Of a DNA stretch of 42,863 bases, positions 1 to 42,863 are shown in pieces; positions within the stretch are counted from its first letter, which is position 1, and each line of letters begins with the position of its first letter. The position numbers and the translations under genes were made by a program. The notes below the pieces were generated by a model. The model was not told the DNA's origin. It did no database searches and was given only the letters and a program-made list of their open reading frames with translations. Source of the stretch: a virus; the IMG/VR virus record IMGVR_UViG_3300037961_000404, positions 1 to 42,863 of that record. One strand, written 5' to 3'.

Positions 1-83
1 ACGGCAGTTACCGTAGTCGCACTCTCGTAAATCATCTGATTGAGAGATTCTACTACTGAATATTTATTAATAGAACTAGCCAT
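1..83 (-). CDS. 5' part of LamG fiber gene (continues at 42863)
   Basis: A reverse-strand frame starts with ATG at 83 after a good Shine-Dalgarno (AAGGAGAAACAAG) and runs open off the left edge, giving MASSINKYSVVESLNQMIY and a few more residues. The window seems to be a linearised circle. If base 1 is joined to base 42863, the split codon becomes GTT and the frame continues without a stop into the fiber gene 41132-42863, for a total of 1815 bases (604 residues). Taken alone it would be an unidentified partial gene. The frame match has about a one-in-three chance of being accidental, but the fiber gene has no start of its own before the right edge, which supports the join. Confidence 0.7.
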   Translation of the reverse strand, partial: MASSINKYSVVESLNQMIYESATTVTA

Positions 84-97
84 CTTGTTTCTCCTTC

Positions 98-133
98 TTA
101 TGCCTTACCGAGCTTGACTTTTCTCATGGGCAT
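98..133 (-). CDS. possible 11-residue basic peptide
   Basis: A tiny frame, MPMRKVKLGKA, lies between the gene ending at 140 and the fiber start at 83. Its stop overlaps the region that carries the fiber gene's Shine-Dalgarno. Short basic proteins beginning MPMRK are something I associate with marine phage genomes, so this may be a degenerate or real mini-gene. The start has no strong ribosome binding site of its own. It could equally be chance. Confidence 0.2.
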   Translation of the reverse strand: MPMRKVKLGKA

Positions 134-139
134 GTTGAT

Positions 140-571
140 TTAAGTTAGGTCTGGTGGTAATATCATCCTAGTGCCACCTACCTTTTCTCTTTTCCTAGCA
201 CCGTTTTTCTTAACGGATTCCAAAAAATTTCTTTGATGAACACTAGCTAAATTCATACTTACTGAAGATATGTTTGGGTCATTTGACTTTCCTGCTTTAT
301 CTTCATATAGCTTTGCTTTTACAAAGTCTATGATAGCAGGATGAAACACATTGTCTACATCTGGAATATCTGTAATAGCTGACACAGAATCTGGCTCAGC
401 ATAGTAATGTATAAGAACTCCATTTGTTACTGCTTCATCTATTGGTTTATACTGACCTTCAAGAGAATGAGTTGTACCAGATGTTTCTCCTCTTGTTGTT
501 ACTATAGCTAAATGATTGCCTTTTACAAAGTATGCAATCTTATGTTCTGGATGAGTATAAGTACTTGCCAT
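140..571 (-). CDS. conserved hypothetical, probable head-tail or virion protein
   Basis: This 143-residue soluble protein has no signal peptide or membrane segment. It lies downstream of the capsid genes and directly before the fiber. Its ATG overlaps the stop of the upstream gene by one base, so the two are probably translationally coupled. I do not recognise a domain. It ends in a basic stretch (residues about 115-132, KKNGARKREKVGG) followed by ILPPDLT. Its place between connector-like proteins and the fiber suggests a completion, adaptor or tail-assembly role, by context only. Confidence 0.7.
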   Translation of the reverse strand: MASTYTHPEHKIAYFVKGNHLAIVTTRGETSGTTHSLEGQYKPIDEAVTNGVLIHYYAEPDSVSAITDIPDVDNVFHPAIIDFVKAKLYEDKAGKSNDPNISSVSMNLASVHQRNFLESVKKNGARKREKVGGTRMILPPDLT

Positions 572-879
572 CAGTCTATGTCCATCGTTAATATTTCACC
601 ATTTAATAACCTTGGTATCTTGACATACTCTCCACTAGAATCCATGAAGTCAACTCTAAATACTTTGTTGACATCAATACCAGAGTTAGCATCGCTTAAT
701 GTATACCATTGCTGGTCTGCTACTGTAGTTGTCTTTGCATACTCAACCTTAGTTGAATACTTTCCAAGGTCTACTAAACATTCGTTAATTAAATTTATAA
801 TATAAGTTTCAGGTGCGTCAGGAAAAACCTGTCTTACCCTACTAATAATCTTTTTTACATTTAGTCTATTTACTGCCAT
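571..879 (-). CDS. small head-tail connector-like hypothetical
   Basis: A 102-residue protein beginning MAVNRLNVKKIISRVRQVF. The N-terminal half is predicted helical with the pattern of a DNA- or portal-binding adaptor. The rest holds short beta-like segments (QQWYTLSD, VFRVDFMD). Start and stop both overlap neighbouring genes by one base (571 and 879), so it sits in a tightly coupled run of virion genes. Small helical adaptors are usual after capsid and decoration genes in tailed phages. The assignment rests on size and position, not on a recognised motif. Confidence 0.65.
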   Translation of the reverse strand: MAVNRLNVKKIISRVRQVFPDAPETYIINLINECLVDLGKYSTKVEYAKTTTVADQQWYTLSDANSGIDVNKVFRVDFMDSSGEYVKIPRLLNGEILTMDID

Positions 880-1064
880 TACTCAGCCTCATTCCATACT
901 GCAATAGTATCTTCCCAGTTATGTATATTAAAACTTTCCCAAAAACCAGACCTAAGCCAAGTAATAGAAGTTGGTAAAGTAACCAATGTTAAAGATGGTG
1001 AAGTATTTAACGACACCGCAGTAAAAGAAGGAGAAGAGTTTAATGTTACTACTGTCTTAGACAT
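879..1064 (-). CDS. 61-residue hypothetical virion-operon protein
   Basis: A short protein starting MSKTVVTLNSSPSFTAVSLN. The first 30 residues are three imperfect copies of a V-L-N-S/T-S-P-S-F/L-T unit (TLNSSPSFT, SLNTSPSLT, TLPTSITW), followed by a Trp-rich tail (GFWESFNIHNWEDTIAVW). It is coupled to both neighbours by one-base overlaps. The repeat looks like beta strands that could extend or cap another protein. No family is recognised. Confidence 0.6.
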   Translation of the reverse strand: MSKTVVTLNSSPSFTAVSLNTSPSLTLVTLPTSITWLRSGFWESFNIHNWEDTIAVWNEAE

Positions 1065-2863
1065 TACCCACCTCTCATAAGTTGTATGCCTTTATCATAA
1101 TCAGCTTGCAACTTAGCTTGTTGCTGAAGATAATTTTGATAAGCTTGGGCATTGTTTGCTAAATTTTGTCCATAAGCTTGTACTTCTGAGTTTACTTGAG
1201 CACTATACTTATTTAATTCAGCTAAAAATTTTTGTACTAAATCATCGTTATTTTGAATAGTTGCTTGCAATGTATTAGCTTTGTTTTGCAATGCTAATGC
1301 TTGGTCTTGAGCCTTATTAAACTTAGCCACATCTGTAGCTTGAGCAGATTCTTGCTGTGCATCAGCCGCATCTATCTGAGCCTGTCTTAAAGCTACCTGT
1401 AAATCAGCATTTTTCTTAGCTAACTCTGCTTGAACATTTGCTTGGTACCTAACATTATCTTTATTAAATTCATTTAATTCGTTTTGAATGTCTAATGTAT
1501 ACTGTTGCAAAGAGTTTCCTTCAGTAGTAGACCAAGCTTGAAAAGCTGTGTTTACTTCAGACTGATACCTATTTAGCTTTTGAGTATAAACCTGAACATC
1601 TGTATTAACTTCAGCTTGGTACTCAGATACCTTTGCTTGGTATTCCTGTACTTCTTTTTGCAACAACAATGAAGCTTCTTGCTGTGAGTCTTGAGCATCT
1701 AATCTTGATTGCTCTATCTGTTTTTGTATATTAGCTTGATACTCAACATTTGCATCGTTAAAAACATTTAATTGGTTTTGCAAAGCAGACCTATAAGCAT
1801 CTATATAAGAATTTAATTTTCCTAACTGCAACTGAGCAAGTTCTGTATCTTCATCTGTTTCAATCATGTCTCCTAAAACTTCCCACCAATCAGTAACATC
1901 TATTTGGTCAGCATCTGTCCCAGAACTACCTGCTGTAATAGTAGCTGTTATTTCTTCAGTTGCCCCACCTACAACAGGTGCTGTATAAACAGGAGCAGTA
2001 CCAAAACTGGCTATCGTTATAGCTCCTATAGTTGGAGTTGTAAAACTTGCACTTCCTAATGTTGGTGGAGTACTAAGAGAAAATACACCCGGGTCAGAAT
2101 CTCCAAATGGGTTTCCATCTTCACTAAGATTAAAAAAGTCTTCAAATGAAACTCTAGTAGTTAAAGTGGGTTTTGTATAAGTAGGGACATTTCCATCCAT
2201 ATCAGCTTTTGTTACAGATGATACTGTAATTGCACCAACAGCAGTAGCACTTGCATCTGCATTTGTAGCATCTGAATATGAAACAGTAGCTAAACTAGGT
2301 GCACTTGGTGCTGATGCAGATATACTTAAATCTGATTTGATTAAACTATTTAACTTATTACTTAATGCTTTTACAGAAGCATACAATGGCACTAAATATT
2401 CATATTCATCTGGAAAATTACTTATAGAAGAATCTCCAAAAGCTACTGTTGGGTTATTAACCTCTAAATATTTACAGCTACCTGAAGCAGGCAAAGCATT
2501 TAGTTTACCATTATAAACATAGTAAACAGGGTCTGTAGCTGTAGCCGCTATCATATCGTCACTATCTGACGCTCTACCTCTAAGCAATGCAGGAATCTCC
2601 CTACATGGCTGGTCTATAGTACCATCGTTTCTAGTAACTGATATAACAGAACTAGACTCTAAGGTTTCTGATTCACTACCAACCGCTGTACTTGTAAATG
2701 TATCTTCAGTTGCACAAAGAAACTTCAAAGACCTTGGCATTGCATTGATAACCTCAGCCGCACCATCGGTTAAAAACTGAGTTAACTCAGCTTGAGTAGG
2801 TGCACTACTACCATCTATTGATAAACTTGTTAATCCCTCTACTTGTGCTTCAAAAGTTGCCAT
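1064..2863 (-). CDS. large repeat/coiled-coil virion protein
   Basis: A 599-residue protein. Residues about 1-330 are Ser/Thr/Ala-rich and low in charge. Residues about 330-590 are a long helical segment rich in Gln, Asn, Ala and Tyr. The helical half has internal repeats: a unit around NVEYQANIQKQ and SRLDAQDSQQEAS recurs as NVRYQANVQAEL and IDAADAQQESAQ, and shorter EYQAKV/EYQAEV/RYQSEV units lie between. Such a layout fits a fibrous structural protein of the tail, neck or capsid exterior. It lies between a zinc-ribbon protein and connector-like genes, coupled to both by one-base overlaps. No enzyme motif is seen, and the function is inferred from context. Confidence 0.75.
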   Translation of the reverse strand: MATFEAQVEGLTSLSIDGSSAPTQAELTQFLTDGAAEVINAMPRSLKFLCATEDTFTSTAVGSESETLESSSVISVTRNDGTIDQPCREIPALLRGRASDSDDMIAATATDPVYYVYNGKLNALPASGSCKYLEVNNPTVAFGDSSISNFPDEYEYLVPLYASVKALSNKLNSLIKSDLSISASAPSAPSLATVSYSDATNADASATAVGAITVSSVTKADMDGNVPTYTKPTLTTRVSFEDFFNLSEDGNPFGDSDPGVFSLSTPPTLGSASFTTPTIGAITIASFGTAPVYTAPVVGGATEEITATITAGSSGTDADQIDVTDWWEVLGDMIETDEDTELAQLQLGKLNSYIDAYRSALQNQLNVFNDANVEYQANIQKQIEQSRLDAQDSQQEASLLLQKEVQEYQAKVSEYQAEVNTDVQVYTQKLNRYQSEVNTAFQAWSTTEGNSLQQYTLDIQNELNEFNKDNVRYQANVQAELAKKNADLQVALRQAQIDAADAQQESAQATDVAKFNKAQDQALALQNKANTLQATIQNNDDLVQKFLAELNKYSAQVNSEVQAYGQNLANNAQAYQNYLQQQAKLQADYDKGIQLMRGG

Positions 2864-3108
2864 TAATTAACGCCTGCCTGTCTTACTCTTTCTTTCCACA
2901 CATTGTTTAACTTCTTTGTTTTTTCTTTCTTCATCTGGCCTATATGACTATCCATACTAACTTCAGAAAATTCTATGTCACTTCTCTTCCCAGCTTCACT
3001 CATCATATATAAGTTAGTTGTAAATATAGCTTCAGATGCTTTCTTACCACAAGCTCTGCAGTAGAACCATCTTTCAGGATTTGGAGTTTCACAATGTTTA
3101 CAATTCAT
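2863..3108 (-). CDS. N-terminal zinc-ribbon protein
   Basis: An 81-residue protein opening MNCKHCETPNPERWFYCRAC, a classic double CxxC zinc ribbon (Cys3, Cys6, Cys17, Cys20), followed by a basic tail (MKKEKTKKLNNVWKERVRQ). It sits between the decoration-like gene and the 599-residue virion protein. A 52-base gap with a strong hairpin separates it from the former; its stop overlaps the latter by one base. Zinc ribbons of this type bind protein or nucleic acid. The specific role is unknown. Confidence 0.7.
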   Translation of the reverse strand: MNCKHCETPNPERWFYCRACGKKASEAIFTTNLYMMSEAGKRSDIEFSEVSMDSHIGQMKKEKTKKLNNVWKERVRQAGVN

Positions 3109-3116
3109 ATTTAATA

Positions 3117-3144
3117 TATGGGGGCATCCTAAGACACCCCCATA
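3117..3144. terminator. strong hairpin after the capsid/decoration genes
   Basis: A perfect 8-base stem (TATGGGGG with CCCCCATA) and a 12-base loop lie 17 bases past the stop of the gene 3161-3580 in the direction of late transcription. In the reverse-strand RNA the 3' side reads UAUUAAAU, which is not a good U-run, so this may be a partial terminator, an RNA 3'-end stabiliser or a processing site that raises capsid mRNA relative to downstream genes. Confidence 0.5.
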
Positions 3145-3160
3145 CCTTTACTTTAATCTA

Positions 3161-3580
3161 TTAAGATTCGTAAGTCCATGAAGATGCATCATCCATTTCT
3201 TTTATGTACCAGCCATCTGCTGTTCCATATTTTACAGAAATAACTGCACCTTTTTTAGCACCTGTGCAACCGATATATTTTCCATCAGTAGATGCGGCTT
3301 GACCACAACCACCTAAAAATTTATCACTAGCATTAGGGTCTAATCTTAGATACTCTGAGGAACCTAAGTCTATTCCAAGGACTATTTTATACTCAAGACC
3401 TGTAGCTACAGCAGGCAAGGTAACAACAATATCTGCGTTGTCAACTATATGAACCCCACCTACGTCTGCCGCATTATCTAATGTAACAGCACTACTGTGA
3501 TATTCTACATGGTTTGCTTTTACAGCAATCCCCTCTAAGAAAGAACCGCTATTTTGTTCTAAGTAACTTGCTCTAGCCAT
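3161..3580 (-). CDS. probable capsid decoration / head protein
   Basis: A 139-residue protein directly downstream (2-base gap) of the major capsid gene. It is beta-rich, with alternating hydrophobic strands (GGVHIVDNADIVVTLPAVA, EYKIVLGIDLG, GAVISVKYGTADGWYIKEM) and contains two Cys (GGCGQ, IGCTG). Size, composition and position immediately after the capsid gene match head decoration or stabilisation proteins. No specific family was recognised, so the call is mostly contextual. Confidence 0.65.
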   Translation of the reverse strand: MARASYLEQNSGSFLEGIAVKANHVEYHSSAVTLDNAADVGGVHIVDNADIVVTLPAVATGLEYKIVLGIDLGSSEYLRLDPNASDKFLGGCGQAASTDGKYIGCTGAKKGAVISVKYGTADGWYIKEMDDASSWTYES

Positions 3581-3582
3581 AA

Positions 3583-4902
3583 TTAAACTCCTTGTAAATG
3601 AATTAACATGTGACTTTCAGGAAGAGAAACTTCCAATCCAGCTTCAGTTAGAATCATATCTTTACGAAGGTCTTCATCAGCAGATTGAACATTAGTCATG
3701 ATTTGAGTATCACGATTAACACCGTTACCGACCAATGGCCTGTAAGCTACGTTATCCATATCAACCATACACAAGAAACCAGAAGCGAATCCTCTAAATA
3801 GAGGCTCTTTAACTAAGTTCATTGTACCATGAATAGTTTCAATTTGAAGAACTGTATGACCAAAAGAACCTGTTGATTTTTCAATATTGTAACGAAGTTC
3901 GTTAGCAACAGACTGGTCAACAAAAGAAGTTGAACCAAGCTTATTAAAAAATGTAATTACAGGTAAACTAGCAAGAGCTAACTTTGAGTCAGAACCACCA
4001 CGAGCAGGGTCATATACTACTTCAAAGTCAGATAGTATTCTATCATAAGTCAACTGAGATGTAGTAGCACTTCTAAAGTAAGGTGCTCCTGAACTATAAG
4101 ATAAGTTATCTGTTCCTGTTACCGCAGTTCCATTAGCTAAGATATGGCCAGCAATACCTTCGGTATACTGAATACCTCCTGTACTTGCACGCTGACCAAA
4201 TAACATAGCACGCTCAATATCTACTTTATGCTCACGAAGTTTAAGATTCCAAATTCTTTGGAACTCATCTGCGTATCCACGATAGCGAGTTGCTCTTGCT
4301 GTATTAGACATTTCACAAGCTGTTTTAAAGATTTGAGTAAACCCAAAATCATTATCCATTTCTTCAGAGAATACATCTGGTGCTCCAGTACCTTCTCCAA
4401 AGGATGTTCCAATAACGGTACATTTTGCGTTATTAACAGTTCCGCCTGCATCTGCTCCTGAAATTGTTTTTCCTGTAAAACTAGTATCAGATCCGTTGTC
4501 AACAGGAGCTGACTCTATTCTTACGATTACTGGGTCTGAAACACTAGAGTTTTCTTGACCAATAACAAAGACCATGCCTTTGATAAGCCAATCTACTGAA
4601 GCTCCACCTGAAGTGTCTACGTTATAAACTAATGAAGAACCAGCCGCAGGGATAGTTTCTTCACCTTTAAGTAAGAAAGAACGATCTGTCATAGAGATTT
4701 TGGTTCTATCTTCTAAAAATCGGAATTGAGGGTCATCCGTAGGAACTTTAGCTACCTTAGAGAGATACACGAAAAAAGGTGATTCATCTGGAGCCAACTC
4801 CGCTACACGGTCTGAGAAATTGAACAGTCTCCGAGTATGATAGCCTGAAGCGGCTGAACCCGGGTCGCCAACATTCACAATTCCTTGATTGTAAGTTGCC
4901 AT
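3583..4902 (-). CDS. major capsid protein
   Basis: A 439-residue protein in the expected portal-scaffold-capsid order. The N-terminal stretch RLFNFSDRVAELAPDESPFF and the following LSKVAKVPTDDPQFRFLEDR resemble the SU10-type HK97-fold major capsid family. The C-terminal part (about residues 330-439) has the ending usual for that group, with a hydrophobic core and TEAGLEVSLPESHMLIHLQG. It would form the icosahedral shell. It follows the scaffold gene by 13 bases, with a start site preceded by AAGGAGT. The capsid identity is well supported by context; the exact family is from recollection. Confidence 0.9.
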   Translation of the reverse strand: MATYNQGIVNVGDPGSAASGYHTRRLFNFSDRVAELAPDESPFFVYLSKVAKVPTDDPQFRFLEDRTKISMTDRSFLLKGEETIPAAGSSLVYNVDTSGGASVDWLIKGMVFVIGQENSSVSDPVIVRIESAPVDNGSDTSFTGKTISGADAGGTVNNAKCTVIGTSFGEGTGAPDVFSEEMDNDFGFTQIFKTACEMSNTARATRYRGYADEFQRIWNLKLREHKVDIERAMLFGQRASTGGIQYTEGIAGHILANGTAVTGTDNLSYSSGAPYFRSATTSQLTYDRILSDFEVVYDPARGGSDSKLALASLPVITFFNKLGSTSFVDQSVANELRYNIEKSTGSFGHTVLQIETIHGTMNLVKEPLFRGFASGFLCMVDMDNVAYRPLVGNGVNRDTQIMTNVQSADEDLRKDMILTEAGLEVSLPESHMLIHLQGV

Positions 4903-4915
4903 TTAGGACTCCTTG

Positions 4916-5671
4916 TTATATTTGTTTTCTATTTGAAATGCTCATAACTCCCTTCCAAACATCCTCTAATTCATTAGGTTGTTCAGGAGCAGAACCTTGA
5001 ACCACACCAGCCGTAGTTGGAATAGTCTTAGTCTTTTGAACAGCTTCTAAGTTTGGCGATACTTTTTCTTCTCCACCTTTATGCTTTCTGTACACATCAA
5101 CCAACAAGTCCAAAGGAAGTTCTTCTCTTGGTGTCGTTGCAAACTGTATAAAATCATCAGCCATATTCGGGTCTGTAATGCCATGCTTACTAGCTAGGTC
5201 TTGCTTTAGGTTGTTAATTGCCATTTGTTGCTGAAACCCTGCCATCTGTTCTTGAACAGCTTGCTGAGCAACAGCCTTTTCTTGTTGCACCCTCATCTCA
5301 TAAGAGGGAGAACCCGGCTTGTAATAAGCTTCCCAAGGGTCAAAAGAATCTTCTGTAACCTTTGGCTCTTCTTGTTTACTAGCCGTATTACCACTAAGTG
5401 TGTTTCTCATAGCCTCAACAACATCGGGTCTGTCTTGTAAAACTTTTCCCAACTGTTGATACTTACGAAGCTCCTCGACTTCGTTATTAAGCTTATCATA
5501 ATCAGCAGATTTCTTGTCATACATTGATTGAAACTTCTTAGCCTCATCTACGACTTCTTCTCCTGCAGGTGCTGGAGCTTCTCCTCCTACCTGTTCTGGC
5601 TCAACAACTTGTTCTAAAACTTCGCCTTCCACGCCTTCTATTGTGGTATTTTCGTGCATAGTGTTATCCAT
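4916..5671 (-). CDS. capsid scaffolding protein
   Basis: A 251-residue acidic, Glu/Gln-rich protein directly upstream of the capsid gene. Residues about 10-45 are very acidic (EGVEGEVLEQVVEPEQVGGE). Residues about 45-90 and 125-165 are predicted coiled coil (KKSADYDKLNNEVEELRKYQ, QEQMAGFQQQMAINNLKQD). The C-terminus (about 205-251) is more basic, as in scaffolds that bind the inner capsid face. It would template procapsid assembly and leave before maturation. No protease gene is seen, so exit rather than digestion is likely. Confidence 0.85.
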   Translation of the reverse strand: MDNTMHENTTIEGVEGEVLEQVVEPEQVGGEAPAPAGEEVVDEAKKFQSMYDKKSADYDKLNNEVEELRKYQQLGKVLQDRPDVVEAMRNTLSGNTASKQEEPKVTEDSFDPWEAYYKPGSPSYEMRVQQEKAVAQQAVQEQMAGFQQQMAINNLKQDLASKHGITDPNMADDFIQFATTPREELPLDLLVDVYRKHKGGEEKVSPNLEAVQKTKTIPTTAGVVQGSAPEQPNELEDVWKGVMSISNRKQI

Positions 5672-5703
5672 TATATTCCTCGATTTCTTTTAGTTAGCAT
5701 CAC

Positions 5704-5763
5704 CTAATTAAAGATGTCTGTAAAAGCAGAACCGGGAATTGTTCCCACTACTTCTGTTTTCAT
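5704..5763 (-). CDS. possible 19-residue coupled mini-gene
   Basis: The portal stop TAA at 5765-5763 overlaps an ATG by one base, opening a frame MKTEVVGTIPGSAFTDIFN that fills most of the gap to the scaffold gene. The same stop/start overlap is used at many real junctions in this genome, which is the only support. It has no recognised motif and may be chance. Confidence 0.25.
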   Translation of the reverse strand: MKTEVVGTIPGSAFTDIFN

Positions 5764-7661
5764 TAGCTTACAGCCTGTGTTTCTGAATCAACAATTCTTT
5801 TTAGATTATCAACTTGAACCTTAGTTTTAAACTTGGTATCATTCTTGATTTCATTAAGCCTGCTCTTGAACTTCTCAGTTTCAGCCCTCTTTCTTGAATT
5901 AAGCGTTTCACGCTCTGCAGTCTGTAGGTCTCCACTAAGTTTCTTAACTTGGCTTTCGAGTTGTTTGATATAAGATTGCATCTGAGCCATTTGGCCCTTT
6001 CGCTGTAAGACACCTTCTTTGTCAAAGATTTCAGTTTTCTTTAAAACCTCGACATCATCTACCAGATTCATTCTAAACGCCTCAAGGTAAAGCTGATACT
6101 CAGCCATTCTATTTGAGGGTAGAGTTGAACCGGATATGATTCTCACATCATAATGCCCCACCGTGATGTTGTTTGTGATGGCATTAATTTCCTGACTTTT
6201 ATCATCATACATATTTACCGTAAACTGAGTAATATCATTGTTTGGCTGTACGATTCTAAATGTCTTGGAGTAAGTATAATGACCCTTGGCTAGGTTGTAT
6301 AAACTTTTACCTAACCTTGTCAAACTTCCTTCAATATCCCTTAATTTAGACTTGCCACGAGTCTCGCCCATTTCAGCAAGCATTGCAGTACCACGAACTG
6401 TCTCTGGAGCCGCTTCTCTAAAACCTTGCATCAGCTCCGGGATACCAAAACTTAAATCTATATAGTGCTCTATTCTGCTCATTAAATTATAAAACTCTCC
6501 TGACAATGATTGTGGGGCAGGGAAATGAGGTGCACCGAACTCAGGGTTATAAGGTATGACAGCATTAGGTCTAGCCCAATCCTGCTCCAACTGCCCCAAA
6601 TCATCTACGCTCCCCTCTGGAACCATAAGCTTTAGTCCAGCAGAGGCTTGAGCGTGTGAGAGAGTGAGAGAGAAAAGCTTATTTAAAAGTCTTTGTGAAT
6701 CTTTTACTTTTGATATATCTGACTTTGGATAAGGTGTACCTGTCCAAATATTAGGAACTGGTATAATCGGATATATGTCTGTATTCAATATCTGTTCGTA
6801 CAAAAGGATGTTACCTGCAGTTGCACAAACTTTAATTCTTGTTTGAGTTACCTCTACTATCTCTATCATCTCAGCTTGCATTAGCAACTGAGCATTCTCT
6901 GATTCAATAAACTGATTATACTTATCAACATCTAGTATAACTTCTGAACCATCTTGTTTGTTAAATACCCTATAAAAAGGTACTTTTACTTTCATGAATC
7001 TTTCTAGTATTCTATACTTATTAACCCTGTTGTATTCTGATTCATATGTAACATCTGGAGTAAAAGATTGAGAAGAGTTTTTTCTTCCTGACTCAGGATA
7101 ATCTTCTTCATCATAATATGTTTCTAGGTCTTGTAAAAAAGGCTCAACTTGTGGATACATATTTACAAGTTGGTCTTCAGTTAGGATGGTAGATAGTATA
7201 ATACCAGATGCATCGTCTGCATAACGATGTCTTGAGGCAGGGTCTACATAAACTCTAAATGGGTCTACATAAGTATACTTAACTTCACCTCTTCCGTAAT
7301 CAGCTTCAGGGTCAATATACGCATACAAGTAACCCATACCTGCAGTAGCATAATCATGAACAGCTTGCTTGAATTGAGTATCTCCATCTGATATATCCCA
7401 TATATACTCAAGTATAGTTCTCCAAACATTAGATATTCTACTGTCTGAATCTTCTCTACCTACTGCACTATACTTAGGAGACCTAGAAGTCAACAATGAT
7501 TTTAGTTTTTCTATTGCCGCATATACACGGTCAATAACAAAATCACCTTGACCAACTGCTCTTAACGCATCTGATTCTTCTTGTGAATAATGATTACCTA
7601 GAAAAAAGTCTACAGAGTCTCTAGCTTCTACATCCCATTCAGACCTAGCATCTCTCCACAT
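5763..7661 (-). CDS. portal protein
   Basis: A portal of about 632 residues between TerL and scaffold. The N-terminal half has the portal wing/clip-type pattern (GDFVIDRVYAAIEKLKSLL, YVDPFRVYVDP), the middle holds a conserved-looking SQRLLNKLFSLTLSHAQASA and PEFGAPHFPAPQSLSGEFY, and residues 530-632 form a coiled coil. Twelve portals would form the DNA channel at one capsid vertex. The start is uncertain. The first ATG (7661) lacks a well-spaced Shine-Dalgarno, and plausible portal sequence (KSEVNRQLWR) continues in frame upstream with no ATG, GTG or TTG back to the TerL stop. An ATT at 7730 with AAGGTAGGTG seven bases before it is a candidate start. Confidence 0.9.
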   Translation of the reverse strand: MWRDARSEWDVEARDSVDFFLGNHYSQEESDALRAVGQGDFVIDRVYAAIEKLKSLLTSRSPKYSAVGREDSDSRISNVWRTILEYIWDISDGDTQFKQAVHDYATAGMGYLYAYIDPEADYGRGEVKYTYVDPFRVYVDPASRHRYADDASGIILSTILTEDQLVNMYPQVEPFLQDLETYYDEEDYPESGRKNSSQSFTPDVTYESEYNRVNKYRILERFMKVKVPFYRVFNKQDGSEVILDVDKYNQFIESENAQLLMQAEMIEIVEVTQTRIKVCATAGNILLYEQILNTDIYPIIPVPNIWTGTPYPKSDISKVKDSQRLLNKLFSLTLSHAQASAGLKLMVPEGSVDDLGQLEQDWARPNAVIPYNPEFGAPHFPAPQSLSGEFYNLMSRIEHYIDLSFGIPELMQGFREAAPETVRGTAMLAEMGETRGKSKLRDIEGSLTRLGKSLYNLAKGHYTYSKTFRIVQPNNDITQFTVNMYDDKSQEINAITNNITVGHYDVRIISGSTLPSNRMAEYQLYLEAFRMNLVDDVEVLKKTEIFDKEGVLQRKGQMAQMQSYIKQLESQVKKLSGDLQTAERETLNSRKRAETEKFKSRLNEIKNDTKFKTKVQVDNLKRIVDSETQAVS

Positions 7662-7793
7662 TCTCCATAGCTGTCTGTTTACTTCCGACTTCTGTACTTC
7701 GTTCTTTTCTAACTCTCGTATACTAGAAATAGATACACCTACCTTTTTGGTGGTGAATATACAAAGATAAATATATACAATGCAAGAACTTTT

Positions 7794-9392
7794 TTATATT
7801 TTTTGTCCAGTTACCCAAGAGATAACTCTTTTGGTTGTTTTTGATACAGATTTAACTGTTTTGTTTTCTAAAAAATCCAATGCATCAAACTTCTTACTAA
7901 CAGGAGGTCTAGCTTTATTTATAGCATACCATAAGCCATCAAGTATGTCATCGTTCTTTCCTTTTGGAAACTGAAACATTTCATCAACTAAACTATTGTG
8001 ACTTCTTTTTATAAACATTTTTCTTCTATTTACTATTGGTGCTAGCAATGACTCTAACCTATCTTCTTTTTTTATACCGCTAGGAGGCCTAACACCTAAT
8101 GCTATGCCCGGAGCAACCTTTCTTTCTTTACCAGATAAACTATTGACAGCATCTTTTATTATACCCTGAGCACCAACATGTTCTACATTAACTCTTTTTA
8201 CAGGAGAAAACTCTCTAGCGTATTCTAGTATTTGTTCTGGCATATCATATAAAGGTATATGCTCTCTCATGTAATCAATGACATATATGTTTCTATCGCT
8301 ATCTATACCTATTACCATAATAATCTGATAGTCACTAGACTCCGTAGCTTCATAAGCTAAGTCAACACCCATGTAAATATTTACAGGTACAGCATCTTTT
8401 GTGTTTACAAGGTATGCATATCCATCCCTGCTTTCAAACTCATGGTCGTAATACTGAAGTCTGTCTGTTTTAAACTTTGCATTTTCTAGGTCTCTAGCTT
8501 CATTTAAGTATTCTTGTGCAAACTTATGTGCTAAGCCTACATCTTCAAACCTTCTTCTTATATCTAAAAGCTTTTCTTTTGAAAAGTAACTAGGCCAAAG
8601 AACGGTACCATCTGTATCTATAGCCTTATGATACATAACATCCCATGCATATCCTCTCTTATCTCTCTGTGCTTCTATATATCCATCGTATATACTTTGC
8701 AAGAATGAATCATAGTGAACTATTGTACCAATTAACCATATTGAACCTTCATTACCTTTTGAGTTTTCAAGTGCAGGTTCTACTGTTGACATAACCCATT
8801 CTTTAATCTCTCTTCTTCTGTCTGGTGTTTTTGTATTTAACTCTGATTCAAAGTCATCCAATATAATCTTAGTATATCTTAATCCTAACTGAGAACGACC
8901 ACGAAGTCTTTGAGATGTACCTTTTGCTATAACCCTATCACCTTTACTAGTTGTAAACTCTTTTTCAGTCCACTTACTTCCTTGTATGCTACCAAAGTAA
9001 TAATTAAGTGCAGGGTTTGTTTCTATGTGGTTTTGTAAATATTTAATATGGTCAATAGCCTGAGACTGCTCCTCAGCAACCCAAGCAATAAATTCTTTCT
9101 TTCCCTCTGGATTAAAGTAAAGATGGTATAGTAATGCTGTCTTAGCTAATGTAGACTTACTGTGTCCCCTAGGAAGTATAATACAGTTTCTTTTCTTAGT
9201 CTCATCTAATAGTAAGTTATTTAATTCATAGTGATATGCGGCAGGAGTTGACTTCATAAAGTCATCTGGTAAGAACAACTGACCAAAGGATATAATATCT
9301 TTTCTTGCTAACTCAAGAACTCTCTCTTTGTCAGACACATTGTTTTTGTTTATGTTTACTTTCTTAGGTTTAGGCACTCTTCTGATAACCAA
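7794..9392 (-). CDS. terL: terminase large subunit
   Basis: A 532-residue packaging motor. The ATPase half has Walker A LPRGHSKST (73-81), Walker B KIILDDFE (175-182), an adjacent GTSQRLRGRSQLG, and the coupling motif WLIGT (about 220). The nuclease half has the acidic motif MGVDLAYEATESSDYQ (about 340) and a late KNDDILDGLWYAIN (about 480-500). It cuts concatemeric DNA and pumps it through the portal. The start shown is TTG and overlaps the GGCT gene by 37 bases; a GTG 15 bases downstream is an alternative. The last sense codons (VTGQKI) end at 7797, and the portal frame follows in the same frame. Confidence 0.95.
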   Translation of the reverse strand: MVIRRVPKPKKVNINKNNVSDKERVLELARKDIISFGQLFLPDDFMKSTPAAYHYELNNLLLDETKKRNCIILPRGHSKSTLAKTALLYHLYFNPEGKKEFIAWVAEEQSQAIDHIKYLQNHIETNPALNYYFGSIQGSKWTEKEFTTSKGDRVIAKGTSQRLRGRSQLGLRYTKIILDDFESELNTKTPDRRREIKEWVMSTVEPALENSKGNEGSIWLIGTIVHYDSFLQSIYDGYIEAQRDKRGYAWDVMYHKAIDTDGTVLWPSYFSKEKLLDIRRRFEDVGLAHKFAQEYLNEARDLENAKFKTDRLQYYDHEFESRDGYAYLVNTKDAVPVNIYMGVDLAYEATESSDYQIIMVIGIDSDRNIYVIDYMREHIPLYDMPEQILEYAREFSPVKRVNVEHVGAQGIIKDAVNSLSGKERKVAPGIALGVRPPSGIKKEDRLESLLAPIVNRRKMFIKRSHNSLVDEMFQFPKGKNDDILDGLWYAINKARPPVSKKFDALDFLENKTVKSVSKTTKRVISWVTGQKI

Positions 9393-9727
9393 TCTTGTTT
9401 AGGAACTTTTTCAAACACCTTAGTTCCTTGCATAAGAGCAGGGCCAATAGTATACATCCAAGCATCTATCACCTCATCTTTCTTATAAACCTTAACAATT
9501 CTTCTTTCATAAAGACCCGTGTCTATACTTTCATATATATCATAACCTGCTATGTCTGCTTTATCTACATCCATAACCTCAACAACCATACCTTTTGCAT
9601 TCCTATCATGCAAAGCGGCAGGAAAATGCCTGTGTCCCGGAAAGACTAAAGAAAACCCATTGACACTATATGTGTCTCGTTTTCCATTTCTTAGTGTTCC
9701 GTATACTGCTAACTTATTCGTCTTCAT
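9356..9727 (-). CDS. AIG2/GGCT-like gamma-glutamylcyclotransferase
   Basis: A 123-residue protein when started at the ATG at 9727; a longer frame to 9802 runs through the upstream gene and is less likely. It has the family's N-terminal substrate loop AVYGTLRNG (7-15) and the region with the probable catalytic Glu, DIYESIDTGLYERRIVKVY (Glu66). These enzymes release 5-oxoproline from gamma-glutamyl amines, as in glutathione turnover or BtrG-type deprotection. It lies between TerS and TerL, an unusual site. Pfam amidoligase-2 proteins are known to pair with AIG2 cyclotransferases in fungi, so it may act on the product of the ligase cassette at 15.2-19.5 kb. The fold is well supported; the substrate is unknown. 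Confidence 0.8.
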   Translation of the reverse strand: MKTNKLAVYGTLRNGKRDTYSVNGFSLVFPGHRHFPAALHDRNAKGMVVEVMDVDKADIAGYDIYESIDTGLYERRIVKVYKKDEVIDAWMYTIGPALMQGTKVFEKVPKQDWLSEECLNLRK

Positions 9728-9905
9728 CAAAGTCTTCTTTAAAGTTCCAATATTCTTGTAAATCATCAATTGGAAACATTTGGTGTTCATAAAACAACTC
9801 ATATATCTCAGTTGCTATTAATTGAACATCCATATCGTTATCCAAGCTCCTATTAGAATTGTTGGCATGCTCTAAGACTTGAAGGCATATTTCGTATAGA
9901 TTCAA
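9714..9905 (-). CDS. 63-residue acidic hypothetical
   Basis: A small acidic protein (MNLYEICLQVLEHANNSNRS and an EDFDEDE terminus), probably all helical. It overlaps the end of TerS by 4 bases (ATGA type) and the start of the GGCT gene by 14 bases, so it belongs to the same coupled unit. Nothing suggests a catalytic role. It could be a small packaging accessory or a host-interaction protein. Confidence 0.6.
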   Translation of the reverse strand: MNLYEICLQVLEHANNSNRSLDNDMDVQLIATEIYELFYEHQMFPIDDLQEYWNFKEDFDEDE

Positions 9906-10657
9906 CTTTCTATTTCCTTTTTAGCTTCTGCAAGCTTTTGTGTGTTATTGCCACTTATTGCATCAAGCTGTTCACTTGAAAAACCTTGAAACAAAGTAAC
10001 AGATTCAGACTTTTTCTCTGTATCTCTCATACCAGCTATAGCAACAAGTTCTTTCAATAAAGATACTTTATCACTATCCCTAGATGCTTCTGACTCAATA
10101 ATGTCTTTCATCTTCTCAAGTATGTAAAGAGGCGTTATCTCAGCCTCATTCATTACCTTTTCTATTTCTTCTCGTATCAAACCTTGTATCCTTTTTGTAC
10201 TCATAAGTAGACCTGCATTCTTTTTAGCATGCTTTCTGCTTTTAGCAGGGAATGCTTTCATAAATGCATCTACTGTATCTTCACCCTTTGCTACATACTT
10301 AGCAAATAAAAATTCTTTTCTTGTAGGCGACTTTCTTTCTTTAACTACTTCATAAGCTGTTTTATCTTGAGCACCGAAAGAATACATGTTCTTTCTCATT
10401 GCTCCTTTCATCTTTGTTGATTTGTTGCAAACAAAGGAACCTATAACAGTTCTAATGTAATCAACATACACGTTACCTCTTTTTAAAGAACCTCTTTTTA
10501 AAACCTGACATACTTGACCATCGTCACATAGTACCCATTCTTCTAACTTTGCAGTTCTCCAATCATGATGTAATACTTGTTTTGGATACCATTCTTGAAA
10601 CTCAGTCTCATTATCAAATAGATAATAGTCTTTGTTCTTTATCTTTCTTATTTTCAC
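9902..10657 (-). CDS. terS: terminase small subunit with N-terminal extension
   Basis: A 251-residue protein two genes upstream of TerL. Residues about 108-168 match the usual small-terminase helical DNA-binding region (SPTRKEFLFAKYVAKGEDTV, then AFPAKSRKHAKKNAGLLM and IQGLIREEIEK). Residues about 170-215 are a helical oligomerisation region. The first 100 residues are an unusual extension with many aromatic and basic residues (KDYYLFDNETEFQEWYPKQV). It would recognise packaging sites and activate TerL. The ATG overlaps the phosphoesterase stop by one base. Confidence 0.8.
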   Translation of the reverse strand: MKIRKIKNKDYYLFDNETEFQEWYPKQVLHHDWRTAKLEEWVLCDDGQVCQVLKRGSLKRGNVYVDYIRTVIGSFVCNKSTKMKGAMRKNMYSFGAQDKTAYEVVKERKSPTRKEFLFAKYVAKGEDTVDAFMKAFPAKSRKHAKKNAGLLMSTKRIQGLIREEIEKVMNEAEITPLYILEKMKDIIESEASRDSDKVSLLKELVAIAGMRDTEKKSESVTLFQGFSSEQLDAISGNNTQKLAEAKKEIES

Positions 10658-11415
10658 TAAGCCTTGATAACTTTACCATCAACTGTGCTTACCCCATTTA
10701 CTATCTGATGAACAGTTACATTGAAGTTTCTGTTCTTATGAAAGTCTACAATAGCAAATGCATGTTGCCAATTATGCTGTCTGTTGCCTAACCACTCGTT
10801 AGCTTCAGCTCTCATGTCTTTCAAGCACCCTATTGACCATGCTGACTTAACCCCGTCAATATGAGTAATGGATGATTGCTGTATATCATGATGATGTCCA
10901 TACATAACATTACCGCCAAGGCGAAGCAAGTGGTTACGAGTATGATTAATCCCAGCGAAATGATGTCCGTGATAGAAATTGATTTTACCAATCTTAAGCA
11001 TCTTGCCAATCTTGTGGTACTTGTATCCACGCTCAGCAAGTTTAAGTGCATTTTTAACAAGCATATCTCTAGCCAGATACGGATTCTCCTCAACAAATCT
11101 ATTAAGCCAATCATCATGGTTCCCCTCACAGAAATGACGTTCTTTAGTTCCTGCCTTATCCAATGAAGCATCTATAATGTCCATACCTTTATTTACTTCT
11201 TTTATCTCTTCGTAAACAAAAGGTAACTGATATTCCAATGGAGGCCTTTTCTTTTTCTTCCATTGCCAATGGGACACAGACTCCCATTCACCCGTGTCCC
11301 CTAAATCAATATATATATCTGGCTTAACAAGCTCAATAGCCTTACACAATACTTTGATTGCTTTCTTGTCTTCATATGGAAAGTGCTTGTCGGGAGTAAC
11401 TATAGCTCTTTTCAC
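10657..11415 (-). CDS. calcineurin-like metallophosphoesterase
   Basis: A 252-residue protein with the full two-metal phosphoesterase set: DKH (Asp9, His11), LGD (Asp40), GNHD (Asn99, His100, Asp101), YHGHH (about 150) and YGHHHD (about 173). Family members hydrolyse phosphoesters in proteins, nucleotides or nucleic acid ends, as lambda phosphatase does. The start is GTG and overlaps the preceding small membrane-protein gene by four bases (GTGA). It sits just before the packaging genes. A role in DNA-end processing or in countering host signalling is possible, but the substrate cannot be told from sequence. Confidence 0.9.
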   Translation of the reverse strand: MKRAIVTPDKHFPYEDKKAIKVLCKAIELVKPDIYIDLGDTGEWESVSHWQWKKKKRPPLEYQLPFVYEEIKEVNKGMDIIDASLDKAGTKERHFCEGNHDDWLNRFVEENPYLARDMLVKNALKLAERGYKYHKIGKMLKIGKINFYHGHHFAGINHTRNHLLRLGGNVMYGHHHDIQQSSITHIDGVKSAWSIGCLKDMRAEANEWLGNRQHNWQHAFAIVDFHKNRNFNVTVHQIVNGVSTVDGKVIKA

Positions 11416-11522
11416 TTCATTACTCCCTTAAGCACCTTTACTAGGCATATGATAAATAATCCTTCCAAGAAAAACCATAGTTTTCCAGAAATCATTGCTA
11501 ATGTTATTAATGCTACCTTCAT
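11412..11522 (-). CDS. 36-residue single-pass membrane peptide
   Basis: A frame coding for MKVALITLAMISGKLWFFLE and then GLFIICLVKVLKGVMK. Nearly the whole peptide is hydrophobic, with one probable membrane segment and a basic end. Its ATG overlaps the stop of the metalloprotease-like gene by one base, and its TGA overlaps the GTG of the phosphoesterase by four. It therefore fits a coupled run exactly, which makes chance unlikely. The function is unknown; holin-like or membrane-anchor roles are possible. Confidence 0.65.
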   Translation of the reverse strand: MKVALITLAMISGKLWFFLEGLFIICLVKVLKGVMK

Positions 11523-11806
11523 TACTTATCTCCTCTCTTTTCCCATAATAAGTCCCCTACACCTAGTTGGAACAGTCCGTTAGCCAATGTATCAATATAA
11601 TGCTCATCTTGCTCTGCAAAGCCAGCATTGGTAAGTATAGCATGTATTGTTTCATGTATCAATGTTTCTTTCTTTCTTGAAAGTGTTTGCTCTTTGTCAA
11701 TGTTGATTACACATTCTTTCGTATTGTGCATACCTAGTACAATACCTCCCTCAACTTTCATCTCATCAACAAGTTTTACTTTGTAATGGTGTCCACCGAT
11801 TATCAT
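11522..11806 (-). CDS. HExxH zinc metalloprotease-like protein
   Basis: A 94-residue minimal gluzincin-like domain. Residues 49-56 read LIHETIHA, giving HExxH (His51, Glu52, His55), followed 10-13 residues later by acidic residues (EQDEHY) that could give the third ligand. The N-terminal half carries short strands (HHYKVKLVDEM, GGIVLGMHN). It resembles small phage proteins related to ImmA/IrrE or SprT-like folds. It is the second gene of the late unit, overlapping the Cys-rich gene by four bases. It might cut a host regulator or a virion precursor, though the target is unknown. It may also have lost catalysis. Confidence 0.75.
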   Translation of the reverse strand: MIIGGHHYKVKLVDEMKVEGGIVLGMHNTKECVINIDKEQTLSRKKETLIHETIHAILTNAGFAEQDEHYIDTLANGLFQLGVGDLLWEKRGDK

Positions 11807-12030
11807 TTGCTCTCCAATAGTTTAGTTACTGTTATTTTGTCTTGCATTCCCGGTATAACAATCTTCTCAAAGTATTCGCATCCTTTTTCAACTGAACACT
11901 TCTGACCACTTAACTTTTCAGATAACCTAAATGATAAACCTTTCTCTGTCCTAGTAAAGACACAACCGACGCATTTGCCTGCATCCCAGTTTGCACAATG
12001 TGTTCTTGCTATGTTAAGTAATTTATTCAT
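11803..12030 (-). CDS. small Cys-rich metal-binding hypothetical, first late gene
   Basis: Starting at the ATG at 12030 gives MNKLLNIARTHCANWDAGKC and a 75-residue protein. The longer frame to 12072 would overlap the -10 of the candidate late promoter, so I prefer 12030. Cys residues at CANWDAGKCVGC and KCSVEKGCEYF form two pairs suitable for zinc or an iron-sulfur centre. Similar short proteins with a CxxFxxGKCxGC pattern are familiar from marine phages, with no known function. It leads the reverse-strand unit. Confidence 0.7.
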   Translation of the reverse strand: MNKLLNIARTHCANWDAGKCVGCVFTRTEKGLSFRLSEKLSGQKCSVEKGCEYFEKIVIPGMQDKITVTKLLESK

Positions 12031-12044
12031 ATACCGTGCCTGAA

Positions 12045-12074
12045 TATATAAACATAAGTATAAATATGTCAAGA
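12045..12074 (-). promoter_or_regulatory. candidate sigma-70 promoter for the late unit
   Basis: On the reverse strand a perfect -35 TTGACA (12074-12069) is followed after 18 bases by TATATA (12050-12045). Transcription would start near 12038, a few bases before the ATG at 12030, leaving a very short leader with AGGCACGG as the only binding-site candidate. It is the best promoter-like site ahead of the entire reverse-strand gene run. Confidence 0.55.
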
Positions 12075-12100
12075 AATTAATTTATTTTAAAATAGTTCTT

Positions 12101-12130
12101 GCTTTTTGTGTACTTTGCTTAGTATATTAT
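12101..12130 (+). promoter_or_regulatory. candidate sigma-70 promoter for the early unit
   Basis: TTGCTT (12101-12106), an 18-base spacer and TATATT (12125-12130) lie in the divergent gap ahead of the first forward gene. It is back to back with the late promoter, about 27 bases away, so a bound regulator could switch both. Confidence 0.45.
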
Positions 12131-12152
12131 TAGGGACTTAAGCCCGGGAGTT

Positions 12153-12170
12153 ACTTAGTTTACTTAGTAA
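12153..12170. repeat. tandem 9-base repeat TTACTTAGT x2
   Basis: Two perfect adjacent copies of TTACTTAGT lie just downstream of the early -10, where a repressor or activator site would act. A related CTTAGTA occurs at 12119-12125, overlapping the -10, so the set may be operator half-sites. Confidence 0.5.
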
Positions 12171-12181
12171 AGAAAGAAAAT

Positions 12182-12199
12182 ATATTACTAACGTAATAT
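12182..12199. repeat. inverted repeat in early leader
   Basis: ATATTAC and GTAATAT form a perfect 7-base inverted repeat around TAAC, 14 bases before the GTG start at 12213. It could be an operator or a leader RNA hairpin that limits access to the weak ribosome site AAAGAAAGAAA. Confidence 0.5.
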
Positions 12200-12212
12200 T
12201 AAAAGAAAGAAA

Positions 12213-12449
12213 GTGGGAATATTGCTAACATCACTACTATTACTACCACAAGATGACTTAGACCTAGATAAGTTATTCAAACAAGCTAAGTGGGAAGAGA
12301 TAGCAGATGTCTTAGATAAAGGATATGAAGTAGAGAAGGTAACGAAAGTAGCTGGAGTCAGGGGAAGTGAAGCAAAAGACGAGATATTAGATTATTTGTA
12401 CTATTTAGTGGATACAAAAACAGGGGAAAAATCCATCAAAATGGACTAA
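12213..12449 (+). CDS. 78-residue early hypothetical
   Basis: The first forward gene after the divergent promoters. The GTG start gives MGILLTSLLLLPQDDLDLDK; a TTG at 12222 would give a protein three residues shorter. After the hydrophobic Leu run it is acidic and helical, with KWEEIADVLDKGYEVEKVTK and a segment VRGSEAKDEILDYLYYLVDT that looks like a small winged or helix-turn-helix module. First-expressed small phage genes often take over or inhibit host functions. No family is recognised. Confidence 0.55.
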   Translation: MGILLTSLLLLPQDDLDLDKLFKQAKWEEIADVLDKGYEVEKVTKVAGVRGSEAKDEILDYLYYLVDTKTGEKSIKMD

Positions 12450-12618
12450 GCCTAGTATATGTACCAGTTTTGTAAGAAAACGTCGTATACAGGCAAAATA
12501 TCGCCAAATAACACTACTTTAACTCCTTACCTCTACAGAATTTTTACAATATATTTTGAAAACTCTTGCATTAGGTAACTTTTCATAAGTAAATTTAGGT
12601 AACAAAAGGGTTGAGAAA

Positions 12619-12852
12619 ATGAAAACTACAATGGAAAAGGCCATGGATAACCATTGGCGAGAAGAATCAAGCTTCAAGAATATTAACGAAGCTATTAAAC
12701 TAGCAAAAAACCTCAGTATTACAGACACTATAGACGCATCTAGTAAGGTACGCTACGATTTAGCAGAAATAGTAAGTAGACTACAAAATGCAGATGAGCT
12801 AGAAATACTAGATACACCGGAATATACAGGTAATACCTTTCCTTGTAGCTAA
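12619..12852 (+). CDS. 77-residue early hypothetical
   Basis: Begins MKTTMEKAMDNHWREESSFK after a weak site AAGGGTTGAGAAA. It is mainly helical and hydrophilic, with no Cys cluster or membrane segment. The preceding 169 bases hold no gene; they contain a direct repeat TTAGGTAAC (two copies about 22 bases apart) that could be regulatory. The gene ends just before the repeat-rich region. Function unknown. Confidence 0.5.
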   Translation: MKTTMEKAMDNHWREESSFKNINEAIKLAKNLSITDTIDASSKVRYDLAEIVSRLQNADELEILDTPEYTGNTFPCS

Positions 12853-12871
12853 AATTAAAGGTAGATGGCTT

Positions 12872-12913
12872 AATAAAGTACAAGTGCCCAGCAGAGGAAG
12901 AATAAAGTACAAG
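12872..12913. repeat. 13-base direct repeat
   Basis: AATAAAGTACAAG occurs exactly at 12872-12884 and again at 12901-12913, at the left edge of the gene-free control region. A 10-base palindrome GCTTATAAGC follows at 12936-12945. Confidence 0.6.
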
Positions 12914-13044
12914 AGAACACTTAAGATGACTGCAGGCTTATAAGCGTAGCATGGTTCTTACTACCTTAAACTCCCTATTCTTAAAAAATAGCACAAATTT
13001 GTGTGTGCCTCTTATTTGCGGCATAGTCCCCCCATCGTTACCGA

Positions 13045-13084
13045 TTCGGTTTTTCGAATCTAGGTTCGATTTTTCGAATTAGTA
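13045..13084. repeat. tandem 20-base repeat (iteron-like)
   Basis: Two adjacent 20-base units, TTCGGTTTTTCGAATCTAGG and TTCGATTTTTCGAATTAGTA, share 14 of their first 15 bases. Each contains a TTCGAA palindrome. Spacing of about two helical turns places both on the same DNA face, as for initiator or repressor sites. Confidence 0.65.
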
Positions 13085-13095
13085 GTTGAATATTA

Positions 13096-13107
13096 GACTG
13101 GCCAGTC
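13096..13107. promoter_or_regulatory. 12-base palindrome GACTGGCCAGTC
   Basis: A perfect GC-rich palindrome in an AT-rich setting, 12 bases after the tandem 20-base repeat. It is a good candidate dimer-binding operator. No protein partner can be assigned. Confidence 0.5.
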
Positions 13108-13189
13108 GAAATTTAGAACGGCCTACAGGTGTAAATATACCCTATTTTTAGCAAAAATTCGATACCCCTAGAAGGCTCTAGAATGCCTC

Positions 13190-13238
13190 TAAAACGCTAG
13201 ATTATTTTTTAGCGTACCATACCCTATTTAAAACGCTA
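13190..13238. repeat. TAAAACGCTA repeats with inverted copy
   Basis: TAAAACGCTA occurs at 13190-13199 and 13229-13238, with an inverted TAGCGT at 13210-13215 between them. ACGCTA and TAGCGT can pair around a 10-base T-rich loop. The flanking ATACCCTATTT element is also duplicated, so two composite modules lie here. Confidence 0.55.
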
Positions 13239-13352
13239 AGTTCAACAATATCAACAGTTACAGGAATTGCCCCTGTAATAATCGAGGCACCTCGGCGAAA
13301 TTAGGCCTATTATTAATAAAATAAACTATTAGGATATTAAATTTATTATGTG

Positions 13353-13377
13353 TATAATAGATCAAGGCCGACGGCCT
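13353..13377 (+). promoter_or_regulatory. candidate -10 element and 5' leader hairpin
   Basis: A perfect TATAAT (13353-13358) would start RNA near 13365, exactly where a hairpin AGGCC-GAC-GGCCT (13365-13377) begins. The hairpin is followed eight bases on by a T6 run (within 13385-13391). The -35 is poor. The arrangement may be a promoter with a 5' stabilising hairpin, or a weak terminator for upstream RNA. Confidence 0.4.
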
Positions 13378-13422
13378 GTTAATTGTTTTTTGAAAAATAG
13401 CTAAATAATACAAGGAGGTATT

Positions 13423-13719
13423 ATGTCTCAAGTAGTAAATCCAACACCTAAGAAAAAACTATCTAATGTAGCTTTTAGAACGGCTCTTGTAGATAGTGGA
13501 GTTGATACCGATATTATCGAAACTCTAGTTGCGAACGCCGTAGCAAAGGGTACTGTCTCTAGTAGTTCTAGAGTAGGTAAACTAGGTTTTGCCCCCGAGT
13601 CTCTCAAGAGAAAAATCGAGGAACTAGAAGCCGAGTTCACTAGGTGTAAGGATGAATGGAACGCTAACTTACCTAGTGGTCAAACTGTTAGTAAGATTAG
13701 TATAAACTGCAATAAGTAG
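13423..13719 (+). CDS. 98-residue early hypothetical, strong ribosome site
   Basis: Begins after a near-perfect Shine-Dalgarno (AAGGAGGTATT), which marks it as highly translated. Residues about 1-45 suggest a small helical domain (KKLSNVAFRTALVDSGVDTD), and about 60-80 a short coiled coil (PESLKRKIEELEAEFTRCK). It is the first gene after the repeat-rich region, so it could encode an origin-binding or regulatory protein. No family is recognised and no catalytic motif is visible. Confidence 0.65.
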   Translation: MSQVVNPTPKKKLSNVAFRTALVDSGVDTDIIETLVANAVAKGTVSSSSRVGKLGFAPESLKRKIEELEAEFTRCKDEWNANLPSGQTVSKISINCNK

Positions 13720-13763
13720 AACGGCTAAAGTAGAACGAGCCTAGTAGAACGCTAGGCTCTTCT
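13715..13763. repeat. three AGTAGAACG repeats and a hairpin
   Basis: AGTAGAACG occurs at 13715, 13729 and 13743, spaced exactly 14 bases apart. The third lies in the loop of a perfect 8-base hairpin (GAGCCTAG 13737-13744 with CTAGGCTC 13752-13759), which can extend through AGAA/TTCT. No T-run follows, so it does not look like a simple terminator. Related TAGAACGG copies occur at 13114 and within the preceding gene near 13473. Confidence 0.55.
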
Positions 13764-13811
13764 GCTTAAACTTATGTCTAGACTTCGTATCTAGTAGATA
13801 TTACTTAGTAG

Positions 13812-14306
13812 ATGCGAATTTTATACATAACAAATAGTAGGTACAAAATGCGAGATGATATTATAGTAGATATGCAATCACCTACTCCACTCGATCTATA
13901 TAGATATAAAAGTAGTGGCGTAGTAGATATTCGTATATCTAGACAAGGTACTAGCTATACTATCAAAGTAGATGATGATTCTTTAGATAGACCTATTCTA
14001 CTAGAAGATGTTTCTATTAGTATGGTTCAAACATGGAACCTAATAGAAGTCTTCAGAGAGAAGGCGTATCAAGAGAACAAGGTAGTTAATGTCTATGATG
14101 AATATAGTAGAACTAGTTACAAGAGAATTACCCTAGCTACTACATTGAGTAGACTAGAGAAAGCAGAGGCACTAGAACGTCAAGCTAAGAGAATGGCTAG
14201 TACTCGTAGACGTATGGTAGTAGATAATACTTACCATAAGAGAAAGGGTAAGCTAGTAGACCCTAGACTTATTAGACCTATACTAAGAGAGGAGAAGACA
14301 TGGTAG
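13812..14306 (+). CDS. 164-residue basic early hypothetical
   Basis: A basic protein starting MRILYITNSRYKMRDDIIVD. The first ATG has no clear ribosome site; an ATG at 13848 is an alternative. Residues about 30-60 look like beta strands (GVVDIRISRQGTSYTIKVDD). Residues about 112-150 form a strongly basic helix (SRLEKAEALERQAKRMASTR, then RRRMVVD) that could bind nucleic acid. It overlaps the next small gene by seven bases. No family is recognised. Confidence 0.6.
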   Translation: MRILYITNSRYKMRDDIIVDMQSPTPLDLYRYKSSGVVDIRISRQGTSYTIKVDDDSLDRPILLEDVSISMVQTWNLIEVFREKAYQENKVVNVYDEYSRTSYKRITLATTLSRLEKAEALERQAKRMASTRRRMVVDNTYHKRKGKLVDPRLIRPILREEKTW

Positions 14307-14401
14307 ATAAACTCATAGAGAAGATAGAAGAAGTAGGAGAGGTTCTAGTTATACTAGCACCTATCTATTTATTATTACAACTACTAAGGATATGGTTGTA
14401 G
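14300..14401 (+). CDS. 33-residue membrane peptide
   Basis: Codes for MVDKLIEKIEEVGEVLVILA followed by PIYLLLQLLRIWL. An amphipathic N-terminal helix leads into one hydrophobic segment. GGAGAAGAC precedes the ATG at good spacing, and the gene overlaps its neighbours on both sides (7 bases upstream, 10 downstream). That makes it a likely real gene. Function unknown. Confidence 0.55.
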   Translation: MVDKLIEKIEEVGEVLVILAPIYLLLQLLRIWL

Positions 14402-14640
14402 ATATGGATTATGATATAAAATTATATGGTAGACTAGATATTAGTAGATATATCAATAGATGGTATGTAGCCTATCTAAAACCAAAAGACTTTGGCAGTT
14501 ATAGTAGATACAAACCTAATAGATTTAAAGGATGTATAGATACTTTAGTAAGAGGTGGGTCAATAGCTAGATGGAAAACTGATAGAGAGATGTCTAAGTT
14601 TAAAGAGCATAAAGGTAAAGTACAAATTAGATTAGGATAA
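14392..14640 (+). CDS. 82-residue basic hypothetical
   Basis: Starts MVVDMDYDIKLYGRLDISRY; an ATG at 14404 is an alternative and neither has ideal ribosome-site spacing. The protein is rich in Arg, Lys and Tyr (WYVAYLKPKDFGSYSRYKPN), with a predicted beta-rich core. Stop is three bases before the next ATG. It might bind DNA or RNA, but I see no family signature. Confidence 0.55.
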   Translation: MVVDMDYDIKLYGRLDISRYINRWYVAYLKPKDFGSYSRYKPNRFKGCIDTLVRGGSIARWKTDREMSKFKEHKGKVQIRLG

Positions 14641-14643
14641 TAG

Positions 14644-15066
14644 ATGCAAACATTTCTACCACACGAAGATTTCTCTATCTCTGCTAGTATGCTAGATGAT
14701 AAAAGACTAGGTAAGCAGAGAGTAGAAGCATTACAGATATACAATGTATTAGTAGGTAATCTTACCAAGAAAGGTAAACCCTACAAAGGTTGGCTAAGAC
14801 ATCCTGCCGTTCTAATGTGGGATGGTCATGTAGAAGCGTTGTTACTCTACAAAAACAAGATGATAGAAGAGTGGATACTTAGAGGTTTCAATAATACAAT
14901 GGAACTTGTAGGTCTGCCAGATTCTATAGAGATGCCCCCTTGGTTGGGCGATGATAGAGTACACGCTTCTCATAGAAGCAATCTACTACGAAAAGACTTA
15001 GAGTATTACTACTCTAGGTATAAATGGCAAGAGCCAATAGACATGGAGTACTATTGGCCTATCTAA
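14644..15066 (+). CDS. MSMEG_6728 / pyrimidine-dimer glycosylase-family protein
   Basis: A 140-residue protein matching the MSMEG_6728/Pyr_excise family related to T4 endonuclease V. Landmarks are MQTFLPHEDF at the N-terminus, LDDKRLGKQRVEALQI (17-32), HPAVLMWDGHVEAL (53-66) and WLGDDRVHASHRSNLLRKD (about 104-122). T4 DenV acts through its N-terminal residue on UV dimers. Whether this branch keeps glycosylase activity is not settled to my knowledge. In a marine phage it would suit repair of sunlight damage. It precedes the ligase cassette but need not belong to it. Confidence 0.8.
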   Translation: MQTFLPHEDFSISASMLDDKRLGKQRVEALQIYNVLVGNLTKKGKPYKGWLRHPAVLMWDGHVEALLLYKNKMIEEWILRGFNNTMELVGLPDSIEMPPWLGDDRVHASHRSNLLRKDLEYYYSRYKWQEPIDMEYYWPI

Positions 15067-15085
15067 TAACTAACAAGGAGAATGT

Positions 15086-15241
15086 ATGAAAGAGATACTG
15101 CACCATCTACTTGGTTCCTGTGGAGAAAGTCATGTCAGTCTACTGACTATACTTTCTAGTGGTGTTGTTATTATGTACAGAGATTATATAGTAGCAATAC
15201 TCAAGGAGGCGAGAGATGTTTTCAACTATGTATTCAAATGA
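15086..15241 (+). CDS. 51-residue membrane-associated peptide
   Basis: Coding for MKEILHHLLGSCGESHVSLL and on to VFK, with one hydrophobic segment (about 19-40, LLTILSSGVVIMYRDYIVAI). AAGGAGAATGT precedes the ATG. Its stop lies inside the start of the first amidoligase gene (26-base overlap), so their translation is likely linked. LLGSCGESH resembles the start of other small phage membrane peptides. Function unknown; it might anchor or accompany the ligase cassette. Confidence 0.55.
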   Translation: MKEILHHLLGSCGESHVSLLTILSSGVVIMYRDYIVAILKEARDVFNYVFK

Positions 15242-17045
15242 TGTCTACTTACTAGATACAACTAATGCTAGATATACTAGTGCTAGTAGTTTCAAAGAGA
15301 TAGATATTCTCTACGACTATGATGTCTATGCTAATGACAGACAGCTAGAGTCTTATCATTTTAAGACTATATCATCTAGAGTAGCTAAGATACTAGACGT
15401 AGCTAAGATAGAAGATTGGAATAACTCTAACTCTAAGTATGTACTAGGTGTTCTAATAGAAACTAAAAAAGGTAGTAATAGAATATTATGCAGAGCTACC
15501 GATCTATTATATTCAGATAGACGATTGTACAATCTAACATTTGAGTATAACGTAGTAGATGAAATAAACTATAAGTCAGTCTATTACAGCAATATTCTAC
15601 ATAGTAGATATGAAGATAGTCTAGATATGGTAGAATACCTATTACGCCCTGTTGGAACTAGAATTACTAGTGAGGTTAAACCTTTACATAAGAAGATACA
15701 AGATTTGACATTTGTAGATAATACTTATGTAAGTGAGCCTACTGTTAATAGATTCTATCTACAAGGTCAATGGCAACAAATATTATCTTTGGCTATTAGA
15801 AAAAATACTAGAAGTAACAGGCTCTACCATACCTGTACTAAGTGTAGCTACATAGTAAATGATACATATGTACACAATGAAGACAAGTACTGTCACACTT
15901 GCTACAATACTACAGTAGAAAAATGCGATGCTTGTCATACAGATTACAAGTTAACTGACTTAGTAGGTATATTTAGTGTAGAAGACAGAAACACTAGAAG
16001 CACATACCTAGACTTAGATATTACTAAGTGTTGCAAGTCTTGTTGGGACAGCCTAATTATATCTTGTGAGCATTGTAGACGCTCTGATGTAATAGACTTT
16101 GACCAGCTTAGAGACTTAGAACATCCTACTGATAGGAGACATCTACTAATAGACTTTGCTAGAAACCATGAAAACTATCATAATATTTTAGGTCGTAGGT
16201 ATTGCACCTCTTGTTCCGATCTAAAGCTACAGTCTTATCTAGCTAGTCCTTTTAGACACAGAAGGTTACCTATGAAACTAGCAACTAAGAGTGAGTACAA
16301 TAGATACATAGGTATAGAGAGTGAGGTTATAACTTGCTACGATGACTCTGAGGACTATGTAAATGCAGTAGGTGAGCCTAGCTACTTCGAGGTAATAGAA
16401 GATGGCTCTCTAAGTTCTGGAGGTGTAGAGTTTGTAACTCATAAGCCTATCATAGGTGATACAGTAGTAGAAGCACTAGACAGTTTAGAGCAGACACATA
16501 GAGAAGATGACAACTATACAGATGAGAGCTGTGGTATACATATACATATGAACGCACTAGACTTTAACTTTACAGAGATACAGTCTCTACTAATGATTAT
16601 GTCTAGATTACAAGGTTATATCTATAGAGGATTACCTAGTAATAGAACAGATAACACATATTGTAAAGAGATACCTATGAGTCCTAGAAAAATATCTAGA
16701 ATGAGAAGTCTAAGTCATCTAGTAAACGAATACTACAAAAGTGCTAATACTAACCTTACTGATAATAAGTACAATGATGCTAGGTACTTTGGTACTAATA
16801 TACACGCTAGGTTCTACTTAGGTACAATAGAATTTAGATACCATGAGGGTAGTGTCTACTCTAGACCTATTAAAGAGTGGATACAATTTCTCAATAGAAT
16901 TATGACAACGGCTACAAGATTACACAGAGACCCTGTGCTTTGTAGCAGAATTATTTCTGACAAAATACCAACTATGGATATACTAAAAGACATAACAGGT
17001 GTATTCGGAGCTGAGTATATAGACAGGAGAATAGATAACAACTAA
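15216..17045 (+). CDS. zinc-module amidoligase (amidoligase-2 family), long form
   Basis: A 609-residue protein after an ideal ribosome site (AAGGAGGCGAGAG). Residues 1-200 are an unknown beta-rich N-terminal domain. Residues about 205-345 carry repeated Cys pairs (CTKC, CHTC, CDAC, CCKSC, CEHC, CTSC) as in LIM or treble-clef zinc fingers. Residues about 362-600 are the amidoligase-2 domain: YIGIESEV (362), GGVEFVTHKP, SCGIHIHMN (about 437), ARYFGTNIHARFYLGTIEFR (about 522-541). This fold is related to glutamine synthetase/GCS ligases and is expected to make amide bonds using ATP. A class II amidotransferase follows 17 bases later. The substrate is unknown. Confidence 0.85.
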   Translation: MFSTMYSNDVYLLDTTNARYTSASSFKEIDILYDYDVYANDRQLESYHFKTISSRVAKILDVAKIEDWNNSNSKYVLGVLIETKKGSNRILCRATDLLYSDRRLYNLTFEYNVVDEINYKSVYYSNILHSRYEDSLDMVEYLLRPVGTRITSEVKPLHKKIQDLTFVDNTYVSEPTVNRFYLQGQWQQILSLAIRKNTRSNRLYHTCTKCSYIVNDTYVHNEDKYCHTCYNTTVEKCDACHTDYKLTDLVGIFSVEDRNTRSTYLDLDITKCCKSCWDSLIISCEHCRRSDVIDFDQLRDLEHPTDRRHLLIDFARNHENYHNILGRRYCTSCSDLKLQSYLASPFRHRRLPMKLATKSEYNRYIGIESEVITCYDDSEDYVNAVGEPSYFEVIEDGSLSSGGVEFVTHKPIIGDTVVEALDSLEQTHREDDNYTDESCGIHIHMNALDFNFTEIQSLLMIMSRLQGYIYRGLPSNRTDNTYCKEIPMSPRKISRMRSLSHLVNEYYKSANTNLTDNKYNDARYFGTNIHARFYLGTIEFRYHEGSVYSRPIKEWIQFLNRIMTTATRLHRDPVLCSRIISDKIPTMDILKDITGVFGAEYIDRRIDNN

Positions 17046-17062
17046 CAAAAGGAGAAAATAGT

Positions 17063-18073
17063 ATGTGTGGAATCTTTGGATTCGCTAAGACTAGTGGTAG
17101 ACAATCTGACAACCAGATGAGGATTCTTAGAGATGTATTCACCGAGCTAACAGATGAGTCTTCTATTCGTGGTACGGATAGTACAGGTTTTTCTATTATT
17201 GATTCAGATAATAGATATACCTACAAGACGCTTGTAGATTCATCTAGCTTGGTAGATATGCATGACTTTGATGCCAATGTTCTATCAAGAATAACAAGAG
17301 ACACTACCATTGTAATGGGTCACGTTAGACTAGCTACACATGGTAAGGTCAAAGTAACTAATGCACATCCATTTACAGTAGGAGATGTAGTAGGTGTACA
17401 CAATGGTGTCATCTACAACTACAATCAAGTAGCTAAGTCTATGGGTAAAGGTGTACCCGAAGTAGACTCGCAGGTATTGTTTCAGTCTCTTAATAGAAAC
17501 AAGATGCATGAAGCCTTCGAGAATATAGAAGGTGACTTTGCTCTGACATGGGTAAAGGATAGTAATAGAAAGGTACACCTAGCTAGAGAGTCTGGTAGAC
17601 CTATGGTAGTATCTTATTGGAAGAAGGCTAGGATATTGTTTTGGGCTTCTACTAGAGATATTATGAGAGACGCTATGCTTAGAGCTGGTCTAGTTCTACC
17701 AATCAAGAATGTACCCGAGGACTATATCTATACGTATGATGTAGATAGTTTTGATAGTAAGCCTAACAGAGAGCAAGTACAGTTTGAGACCTTGTCTCAA
17801 TACGGCTACAAGACTTCTATGTACGGAGGTTGGTCTTGGAGAGATGAGTATACTAGAGGTGCAAGTCCTGCTACTATGGCTCTACCTGCTACCTGTGATA
17901 GTAGAAAAGAGATGTGTGAGTATTGCTATGAGTGGATAGATCAAGAAGAAATATGGACAGATGCAGATAACAAGAGAGTATGCTTTGACTGTGAGTACTT
18001 TGTAGATAAAGACACTTATAGTAATGAAGATAAGAGGGAGGTGAAAGATGACAGATCGTGGTTCTCATTCTAA
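17063..18073 (+). CDS. stand-alone class II glutamine amidotransferase with zinc knuckle
   Basis: A 336-residue Ntn-hydrolase glutaminase. MCGIFGFA puts the nucleophile Cys at position 2 after Met removal. GHVRLATHG (86-94) supplies the glutamine-binding Arg, HNG (113-115) the oxyanion hole, and EVDSQ (133-137) the substrate-binding Asp. The glutaminase fills about residues 1-230. There is no synthetase, PRPP or isomerase domain as in AsnB, PurF or GlmS. The C-terminus (about 275-312) has two Cys pairs (CEYC, CFDC), matching the zinc modules in the flanking ligases. It should release ammonia from glutamine for a partner ligase. Confidence 0.9.
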   Translation: MCGIFGFAKTSGRQSDNQMRILRDVFTELTDESSIRGTDSTGFSIIDSDNRYTYKTLVDSSSLVDMHDFDANVLSRITRDTTIVMGHVRLATHGKVKVTNAHPFTVGDVVGVHNGVIYNYNQVAKSMGKGVPEVDSQVLFQSLNRNKMHEAFENIEGDFALTWVKDSNRKVHLARESGRPMVVSYWKKARILFWASTRDIMRDAMLRAGLVLPIKNVPEDYIYTYDVDSFDSKPNREQVQFETLSQYGYKTSMYGGWSWRDEYTRGASPATMALPATCDSRKEMCEYCYEWIDQEEIWTDADNKRVCFDCEYFVDKDTYSNEDKREVKDDRSWFSF

Positions 18074-18374
18074 GAAGAAGGTTATACTAGTAGGATTTCC
18101 TAACCCTATCAAGCTAAAGTCTAAGAAGTTTGTAATAGAGACTTTGTACAATAGAGCTAAGAAGAATCCTTTTCTAGTAGGCTCTTCTTATGAAGAGTAT
18201 CTAGACTTTCTACTCAAGCAGATAGATGTGATGGGTTCTATTGATGCAAAGATAGACAGAGACTCTGATACATTAGAAGAAGATATATACGATACTCTTA
18301 AGAAGATGAATTGGCTAAAGGTGATAAATGCTTTTGTAGTTGGTATTATAGAAGCTACTAACATAGGAGTCTAG
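18048..18374 (+). CDS. 108-residue hypothetical inside the ligase cassette
   Basis: Begins MTDRGSHSKKKVILVGFPNP after GGGAGGTGAAAG, overlapping the amidotransferase by 26 bases; it ends two bases before the second amidoligase. It is Lys-rich at the start and helical elsewhere (SYEEYLDFLLKQIDVMGSID), with a hydrophobic C-terminal helix (WLKVINAFVVGIIEATNIGV). No domain is recognised. The tight placement makes it a likely working part of the cassette, either an adaptor or a substrate. That is inference. Confidence 0.65.
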   Translation: MTDRGSHSKKKVILVGFPNPIKLKSKKFVIETLYNRAKKNPFLVGSSYEEYLDFLLKQIDVMGSIDAKIDRDSDTLEEDIYDTLKKMNWLKVINAFVVGIIEATNIGV

Positions 18375-18375
18375 T

Positions 18376-19542
18376 ATGCCAGTAGAAGAGAGAGAAAGAG
18401 CAGTAGAACCACCTGAACAAGTAGAGTGTTGTGATTGTAATGACTCTGTAGACAGAGCAGATACTATATTAGTTAATGGAGAGAGGTATTGCGACCCATG
18501 TCATAGTGACAATTTCTACTCATGTAATGGTTGTAGTGATAGCGTTCATAATGACGATGTTTACTTCGCATATCAAGACCCCTACTGTGAACATTGCTAC
18601 TATGAATCTTTTGAGAACTGTTACGACTGTGAAGAGCCTGTAGATAGAGATGAGGTTATTTGGAGAAGTGACAATCCCTACTGTTCTGATTGTGCACCTA
18701 GCGACATACATGATATGCTATACAATTTAGAAGATAAAGAGCCACCTGCTTGTTCTAGAAAAGCAGAGTCCTTTGAGTTTCCTGTTCGTAGACTTGTAGG
18801 AGTAGAGGTAGAATGTCTAATTCCACATATAGACGCTTTGGATACACCTAGCTTTTGGACTAGTACAAATGATGGTTCTATTAACAGCGAAGAAGGATAT
18901 GATGGTATAGAGATGGTAAGCTACCCTGCTAGTGGAGACCTACTACTAGAAAGTATAGATAATCTAATTGCATGGTCTAATGATATAGGTGCAGTAGTTA
19001 ATAGAAGTTGCGGCCTACATGTACACTTCAACTCATTAGACCTAACTGCTAGACAGGTAGCTCATGTAGGACTAGTGTATAAGTACTTTGAAGAGATACT
19101 AAAAGGTATGATGCCTAACTCTAGGCAGAGTTCTAATTGGTGCAAGGACTTTCCTATTCCTAAAAATCAACTTAGATATATTACAGAAGAGAGCGAGTTG
19201 ATAGAACTGTATTACGACTACATGGATTCTTACCCTAGTACAGATAAGTATAACGACGCTAGATACTGTGGTCTTAACATACATTCTAGATACTATCATG
19301 GTTCTCTAGAGTTTCGTCTACACTCTGGAACTATAAACAAAACCAAGATACTTAATTGGATACAGATACTAAATCGTATAATAGATATGGCTATAGACCT
19401 AGAGAGGTACACAGGAGATGAGTACGATAAGTGGATTAAGAAACCACCTATTACTCACATGGTAAGTACTTTTGGAGTAGAGCTATGTGATTATATTAAC
19501 AAGAGAACTAGTAAGTTCAAAGGAGGAAGAGTAAATGAGTAG
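18376..19542 (+). CDS. zinc-module amidoligase (amidoligase-2 family), short form
   Basis: A 388-residue paralogue of the 609-residue protein. Residues about 16-117 are three repeated LIM-like zinc modules (CCDC, CDPC, CNGC, CEHC, CYDC, CSDC). Residues about 140-370 are the ligase: LVGVEVECLI (140), DGIEMVSYPA, SCGLHVHFN (about 212), NDARYCGLNIHSRYYHGSLE (about 293-312), then FRLHSGT and ILNWIQILNRI. It lacks the 200-residue N-terminal domain of the long form. Two diverged ligases around one amidotransferase suggests either successive additions or a heteromeric complex. The stop overlaps the next ATG (ATGAGTAG). Confidence 0.85.
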   Translation: MPVEERERAVEPPEQVECCDCNDSVDRADTILVNGERYCDPCHSDNFYSCNGCSDSVHNDDVYFAYQDPYCEHCYYESFENCYDCEEPVDRDEVIWRSDNPYCSDCAPSDIHDMLYNLEDKEPPACSRKAESFEFPVRRLVGVEVECLIPHIDALDTPSFWTSTNDGSINSEEGYDGIEMVSYPASGDLLLESIDNLIAWSNDIGAVVNRSCGLHVHFNSLDLTARQVAHVGLVYKYFEEILKGMMPNSRQSSNWCKDFPIPKNQLRYITEESELIELYYDYMDSYPSTDKYNDARYCGLNIHSRYYHGSLEFRLHSGTINKTKILNWIQILNRIIDMAIDLERYTGDEYDKWIKKPPITHMVSTFGVELCDYINKRTSKFKGGRVNE

Positions 19543-19789
19543 TACAAATCATAACGATAACTACAAAACAGTAATAGTAGAACTAGCAGTCTATGTAGAC
19601 GAAGATAACTACTATCACAAAGGCTTAAACGCTGAAGGAATTGTAGAGAAAGAACTAAGTGCAGTTGAAAATGAGACAGGCATATACTTGGAAAGAATTA
19701 TTTATGATGATAGCAAGAAAACTCTTGAATCATGCAAGGATACAAGCCTAAATTCGAGCCACGAAAAAGGAGAGAAATCATGCCATTGA
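19535..19789 (+). CDS. 84-residue acidic hypothetical after the cassette
   Basis: Begins MSSTNHNDNYKTVIVELAVY, overlapping the ligase stop by eight bases. Residues about 10-65 look like an alpha/beta unit (VELAVYVDEDNYYHKGLNAE and GIVEKELSAVENETGIYLER). The last 20 residues are Ser/Lys/His-rich and end in Cys-His. It overlaps the nuclease start by ten bases. It could be a partner or substrate of the cassette, or a nuclease accessory. No motif decides between these. Confidence 0.55.
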   Translation: MSSTNHNDNYKTVIVELAVYVDEDNYYHKGLNAEGIVEKELSAVENETGIYLERIIYDDSKKTLESCKDTSLNSSHEKGEKSCH

Positions 19790-20661
19790 GAGGGTTTGTA
19801 GATAGTAGTGGTGCTATCATTCCTATAACAGAAATCAAGAAAGGTCATGTAGATATATCTAGATTAGGAGTATCTCTTCCAACACTTCTACATATGTCAC
19901 AGCAGAGACCTGCTGATAGAAAGCCATCTACTACTGAGTTGTTAAATGGTACTTGTCAATCTTATCTAGAAAGAACAGTTGATTACTCTATACTACCTGA
20001 AGATAATGCATTTGCACTAGCAGGTACTCTACATCATCTGAAACTAGAAGAGTCAGCAGGTCTACTAGATAGATTGAAGTCAGAGATAACTCTAGAGGCA
20101 CATGGTATAACAGGTACAGTAGACTTATATGATTCGGAGACAAAGACACTTGTAGACTACAAGTTTTCTGGTTCGTATAAAATAGCAAAGTGTTTAGGGA
20201 TAACACACTACTACACTAAGCATCCTACAGATGTGTATAAGAGAAGTGGTAGATGGGGTAAGGCAGGTACACCAAAGAGAGTTAAAGAGTTCTACAGAGA
20301 TGAGAGTAAGGCAGACTTAGAAGATTGGGGATGGCAGTTAAACTTCTATAGATACTTGCTAGAAACAAATGGGTACGAAGTAGATCAGATGTTTATACAA
20401 GCAACAGTTAGAGATGCTGGATTACAGATAGCTAGAGAGCGTGGTATTACAGGTAAGATATACATGATAGAAGTTCCATATATAGACAATGAACATCTAA
20501 TAGAAAGATATGTTGCAAAAAGGGAAGCTCTTCTGTCTGCATTAGAAAAGAAAGAGTTACCAGAGAAGTGTACAGATGAAGAAACATGGGGTGGTATGAA
20601 GTGTGAATCGTATTGTCCTGTAAGAGAAGTATGTCCATATAACCAAACAAAAGGAGAGTAG
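19780..20661 (+). CDS. Cas4/RecB-like PD-(D/E)XK nuclease with probable Fe-S cluster
   Basis: A 293-residue protein from the ATG at 19780, which has a good ribosome site (AAAAAGGAGAGAAATC); the frame open to 19732 is an unlikely start. Motifs are GTLHHLKLEE (about 83-92), GITGTVDLYD with the metal-binding Asp (about 109-118), LVDYKFSG with the D-x-K core (about 124-131) and WQLNFYRYLLE (about 186-196). Four Cys, one N-terminal (GTCQSYL) and three C-terminal (KCESYCPVREVC), match the cluster of Cas4/AddB enzymes. It likely resects DNA ends for recombination with the annealing protein downstream. Confidence 0.85.
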   Translation: MPLRGFVDSSGAIIPITEIKKGHVDISRLGVSLPTLLHMSQQRPADRKPSTTELLNGTCQSYLERTVDYSILPEDNAFALAGTLHHLKLEESAGLLDRLKSEITLEAHGITGTVDLYDSETKTLVDYKFSGSYKIAKCLGITHYYTKHPTDVYKRSGRWGKAGTPKRVKEFYRDESKADLEDWGWQLNFYRYLLETNGYEVDQMFIQATVRDAGLQIARERGITGKIYMIEVPYIDNEHLIERYVAKREALLSALEKKELPEKCTDEETWGGMKCESYCPVREVCPYNQTKGE

Positions 20662-20662
20662 A

Positions 20663-20884
20663 GTGAAGTTACCTAAGAAGTGGACTATCAAAGAAGAGAT
20701 TGATGGTACTACATGGTGGATTATTAGAGGTGGTGCATTTACCAATTCTATTACTGAGAAGTATCCACATAGATTCTTCGAGTCTAAAGAAGAAGCAGAT
20801 GTGTACTCATCTAATCTAAATAGAAGACTAAATAAAAAGACAGAGGTTGTAAATGTAGACTCTGTATTTATTAAACCTTACTAG
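20663..20884 (+). CDS. 73-residue hypothetical
   Basis: GTG start right after the nuclease stop, preceded by AAGGAGAG. The protein MKLPKKWTIKEEIDGTTWWI is small and basic, with a possible beta-sheet followed by a helix (FFESKEEADVYSSNLNRRLN). It resembles small accessory proteins in phage recombination operons. No specific family is recognised. Confidence 0.6.
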   Translation: MKLPKKWTIKEEIDGTTWWIIRGGAFTNSITEKYPHRFFESKEEADVYSSNLNRRLNKKTEVVNVDSVFIKPY

Positions 20885-20891
20885 GAGGAGC

Positions 20892-21098
20892 ATGAAAGAG
20901 ATACTGACAAAGCTAGATAAGATTGAGTTTAGACTAGAGCATTTAGAATTTGCTTTAATGAACTTAATGTTTGTCGTAGCTAATCAAACAGAAGAACTAC
21001 CTAAGTTCAAGGAAAGCTTGAAGAGAGCTGAGTCTATGTCTAAAAAAGACAGAGACTTACTTAGCTTAGTAGTTAATGAGGAAGGAGCAGACGCTTGA
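20892..21098 (+). CDS. 68-residue coiled-coil hypothetical
   Basis: ATG after TAGGAGGAGC, a strong site. The sequence MKEILTKLDKIEFRLEHLEF and FKESLKRAESMSKKDRDLLS is almost wholly helical with heptad-like hydrophobics. It overlaps the next gene by four bases. It could be a small oligomeric accessory protein. No catalytic residues are visible. Confidence 0.6.
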   Translation: MKEILTKLDKIEFRLEHLEFALMNLMFVVANQTEELPKFKESLKRAESMSKKDRDLLSLVVNEEGADA

Positions 21099-21424
21099 AA
21101 GCTGAAGAGTATAAGAAACTAAGAGACGAGTTTATAGAAGAGACTTTCAAGTTATCTGATGAAAAGAGAATAGAGTATACAGAAGGAAATCATATGGACA
21201 ATGTTCTATGGAACTTTGAAAACATAGGAAGTCTTGTTAATCTAGAACCACTTAAGGTATTATCTGTTTACTACCAAAAGCATAACTCTAGTATTAACAA
21301 TTTCTTCAAGGAAGGCAAGGAGTACTCTGAGCCTATAGAAGGAAGGATACAAGACATGATTAACTATCTGTTGTTAATGGTAGCTATGCTACGCAAATAC
21401 AAAAAGAGAGGTGTAAATGAGTAA
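21095..21424 (+). CDS. 109-residue protein, DUF1599-like
   Basis: TTG start after GAAGGAGCAGACGC, overlapping the previous stop. A helical protein with the pattern KHNSSINNFFKEGKEYSEPI then EGRIQDMINYLLLMVAMLRK. This resembles DUF1599 (nucleotide-modification-associated domain 1), where an SS...E.R..D..NY segment is conserved. Members accompany phage DNA- or nucleotide-modification genes. If the match is right it would fit a base-modification or pool-managing role. The resemblance is from memory and moderate only. Confidence 0.55.
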   Translation: MKAEEYKKLRDEFIEETFKLSDEKRIEYTEGNHMDNVLWNFENIGSLVNLEPLKVLSVYYQKHNSSINNFFKEGKEYSEPIEGRIQDMINYLLLMVAMLRKYKKRGVNE

Positions 21425-22058
21425 TGAAATATTATTAGTAGATGATACTCCTAGTAATGGAGAGATTGTAACTAGTGATGCTTTCGATATAATAAGAAAC
21501 CTACATGACAAAGTTTCTATGGAAGACACTCCTCGTTCTTTTATTAAGAATAGGCAGGGGGTTGATTATGTAGAAGTAGGGTACATGAAGAAGATGGCAG
21601 ACAAGCACTATCCGGGTTGGTCTTGGACTATTATTAAAACAGAGACACTAGGTAGTGAAGCCTTTATGGTACATGGTAGATTGAAGTGGTTTGAAGGTGG
21701 TATATGGAGAGAAGGGGATATGACAGCGGCTCATAGAATAGCAAAGAAGAGAGGTAGTAATGAGTTTGTAGATGTAGGTAATGACATTAAATCGGCTAAT
21801 ACAGATTGTATTAAGAAGGCATTTAATATGTATCTAAACATAGCTGATGATGTCTATAGAAACAGAGTGCCAGATACTTCACTAAGTCAAGAAGAGATAG
21901 ACTTTTTATATAAGCAGATGGAAGGACTTAATGAAGAATGGAAAGAGAAAATATCATTTTCAATAGAAGATGGTAGCATTGAGAAAGCTGATATAGACAA
22001 AGTAGTTGCTAAAATAAAACTAATAAAAAAGGAAACAAAAGGAAAAGATAATGAGTAA
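21417..22058 (+). CDS. Rad52/Sak-type single-strand annealing protein
   Basis: A 213-residue protein whose residues about 45-145 follow the Rad52-like phage recombinase pattern: VDYVEVGYMKKMADKHYPGW SWTI, then VHGRLKWF, MTAAHRIAKKR and DVGNDIKSANTDCIKKAFNM. The SANTDCIKKAFN segment is the most diagnostic. It would anneal complementary single strands made by the nearby nuclease. It overlaps its neighbours by eight bases on both sides (ATGAGTAA), so all three are coupled. An SSB-like protein follows, as is usual for such modules. Confidence 0.75.
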   Translation: MSNEILLVDDTPSNGEIVTSDAFDIIRNLHDKVSMEDTPRSFIKNRQGVDYVEVGYMKKMADKHYPGWSWTIIKTETLGSEAFMVHGRLKWFEGGIWREGDMTAAHRIAKKRGSNEFVDVGNDIKSANTDCIKKAFNMYLNIADDVYRNRVPDTSLSQEEIDFLYKQMEGLNEEWKEKISFSIEDGSIEKADIDKVVAKIKLIKKETKGKDNE

Positions 22059-22623
22059 TTCTGTAGATTCTGTACTAGGTGATGTCATGGGAGGAGAGTC
22101 CTTCTACGACCCATCTGAAGATAAACCAAATGTAATAGTACCTGAGGGAGATTTCTATGCCCATGTAAAGGACTATACAGTAAAAGAAGATGTTGTTATT
22201 AGAGGTAAGCACCTTGCAGATATATACAACTTAACATTCAAGTTAGCAGAAGAGAACTCTGACAAAGACTTTGGTGAACATAGTGGTAGTATATTTGTAG
22301 GTAAGACTATAAGGTCTAAGGGTTTCTTTAGATTCAAGAGTCCATCTAATAATAAACTACAACCTAACTCTGGTGGTAATAGAGAGTTCAAAGAGTTGTG
22401 TGAGTCTTTAGGTATCAAACCAGAAGAGAAGGAAGTAGATGGCAAGATTCTATATGCGTTGCCTGTACTTACTCCATCTAACTGTGAAGGGATGCCAGCT
22501 ATTATAAAGATAAAGCATGAGAACTGGACTAATAGAGACGGAGAAGAGGTTACATCACCAAAGGCTGTAGGTGTATTTTCTTGGAGTAATGGTAAACAAG
22601 ACCTATCTGACTTGCCATTCTAA
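22051..22623 (+). CDS. phage single-stranded DNA-binding protein
   Basis: A 190-residue protein directly after the annealing protein. It looks like a beta-barrel domain (residues about 30-160; EGDFYAHVKDYTVKEDVVIR and GMPAIIKIKHENWTNRDGEE), and ends in the acidic tip DLSDLPF. That matches the partner-binding tail found at the end of many SSBs. It would coat single strands during replication and recombination. The family (perhaps DUF669-like) is not certain, but tail plus context make the role likely. Confidence 0.75.
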   Translation: MSNSVDSVLGDVMGGESFYDPSEDKPNVIVPEGDFYAHVKDYTVKEDVVIRGKHLADIYNLTFKLAEENSDKDFGEHSGSIFVGKTIRSKGFFRFKSPSNNKLQPNSGGNREFKELCESLGIKPEEKEVDGKILYALPVLTPSNCEGMPAIIKIKHENWTNRDGEEVTSPKAVGVFSWSNGKQDLSDLPF

Positions 22624-22851
22624 ATGAAAATAACTAACAGCGAATACGATACAATCATTAGGGCACTAGATTGTTACTCTGACTATGCACAAGAAGCAGA
22701 TACTTTGAAGAATAAGCTAGTAAAAGAATATGATAGATTAGCAGAAAAGAATATGGCAGAAGGTATGACAGCAGATGAGGAGGAACTATACCCTAGTAGA
22801 CTACATACAGAGTACGGAGGTATACCTAATGACAATCAAAAAGTGGAATGA
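22624..22851 (+). CDS. 75-residue acidic hypothetical
   Basis: Starts immediately after the SSB stop (TAAATG). A helical, acidic protein (MKITNSEYDTIIRALDCYSD, then YDRLAEKNMAEGMTADEEEL). No motif is recognised. It overlaps the next gene by 23 bases. Probably a minor accessory of the replication operon. Confidence 0.55.
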   Translation: MKITNSEYDTIIRALDCYSDYAQEADTLKNKLVKEYDRLAEKNMAEGMTADEEELYPSRLHTEYGGIPNDNQKVE

Positions 22852-23044
22852 GATAGAATATGCTTTCACTAAAAAGTTCGGATGGTATGATGGTATACGA
22901 CATCTTCTAGATGTGGGTAAAGAAGTATATAAAGACAGAAGTATATACGAACTTAGCGAAAGAGAAGACTATCTATTAATAAAGAAACTCAGAGCCAAAT
23001 ACGATAAGGAGGTATCATGGCAAGAAAACGAAAGTCACAAGTAG
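22829..23044 (+). CDS. 71-residue hypothetical
   Basis: The ATG at 22829 has GGAGG eight bases before it and gives MTIKKWNEIEYAFTKKFGWY. The longer frame from 22775 would overlap the previous gene more deeply, so I choose 22829. A mostly helical, charged protein with no clear domain. It overlaps the winged-helix gene by 28 bases. Confidence 0.55.
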   Translation: MTIKKWNEIEYAFTKKFGWYDGIRHLLDVGKEVYKDRSIYELSEREDYLLIKKLRAKYDKEVSWQENESHK

Positions 23045-23220
23045 CAAAAGTAAGAGATTTCCTAACAACAGGAAAGAAACTTACTAGTAGAACAGCAATC
23101 ACTAGGTTTGGTGTGTATAGATTAGCGTCTATTATACATCGGTTAAGGACTGTGTTTGGTATGAACATAGTTACAGATAACACTAAGGGTTATGCTACTT
23201 ACTTTGTTTCTACTAAGTAA
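23017..23220 (+). CDS. small winged-helix DNA-binding protein
   Basis: A 67-residue protein after an ideal ribosome site (AAGGAGGTATC). The pattern KVRDFLTTGKKLTSRTAITR then FGVYRLASIIHRLRTVFGMN, with a final Tyr-x-x-Phe strand, matches the helix-turn-helix family seen as HTH_39. It is a good candidate regulator of phage transcription or replication. The next 130 bases hold hairpins that could be its operator region or a separate RNA element. Confidence 0.75.
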   Translation: MARKRKSQVAKVRDFLTTGKKLTSRTAITRFGVYRLASIIHRLRTVFGMNIVTDNTKGYATYFVSTK

Positions 23221-23235
23221 CAATACAACAGGTCA

Positions 23236-23256
23236 GGGGTGTACCTTAAACACCCC
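23236..23256 (+). terminator. hairpin GGGGTGT/ACACCCC
   Basis: A perfect 7-base stem with a 7-base loop (ACCTTAA) 15 bases after the winged-helix stop, followed by AAAGATTTTTATTAA. The T5 run begins six bases past the stem, so termination may be partial. Confidence 0.5.
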
Positions 23257-23282
23257 AAAGATTTTTATTAACGGTCGAAGGT

Positions 23283-23343
23283 TTAGGTGTACCTTGAAGA
23301 ATACTTGTTTATATTCTCCTTTGGTATCTTCTAAAACACCTAA
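23283..23343 (+). promoter_or_regulatory. second nested hairpin sharing GGTGTACCTT
   Basis: TTAGGTGT (23283-23290) pairs with ACACCTAA (23336-23343). Inside lies a further stem AGAATA/TATTCT (23298-23303, 23312-23317). The 5' arm repeats the GGTGTACCTT of the upstream hairpin, so the two hairpins look related. The element ends ten bases before a small gene start and includes part of its AAGGATT ribosome site, suggesting translational control or a small RNA. Confidence 0.45.
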
Positions 23344-23352
23344 GGATTAGAT

Positions 23353-23457
23353 ATGCCAACACCATTTATGTGTCACGGTTGCGATAAACCGACAATGAAT
23401 AAAAGCGGAGTCTGTGATGACTGTGCTGAGAAAAAAAAGAAAAGGAGTAGTAGATGA
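23353..23457 (+). CDS. 34-residue zinc-ribbon peptide
   Basis: Codes for MPTPFMCHGCDKPTMNKSGV then CDDCAEKKKKRSSR. Two CxxC pairs separated by 10 residues form a minimal zinc ribbon with a basic tail. AAGGATTAGAT precedes the ATG. Its stop overlaps the next ATG in ATGA. A genuine small gene is likely. It may bind nucleic acid or a host protein. Confidence 0.6.
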   Translation: MPTPFMCHGCDKPTMNKSGVCDDCAEKKKKRSSR

Positions 23458-23624
23458 GATACTATTGGGAAGCACTTTTTAGTGTAGAATACTTTCCGTA
23501 TTGGGAGTTTTCTATGTTGATGATGCTAGTATTGGTTCTTAGTGTTCTATGGAGAATCAATAGAATAGAGAGTAAACTAGACGATCTAGTTGACCATATA
23601 GTTGAAGAACTAGTCGAAGACTAA
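23454..23624 (+). CDS. 56-residue membrane/coiled-coil peptide
   Basis: Codes for MRYYWEALFSVEYFPYWEFS and a hydrophobic segment MLMMLVLVLSVLW (21-33), then an acidic helix RINRIESKLDDLVDHIVEEL. It has one membrane span and a cytosolic or periplasmic coil. It is ATGA-coupled to the zinc-ribbon peptide. Function unknown; similar topology is seen in small phage inner-membrane proteins. Confidence 0.6.
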   Translation: MRYYWEALFSVEYFPYWEFSMLMMLVLVLSVLWRINRIESKLDDLVDHIVEELVED

Positions 23625-23634
23625 ACATAAGGAT

Positions 23635-23730
23635 TAGCAAAGGGAGAGTGCATAATACATAAACAATAAGTGGTAGTTATTGAATGACAATGTATGTTGT
23701 AATAGGTTGGCCCCGTTCTCCCTTTTGCTA
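23635..23730 (+). ncRNA. candidate structured RNA element
   Basis: The ends TAGCAAAGGGAGA (23635-23647) and TCTCCCTTTTGCTA (23717-23730) pair over 13 positions with one bulge. G-U and G-C pairs (GTG with CGT) extend the stem to about 16. Inside is a perfect CAATAA/TTATTG hairpin (23664-23669, 23677-23682) with a 7-base loop. There is no gene here. It is too long and internally structured for a simple terminator. It could be a phage small RNA or a regulatory leader of the gene at 23739. Confidence 0.5.
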
Positions 23731-23734
23731 TAAT
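23707..23734 (+). promoter_or_regulatory. possible promoter giving a leaderless transcript
   Basis: TATAAT (23729-23734) with TTGGCC 16 bases upstream (23707-23712) sits inside the 3' arm of the structured element. Transcription would begin near the ATG at 23739, which has no Shine-Dalgarno, so a leaderless mRNA is conceivable. The -35 is weak. Confidence 0.3.
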
Positions 23735-23738
23735 AGAT

Positions 23739-23987
23739 ATGAAAAGAAAAAAGAACATAACAAAGAAAGACATGATAGATATGATACGTCAAGCAACTAC
23801 TATGTCTTTAGCAAACAAGAAAACACTAGATATGCTTGGAGAATTTCTATATAATTACTTAGATATGAAAGGAGATACAGACAAGTATACTAAATTTATG
23901 GAGGATAAAATAGATGGACTTCTTAAACAAAGTAGCCAAGGGGATGGAGAAGTTTCTAGAGAGTCCCTTCAAGAAGAAGAGGAGTAG
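23739..23987 (+). CDS. 82-residue hypothetical
   Basis: Basic start (MKRKKNITKKDMIDMIRQAT), helical middle and an acidic end (SRESLQEEEE). The start lacks a Shine-Dalgarno and follows the structured RNA element by nine bases. That element's 5' arm holds an AAAGGGAGAG that might serve as a ribosome site if the stem brings it near. Five bases separate its stop from the resolvase-like gene. No domain is recognised. Confidence 0.6.
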   Translation: MKRKKNITKKDMIDMIRQATTMSLANKKTLDMLGEFLYNYLDMKGDTDKYTKFMEDKIDGLLKQSSQGDGEVSRESLQEEEE

Positions 23988-23992
23988 AAACA

Positions 23993-24334
23993 ATGCCGTC
24001 AAAAAGCAAAGCAAAAGGAAACAGGTTCGAAAGAGAGTGCGTAAAAATAGCTAAGGAATACGGACTAGAATCTAAGAGAGCTTGGGGGTCTGATGGTAGG
24101 TCATTAGGACTAGACCCCGAAGTAGATATGACAATCGAAGAATATACCGTTCAATGTAAAGTAAGAAAAAGGATAGCATCATGGCTGAAACCTTCGGAGG
24201 AAATGGGGGATTTACACCTTCAATTAGTAAAGGAATCAAGAGGACAAATATACGCTATAGTGTCAATGACAAGAATGATGGAACTAGTATCAGAAGTCAA
24301 GACACTACGTCAGCTTATAGAGCAAAAACAATAG
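23993..24334 (+). CDS. Hjc-like Holliday-junction resolvase / PD-(D/E)XK nuclease
   Basis: A 113-residue protein beginning MPSKSKAKGNRFERECVKIA. It has the resolvase pattern: KGNRFERE with the first Glu (about 9-16), SKRAWGSDGRS (27-37), LDPEVDM with the catalytic Asp (about 40-46) and YTVQCKVRK giving the (E/Q)-x-K core (about 51-59). It would cut branched recombination or replication intermediates before packaging. The zinc-ribbon protein gene begins 154 bases before its end in another frame. Confidence 0.75.
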   Translation: MPSKSKAKGNRFERECVKIAKEYGLESKRAWGSDGRSLGLDPEVDMTIEEYTVQCKVRKRIASWLKPSEEMGDLHLQLVKESRGQIYAIVSMTRMMELVSEVKTLRQLIEQKQ

Positions 24335-24603
24335 CAAAGATACAATCACTAGAATATTACTTAGGTACTGATTGGATAGATTGGGACTGCACAAAGATAG
24401 AGATTACAGATAAAAGCAAGGTAGGAGGAAAGTCTAGTGTAAATAGTGCAGTACTAAAGTGCTCTGAATGTGATAGGGTTTATCAAACTAAAACACTAGG
24501 ACTTAATGACAAGTCTATAGGAAATACTATTATAAAGCATAGCTTATTTCATAACGTGCCTTTGTATAGAGGAGAGTGCGGCTTGGAAGATTGTAATGCC
24601 TAA
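24181..24603 (+). CDS. zinc-ribbon hypothetical, deeply overlapping the resolvase gene
   Basis: From the ATG at 24181 (site AAAAAGGATAGCATC) it codes for 140 residues. Residues about 95-140 include CSECDRVYQTK and ECGLEDC, a split Cys4 zinc site, with LEYYLGTDWIDWDCTKIE before it. There is no ATG, GTG or TTG in frame between 24184 and the domain, so the 154-base overlap with the resolvase gene looks real. The first 51 residues are thus dual-coded. The stop overlaps the next gene by eight bases. Function unknown. Confidence 0.55.
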   Translation: MAETFGGNGGFTPSISKGIKRTNIRYSVNDKNDGTSIRSQDTTSAYRAKTIAKIQSLEYYLGTDWIDWDCTKIEITDKSKVGGKSSVNSAVLKCSECDRVYQTKTLGLNDKSIGNTIIKHSLFHNVPLYRGECGLEDCNA

Positions 24604-24976
24604 GTGCCCTCTATGTGATAGTAATATAACAGCTAAGAAAGCTGGTATTAGGTTGAAGTCTCTTAGATTATCTAGACCTAGTAAGGTTTTAAATCTAATA
24701 GATGACCAGATAAAGAAGATGTCTAGGTATTGGGAGATAGATGAGGTACTTGAGGCTAGCTTTTTAGCAGACATAGATGGTGTTAACAACAATGTAATAA
24801 TAGAATCAATTAAAAGATTCGACAGTAGAGGTAGCTTACAAAAAGGTTACGGTCTTAAGTACTTAGCAGGTATGATAAAGAACGAGAGTAAGAGAATAGC
24901 TATTAGAGAAGAGTATGAGAGAAAGAACTTGGATAGGCTACCTCCAAAACTAAAGGATATGAATGAAAAGTGTTGA
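24596..24976 (+). CDS. zinc-ribbon helical protein, possible helicase loader
   Basis: Opens MPKCPLCDSNITAKKAGIRL with one CxxC pair. Middle and end are helical and charged (WEIDEVLEASFLADIDGVNN, then SLQKGYGLKYLAGMIKNESK). Small proteins coded directly ahead of a phage DnaB-type helicase are often loaders or primase partners; this one overlaps the helicase by 14 bases. It lacks a Walker motif, so it would not be an AAA loader. The role is suggested by context only. Confidence 0.6.
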   Translation: MPKCPLCDSNITAKKAGIRLKSLRLSRPSKVLNLIDDQIKKMSRYWEIDEVLEASFLADIDGVNNNVIIESIKRFDSRGSLQKGYGLKYLAGMIKNESKRIAIREEYERKNLDRLPPKLKDMNEKC

Positions 24977-26294
24977 ATTAGAACAAGCATTTTTAGGATG
25001 CATTATAACTGATAGTTCTTATATAGATTCTGTCAAGCAGTATATAACAGATAAAGAGTTCTTCTATTCTAGCTTTAATCAGAAAGTATGGACTGCTATA
25101 GACAGGCTATACTCTAAAAACAAAGAGATAGATATGATAACCATATGTGAAGAGGTAGGTGGTAAGGTTGATGGCTATAGTTCTAGTTACGAGATAGCAG
25201 GGTTCTTAGATAAGGTTGTATCTCCATCTAGCTGTGTAGAATATGCAAAGAGACTACATTCTTATTATCTAAGAAGAGTTCTGTATCATCAGATGACAGA
25301 TATATCAAAGGGTTTAGGTGACGCCTCTCTTGAGACTTCTAATCTATTAGAAGAGGCACATACTACCATAGGTAATATAATCAAGCTACAGCCTAGCAAG
25401 ACTTTTGACATACATTCTTTGCTAGAAGATACAAAGGACTCTATATATAACTCTACTACTCAGATACAAACAGGTATAGGTACATTAGATAGAGTGATAA
25501 CAGGTATGACTAGAGGAGAGATAACTATTATAGCAGGTAGACCCGGTAATGCAAAGACTACAGTATCAGCTAACATAGCTAGGAACTTAGTACACCAAGG
25601 ACTTAAGGTTGCTATGTTTAACAGAGAGATGCCTAATACGGAGATGATGAAGAAGTTTATAGCTATGGAGTCTAAGTCATTGCAATACAGAAACTTACGT
25701 AATAATATAGATATAGATAGAGATGAGTTATCTGAGGTATCAGATGTAATATCAGATGTTTATAGTGATAAGTTATTTATGTTTGACGATGTAAGAGATA
25801 TAGAGAATACATTTCGTGAGATAAAAGCTATTAGTCCAGATGTAGTTATAGATGACCATATAGGTTTGATAGAACACCCTGCAAATGACAGAAGAGATTT
25901 ACGATTAAAGATAGGGGATGTTAGCCGTAGTTATAAGTGGTTAGCTAAGGCACAGGATATGTCTGTTATACTAGTGTCACAGATGAATAGAAATATGGAG
26001 CATAGAACTGATAGAATACCTAGGCTATCTGACCTAGCTGAGTCTGGTAACTTAGAGCAAGATGCAGAGATAGTTGTATTCTCTCACTATCCTTGGGTAT
26101 CTAGATATGGAGATGATGGTAACAGCGATTGTTTCTTAGAGCTTATAGTAGCTAAGAATAGATATGGTAGCACCAACTCTTGCGAGGTTGGGTATCATGG
26201 TAATAGTTGCTTGGTTACTAATACAGAAGCTGAGGCAGTATCATTAGCAAGAGAAAGAGGAGATGACGTAAACGGTACACCTAAGCCTTTTTAA
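24963..26294 (+). CDS. dnaB: DnaB-family replicative helicase
   Basis: A 443-residue helicase. Residues 1-100 match the DnaB N-terminal helical domain (MKSVELEQAFLGCIITDSSY). The RecA-like motor has GIGTLDRVITGMTRGE (171-186), Walker A GRPGNAKT (192-199), Walker B-type DVVIDDHIGLI (about 295-305), VILVSQMNR (about 335-343) and DLAESGNLEQDAEIVVF (about 356-372). It unwinds the replication fork. It is the last gene of the early unit; with no phage polymerase seen, it would recruit the host replisome. Its stop shares TTAA with the convergent late gene. Confidence 0.95.
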   Translation: MKSVELEQAFLGCIITDSSYIDSVKQYITDKEFFYSSFNQKVWTAIDRLYSKNKEIDMITICEEVGGKVDGYSSSYEIAGFLDKVVSPSSCVEYAKRLHSYYLRRVLYHQMTDISKGLGDASLETSNLLEEAHTTIGNIIKLQPSKTFDIHSLLEDTKDSIYNSTTQIQTGIGTLDRVITGMTRGEITIIAGRPGNAKTTVSANIARNLVHQGLKVAMFNREMPNTEMMKKFIAMESKSLQYRNLRNNIDIDRDELSEVSDVISDVYSDKLFMFDDVRDIENTFREIKAISPDVVIDDHIGLIEHPANDRRDLRLKIGDVSRSYKWLAKAQDMSVILVSQMNRNMEHRTDRIPRLSDLAESGNLEQDAEIVVFSHYPWVSRYGDDGNSDCFLELIVAKNRYGSTNSCEVGYHGNSCLVTNTEAEAVSLARERGDDVNGTPKPF

Positions 26295-29200
26295 ATCTCT
26301 CTTCTCTTCTTCCACTTCTGCATCTTTCTTTTCATAATTGCTTTGTTATCTATATCTGTTATGTTAATTTTGTAATTAGGGTATGCAATATTAAAGTTTC
26401 TTACATCCTTTATTACTTCAGCATAAGCTTCTTTACTCTCTGCCTTTATTAGCTTATCTAACATAGCAGATTTTTTTCTTCCTCTTAAAAAAGTCAACCT
26501 ATCTTTTCTCATACCTTTTGTTTCTATAGGTATATCAATAAGAGTTGTTTGACCTATGCCAATATCCTTTCTCTTAGCAAGGTCTTTAAGAAGAGGACTA
26601 CCTGTAAGCTTAAGAACCCTAGCAGGTACTCTTTTTATAAAATCACCTTGGTAGTTTTGATAGTCTCTTTCTAATGCAGGTATAAAAGAATTTAAAAACA
26701 TATCTATATCAGACATAAATGCAGGTGTAGCTAAGAACTTTAGTGCTTGTGAATAAGTTCTGCCTTCTTCTAAAGCGGCTGACATAAAGTCCCCTAAGAA
26801 ACCAAACGCTCCTACAGCGGCTATGTTCTCTATTATTTCCTTACCATCCTTTGCTAAGAACTCACTAGGGTCGTAGGGTTGTTCTCCAGATACTAGATAC
26901 TTCATGTACTCTTTTGCTTTTAAACCTATTGCACCTGTAGCAAATCCTGCTCCTGCCAATCTAAGCATAGGCAAGACATTGTAGTTAACAGCATCATGAG
27001 TTAAGGTATCTTTAATAAAATTATACTGCCTATATCCAAAAGACTTAAATTGTAGAAACGGTTTCCAAGTAGGTCTATTTAAAACCAATGGGTCTGACAA
27101 TATATTTTTCTGTAGCTGTGTATCTATTGCAAACTTACTTAATGCATTTAACATAGAAGACTCAGATACCTTACCATTTCTTATTTCTTTTGGGTCTATA
27201 CCCATCTTAAGTAAAGTTGATTTTGCCCACTTCTTAGAACCTAACTGTCCGGGATTAAATATATTTCTATTACCAGACACAACTGCTACTAAGTCATCTA
27301 CAAAAACTCTAGCTGTTGATGCGGCTAGTATATTGTTAATAGAGTTAATTCTGTTAAACTGAGATTTATCAGTAATCTTATGAACTAGCTTTCTAGACAA
27401 AGAATCTTTTGGAGATATTTCAGTTAACTCATCTATGTATTTGTACAAGTCAGCTCCAGAAGCTTTGACCTGTGCTCTAAATTTTTTATCTGTTACATAA
27501 TTATAAGCACCCCTAGCAAATCTCCAATACCCAGCAGATAGAGCAGAAGATATAGTAAACTGAGACAGGTTCATAGCTGATGCTGTACCTAATCCAATCT
27601 TAGTAGCTGTTTCAAACTCCATAGCTTTGTTTAAAAAGTTTTTTACAGAAGGGTTAAAGTTGTAGTCTCTTGCATAGGCTATATCTCCAAGTATATGTCT
27701 ATGCAATTCCTTCATTATCTCTTCGTCACCTCGACTTGCATTACGAAACAAAGCACCTGAAACTTCACCCTTTTTCCCAAAGTGCTTGACTTCTGCTATA
27801 CGCCTAGAAAGGTTCATAGAATATATACCTAATAATTTTTTAGAATTTCTTTCATAGAAATCATTAGGAAGTTTTAGCTTTCTTTTTCTTTCTATGTTAC
27901 CATCTATTCTAAATAATTGACCAGATGTTTCTCTAGCTAGTTGACTTAAAGCGTTAAAGTAAGGAAGAGTACCACCTTCTTCTATGATACTTAACATTCC
28001 TCTTCTAGTGTTTTCGCTTTCAAATTTAGCCATAGAAGCTTTTGCTATTCTATTTAAAAACCTAGCTTCACTTTTGTGTTTACTAGCCCAAGCTTCTGGG
28101 TTATTTTTTGCTTCTAAAATCATATCAACTACTTGTTGGTAAGTAGTCATTCTATCTCTTACAACTTTATCTTTGGATTCTTTTGCTCCTTTAAAAGCTA
28201 TATTAGCTAGATTTGATATGTCAGAAAATATAGCCTCAGCAACTTCTTCTTTTAGTATTCTAGGTATATACCTGTCAAAGTATCCACTTGCATCAATACC
28301 AGATTGTTTAGCTGTGTTAAATAAATAGTCTGTAATTTCTTTATAATTAATAACATCTTGTAGCTCAACATCATTTTCTACTGCATCACTTAACAAAGTC
28401 CAATAATTTTTTGAAGCTTCTGATTTAGATACACCTAGCTTACTAGCTAGTGCTGATACCTGTGCTCTTGTAGGCTTGTCATTTAAGAAACCAGCTTTCT
28501 GCATAAGGTCATGGCTTTCTGCTGTAAGCCTTCTGTAACTAGTTAGGTATTCATCTGCTAGTCCTATGTATGCTCTTCTAACAGGGTCTACACTTCCTTG
28601 ATTCTTAGCAGGTCTAACAATATCAAATAGCTTGTTTACTTTTTCTGGTAAAAGTTTATCCATAAACATACTAACTCTTGGCTTAATAACTCTTATACCA
28701 TTTTTTTCTAAGTTATCTAAGGCTTGTTTAGCATACAATTCTAGTTTTAAATTATCTAAATGCTTGTTCTTAGACTCATTACTTAAGCTACTTAAATTTA
28801 TAGGTTTTTTCTGGTCAGTTTTTTCTATAAACTTAGCTCTATTAGTTTGCTTTACTTTTTTCTTATGCTTTAAAGTCTTTTCTAGTTTTCTTATGTCAGT
28901 ATCTAAAGATATACTTCTTTGCTTAGGAGACATATTAGTTCTATCTGTTGGACTAAAATTGTTAAAAAACCATTTTCTGTTGTAAGACTTAGTTGTTCCA
29001 TCATTAGATTTAAATTGTATTTTATCTTTACCTTCAGTAACGATAACACCTCTTTGCTTATCTCCTCTACCCCATTCTTGTGTTAGTTTTTCTGTGCCTA
29101 ATCTTTGAGAGGCAGTAAGCTCAGCCCTAGCTCTATAGATTTCTTCTCTTCCTTGAGCACCTTTAGGTATTGCTTCGTATCTAAACTCAGGCATTCTAGC

Positions 29201-30067
29201 TTCATCTGCAAATCTTTTAATCTCTCCGTACCCTTTACTAGCTACTTTACCTATACCTTTCATACCCACTACCATTCCACCTGCATGTAGAAAGTCTTGA
29301 GGAGTTGGTGCTCTACCTTCTAATACAGGAGCACCTATCCCAACCTCAGCAACTTCAGCCGCAGTTCTAGTTAGTAAACTAGCTCCTGCTTGTGTTAGAT
29401 ATGCATTAGTTGCCCCTGTCATACCACCTAACAATGCACCTTTGGCACCTGCTTTAACAGCTTTGCCTATATCTATTGTACCATCTGTTATCCCTTGCTG
29501 TAAAGCATCACTTGCTCCAGAGTATATACCTAAAGCACCTGCACCTGCACCTGCCTTAGTTGTAAATTCTACTGCTTTATTAGCTGATTGAGCCGCAACT
29601 TTTCTATTGGCTCCATTTTGTACTAGTTTTTTAAATACATATTTCTTTACAACCTCTTTACCTACTGTCTTTCCAAGTAGTCCACCTACTCCTCCAGTAC
29701 CAACAGTAGTAGCAAAATCTAAAGGAGCAAAGAAAGAAGATACGAAAGCACCTAAGTCTCCAATAATTCCGGGTTCATAACCAGACAAGTCAAACCTTTT
29801 GTTGCCTGTAGACATCTCGTAAGCCATACCTTGCAATGATTTATTGTAACCATCTTTAATAAAGTTAGGCATAGAGTCCCATAGATTAGTGTCTTGTTGA
29901 GTTGCAGGTTTATACTCTGTATCTTCTGAACTTAACTTATATTGTGGATATTGTTTTACTATATAGTTATAAGCTCCATCTGTGCTCATAGAATTTAAGA
30001 ATGGTGCTTTTGAAGAAAAGGCACTTACCAAATCTTGCTTTGACATATTTGGATTGAATTTAGCCAT
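26291..30067 (-). CDS. very large internal/ejection virion protein
   Basis: A 1258-residue protein, the last gene of the late unit. Residues about 85-290 hold Gly/Ala-rich hydrophobic segments (LLGKTVGKEVVKK, AGALGIYSGASDALQ) able to form membrane helices. The middle is charged and helical, and residues about 800-1100 include hydrophobic stretches (LAGAGFATGAIGL). It is like the large internal proteins that form a channel or travel with DNA, and the C-terminal half resembles large polyvalent-type phage proteins. No peptidoglycan hydrolase or polymerase motif is obvious. Its stop overlaps the helicase stop. Confidence 0.75.
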   Translation of the reverse strand: MAKFNPNMSKQDLVSAFSSKAPFLNSMSTDGAYNYIVKQYPQYKLSSEDTEYKPATQQDTNLWDSMPNFIKDGYNKSLQGMAYEMSTGNKRFDLSGYEPGIIGDLGAFVSSFFAPLDFATTVGTGGVGGLLGKTVGKEVVKKYVFKKLVQNGANRKVAAQSANKAVEFTTKAGAGAGALGIYSGASDALQQGITDGTIDIGKAVKAGAKGALLGGMTGATNAYLTQAGASLLTRTAAEVAEVGIGAPVLEGRAPTPQDFLHAGGMVVGMKGIGKVASKGYGEIKRFADEARMPEFRYEAIPKGAQGREEIYRARAELTASQRLGTEKLTQEWGRGDKQRGVIVTEGKDKIQFKSNDGTTKSYNRKWFFNNFSPTDRTNMSPKQRSISLDTDIRKLEKTLKHKKKVKQTNRAKFIEKTDQKKPINLSSLSNESKNKHLDNLKLELYAKQALDNLEKNGIRVIKPRVSMFMDKLLPEKVNKLFDIVRPAKNQGSVDPVRRAYIGLADEYLTSYRRLTAESHDLMQKAGFLNDKPTRAQVSALASKLGVSKSEASKNYWTLLSDAVENDVELQDVINYKEITDYLFNTAKQSGIDASGYFDRYIPRILKEEVAEAIFSDISNLANIAFKGAKESKDKVVRDRMTTYQQVVDMILEAKNNPEAWASKHKSEARFLNRIAKASMAKFESENTRRGMLSIIEEGGTLPYFNALSQLARETSGQLFRIDGNIERKRKLKLPNDFYERNSKKLLGIYSMNLSRRIAEVKHFGKKGEVSGALFRNASRGDEEIMKELHRHILGDIAYARDYNFNPSVKNFLNKAMEFETATKIGLGTASAMNLSQFTISSALSAGYWRFARGAYNYVTDKKFRAQVKASGADLYKYIDELTEISPKDSLSRKLVHKITDKSQFNRINSINNILAASTARVFVDDLVAVVSGNRNIFNPGQLGSKKWAKSTLLKMGIDPKEIRNGKVSESSMLNALSKFAIDTQLQKNILSDPLVLNRPTWKPFLQFKSFGYRQYNFIKDTLTHDAVNYNVLPMLRLAGAGFATGAIGLKAKEYMKYLVSGEQPYDPSEFLAKDGKEIIENIAAVGAFGFLGDFMSAALEEGRTYSQALKFLATPAFMSDIDMFLNSFIPALERDYQNYQGDFIKRVPARVLKLTGSPLLKDLAKRKDIGIGQTTLIDIPIETKGMRKDRLTFLRGRKKSAMLDKLIKAESKEAYAEVIKDVRNFNIAYPNYKINITDIDNKAIMKRKMQKWKKRREI

Positions 30068-31782
30068 TATATATTGTATTCCATATTGCTAAGTATTAAA
30101 CCTTTAAGTTCGTTTACAGGTATCTTTGTCCTCTTAGATAGTAAATCATAGAACCTTTGATTAAAGAAGTTATCTCTAAAGTCTCCAGATTCTAGTAGGT
30201 AAGGCTGAAGAAGGTCTATCATTTTTTTCTGTTCACTAGCTATTCTTCTTGCTAGTATACCTTTCTTATTTGTTTCTTTTTCAGAATCAGTAGCACGATA
30301 AGTTTTCTTTGCAGAGTCTAATTTTTTTAAACTATTAGAAATCCTTGAAGATAGCTGTTGAACATTTATGCTATCACCTTTATCTTCTCCTTGTCTTATT
30401 TTAATTAAACCAGAAGGAGATATAGGAGCATAGTTAACCCTTATTTTAGGTGTTCCGGGTCTTGAGGGAACAGTTGGTAAGTTAGACAAATCCTCCTGTC
30501 CAAACATCTCAAGTATCTCTCCTACATCTGCAGGAACATCTCCTGCCATTTCAGCACCTGCACTAGGAGGTGTTGTGTCTGGCCTTAATGTTTTAGCTTC
30601 AGCTTGTGCCATTCCCTCACCAGCTCTTTGTAAAAAAGCAGGAGGAACAGCAGAGCTTTCATCTAATTCTTCAGAGGTTGGGTCGTACCTATCTATATCT
30701 CTACCACTTAATAAAGATACATTCTCTACATTATCTCCACTAGCATTATTAACTGCTGTATCAACAGCGTCTTCAACTATCGTATCTGTTGCTTCATCTT
30801 CAGAGCTAAATGCTATATCATAATCATCATCTCTAAAAGGAACAGGCGTAGTTGACATTTGTTGAACTAGGCTTAGTGTTGGAAATGCACTAGCTAAAAA
30901 ATCCGCACTACCATCTTGAGTGCTACCTTCTTGAAATACATCTGGCACAAAACCTTGCTGTTCTATTCGACCATCTTGGCTTCTCTGTCCTCTTCCTACA
31001 ATCTGAGCGGCTTGAAGTTCAAATTTAGCTATATCAGCATCATATTTCTCTAAGTCTTTTTTTGCTTGATTATAACTCTCAGCCTCTTTTTTAGCATCCA
31101 TCATGAAAAATTTTTCTTGTAAATCATTTCTTTTTTTCTCTATTCTTCCTATTGTATTCACAAAATATGTTAATGCTCTTGCATCAGACGGAGTAATGTC
31201 TGGCTTGTCTTTTATATAAGAATCATTAAGAAAACCTCTGTAAGCTTGGTCATCACTTATAAATCTTCTAGCATCAGATATGTCCATTATGTTATTTGGA
31301 TTCCTACTATTGTACCTGTCCATAAACTCAGTAGCATTTTGCTCCTGCCTTGCTCCAAATTCTTTTCTACTTTGAAGATATGGTTTTAACCTAGCCTTAA
31401 CTTTTTCATCTGAAACATTTGCTAGAACAGATTCTACATTCATATCAGCAAGTGACTTTGAATCAGAATAAGAGAGTGCTAGCACTTGATCTATCTCACC
31501 CTTAGCTATATTATAGTTATCTCTAAAAGTGTCTTGTTCAAATTTATTTTTTTCTAAATTAAATTTACCTTCAGCCAAATTATTCTGAAACCTTTGCTGT
31601 CTAACTGAATCTCTATAACGCAAATCACTTTCTTCTTGTTGCCTTCTAGACAACTCTAGTCTAGCATCTGCTCTTTCTGATTCTCTTTTTCTTAGCTGAT
31701 ATTCAGGACTAGCATACTTTGATATTTCTTCTAAGAAAGTATCTAAACCTGTAGGTGCTTGTTGTAATATTACTCTTGCCAT
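30067..31782 (-). CDS. 571-residue coiled-coil internal virion protein
   Basis: Residues about 25-110 and 205-260 are strongly charged coiled coil (RKRESERADARLELSRRQQE; KRNDLQEKFFMMDAKKEAES). Residues about 300-440 are acidic and low complexity (EDEATDTIVEDAVDTAVNNA), and about 450-571 are mixed helical and basic. One-base overlap with the 1258-residue gene marks them as a pair. It may be a second internal or ejection protein. No enzyme motif is seen. Confidence 0.7.
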   Translation of the reverse strand: MARVILQQAPTGLDTFLEEISKYASPEYQLRKRESERADARLELSRRQQEESDLRYRDSVRQQRFQNNLAEGKFNLEKNKFEQDTFRDNYNIAKGEIDQVLALSYSDSKSLADMNVESVLANVSDEKVKARLKPYLQSRKEFGARQEQNATEFMDRYNSRNPNNIMDISDARRFISDDQAYRGFLNDSYIKDKPDITPSDARALTYFVNTIGRIEKKRNDLQEKFFMMDAKKEAESYNQAKKDLEKYDADIAKFELQAAQIVGRGQRSQDGRIEQQGFVPDVFQEGSTQDGSADFLASAFPTLSLVQQMSTTPVPFRDDDYDIAFSSEDEATDTIVEDAVDTAVNNASGDNVENVSLLSGRDIDRYDPTSEELDESSAVPPAFLQRAGEGMAQAEAKTLRPDTTPPSAGAEMAGDVPADVGEILEMFGQEDLSNLPTVPSRPGTPKIRVNYAPISPSGLIKIRQGEDKGDSINVQQLSSRISNSLKKLDSAKKTYRATDSEKETNKKGILARRIASEQKKMIDLLQPYLLESGDFRDNFFNQRFYDLLSKRTKIPVNELKGLILSNMEYNI

Positions 31783-31804
31783 TATTTAATCCTTATGTTT
31801 ATTA

Positions 31805-32923
31805 TCAAGGGCCAAAAGGGTCTCCTTGGTTAGGGTCATCTCCACCTAAGGGGTCTCCAAAATTTGGGTCTGAGCCTTCTTGACCTTGAACCAGCTCCCA
31901 CATATTACCATTCCAGCTATAGTTTAAACCATCTGGGCCTTTAACTGTCTGCCCAACTGATTGGCCAGCGTAATTAGGGCTTCCTTGAGGCCCGTAATTA
32001 AGAGGGTTAGGGTCAACTGGTTGCGGAGTTCCATAAGGATTATCTTCTGTAAAATCCATTAGGTTTTCTTCAGCATCTGCTAAGTATCTTAAAGCATCTT
32101 CTTGTTCACGCCTTAGTGTATCTGTTAAAGATTGCTCAGTTCTAGTTTCATAATCTCTTATTATTCCTCTACTAGCTAAACTATCTCCTTTAAATAAAGA
32201 ACCAGCAGTCTGTTGTTGTAATTTCATTAATTGATTTCTAGCATCAGCTCCGAATCTATCTCTATCTTCTAAAAACTCACTTACATCTGGAGTCCCATAT
32301 AACCTTTCAAACTCTGCTCTTTTTTCATCATCCCCTATAAATTTACCAAATTGCTGTTGATAATCTTGTGCACTCATGCTACCATAACCACCATTTTGAA
32401 AACTCTGTGCTCCTTTCATATTACTAGAATCTGCTCTATCTCTATAATAACTATTTGCTACTTGCATTAGAGCATTTAAAGCATCTTCATTGCTCATTAT
32501 CATCCCAGCTTCTTGTGCATCAGACAAAGCTTGCTTTCTATTCTTTGCATTTCTAATCTGCATTAGTGGAGCCATATCTTCAAAACCAGATAAAGCTTTT
32601 GCTAGTTCATCTACAACTCCTATGCTGTAGTTACTATCGTCTTTACTCATGATAGGTTTAATTCCACCTTTGTTCATCATAGCAGATTGTCTAGTCATAT
32701 CAGTATTTCTTTGCACATTTAGAGTATTTAGTGCCAACAACTCATCTATTGCAGAGTGACCATGTTGACCTTGTGGTACTAATCCACCTCCCATATACCC
32801 TAATCTATCTGCATTATTTATCATGTCCATTGTATTCTTTCCTAGTTTATCTACAGCCTCTTTACGAACAACATACTCTCCGCTTTTAAGCATAACTGGG
32901 CCTATATTATCTGATTGTGCCAT
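31805..32923 (-). CDS. 372-residue virion-associated protein with GEYVV motif
   Basis: Residues about 8-50 contain GPVMLKSGEYVVRKEAVDKL and INNADRLGYMGGGLVPQGQ. The first is like a motif seen near the end of tape-measure proteins and in several marine phage structural proteins; YMGGG recurs in the next gene. The middle is helical and charged. The end is a Gly/Pro/Asn/Asp-rich tail (GDPLGGDDPNQGDPFGP). A virion role is likely; the exact one is unknown. Confidence 0.65.
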   Translation of the reverse strand: MAQSDNIGPVMLKSGEYVVRKEAVDKLGKNTMDMINNADRLGYMGGGLVPQGQHGHSAIDELLALNTLNVQRNTDMTRQSAMMNKGGIKPIMSKDDSNYSIGVVDELAKALSGFEDMAPLMQIRNAKNRKQALSDAQEAGMIMSNEDALNALMQVANSYYRDRADSSNMKGAQSFQNGGYGSMSAQDYQQQFGKFIGDDEKRAEFERLYGTPDVSEFLEDRDRFGADARNQLMKLQQQTAGSLFKGDSLASRGIIRDYETRTEQSLTDTLRREQEDALRYLADAEENLMDFTEDNPYGTPQPVDPNPLNYGPQGSPNYAGQSVGQTVKGPDGLNYSWNGNMWELVQGQEGSDPNFGDPLGGDDPNQGDPFGP

Positions 32924-34035
32924 TATACTATTCTCCTTTTAAAAGGCATCATGTCTATCAATCCTCTTCCCATAGTCATTCCACCACCCATATATCCATA
33001 CTTCTTTTTCTTCTTAGCCATGCCACCATACATGTACATATCCATCATACCACCTCCCATATAGTCATCCATCATTCCACCTTTCATCATGTAACCCATA
33101 CGATTTCTAACTGCCTCAGGTAGCTTTGCTAAACCTCTGTTGCCTTCAGGTACTTGTTTTAGCTGACCGCCTTTAGCATACTTAGGCATCATGCCTCCTG
33201 CCATTAAACCAGCTAAGTCCATACTTTGATTAGGCATTCCATAGCCTAGCATGTCCTCCATAAAATATTGTCTTGCAGAATCTGGAGTGTTTGTTGAGTA
33301 CCCTAAATTTCCTAATATTTCATTTGGGTCTAGTTGGTCTATTGCAAACCTAGTTTCTATATTAGATGGTATAAATCCAGAGGTATCTATTGATGGTGCT
33401 TCTAAATTTACACCACCTGTTAATCCTTCTCCACCAAATAACTTAGGTGCTTTACTTGGTATTGCCCCAGTATCTAAGCTAGGAGTATCTGTAAGGCCTA
33501 GTGACCCAGTTGCGGCTTTTCCAGACAAAGCTCTTTTACCATATTCTCCTAAACCAGACATCAAAGCTGTACTAGCAAAAGTTCCTAAGGCTCTACCAGC
33601 AGACCCTTCTCCTAAGCTTTCTCTATAATCTTCTATATCTTGCTTTGCCTTAGTTCCAAAACCTGTGCTTTCTCCAGCTTCTACATCCTCTGCTGTAACA
33701 TCTCCTAGTTTTTCTCCTGCAAACTTACCAACTCCAGCTAAAGCTCCTTTAAGTAAAGCTGATGTTACTAAACCTGCTCCGGGTGCAACAATATTAAGCA
33801 GAGCTGGAGCCGCAAGACTTAAAAGACCTGCTCCTGCTTTACCAAAACCTAAAATTCTATCTCTTGCACTAGTTGCTTTTGTTGACATATCTTCAAGCTG
33901 GTCTTGTAAATTTCTATAGCCTCTGCTAAGACCAGCACCACCTATTATGGCTCTGGCTCCTCTACCTCCTCTTTGGTAGGACATGGGCATATTACGACCG
34001 CCTCCCATATAATCTTTAAGTGTATTGTATTTCAT
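32923..34035 (-). CDS. 370-residue Gly/Met-rich virion protein
   Basis: Begins MKYNTLKDYMGGGRNMPMSY. Residues about 75-130 are a hydrophobic Ala/Gly segment that could insert in a membrane (GLLSLAAPALLNIVAPGAGL). The last 90 residues are unusual, with repeated GGxM, YMGGG and MMxGG units (KGGMMDDYMGGGMMDMYMYG, AKKKKKYGYMGGG). Such Gly-Met tails occur in uncharacterised marine phage proteins. It may be an internal protein that changes shape or inserts into membrane during ejection. That is inference. Confidence 0.65.
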   Translation of the reverse strand: MKYNTLKDYMGGGRNMPMSYQRGGRGARAIIGGAGLSRGYRNLQDQLEDMSTKATSARDRILGFGKAGAGLLSLAAPALLNIVAPGAGLVTSALLKGALAGVGKFAGEKLGDVTAEDVEAGESTGFGTKAKQDIEDYRESLGEGSAGRALGTFASTALMSGLGEYGKRALSGKAATGSLGLTDTPSLDTGAIPSKAPKLFGGEGLTGGVNLEAPSIDTSGFIPSNIETRFAIDQLDPNEILGNLGYSTNTPDSARQYFMEDMLGYGMPNQSMDLAGLMAGGMMPKYAKGGQLKQVPEGNRGLAKLPEAVRNRMGYMMKGGMMDDYMGGGMMDMYMYGGMAKKKKKYGYMGGGMTMGRGLIDMMPFKRRIV

Positions 34036-34044
34036 AATATTCCC

Positions 34045-34716
34045 TTAAATTGTAACTTCTGTTTTCCAAACTGATGTAGCAAAAAACTCTTTAGCAGAAG
34101 TAGTTATGCCTGCATCAGAAGCAGTTATAGATATAAAAGCAACATCATTTGGCTCTATAACTGGTGAATTATTCCAGTCTGTTTGATTAATAGTAATGAT
34201 AGTGTTATCAACTGTAGTTGTACTGTATGTAAAATTACAAACCTCATCTACAGTATCGTCACCATCGTCAATTTTTTTAATTTTAAAAAGTATGTCATCA
34301 GCATTGTCTTCTATAATTGGTATCCTAAATAGTATTTTATGGCATATCATTTTAAATGGACTTAAAAATCCTACACTACTTCTTGTTGATGTCAACTCAT
34401 CAGCACTAGCCCAAGGTAAATAAACCTCACTTGCATCTAAATCCACATTAAAATTATGCATAAAAGTTCTATAGTCAATAAAAGACTGAGTATATTTTAA
34501 TCTTCTAGTAGTTAAAGTTCTCTCTACAAACTGGTCTCCATTGTCAGATAAAAATGTTTTATAAAGCTTACCTCTCTGCTTTCTCACCATTGCTAACTGT
34601 CTATTAGGACTTAATGTAAAGGTAGTTGTACCTTCTGGTGTACCTCTAGTTACAGGTGCGGATGTATCTAAAGAACCACCCTTTGAATTTGTTAATCTTC
34701 TTATATCTCTCTGCAC
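34045..34716 (-). CDS. 223-residue virion-associated hypothetical
   Basis: Starts MQRDIRRLTNSKGGSLDTSA. Predicted beta-rich (TTFTLSPNRQLAMVRKQRGK; DNTIITINQTDWNNSPVIEP). One-base overlap with the 979-residue tail protein ties it to the neck/tail genes. It could be a tail-tip or head-completion protein. No recognised family. Confidence 0.6.
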   Translation of the reverse strand: MQRDIRRLTNSKGGSLDTSAPVTRGTPEGTTTFTLSPNRQLAMVRKQRGKLYKTFLSDNGDQFVERTLTTRRLKYTQSFIDYRTFMHNFNVDLDASEVYLPWASADELTSTRSSVGFLSPFKMICHKILFRIPIIEDNADDILFKIKKIDDGDDTVDEVCNFTYSTTTVDNTIITINQTDWNNSPVIEPNDVAFISITASDAGITTSAKEFFATSVWKTEVTI

Positions 34717-37655
34717 TATGCCGCCCTCTTTCTAAGAGTTCTATATTCTATCACTATATCATTCAAAGCAAACTTAGAATCTTCAGCTAAACTATCAAAA
34801 TTAAATCTAAATGCTATGCTTTGAAATGGATTAATTGGATTGTCAGCACTACCCCCCTGACCTACAACAGGTATCTTAATGGTATTATAGTATGTTTGAG
34901 ATGCATGAGTTTGAGGAATAGTAGAACCTGTTGCATTTAGAACAACCCAAGTTCCGTTATTGTTAACCATATACTCAATCTCAGAATCGTTGATAGCTGT
35001 GCTACCGCTATGCCTATAATTTATATACATATTGTAAACTTTCTTACTTAAACCCGGTTCTCCAAAATCTAAGTCTGGAGTTTGCAATCTATAGTAGGTA
35101 TGTGCTTGCTCAGTAGTTTGATGATGAGTCAATATTACTTTACCTGTACCAGCTCCATTTACATTTGTTGTGTCTGTGTCATAAGCAACTATAAGCTGTC
35201 CTTGACTGTCGTTTACCATGTTAGATATATGTGCATCGTAAGTATCACCTAAAGTAAAACTAGCATTATTTGTATTTGGAGCGGCATCTTTGCCAAAGTA
35301 CCAACTCTTGTATCTAAAATCATAGTAAAAAGCGTCTTCAGCATCTAAAGCTTTGTCTATAAATATAGCTTGTTTTGTTTCTGGTATATACCCTACAACA
35401 GCGTTAGAAAAATTTGACCATCCTACTCCAGATATAAGCGTTTGACCTGTGTCTGCTATCTTTCCTTCGGTTAAATTAGCAACAGAAGAGCCATCAAATA
35501 AATATGCACCATTTTTATTTGCCCACAATATCCCATATTCTGTATTGCAAACAGAGTAGGGAAACTGCACACCTGCATACGAAACCGTTTGTTCTAGAAA
35601 CCAACCAGCAGGAGATACTGAAGCTATGTTTAATATTTGAAGTGTTCTTTGTTTAAAAGCAAGCAACCTATCTGCATAAAAAGCTAAGCAACTATAATCT
35701 TCTCCATCTCCTTTAGTAACATCTAATTTGTTATGAACTGGGAATGTATCATATTTGTCTATCTCACTAAACATTATACGGTCTCCAAAGTGCTCAAACG
35801 ATGTGCTTTCTGAAGCAGAACCAATCTCGCCAGTATCATATTTCACATTCGCAACAAAAGCCCTTGAGCCTGCTACTACTGCTGTTTTATAACCAGAACC
35901 TGTTTGACCAAAGGCTATCTGCTTAGTTGATGGAGAAAAACCATTTAATAAAACATAGTCTTCTATATTAGGCCTAGAAGATTTTAAATTAAAATTACCC
36001 GTAGTAGTTGTGTCTGATATTCTAAATTCTCCTGAACCATCTGCTTTCCAAGGATAATACTCATCTCCTAAATGAACTCTAGCTCCATCCTTAATACTTA
36101 TATCAACAAATAAAATCCATTCATCGTTACTACCTGCTTCTCTTATATATATTCTACCACCACTTAATCTTCTTGGGTAATTACTACTTGAGCTTGTACC
36201 TGTTGTATTTGCATAAACATTTATATCGAACTTCTTACCATCATCATGCGTAAATGAACCACCTGTAAACTCTTGTATCAAAGATTCTTGATTGCCGTCA
36301 TATATAAAAGTACCACCAAACTCATAATCCTTGCCTTCCCATTCTCCATCTTCTGTGCTTTTTGCTACACATAACCCCCAACCTGCTCCTCCAGCTACAT
36401 TATACTCAGCCGTTCCATTTAAAGAAGCCCCACCAGTTCTTTTGCATGCAGTAGGTCTTGCTAAGGTATTGTCTTCTTCATACATGTTAGGTTCTACAGA
36501 AGTTCCTACTATACCACTACTTAATAAAAATTGGTCTCTTTCTATATGCCCATACCATTTAGGTGTTGATTCGTTTCTATGGTTACCGTCAGCTACTCTT
36601 AATGAATTGTTTGCATAATAAAAAACAAACTCTGGCTTTTCATTTCCATCAGCTTCATTTAAAACTGTCACAGCATCTGTTGTAAAAGCATCATTGCTGT
36701 CAACATAAATATCTACTTTACCATCATCAACATTTCCTAATGCTAAAAAGAAGTCACCAACAAAACCTGTTCTTTTAAATGATATTTCTGTATTATTTGC
36801 GACAATTTCATCTACCAAAGTTTCTTCTACTAGTAGTAATTGAGTTCCAGACAATCCACCACTTGCTTCAAAAGTACTTTTAAAAGAAAAAGTTTTATCA
36901 CTTACACTTGCAGTTGTCGCATGAGAAATAGTAAAAGATGAACCTGAACCGGTTTTAGTTGAAATTTTTACAGTTTCATTACTGTCTATACCTACACCTT
37001 CTATAACCATTCCAACTAATATGTTATCATTAGGAGAAGTTGGAGTTATGGTTGTGCTACCACTAGAAAAATTAAAGTTTTGCGTGATTCCATTTGAAGC
37101 GTAAAATTCTGTACCGCTTACTAAACTGGTTGGCACACTAGCAACGGTAAAAGTTCCATTGTTTGCTGAATTTGACGCACCTGAAATAACTATTTTTACA
37201 GGTAATCCAGTTGAATTTGGTGGAATTATATTATTTTCAGTAAAGAAATTTTGGTCATTTACAAATATTTTATTTCCACTATGAAATACAATAGCATACC
37301 TATTGTTTCCATCTGGGTTTGAGCCATCTACTAATACATGGTCAGCTCCAGTCTGGTCTAATCCGTTTGCCCTTGCTAAAAAACCCCTAACTCCAACAGG
37401 GTCATCTGCTTCAAAGTAATGTAAGCCATATCCGGGATTTAAAGATGCTGTATGCACAGGAACCGTATTCTGACTTAGTGTCAATGCTGAACCATCGGTT
37501 GCTGTGTGCCATTCTGAGCGTGGTATCAACTCTCCATTCTTAGAAACATTCCAATTTATACACTCTGCAGACTCACCAACAGCTAAATCTCTAGGGTTCT
37601 TTACGTTATTAATCCCTCTTCCGAAGTTGTTTAATGTAAAAAATCTTTTTGGCAT
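34716..37655 (-). CDS. 979-residue tail/neck beta-propeller-like protein
   Basis: Begins MPKRFFTLNNFGRGINNVKN with CINWNVSKNGELIPRSEW, the opening usual for podovirus tail-tube or stabilisation proteins that bind the portal. The region about 600-760 resembles propeller blades (RLLAFKQRTLQILNIASVSP; YGILWANKNGAYLFDGSSV). A Ser/Thr/Asn-rich beta segment (about 150-300) may be an inserted Ig-like or adhesin domain, which would explain the large size. It follows the endolysin gene with no gap. Tail role is well supported; the precise family is not fixed. Confidence 0.75.
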   Translation of the reverse strand: MPKRFFTLNNFGRGINNVKNPRDLAVGESAECINWNVSKNGELIPRSEWHTATDGSALTLSQNTVPVHTASLNPGYGLHYFEADDPVGVRGFLARANGLDQTGADHVLVDGSNPDGNNRYAIVFHSGNKIFVNDQNFFTENNIIPPNSTGLPVKIVISGASNSANNGTFTVASVPTSLVSGTEFYASNGITQNFNFSSGSTTITPTSPNDNILVGMVIEGVGIDSNETVKISTKTGSGSSFTISHATTASVSDKTFSFKSTFEASGGLSGTQLLLVEETLVDEIVANNTEISFKRTGFVGDFFLALGNVDDGKVDIYVDSNDAFTTDAVTVLNEADGNEKPEFVFYYANNSLRVADGNHRNESTPKWYGHIERDQFLLSSGIVGTSVEPNMYEEDNTLARPTACKRTGGASLNGTAEYNVAGGAGWGLCVAKSTEDGEWEGKDYEFGGTFIYDGNQESLIQEFTGGSFTHDDGKKFDINVYANTTGTSSSSNYPRRLSGGRIYIREAGSNDEWILFVDISIKDGARVHLGDEYYPWKADGSGEFRISDTTTTGNFNLKSSRPNIEDYVLLNGFSPSTKQIAFGQTGSGYKTAVVAGSRAFVANVKYDTGEIGSASESTSFEHFGDRIMFSEIDKYDTFPVHNKLDVTKGDGEDYSCLAFYADRLLAFKQRTLQILNIASVSPAGWFLEQTVSYAGVQFPYSVCNTEYGILWANKNGAYLFDGSSVANLTEGKIADTGQTLISGVGWSNFSNAVVGYIPETKQAIFIDKALDAEDAFYYDFRYKSWYFGKDAAPNTNNASFTLGDTYDAHISNMVNDSQGQLIVAYDTDTTNVNGAGTGKVILTHHQTTEQAHTYYRLQTPDLDFGEPGLSKKVYNMYINYRHSGSTAINDSEIEYMVNNNGTWVVLNATGSTIPQTHASQTYYNTIKIPVVGQGGSADNPINPFQSIAFRFNFDSLAEDSKFALNDIVIEYRTLRKRAA

Positions 37656-38036
37656 TTAATCTCTTATTTCTATATGAACTAAGTCATCAAAGCCATTGTC
37701 TTTTACATCTCCATCACTATCCCAATCACCACCCCATCTTATCTTTAGACCTAGTTGATGAGCTATACCTCTTATCATTCCACCCATATAGTGAAATCCA
37801 TCTCTATTTTTCCAGTCTATTGGATAGGGAGCTAAATCTACCGCCTTACCCTCCATGTGCCTTGAATACTTTACTTTCGTGGCTCCCTTTTCCAATAACT
37901 CTTTTTGTCTTTCTTCACTTCGTAAACCTTCTATAATAGTAACATCCATTATCTTAATCAACTCATCTAATACTTTGATAAGTCTATGGTCTACACCTTT
38001 TAATCTTTCTTTACTTCTTTTACCAAACTTAGGCAT
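37656..38036 (-). CDS. M15 endolysin (L-Ala-D-Glu / D,D-peptidase type)
   Basis: A 126-residue zinc peptidase matching the T5-type M15 endolysins. The motif SRHMEGKAVDLAP provides the zinc ligands His60 and Asp67, and LVHIEIR the third (His121), with Asp118 a likely catalytic base and GLRS (37-40) near the N-terminal substrate site. It would cut peptide stems of peptidoglycan to free progeny. It has no signal peptide, so it needs a holin. Small membrane proteins at 39075-39858 are the candidates. Confidence 0.9.
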   Translation of the reverse strand: MPKFGKRSKERLKGVDHRLIKVLDELIKIMDVTIIEGLRSEERQKELLEKGATKVKYSRHMEGKAVDLAPYPIDWKNRDGFHYMGGMIRGIAHQLGLKIRWGGDWDSDGDVKDNGFDDLVHIEIRD

Positions 38037-38409
38037 TGCGAACCTTCCTTGCTACTGATTTACTATATTTAGCTTTTCTTTTTCCTGAGGCAGATGCTTT
38101 TCTTTTTGCTCTATTTGTAGCACTCTTTTGACTAGGACTTAGACTTTTTCTAACTGATTCAGGTAAGTAACGACCACGTTTTTTCTTAGGTTTTTTCTTG
38201 TCTCCCTTGCTAACGTAATCCCATTTTTGCTTAGACCATTTAGATAGTTTATTGCTAGAGGTTTTTTTACCAGAGTACCTACCACCTGCTTGTTTGTAGT
38301 ACTTAACTGCAAGTTGCATAGCTCTAGCTGAGTGCCCACCCATCTTAGCTCTTGCTCTTGCCTTAGCCCTAGCCCACTTAGCAGGGTCTTTTTTCTTAGC
38401 CGTTGCCAT
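38029..38409 (-). CDS. very basic DUF5872-like protein
   Basis: A 126-residue protein, over a third Lys/Arg (MATAKKKDPAKWARAKARAR; KKPKKKRGRYLPESVRKSLS). The KWSKQKWDYVSKGDKKKPKK and GRYLPESVRKSL pattern matches DUF5872, a small domain found in marine phages and large DNA viruses. It probably binds phage DNA or RNA, perhaps in the packaged genome. It overlaps the endolysin by eight bases and follows another small basic gene by one-base overlap. Confidence 0.7.
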   Translation of the reverse strand: MATAKKKDPAKWARAKARARAKMGGHSARAMQLAVKYYKQAGGRYSGKKTSSNKLSKWSKQKWDYVSKGDKKKPKKKRGRYLPESVRKSLSPSQKSATNRAKRKASASGKRKAKYSKSVARKVRNA

Positions 38410-38570
38410 TATTTCTTTTTTGGCTTAGCGTGTTTCATTTGTACTTTGAAGTCAGCCATTATACTAGCTCCTTTATGAGCTTTAAACTTACCACTATGCT
38501 TCATAAGTTTGTAACTTGAGCCAGACTTCATCCAATGATAACCTTTAGGTGCTCTTACTTTTTTATTCAT
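38409..38570 (-). CDS. 53-residue basic hypothetical
   Basis: Coding for MNKKVRAPKGYHWMKSGSSY and then KLMKHSGKFKAHKGASIMAD and a Lys-rich end. The KAPKGYHWMKSG-like opening is familiar from marine phage mini-proteins. It overlaps the previous gene by four bases and the DUF5872-like gene by one, which supports it as real. Probably nucleic-acid or capsid binding; unproven. Confidence 0.65.
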   Translation of the reverse strand: MNKKVRAPKGYHWMKSGSSYKLMKHSGKFKAHKGASIMADFKVQMKHAKPKKK

Positions 38571-38896
38571 TTCTTTTTGCCCCTTGCTTTCTTAGCTTTA
38601 TTTCTTGCACTAATAGCTTTAGCTTTTCTTTTAGCATCTGCTTTTGAACTAGCACCCCAAGCTCTTAAGGAAAGTAGCAACCTTGTGGGCTTACCATTCT
38701 TTCTTTCAGGGCCGGGCATACCACCCATCCTAGCAAGAAAACTAGCTCTTCTAGGATTGTCACCAGACTTTACAGGTGCTCTTAGAGTTCCACCCTTGTA
38801 ACTAGCTCTACCCTTAGCATTCAATCCACCCTTGGGATTTTTTCCTGCTTTTCTTGTCCAAGCTGGAGACTTAGGTTTTCTTTTTGTCCTAGGCAC
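38567..38896 (-). CDS. very basic DUF6321-like protein
   Basis: GTG start gives 109 residues. The central SPAWTRKAGKNPKGGLNAKG and RASYKGGTLRAPVKSGDNPR matches the DUF6321 pattern common in cyanophages and other marine phages. Over a quarter of residues are Lys or Arg. With the two neighbouring basic genes it forms a group likely to bind nucleic acid in the virion or in the infected cell. The GTG overlaps the previous stop by one base. Confidence 0.7.
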   Translation of the reverse strand: MPRTKRKPKSPAWTRKAGKNPKGGLNAKGRASYKGGTLRAPVKSGDNPRRASFLARMGGMPGPERKNGKPTRLLLSLRAWGASSKADAKRKAKAISARNKAKKARGKKK

Positions 38897-39072
38897 TATA
38901 CGCCTAACTTCTTCATTAAGATACCCTTAATAATCTTCCATAAAGCCTCAAGGATAGCTTTTTCTGTTTTTTCACTAATTATTGGAATATCAATAGACTT
39001 ATTAAGCTCATCAATAATCTCATCTTTTGTATTATCAGATAGCAATTCATCTGCAATCATTTTCATTAACAT
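38896..39072 (-). CDS. 58-residue helical hypothetical
   Basis: Coding for MLMKMIADELLSDNTKDEII and on through IDIPIISEKTEKAILEALWK to KKLGV. ATG preceded by AAGGAGTAAATAATT. The C-terminal half is an amphipathic helix (AILEALWKIIKGILMKKL). The coupled position between a membrane protein gene and a DUF6321-like gene supports it. It may be a membrane-associated lysis accessory. No family recognised. Confidence 0.6.
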   Translation of the reverse strand: MLMKMIADELLSDNTKDEIIDELNKSIDIPIISEKTEKAILEALWKIIKGILMKKLGV

Positions 39073-39074
39073 AA

Positions 39075-39218
39075 TTATTTACTCCTTATGCTTTTTATTT
39101 TATATCCTAAATACACAATAGTCATAACACCTATGACTAACTGCAGTATTAAATTAATATTAGCTAGATGAATGCCATAGTTAGCAAACGATAAAGCTGA
39201 AACTTTTAAACTATCCAT
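39075..39218 (-). CDS. 47-residue single-span membrane protein, holin candidate
   Basis: Coding for MDSLKVSALSFANYGIHLAN followed by a hydrophobic segment INLILQLVIGVMTIVYLGY and the basic tail KIKSIRSK. Topology (one span, positive end) fits a small holin, and the M15 endolysin lies about 1 kb downstream in the same unit. Stop/start overlap of one base with the preceding gene. Other candidate holins are the two TM/coil proteins next to it. Confidence 0.55.
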   Translation of the reverse strand: MDSLKVSALSFANYGIHLANINLILQLVIGVMTIVYLGYKIKSIRSK

Positions 39219-39535
39219 TAATGCTTCCCATTTATTCTGCTAAGAGAACCTTTTATTTCTGAAACTTGATTATCTAAATCATTTACTTCTTTAGTAAGAG
39301 CATCAAACTTTCTATCTAATTTGTCATCAGATTGATTCCATCTGTTAATAAGTTTTATAATCATACCTTCCATATTCTCTAATGTTTCAGATTGTCCTTT
39401 GTTCTCTACTTTTAAATTTTCTAGCGTTTCCTGTTGCTTTGCTGACTTGTTAGACATTGATACAACTAGGTAAACAAACATTGCACCAACCACTCCTATC
39501 ATTCCAGCTTCGCCATATATCGCCATAAAATCCAC
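39218..39535 (-). CDS. 105-residue membrane/coiled-coil protein
   Basis: GTG start gives MDFMAIYGEAGMIGVVGAMF with a span at about 10-28. The rest is a long coiled coil (KSAKQQETLENLKVENKGQS; KFDALTKEVNDLDNQVSEIK). This is the layout of i-spanins or of membrane-anchored accessory proteins. It is one-base coupled to both neighbours. A second protein with the same plan is upstream, so one may be the spanin and the other a holin regulator. Confidence 0.6.
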   Translation of the reverse strand: MDFMAIYGEAGMIGVVGAMFVYLVVSMSNKSAKQQETLENLKVENKGQSETLENMEGMIIKLINRWNQSDDKLDRKFDALTKEVNDLDNQVSEIKGSLSRINGKH

Positions 39536-39858
39536 TACTTACCTCGTTTCTTTTTACCCCAACTAAGTGGGTTGATGTTAAATTCTTTTTCATAGAAGGC
39601 TACCTTTTCTGCCAACTCTTCTCGCTCAGCCCTTTCTTCCATGATATGTTTACTAAGTAAATTCCCAATCTGTTCATTTGCAACAAGGACATTATCTTCA
39701 AGCTTTGCAATCCTAGTTTCAATTTGCCAATAACCATAGACCAACATACCGATAAGGACTGCAATCTGACCCAGCCATTTAAGATTAATACTGACAATGG
39801 CATTATCATCAAGAATAGCAGTCCTATAACTTCTAGCGGTATCTGGCTTTGCACTCAC
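39535..39858 (-). CDS. 107-residue membrane/coiled-coil protein, i-spanin candidate
   Basis: GTG start. Hydrophobic span LGQIAVLIGMLVYGYWQI (about 29-46) is followed by a coiled coil (IAKLEDNVLVANEQIGNLLS; EERAEREELAEKVAFYEKEF) and a basic end. The adjacent upstream gene codes for a small lipoprotein and overlaps by four bases, as i-spanin/o-spanin pairs often do. That pairing would fuse inner and outer membranes at lysis. The order here (lipoprotein first) is less usual. Confidence 0.6.
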   Translation of the reverse strand: MSAKPDTARSYRTAILDDNAIVSINLKWLGQIAVLIGMLVYGYWQIETRIAKLEDNVLVANEQIGNLLSKHIMEERAEREELAEKVAFYEKEFNINPLSWGKKKRGK

Positions 39859-40082
39859 TTTACCTCAACTTCTTCCAATCTTTGATGCTTATAGCACCAA
39901 TTGCTATAGTCGCTGATACGACCATGAAACCAATGAACCACAGAATCAGCATCAACTATCTCTGTGAAGACTGTGTTTGTATACGTATCTTCCGAGTCGA
40001 GTGGTATGTTTGCTACCACCCAACCCTGACTTCCGCACCCTGTAAACAACAGGGATATTATAAGAGGTACTAGTATTTTCAT
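39855..40082 (-). CDS. small lipoprotein, o-spanin candidate
   Basis: Begins MKILVPLIISLLFTGCGSQG: a basic start, hydrophobic core and lipobox LFTGC with Cys16 as the lipidated residue. The mature part is 60 residues, with WVVANIPLDSEDTYTNTVFT and a charged C-terminus. It would sit on the inner face of the outer membrane, implying a Gram-negative host. It overlaps the TM/coil gene by four bases (GTGA). Confidence 0.75.
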   Translation of the reverse strand: MKILVPLIISLLFTGCGSQGWVVANIPLDSEDTYTNTVFTEIVDADSVVHWFHGRISDYSNWCYKHQRLEEVEVK

Positions 40083-40102
40083 TGAGTACGATAAAGTCTC
40101 CG

Positions 40103-40348
40103 TTACTTAGTTTCTTTATTTGATTCTTCATCTTCACTTTCTACACTAGCTTGCAATGCATCTATAAAAGCTTGTTTACCAAACCTTAATTGTTGAAGAT
40201 TAAACTCAGAAGATTGTATCTTTCTTTCTAAATCTGCAACATGATTAACCATTACTTTCTGCTCATCAGATAGTTCTGATTCTTTATACTCTTTATCAAA
40301 AAGAGTAATTATCTGTTCTTTAGGCATTTCTTTTTCTTTTTTTGCCAT
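40103..40348 (-). CDS. 81-residue helical conserved hypothetical
   Basis: Begins MAKKEKEMPKEQIITLFDKE after AAGGAGTTACTA. The pattern ESELSDEQKVMVNHVADLER then KIQSSEFNLQQLRFGKQAFI is typical of a small coiled protein (DUF6447-like) found in many marine phages, often near tail-fiber genes. It may be a fiber chaperone or assembly factor. Function is not known to me. Confidence 0.65.
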   Translation of the reverse strand: MAKKEKEMPKEQIITLFDKEYKESELSDEQKVMVNHVADLERKIQSSEFNLQQLRFGKQAFIDALQASVESEDEESNKETK

Positions 40349-40370
40349 TAGTAACTCCTTGTTTTGTTAA

Positions 40371-40697
40371 TTAAAGTTTTTTATAGTCAGCTATAGCCGC
40401 TTTTAATCCATCAGATTGTGCTTTTGCATTTTCCATTTCAGCATCATATTTTGCTTTTTCAGATTCTAATTCTGATAGAGAATATTGTATTTCACTATCA
40501 GCTAGTGCTTCACCACTTTCAGCATCCCATTTCTTCTGCACTAAAGCAATATATGATTCTTTTACCGCTTCTTTCTTTTCTTGTACTACCTTGCCCTCGC
40601 TATCTTTTACTTCTTCCTGAGCTGGTTGCACTTCTCTTTCTTTGCTTTTAAAATCGGCTGTCTTGCCTTTTTTATCAGCGTATTTTGCCCAATTCAT
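40371..40697 (-). CDS. 108-residue charged helical hypothetical
   Basis: Begins MNWAKYADKKGKTADFKSKE. It is rich in Lys, Glu and Ala and predicted almost wholly helical, with a coiled-coil end (SELESEKAKYDAEMENAKAQ). It lies between small genes after the fiber gene. Possibly a fiber-assembly helper or fiber-associated coil. No family recognised. Confidence 0.6.
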   Translation of the reverse strand: MNWAKYADKKGKTADFKSKEREVQPAQEEVKDSEGKVVQEKKEAVKESYIALVQKKWDAESGEALADSEIQYSLSELESEKAKYDAEMENAKAQSDGLKAAIADYKKL

Positions 40698-40707
40698 TTG
40701 AGACTCC

Positions 40708-41094
40708 TTAACCGTTTAATTCAGCGTATTTAGCTTTAGCTTTAGTTAATAATGCAGACTTAGCATCGTCTTCTTTATGCTCTACGCTATGTTTACTTAA
40801 ATATTGCTGTAGCTGTGCTTTACTCCAAGCATCTTTTGGTTCACCACTTGGGTGTCCATTTTGAGAAACAAACCATGCTTCTTTTTCTGCATCTCCCCAC
40901 AATGCTTCAGCTATCTTCTTTACCTTTGCATCTTCTGATGCAAGTATAGAATCTGGATGTACTACATGACGATGATAGCCTACGCTACCAATCTGTTGTC
41001 CATCATCCATAACTTTTGTAGCTGTTCTCACTTGTATTGAGTATTCGCCTTTTACTTCAATTTGGTCTACCTCGACCACTTTTTCTAATGCCAT
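40708..41094 (-). CDS. 128-residue hypothetical downstream of the fiber
   Basis: Begins MALEKVVEVDQIEVKGEYSI. The first half is beta-rich (YSIQVRTATKVMDDGQQIGS) with a His-rich patch (VGYHRHVVH). The C-terminus (about 85-128, DAWSKAQLQQYLSKHSVEHK) resembles a SAP-like helix-extended-helix motif. AAGGAGTCA precedes the start. Genes in this position often encode fiber chaperones or tip proteins. The role is inferred. Confidence 0.6.
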   Translation of the reverse strand: MALEKVVEVDQIEVKGEYSIQVRTATKVMDDGQQIGSVGYHRHVVHPDSILASEDAKVKKIAEALWGDAEKEAWFVSQNGHPSGEPKDAWSKAQLQQYLSKHSVEHKEDDAKSALLTKAKAKYAELNG

Positions 41095-41116
41095 TACTGA
41101 CTCCTTTTTTGTTCCA

Positions 41117-41137
41117 ACCTAATCAATCCAATTAGGT
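41117..41137. other. hairpin across the fiber stop
   Basis: ACCTAAT (41117-41123) and ATTAGGT (41131-41137) form a perfect 7-base stem with a 7-base loop that spans the fiber stop codon (41132-41134). In the late RNA no U-run follows, so attenuation or mRNA processing is more likely than full termination. Confidence 0.4.
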
Positions 41138-42863
41138 AAAGTATGTTCCACTTAATGTTACAAGGTTCGCAACTATACTGCTTCCTGTGGCTAAATCAGC
41201 AACTTGCAATTCTGAATTAGCAACATCAGCATTTCCATCTCTTATATAAAGAATAACATTTGTTGTACCGTTACCAACTTCAGCCTCGCTTGGGTTGTCA
41301 TCATTAAATAACCTTGTATCTCCTAATGCTAAAGCACATTTTGCACTTGCTGTATAAGGTAATCCTCCAAGTTTTATACTCCCAGAACCTCCTGTACTTT
41401 CAAATGCATTATTATAAAAACTTATTGTAATATGAACAGCATTTCCTATTTTAACATATTTACCAACTCGATTTTGATAAGTTATAGTTCCAGAAAAAGA
41501 ACCTGTACCAGCTACCCAAGCTGGAGTAAAGGTTCCCTCTTCATATTCTGTACCAGCATCATATGGAGCATTTTCTAAAGTTGCACCATTTACAGTTCCA
41601 TGTAAATCGTTACCAGATTTATCTCCCCATACCTTTTCACCAGCAGAACTACCATCGTATTCAGCTACTGCACCGATTCTTACTAATGTAAAGTTATCAA
41701 TAAGTAATTCATCATTAGCACTTCCACCTGTTGGGCCGTCTGCTCTTGATGGATAAATTGTTACTTCAATAGAACCGCTTGAAGTTGCTGTAAATTCACT
41801 TGTAACTGTTGCAAATGATGTGCTTGTTAATTGTTGATTTCCAGAATCATAACCAGCCCATGTAACTCTTCCTTTGTTTCCTTGAACTGCTTTATAATCA
41901 TATTGGATTCTATACCTTGCACCTTTTACTGCTGTTACTGCTAATACACCTCTATCATTTGCTCCTCCATCATCAGTAACTAACCTTAAAACATTTCTAC
42001 TATCAGCAGAATAGTTTGCTGTAATACTACCAAGTCCACCACCAGCGGCCCAATTATTAGAACCATCCATAGTTGAATCTGTACCTGTTACTAATGATGC
42101 CGTACTAGCACCTTTGTATTTATAAGGTACACTTGCACCACTTGATTCATCTTTTACTTCATCGGCAGTTAATACATTATTGTACAACCTTACACAAGCT
42201 AACTCACCATAAAAATCATTTGATGTTCCACCTTCATTTCCACCCAAAAACAAAGGTTCAGCACTATTATACATAGAGCTTTCACTTGTTCCTGTTGCTA
42301 TTGACACTCCATTTCTATAAATAATAACTGCACCAGCATCATAAGTAACTGCAAAATGATTCCATGTAGCAAGGCCTGTAAGTGCTGGCGATGAAACAGT
42401 TGTTGCATTTGATCCATTTGAAGAGGCAACAAAACTTAACTGCTCACTATCGCTAAAAAATATTAAATACTCTCTTTTAGCTGATGTATGCCATTTACCT
42501 ATGACTGTATGTGCAGAATCAAATGAGCTATTAGGCATCCTTACCCAAAAAGAAAAAGATGCTTTAGTGCCAAAGCTAAATAGACTTGTGTCTACTCCAT
42601 TATTTAATGAAATATAATCATCCGTACCATCGAACCTATAATATGGAGAAGACATAGAGCTAGCTACATGATTTGAATTACCTCTAGACAATACATAATC
42701 AGCATGAACTGTAGCACCACTATCTTCTGCCATATAAACATCAGTTACATCTGCATCACCAAGAGTTACTGAGTTATCTGATACTCCTGTAGCACTAAAT
42801 CCAATTACTGTCTGATTAGTACCAGCATTTGATGATGGATCAGTTGCACTTCCAATTAAAGTA
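41132..42863 (-). CDS. LamG-domain tail fiber / receptor-binding protein (5' end at 1-83)
   Basis: The frame is open to the right edge and continues at base 1 if the ends join, giving 604 residues. Before the internal ATG at 42733 the sequence QTVIGFSATGVSDNSVTLGD, then DVTDVYMAED, is typical of phage fiber beta repeats. After that, residues about 85-280 form a LamG/concanavalin-like jellyroll (FSFWVRMPNSSFDSAHTVIG; TWNHFAVTYDAGAVIIYRNG). The C-terminal 250 residues hold carbohydrate-binding-like and other beta-rich regions. It would contact host surface sugars. A start at 42733 would cut the fiber repeat and is not favoured. Confidence 0.85.
   Translation of the reverse strand, partial: TLIGSATDPSSNAGTNQTVIGFSATGVSDNSVTLGDADVTDVYMAEDSGATVHADYVLSRGNSNHVASSMSSPYYRFDGTDDYISLNNGVDTSLFSFGTKASFSFWVRMPNSSFDSAHTVIGKWHTSAKREYLIFFSDSEQLSFVASSNGSNATTVSSPALTGLATWNHFAVTYDAGAVIIYRNGVSIATGTSESSMYNSAEPLFLGGNEGGTSNDFYGELACVRLYNNVLTADEVKDESSGASVPYKYKGASTASLVTGTDSTMDGSNNWAAGGGLGSITANYSADSRNVLRLVTDDGGANDRGVLAVTAVKGARYRIQYDYKAVQGNKGRVTWAGYDSGNQQLTSTSFATVTSEFTATSSGSIEVTIYPSRADGPTGGSANDELLIDNFTLVRIGAVAEYDGSSAGEKVWGDKSGNDLHGTVNGATLENAPYDAGTEYEEGTFTPAWVAGTGSFSGTITYQNRVGKYVKIGNAVHITISFYNNAFESTGGSGSIKLGGLPYTASAKCALALGDTRLFNDDNPSEAEVGNGTTNVILYIRDGNADVANSELQVADLATGSSIVANLVTLSGTYFT

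What the first reader, a model, noticed from the sequence alone, without database searches (positions are those of the whole stretch)
15216..19542. Phage cassette: zinc-module amidoligase, class II glutamine amidotransferase, zinc-module amidoligase
Seen: two proteins with amidoligase-2 signatures (GIESEV/GVEVEC, SCGIHIHMN/SCGLHVHFN, NIHARFYLGTIEFR/NIHSRYYHGSLEFR) flank a stand-alone Ntn glutaminase with intact Cys2, Arg89, Asn114-Gly115 and Asp135. All three proteins carry added Cys-pair zinc modules. Known: amidoligase-2 proteins are predicted ATP-dependent amide-forming enzymes that neighbour glutamine amidotransferases in bacteria. Inferred: the glutaminase supplies ammonia (or a gamma-glutamyl group) to ligases held in one complex through their zinc modules, modifying a phage or host peptide, protein, metabolite or DNA base early in infection. 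To my knowledge no phage pathway of this layout has been described in the laboratory.
Basis: partly seen in the sequence, partly recalled or inferred. Interest (0 to 1): 0.88.

Follow-up and report, generated by a model that had tools for sequence, protein, structure and literature searches.

The report
Phage glutaminase–amidoligase cassette, new variant
This uncultured virus of bacteria carries a tightly conserved four-gene set (two related amide-bond-forming enzymes, a glutamine-splitting enzyme and a small unknown protein), plus a distant gene that trims gamma-glutamyl groups; it is a distinctive new version of a phage gene cassette already predicted to alter the host cell wall, and nobody has tested what it does.

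Summary
ORFs 15216-17045 and 18376-19542 are Amidoligase_2 proteins, 17063-18073 is a class II glutaminase with all catalytic residues, and all three carry four-Cys zinc modules. (1) A small basic helical protein, ORF108 (18048-18374), lies between the glutaminase and second ligase. It is the most constrained cassette gene. All 66 viral loci found with its profile have a ligase next to it, and all but two truncated ones have the glutaminase. (2) A gamma-glutamyl cyclotransferase (GGCT) lies at 9356-9802, beside the terminase. It recurs in 31 of 37 related records. In a 27-phage sample it occurs in 15 of 17 with an Amidoligase_2 and 0 of 10 without.

The first ligase models as glutamine-synthetase-like, nearest YbdK. 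The system is a derived relative of the published phiEco32/LUZ24/RIO-1 'peptidoglycan modification' cassette, so the kind is known. Here the PF14395 ligase and ATP-grasp are absent, the ligase is duplicated, both copies carry three zinc modules, and ORF108 is new.

Most likely: a glutamine-fed, ATP-dependent amide or gamma-glutamyl ligase complex acting on a host envelope peptide or related metabolite, with GGCT trimming gamma-glutamyl products. The chemistry is moderately supported; the target is unknown; DNA modification is unlikely. Verdict: new variant of a known kind.

The parts
15216..17045 (+). AmL1: 609 aa; unknown N-terminal domain (aa ~1-200), three CxxC...CxxC zinc modules (aa 207-333), C-terminal Amidoligase_2 / GS-like ligase domain (aa ~360-570)
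   Evidence: Pfam 2.7e-25; AF2 pLDDT 86.5, Foldseek YbdK E 5.7e-6; invariant E368, E370, D396, E405, H442, H444, R477, R523, N528, H530, R532, E539, R541, H543 in 32 homologues
15834..16214 (+). zinc modules of AmL1 (C207/210-226/229; C237/240-273/276; C284/287-330/333)
   Evidence: each Cys conserved in 26-32 of 32 homologues
17063..18073 (+). GAT: 336 aa class II (Ntn) glutamine amidotransferase with C-terminal zinc module
   Evidence: GATase_6 1.5e-18; catalytic residues invariant in 29 homologues; GlmS glutaminase domain match
17915..17992 (+). zinc module of GAT (C285/288-307/310)
   Evidence: 29 of 29 homologues
18048..18374 (+). ORF108: small (usually 97-119 aa), mostly basic, predicted helical protein, start overlapping the end of GAT, with conserved KLKSKK..LY.RAKKNPF..SYEEY core and hydrophobic C-terminus
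   Evidence: found in all 66 loci of the A3 scan, beside AmL2 in all and GAT in all but two truncated loci; omega 0.02-0.12; none of the relatives sought was found in bacterial/archaeal genomes; good ribosome-binding site
18376..19542 (+). AmL2: 388 aa; three N-terminal LIM-like CxxC...CxxC modules and Amidoligase_2 domain (aa ~138-346)
   Evidence: Amidoligase_2 7.1e-23, LIM 28.5 bits; invariant G142, E144, E146, D166, E179, H215, H217, R250, R296, N301, H303, R305, E312, R314, H316 in 33 homologues
18427..18693 (+). zinc modules of AmL2 (C18/21-39/42; C50/53-71/74; C82/85-103/106)
   Evidence: 28-33 of 33 homologues
9356..9802 (-). GGCT: gamma-glutamyl cyclotransferase (PF06094 GGACT), immediately upstream of and overlapping the terminase gene; likely start at MKTNKLAVYGTLR
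   Evidence: domain at 9386-9706, E 1.2e-11, same family in 31 of 37 related records; YGTL(R) ORF beside terminase in 75 of 80 related loci, with conserved Y-x-x-YE region

Best explanation
The cassette encodes a glutamine-fed, ATP-dependent amide-forming enzyme system of the phage's early region, working on gamma-glutamyl-type chemistry. Shown: a catalytically complete class II glutaminase; two paralogous GS-like ligases with intact active-site motifs; an almost obligatory small partner protein; and a GGCT that tracks the ligase across phages. Inferred: GAT hydrolyses glutamine with Cys2 and passes ammonia (and/or glutamate) to AmL2, and to AmL1 where present. The ligase activates a carboxylate with ATP and forms an amide or gamma-glutamyl bond. 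The zinc modules hold GAT, ORF108 and ligase together, with ORF108 as an adaptor or substrate-recruiting subunit. The two ligases have different substrates or act in sequence. GGCT removes gamma-glutamyl groups as 5-oxoproline, trimming or recycling the product. The most likely target is a host envelope peptide (carboxyls of peptidoglycan stem peptides) or a small gamma-glutamyl metabolite. The system descends from the same kind of toolkit as the phiEco32/LUZ24/RIO-1 'peptidoglycan modification' cassette.
For: Families and residues. Fold nearest YbdK, then GshF and glutamine synthetases and phage amidoligases including tf and CW02. Gene order AmL1-GAT-ORF108-AmL2 in dozens of contigs. GGCT in 31 of 37 related records; in a 27-phage sample, 15 of 17 with Amidoligase_2 and 0 of 10 without (one-sided Fisher about 8e-6 by hand, records not fully independent). 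Purifying selection on all four genes. All four cassette starts have ribosome-binding sites, and the genes lie in a + strand block with DNA-metabolism genes. In phage SU10, which carries a related set, the glutaminase, ATP-grasp enzyme and YtfP/UPF0131 protein are among six early products seen by mass spectrometry (PMC4281155).
Against: No biochemical test exists, to my knowledge, for any phage Amidoligase_2. A complex is not shown: no gene fusions were seen and no multimer could be modelled. Ammonia use is assumed from the family. GGCT is not in the operon and its own substrate is unknown. Two sampled Amidoligase_2 phages lack a detectable GGCT (W10, W15). The proposed target is carried over from a hypothesis about a different cassette. 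The global TM-scores in the fold search are low because only the ligase domain matches.
Confidence: 0.55

Rival explanations
1. Cell-wall modification specifically: the ligases amidate or add residues to peptidoglycan stem peptides, altering the envelope so that other phages cannot superinfect.
For: Published hypothesis for the related podovirus cassette (PMC5498523; PMC10580990 citing Iyer 2009). Glutamine-dependent amidation of peptidoglycan is known in bacteria (MurT-GatD, PMC3267633, listed). GGCT and, in some phages, a C26 gamma-glutamyl hydrolase accompany the cassette.
Against: No experiment on any phage was found. The window cassette lacks two of the enzymes on which the published pathway rests, the PF14395 ligase and the ATP-grasp enzyme. 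No transmembrane or export signal was identified, so only cytoplasmic precursors would be reachable. The host is unknown.
Confidence: 0.3
2. Auxiliary nitrogen or glutathione metabolism: the enzymes move nitrogen and gamma-glutamyl groups among host metabolites to feed phage synthesis.
For: Phage-ZRK32 with glutaminase, amidoligase, glutathione synthase and GGCT genes increased host growth with nitrate or ammonium (PMC10945688). Nearest fold YbdK is a gamma-glutamyl-cysteine-type ligase. GGCT is a classic gamma-glutamyl-cycle enzyme.
Against: That study did not test the genes. The elaborate zinc modules and the almost obligatory ORF108 suggest a specific macromolecular partner rather than free metabolites.
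Confidence: 0.15
3. Protein conjugation: ORF108 is the substrate, carrier or tag, modified at a lysine or at its C-terminus by the GS-fold ligases (loosely like Pup-PafA), with GGCT removing gamma-glutamyl from lysine side chains.
For: ORF108 is small, basic, lysine-rich, more conserved than the enzymes (omega 0.02-0.12), with invariant Lys and a conserved C-terminus, and was found only beside the ligase. PF06094 includes enzymes acting on gamma-glutamyl-lysine (established knowledge).
Against: The C-terminus ends mostly in Val, Gly, Ala, Ser or Thr, not Glu; the predicted fold is helical and of low confidence (pLDDT 63); no peptidase or proteasome partner; L306 keeps GAT and a zinc-module ligase without a detectable ORF108.
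Confidence: 0.1
4. DNA base hypermodification: the ligase adds amide-linked groups to a modified base of the phage genome.
For: The cassette lies among DNA-metabolism genes here and beside primase/helicase genes in several other phages.
Against: Phage tf carries related genes and its DNA is cut by RsaI, HpaI, EcoRV, SmaI and HaeIII and sequenced normally (PMC3517423). No base-modifying enzyme providing a handle was recognised among the scanned window genes.
Confidence: 0.05

Closest known systems
Podovirus 'peptidoglycan modification cassette' (phiEco32, LUZ24, tf, RIO-1, PSA-HP1; PMC5498523, PMC3890496; Iyer 2009 and Hardies 2013 as cited there)
   Same: Amidoligase_2 + class II glutaminase + GGCT in the early region; published as a predicted gamma-glutamyl/peptide ligase pathway
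   Different: No PF14395 COOH-NH2 ligase in 21 window-lineage records and no ATP-grasp in 18. Amidoligase duplicated. Paired zinc modules on both amidoligases (none of 16 sampled phage amidoligases outside this group has them). ORF108 instead of the ~190-aa hypothetical protein. GGCT moved beside the terminase. The ligase groups with Bacillus/Arthrobacter/Porphyromonas-phage forms, not with the LUZ24 type
GlmS/PurF-type class II glutaminase domain (PDB 1xff)
   Same: Fold family and catalytic residues
   Different: Stand-alone, with a C-terminal zinc module and no synthase domain
YbdK / GshF / glutamine synthetase carboxylate-amine ligases (PDB 1r8g, 3ln7)
   Same: Predicted fold of the AmL1 ligase domain
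   Different: About 13-14% identity; zinc modules and an extra N-terminal domain; reaction not known
Uncultured Caudovirales phage 'LIM domain containing protein' / 'Amidoligase enzyme' (BFVD A0A6J7X2B6, A0A6J7X5D3)
   Same: Deposited viral proteins with matching predicted structure and similar length, so proteins of this architecture are probably already in databases
   Different: No description of the operon or function was found; their domain content was not checked residue by residue

Membership tests
Pfam Amidoligase_2 (PF12224) | score above gathering cut-off (22 bits) | tested here: met
   90.1 and 82.2 bits
Pfam Amidoligase_2 (PF12224) | glutamine-synthetase-like fold with intact active site | tested here: met
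   AmL1 model: YbdK, GshF, glutamine synthetases; motif residues invariant in both paralogues. AmL2 not modelled
Pfam Amidoligase_2 (PF12224) | ATP-dependent amide formation | not testable with these tools
   no assay
Class II glutamine amidotransferase | N-terminal Cys nucleophile plus Arg, Asn-Gly and Asp of the glutamine site | tested here: met
   Cys2, Arg89, Asn114-Gly115, Asp135 invariant in 29 of 29; aligned to GlmS
LIM domain | score above Pfam cut-off and double four-ligand zinc finger | tested here: inconclusive
   AmL2 28.5 vs 22.9 bits, hits to solved LIM proteins; plain CxxC-CxxC repeats could also be other zinc ribbons or treble clefs
phiEco32/LUZ24/RIO-1 peptidoglycan modification cassette | Amidoligase_2 + GATase II + GGCT | tested here: met
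phiEco32/LUZ24/RIO-1 peptidoglycan modification cassette | PF14395 COOH-NH2 ligase | tested here: not met
   0 of 21 window-lineage records; 5 of 6 comparison phages match
phiEco32/LUZ24/RIO-1 peptidoglycan modification cassette | ATP-grasp enzyme | tested here: not met
   0 of 18 window-lineage records; 4 of 4 held-out cassette phages at E < 1e-63
GGCT/GGACT (PF06094) | score above cut-off; YGTLR motif and catalytic Glu | tested here: met
   E 1.2e-11, over cut-off; YGTLR and Y-x-x-YE conserved; assignment of the Glu as catalytic rests on family knowledge

The most novel reading that the evidence does not exclude
ORF108 is itself the acceptor or carrier: a small phage protein activated or amidated/gamma-glutamylated by the two zinc-module ligases with the glutaminase as nitrogen source and GGCT as remover. 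That would be a new phage peptide-conjugation system unrelated to known tags.
Probability: 0.1. Interest if true: 0.85.

Novelty: new variant of a known kind. Interest (0 to 1): 0.55.

Why it matters
Phage amidoligase/glutaminase cassettes occur in many cultured phages and have been predicted since 2009 to modify something in the host, yet no product is known. This lineage reduces the system to a small set (GAT, ORF108, AmL2, GGCT) that could be tested in one tube, and shows an almost obligatory small partner protein that had not been noticed. The GGCT association narrows the chemistry to gamma-glutamyl bonds, which tells an experimenter what to look for.

Tried and rejected
ORF108 as homologue of the ~190-aa protein that sits next to the amidoligase in LUZ24-type cassettes: the ORF108 profile found nothing in the cassettes of 16 such phages while ringing at 1e-31 to 1e-47 in its own lineage (one marginal hit, E 0.005, lies outside the cassette). 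ORF108 fold: no significant match. ORF108 fused to AmL2 in L306: no profile match; L306 simply lacks it. Bacterial counterparts: 70 Amidoligase_2 loci in genomes carry no zinc modules and no ORF108, and only 1 had a glutaminase and 4 a GGCT nearby by my profiles. A terminase-based control for co-variation within the window's own lineage failed: the 80 loci kept were too close. LUZ24-type ATP-grasp enzymes score poorly in Pfam, so absence was tested with a purpose-built profile. The 2009 and 2012 primary papers could not be read.
Full report
CHECK OF THE OBSERVATION. The window is a 42,863-base uncultured virus record with phage terminase, portal, capsid and DnaB genes. Pfam assigns Amidoligase_2 to 15216-17045 (2.7e-25) and 18376-19542 (7.1e-23), GATase_6 to 17063-18073 (1.5e-18), and LIM to the N-terminus of 18376-19542. 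Six CxxC pairs in each ligase (three modules) and two in the glutaminase (one module) are conserved in nearly all homologues.

TWO MISSED PARTS. Between glutaminase and second ligase, overlapping the former, lies a 108-aa gene (18048-18374). In the viral contigs fetched with the glutaminase as query, the order AmL1-GAT-ORF108-AmL2 is nearly constant down to about 36% glutaminase identity. A separate scan with the ORF108 profile found 66 loci. In these ORF108 always precedes AmL2 and always follows GAT, except in two loci cut off at the contig end. A scan of bacterial and archaeal genomes found none, with the limit that the scan needs a short conserved pattern. ORF108 is the most constrained gene of the four (omega 0.02-0.12; others 0.13-0.58). 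It is small, mostly basic, has a conserved hydrophobic C-terminus and is predicted helical with low confidence. No fold or sequence relative was found. The second missed part is a gamma-glutamyl cyclotransferase (PF06094) on the minus strand at 9356-9802, beside the terminase gene; the family is present in 31 of 37 related records. A YGTL-motif ORF occurs beside the terminase in 75 of 80 related loci.

VARIATION OF THE CASSETTE. AmL1 is absent, with room upstream, in L122, L129, L135 and L137, and only one Amidoligase_2 is found in these whole records and in that of L130. L279, L287 and L293 likewise show no AmL1 upstream of GAT. L306 has only GAT, without its zinc module, and a zinc-module ligase, with no detectable ORF108. 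The usual core is therefore GAT-ORF108-AmL2, with AmL1 as an addition. In the ligase tree AmL1 and AmL2 together form one clade (99/92), apart from the LUZ24/SU7/phiM6 type and nearer to forms in Bacillus, Arthrobacter and Porphyromonas phages. That fits a duplication inside this lineage. The AmL1/AmL2 split has moderate support (72-79% of bootstrap trees).

STRUCTURE. AmL1 was modelled with a 32-sequence alignment (mean pLDDT 86.5). Foldseek against the PDB ranks YbdK first (prob 1.00, E 5.7e-6), then a bifunctional glutathione synthetase and glutamine synthetases. Against viral models it finds phage amidoligases, including those of tf and CW02. Only the ligase domain matches; the N-terminal 200 residues remain unexplained. 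AmL2 was not modelled and rests on sequence.

GAMMA-GLUTAMYL CHEMISTRY. I searched 27 phage records for Amidoligase_2 and GGCT. Sixteen were chosen by amidoligase or glutaminase, eleven by terminase similarity. GGCT was found in 15 of 17 with an Amidoligase_2 and in 0 of 10 without. One terminase-chosen record proved to have both. The records are not fully independent, so the hand-computed Fisher value (about 8e-6) is indicative. Together with the YbdK-like fold this makes gamma-glutamyl bond making and breaking the most economical reading of the chemistry.

COMPARISON WITH THE KNOWN. Podoviruses such as phiEco32, LUZ24, tf, RIO-1 and PSA-HP1 carry a cassette of gamma-glutamyl amidoligase, second amidoligase, ATP-grasp, glutaminase and GGCT, published as a 'peptidoglycan modification cassette' (PMC5498523), with a suggested role against superinfection (also PMC10580990). 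I read such cassettes in LUZ24, Vibrio 1.208, KZY1, SU7, phiM6, Lyrsu01 and others. The window lineage lacks the PF14395 ligase (0 of 21 records) and the ATP-grasp enzyme (0 of 18, against 4 of 4 held-out cassette phages). Zinc modules on the amidoligase were absent from all 16 comparison proteins, although several of their glutaminases have C-terminal Cys pairs. Zinc-module ligases beside a glutaminase occur a little more widely (L307, L310). It is thus a new variant of a known kind.

MECHANISM AND LIMITS. Shown: domains, residues, gene order, constraint, GGCT association. Inferred: GAT supplies ammonia or glutamate to the ligases within a complex held by zinc modules and ORF108; the ligases make an amide or gamma-glutamyl bond using ATP; GGCT trims. 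The target is not known. Peptidoglycan precursors or a gamma-glutamyl metabolite are most plausible from precedent. DNA is unlikely by analogy with tf, whose DNA is cut by five restriction enzymes (PMC3517423). The most novel reading, ORF108 as the modified carrier or tag, is not excluded, but L306 and the C-terminal residues weaken it.

Noticed in passing
window 14644-15066 (+): Pyrimidine-dimer DNA glycosylase (T4 endonuclease V-like, PF03013, 7e-22) directly upstream of the cassette; a similar ORF stands directly upstream of GAT in relatives without AmL1 (L129, L135, L137).
   Followed up: partly
window 37656-38036 (-): M15 family peptidase (D-Ala-D-Ala carboxypeptidase-like, PF13539), a likely endolysin.
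   Followed up: no
window 41132-42733 (-): Protein with a concanavalin A-like lectin domain (PF13385, 1.7e-25), possibly a tail or host-binding protein.
   Followed up: no
L306:4974-7683: Variant cassette: glutaminase without its zinc module overlaps a zinc-module ligase with an extended C-terminus; no ORF108 detected and no AmL1.
   Followed up: partly
L310:5743-12281: Another phage contig with three zinc-module amidoligases and one glutaminase, interspersed with small genes, apparently an independent expansion of the same pairing.
   Followed up: no
L012 and L024 (contig IMGVR_UViG_3300030101_002855): One 63,940-base record carries two cassettes, two terminases and two GGCTs: probably two related phage genomes joined in assembly.
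   Followed up: no
record of L119 (G036): The AmL2 domain matches in two pieces in different open frames: frameshift or sequencing error.
   Followed up: no
L066-L073, L219, L221, L226: In LUZ24-type cassettes a ~190-aa protein of unknown function, with a weakly conserved V-x-YKG-x-x-VG motif and no Pfam match, lies immediately upstream of the amidoligase in most phages read, the same relative position as ORF108.
   Followed up: partly
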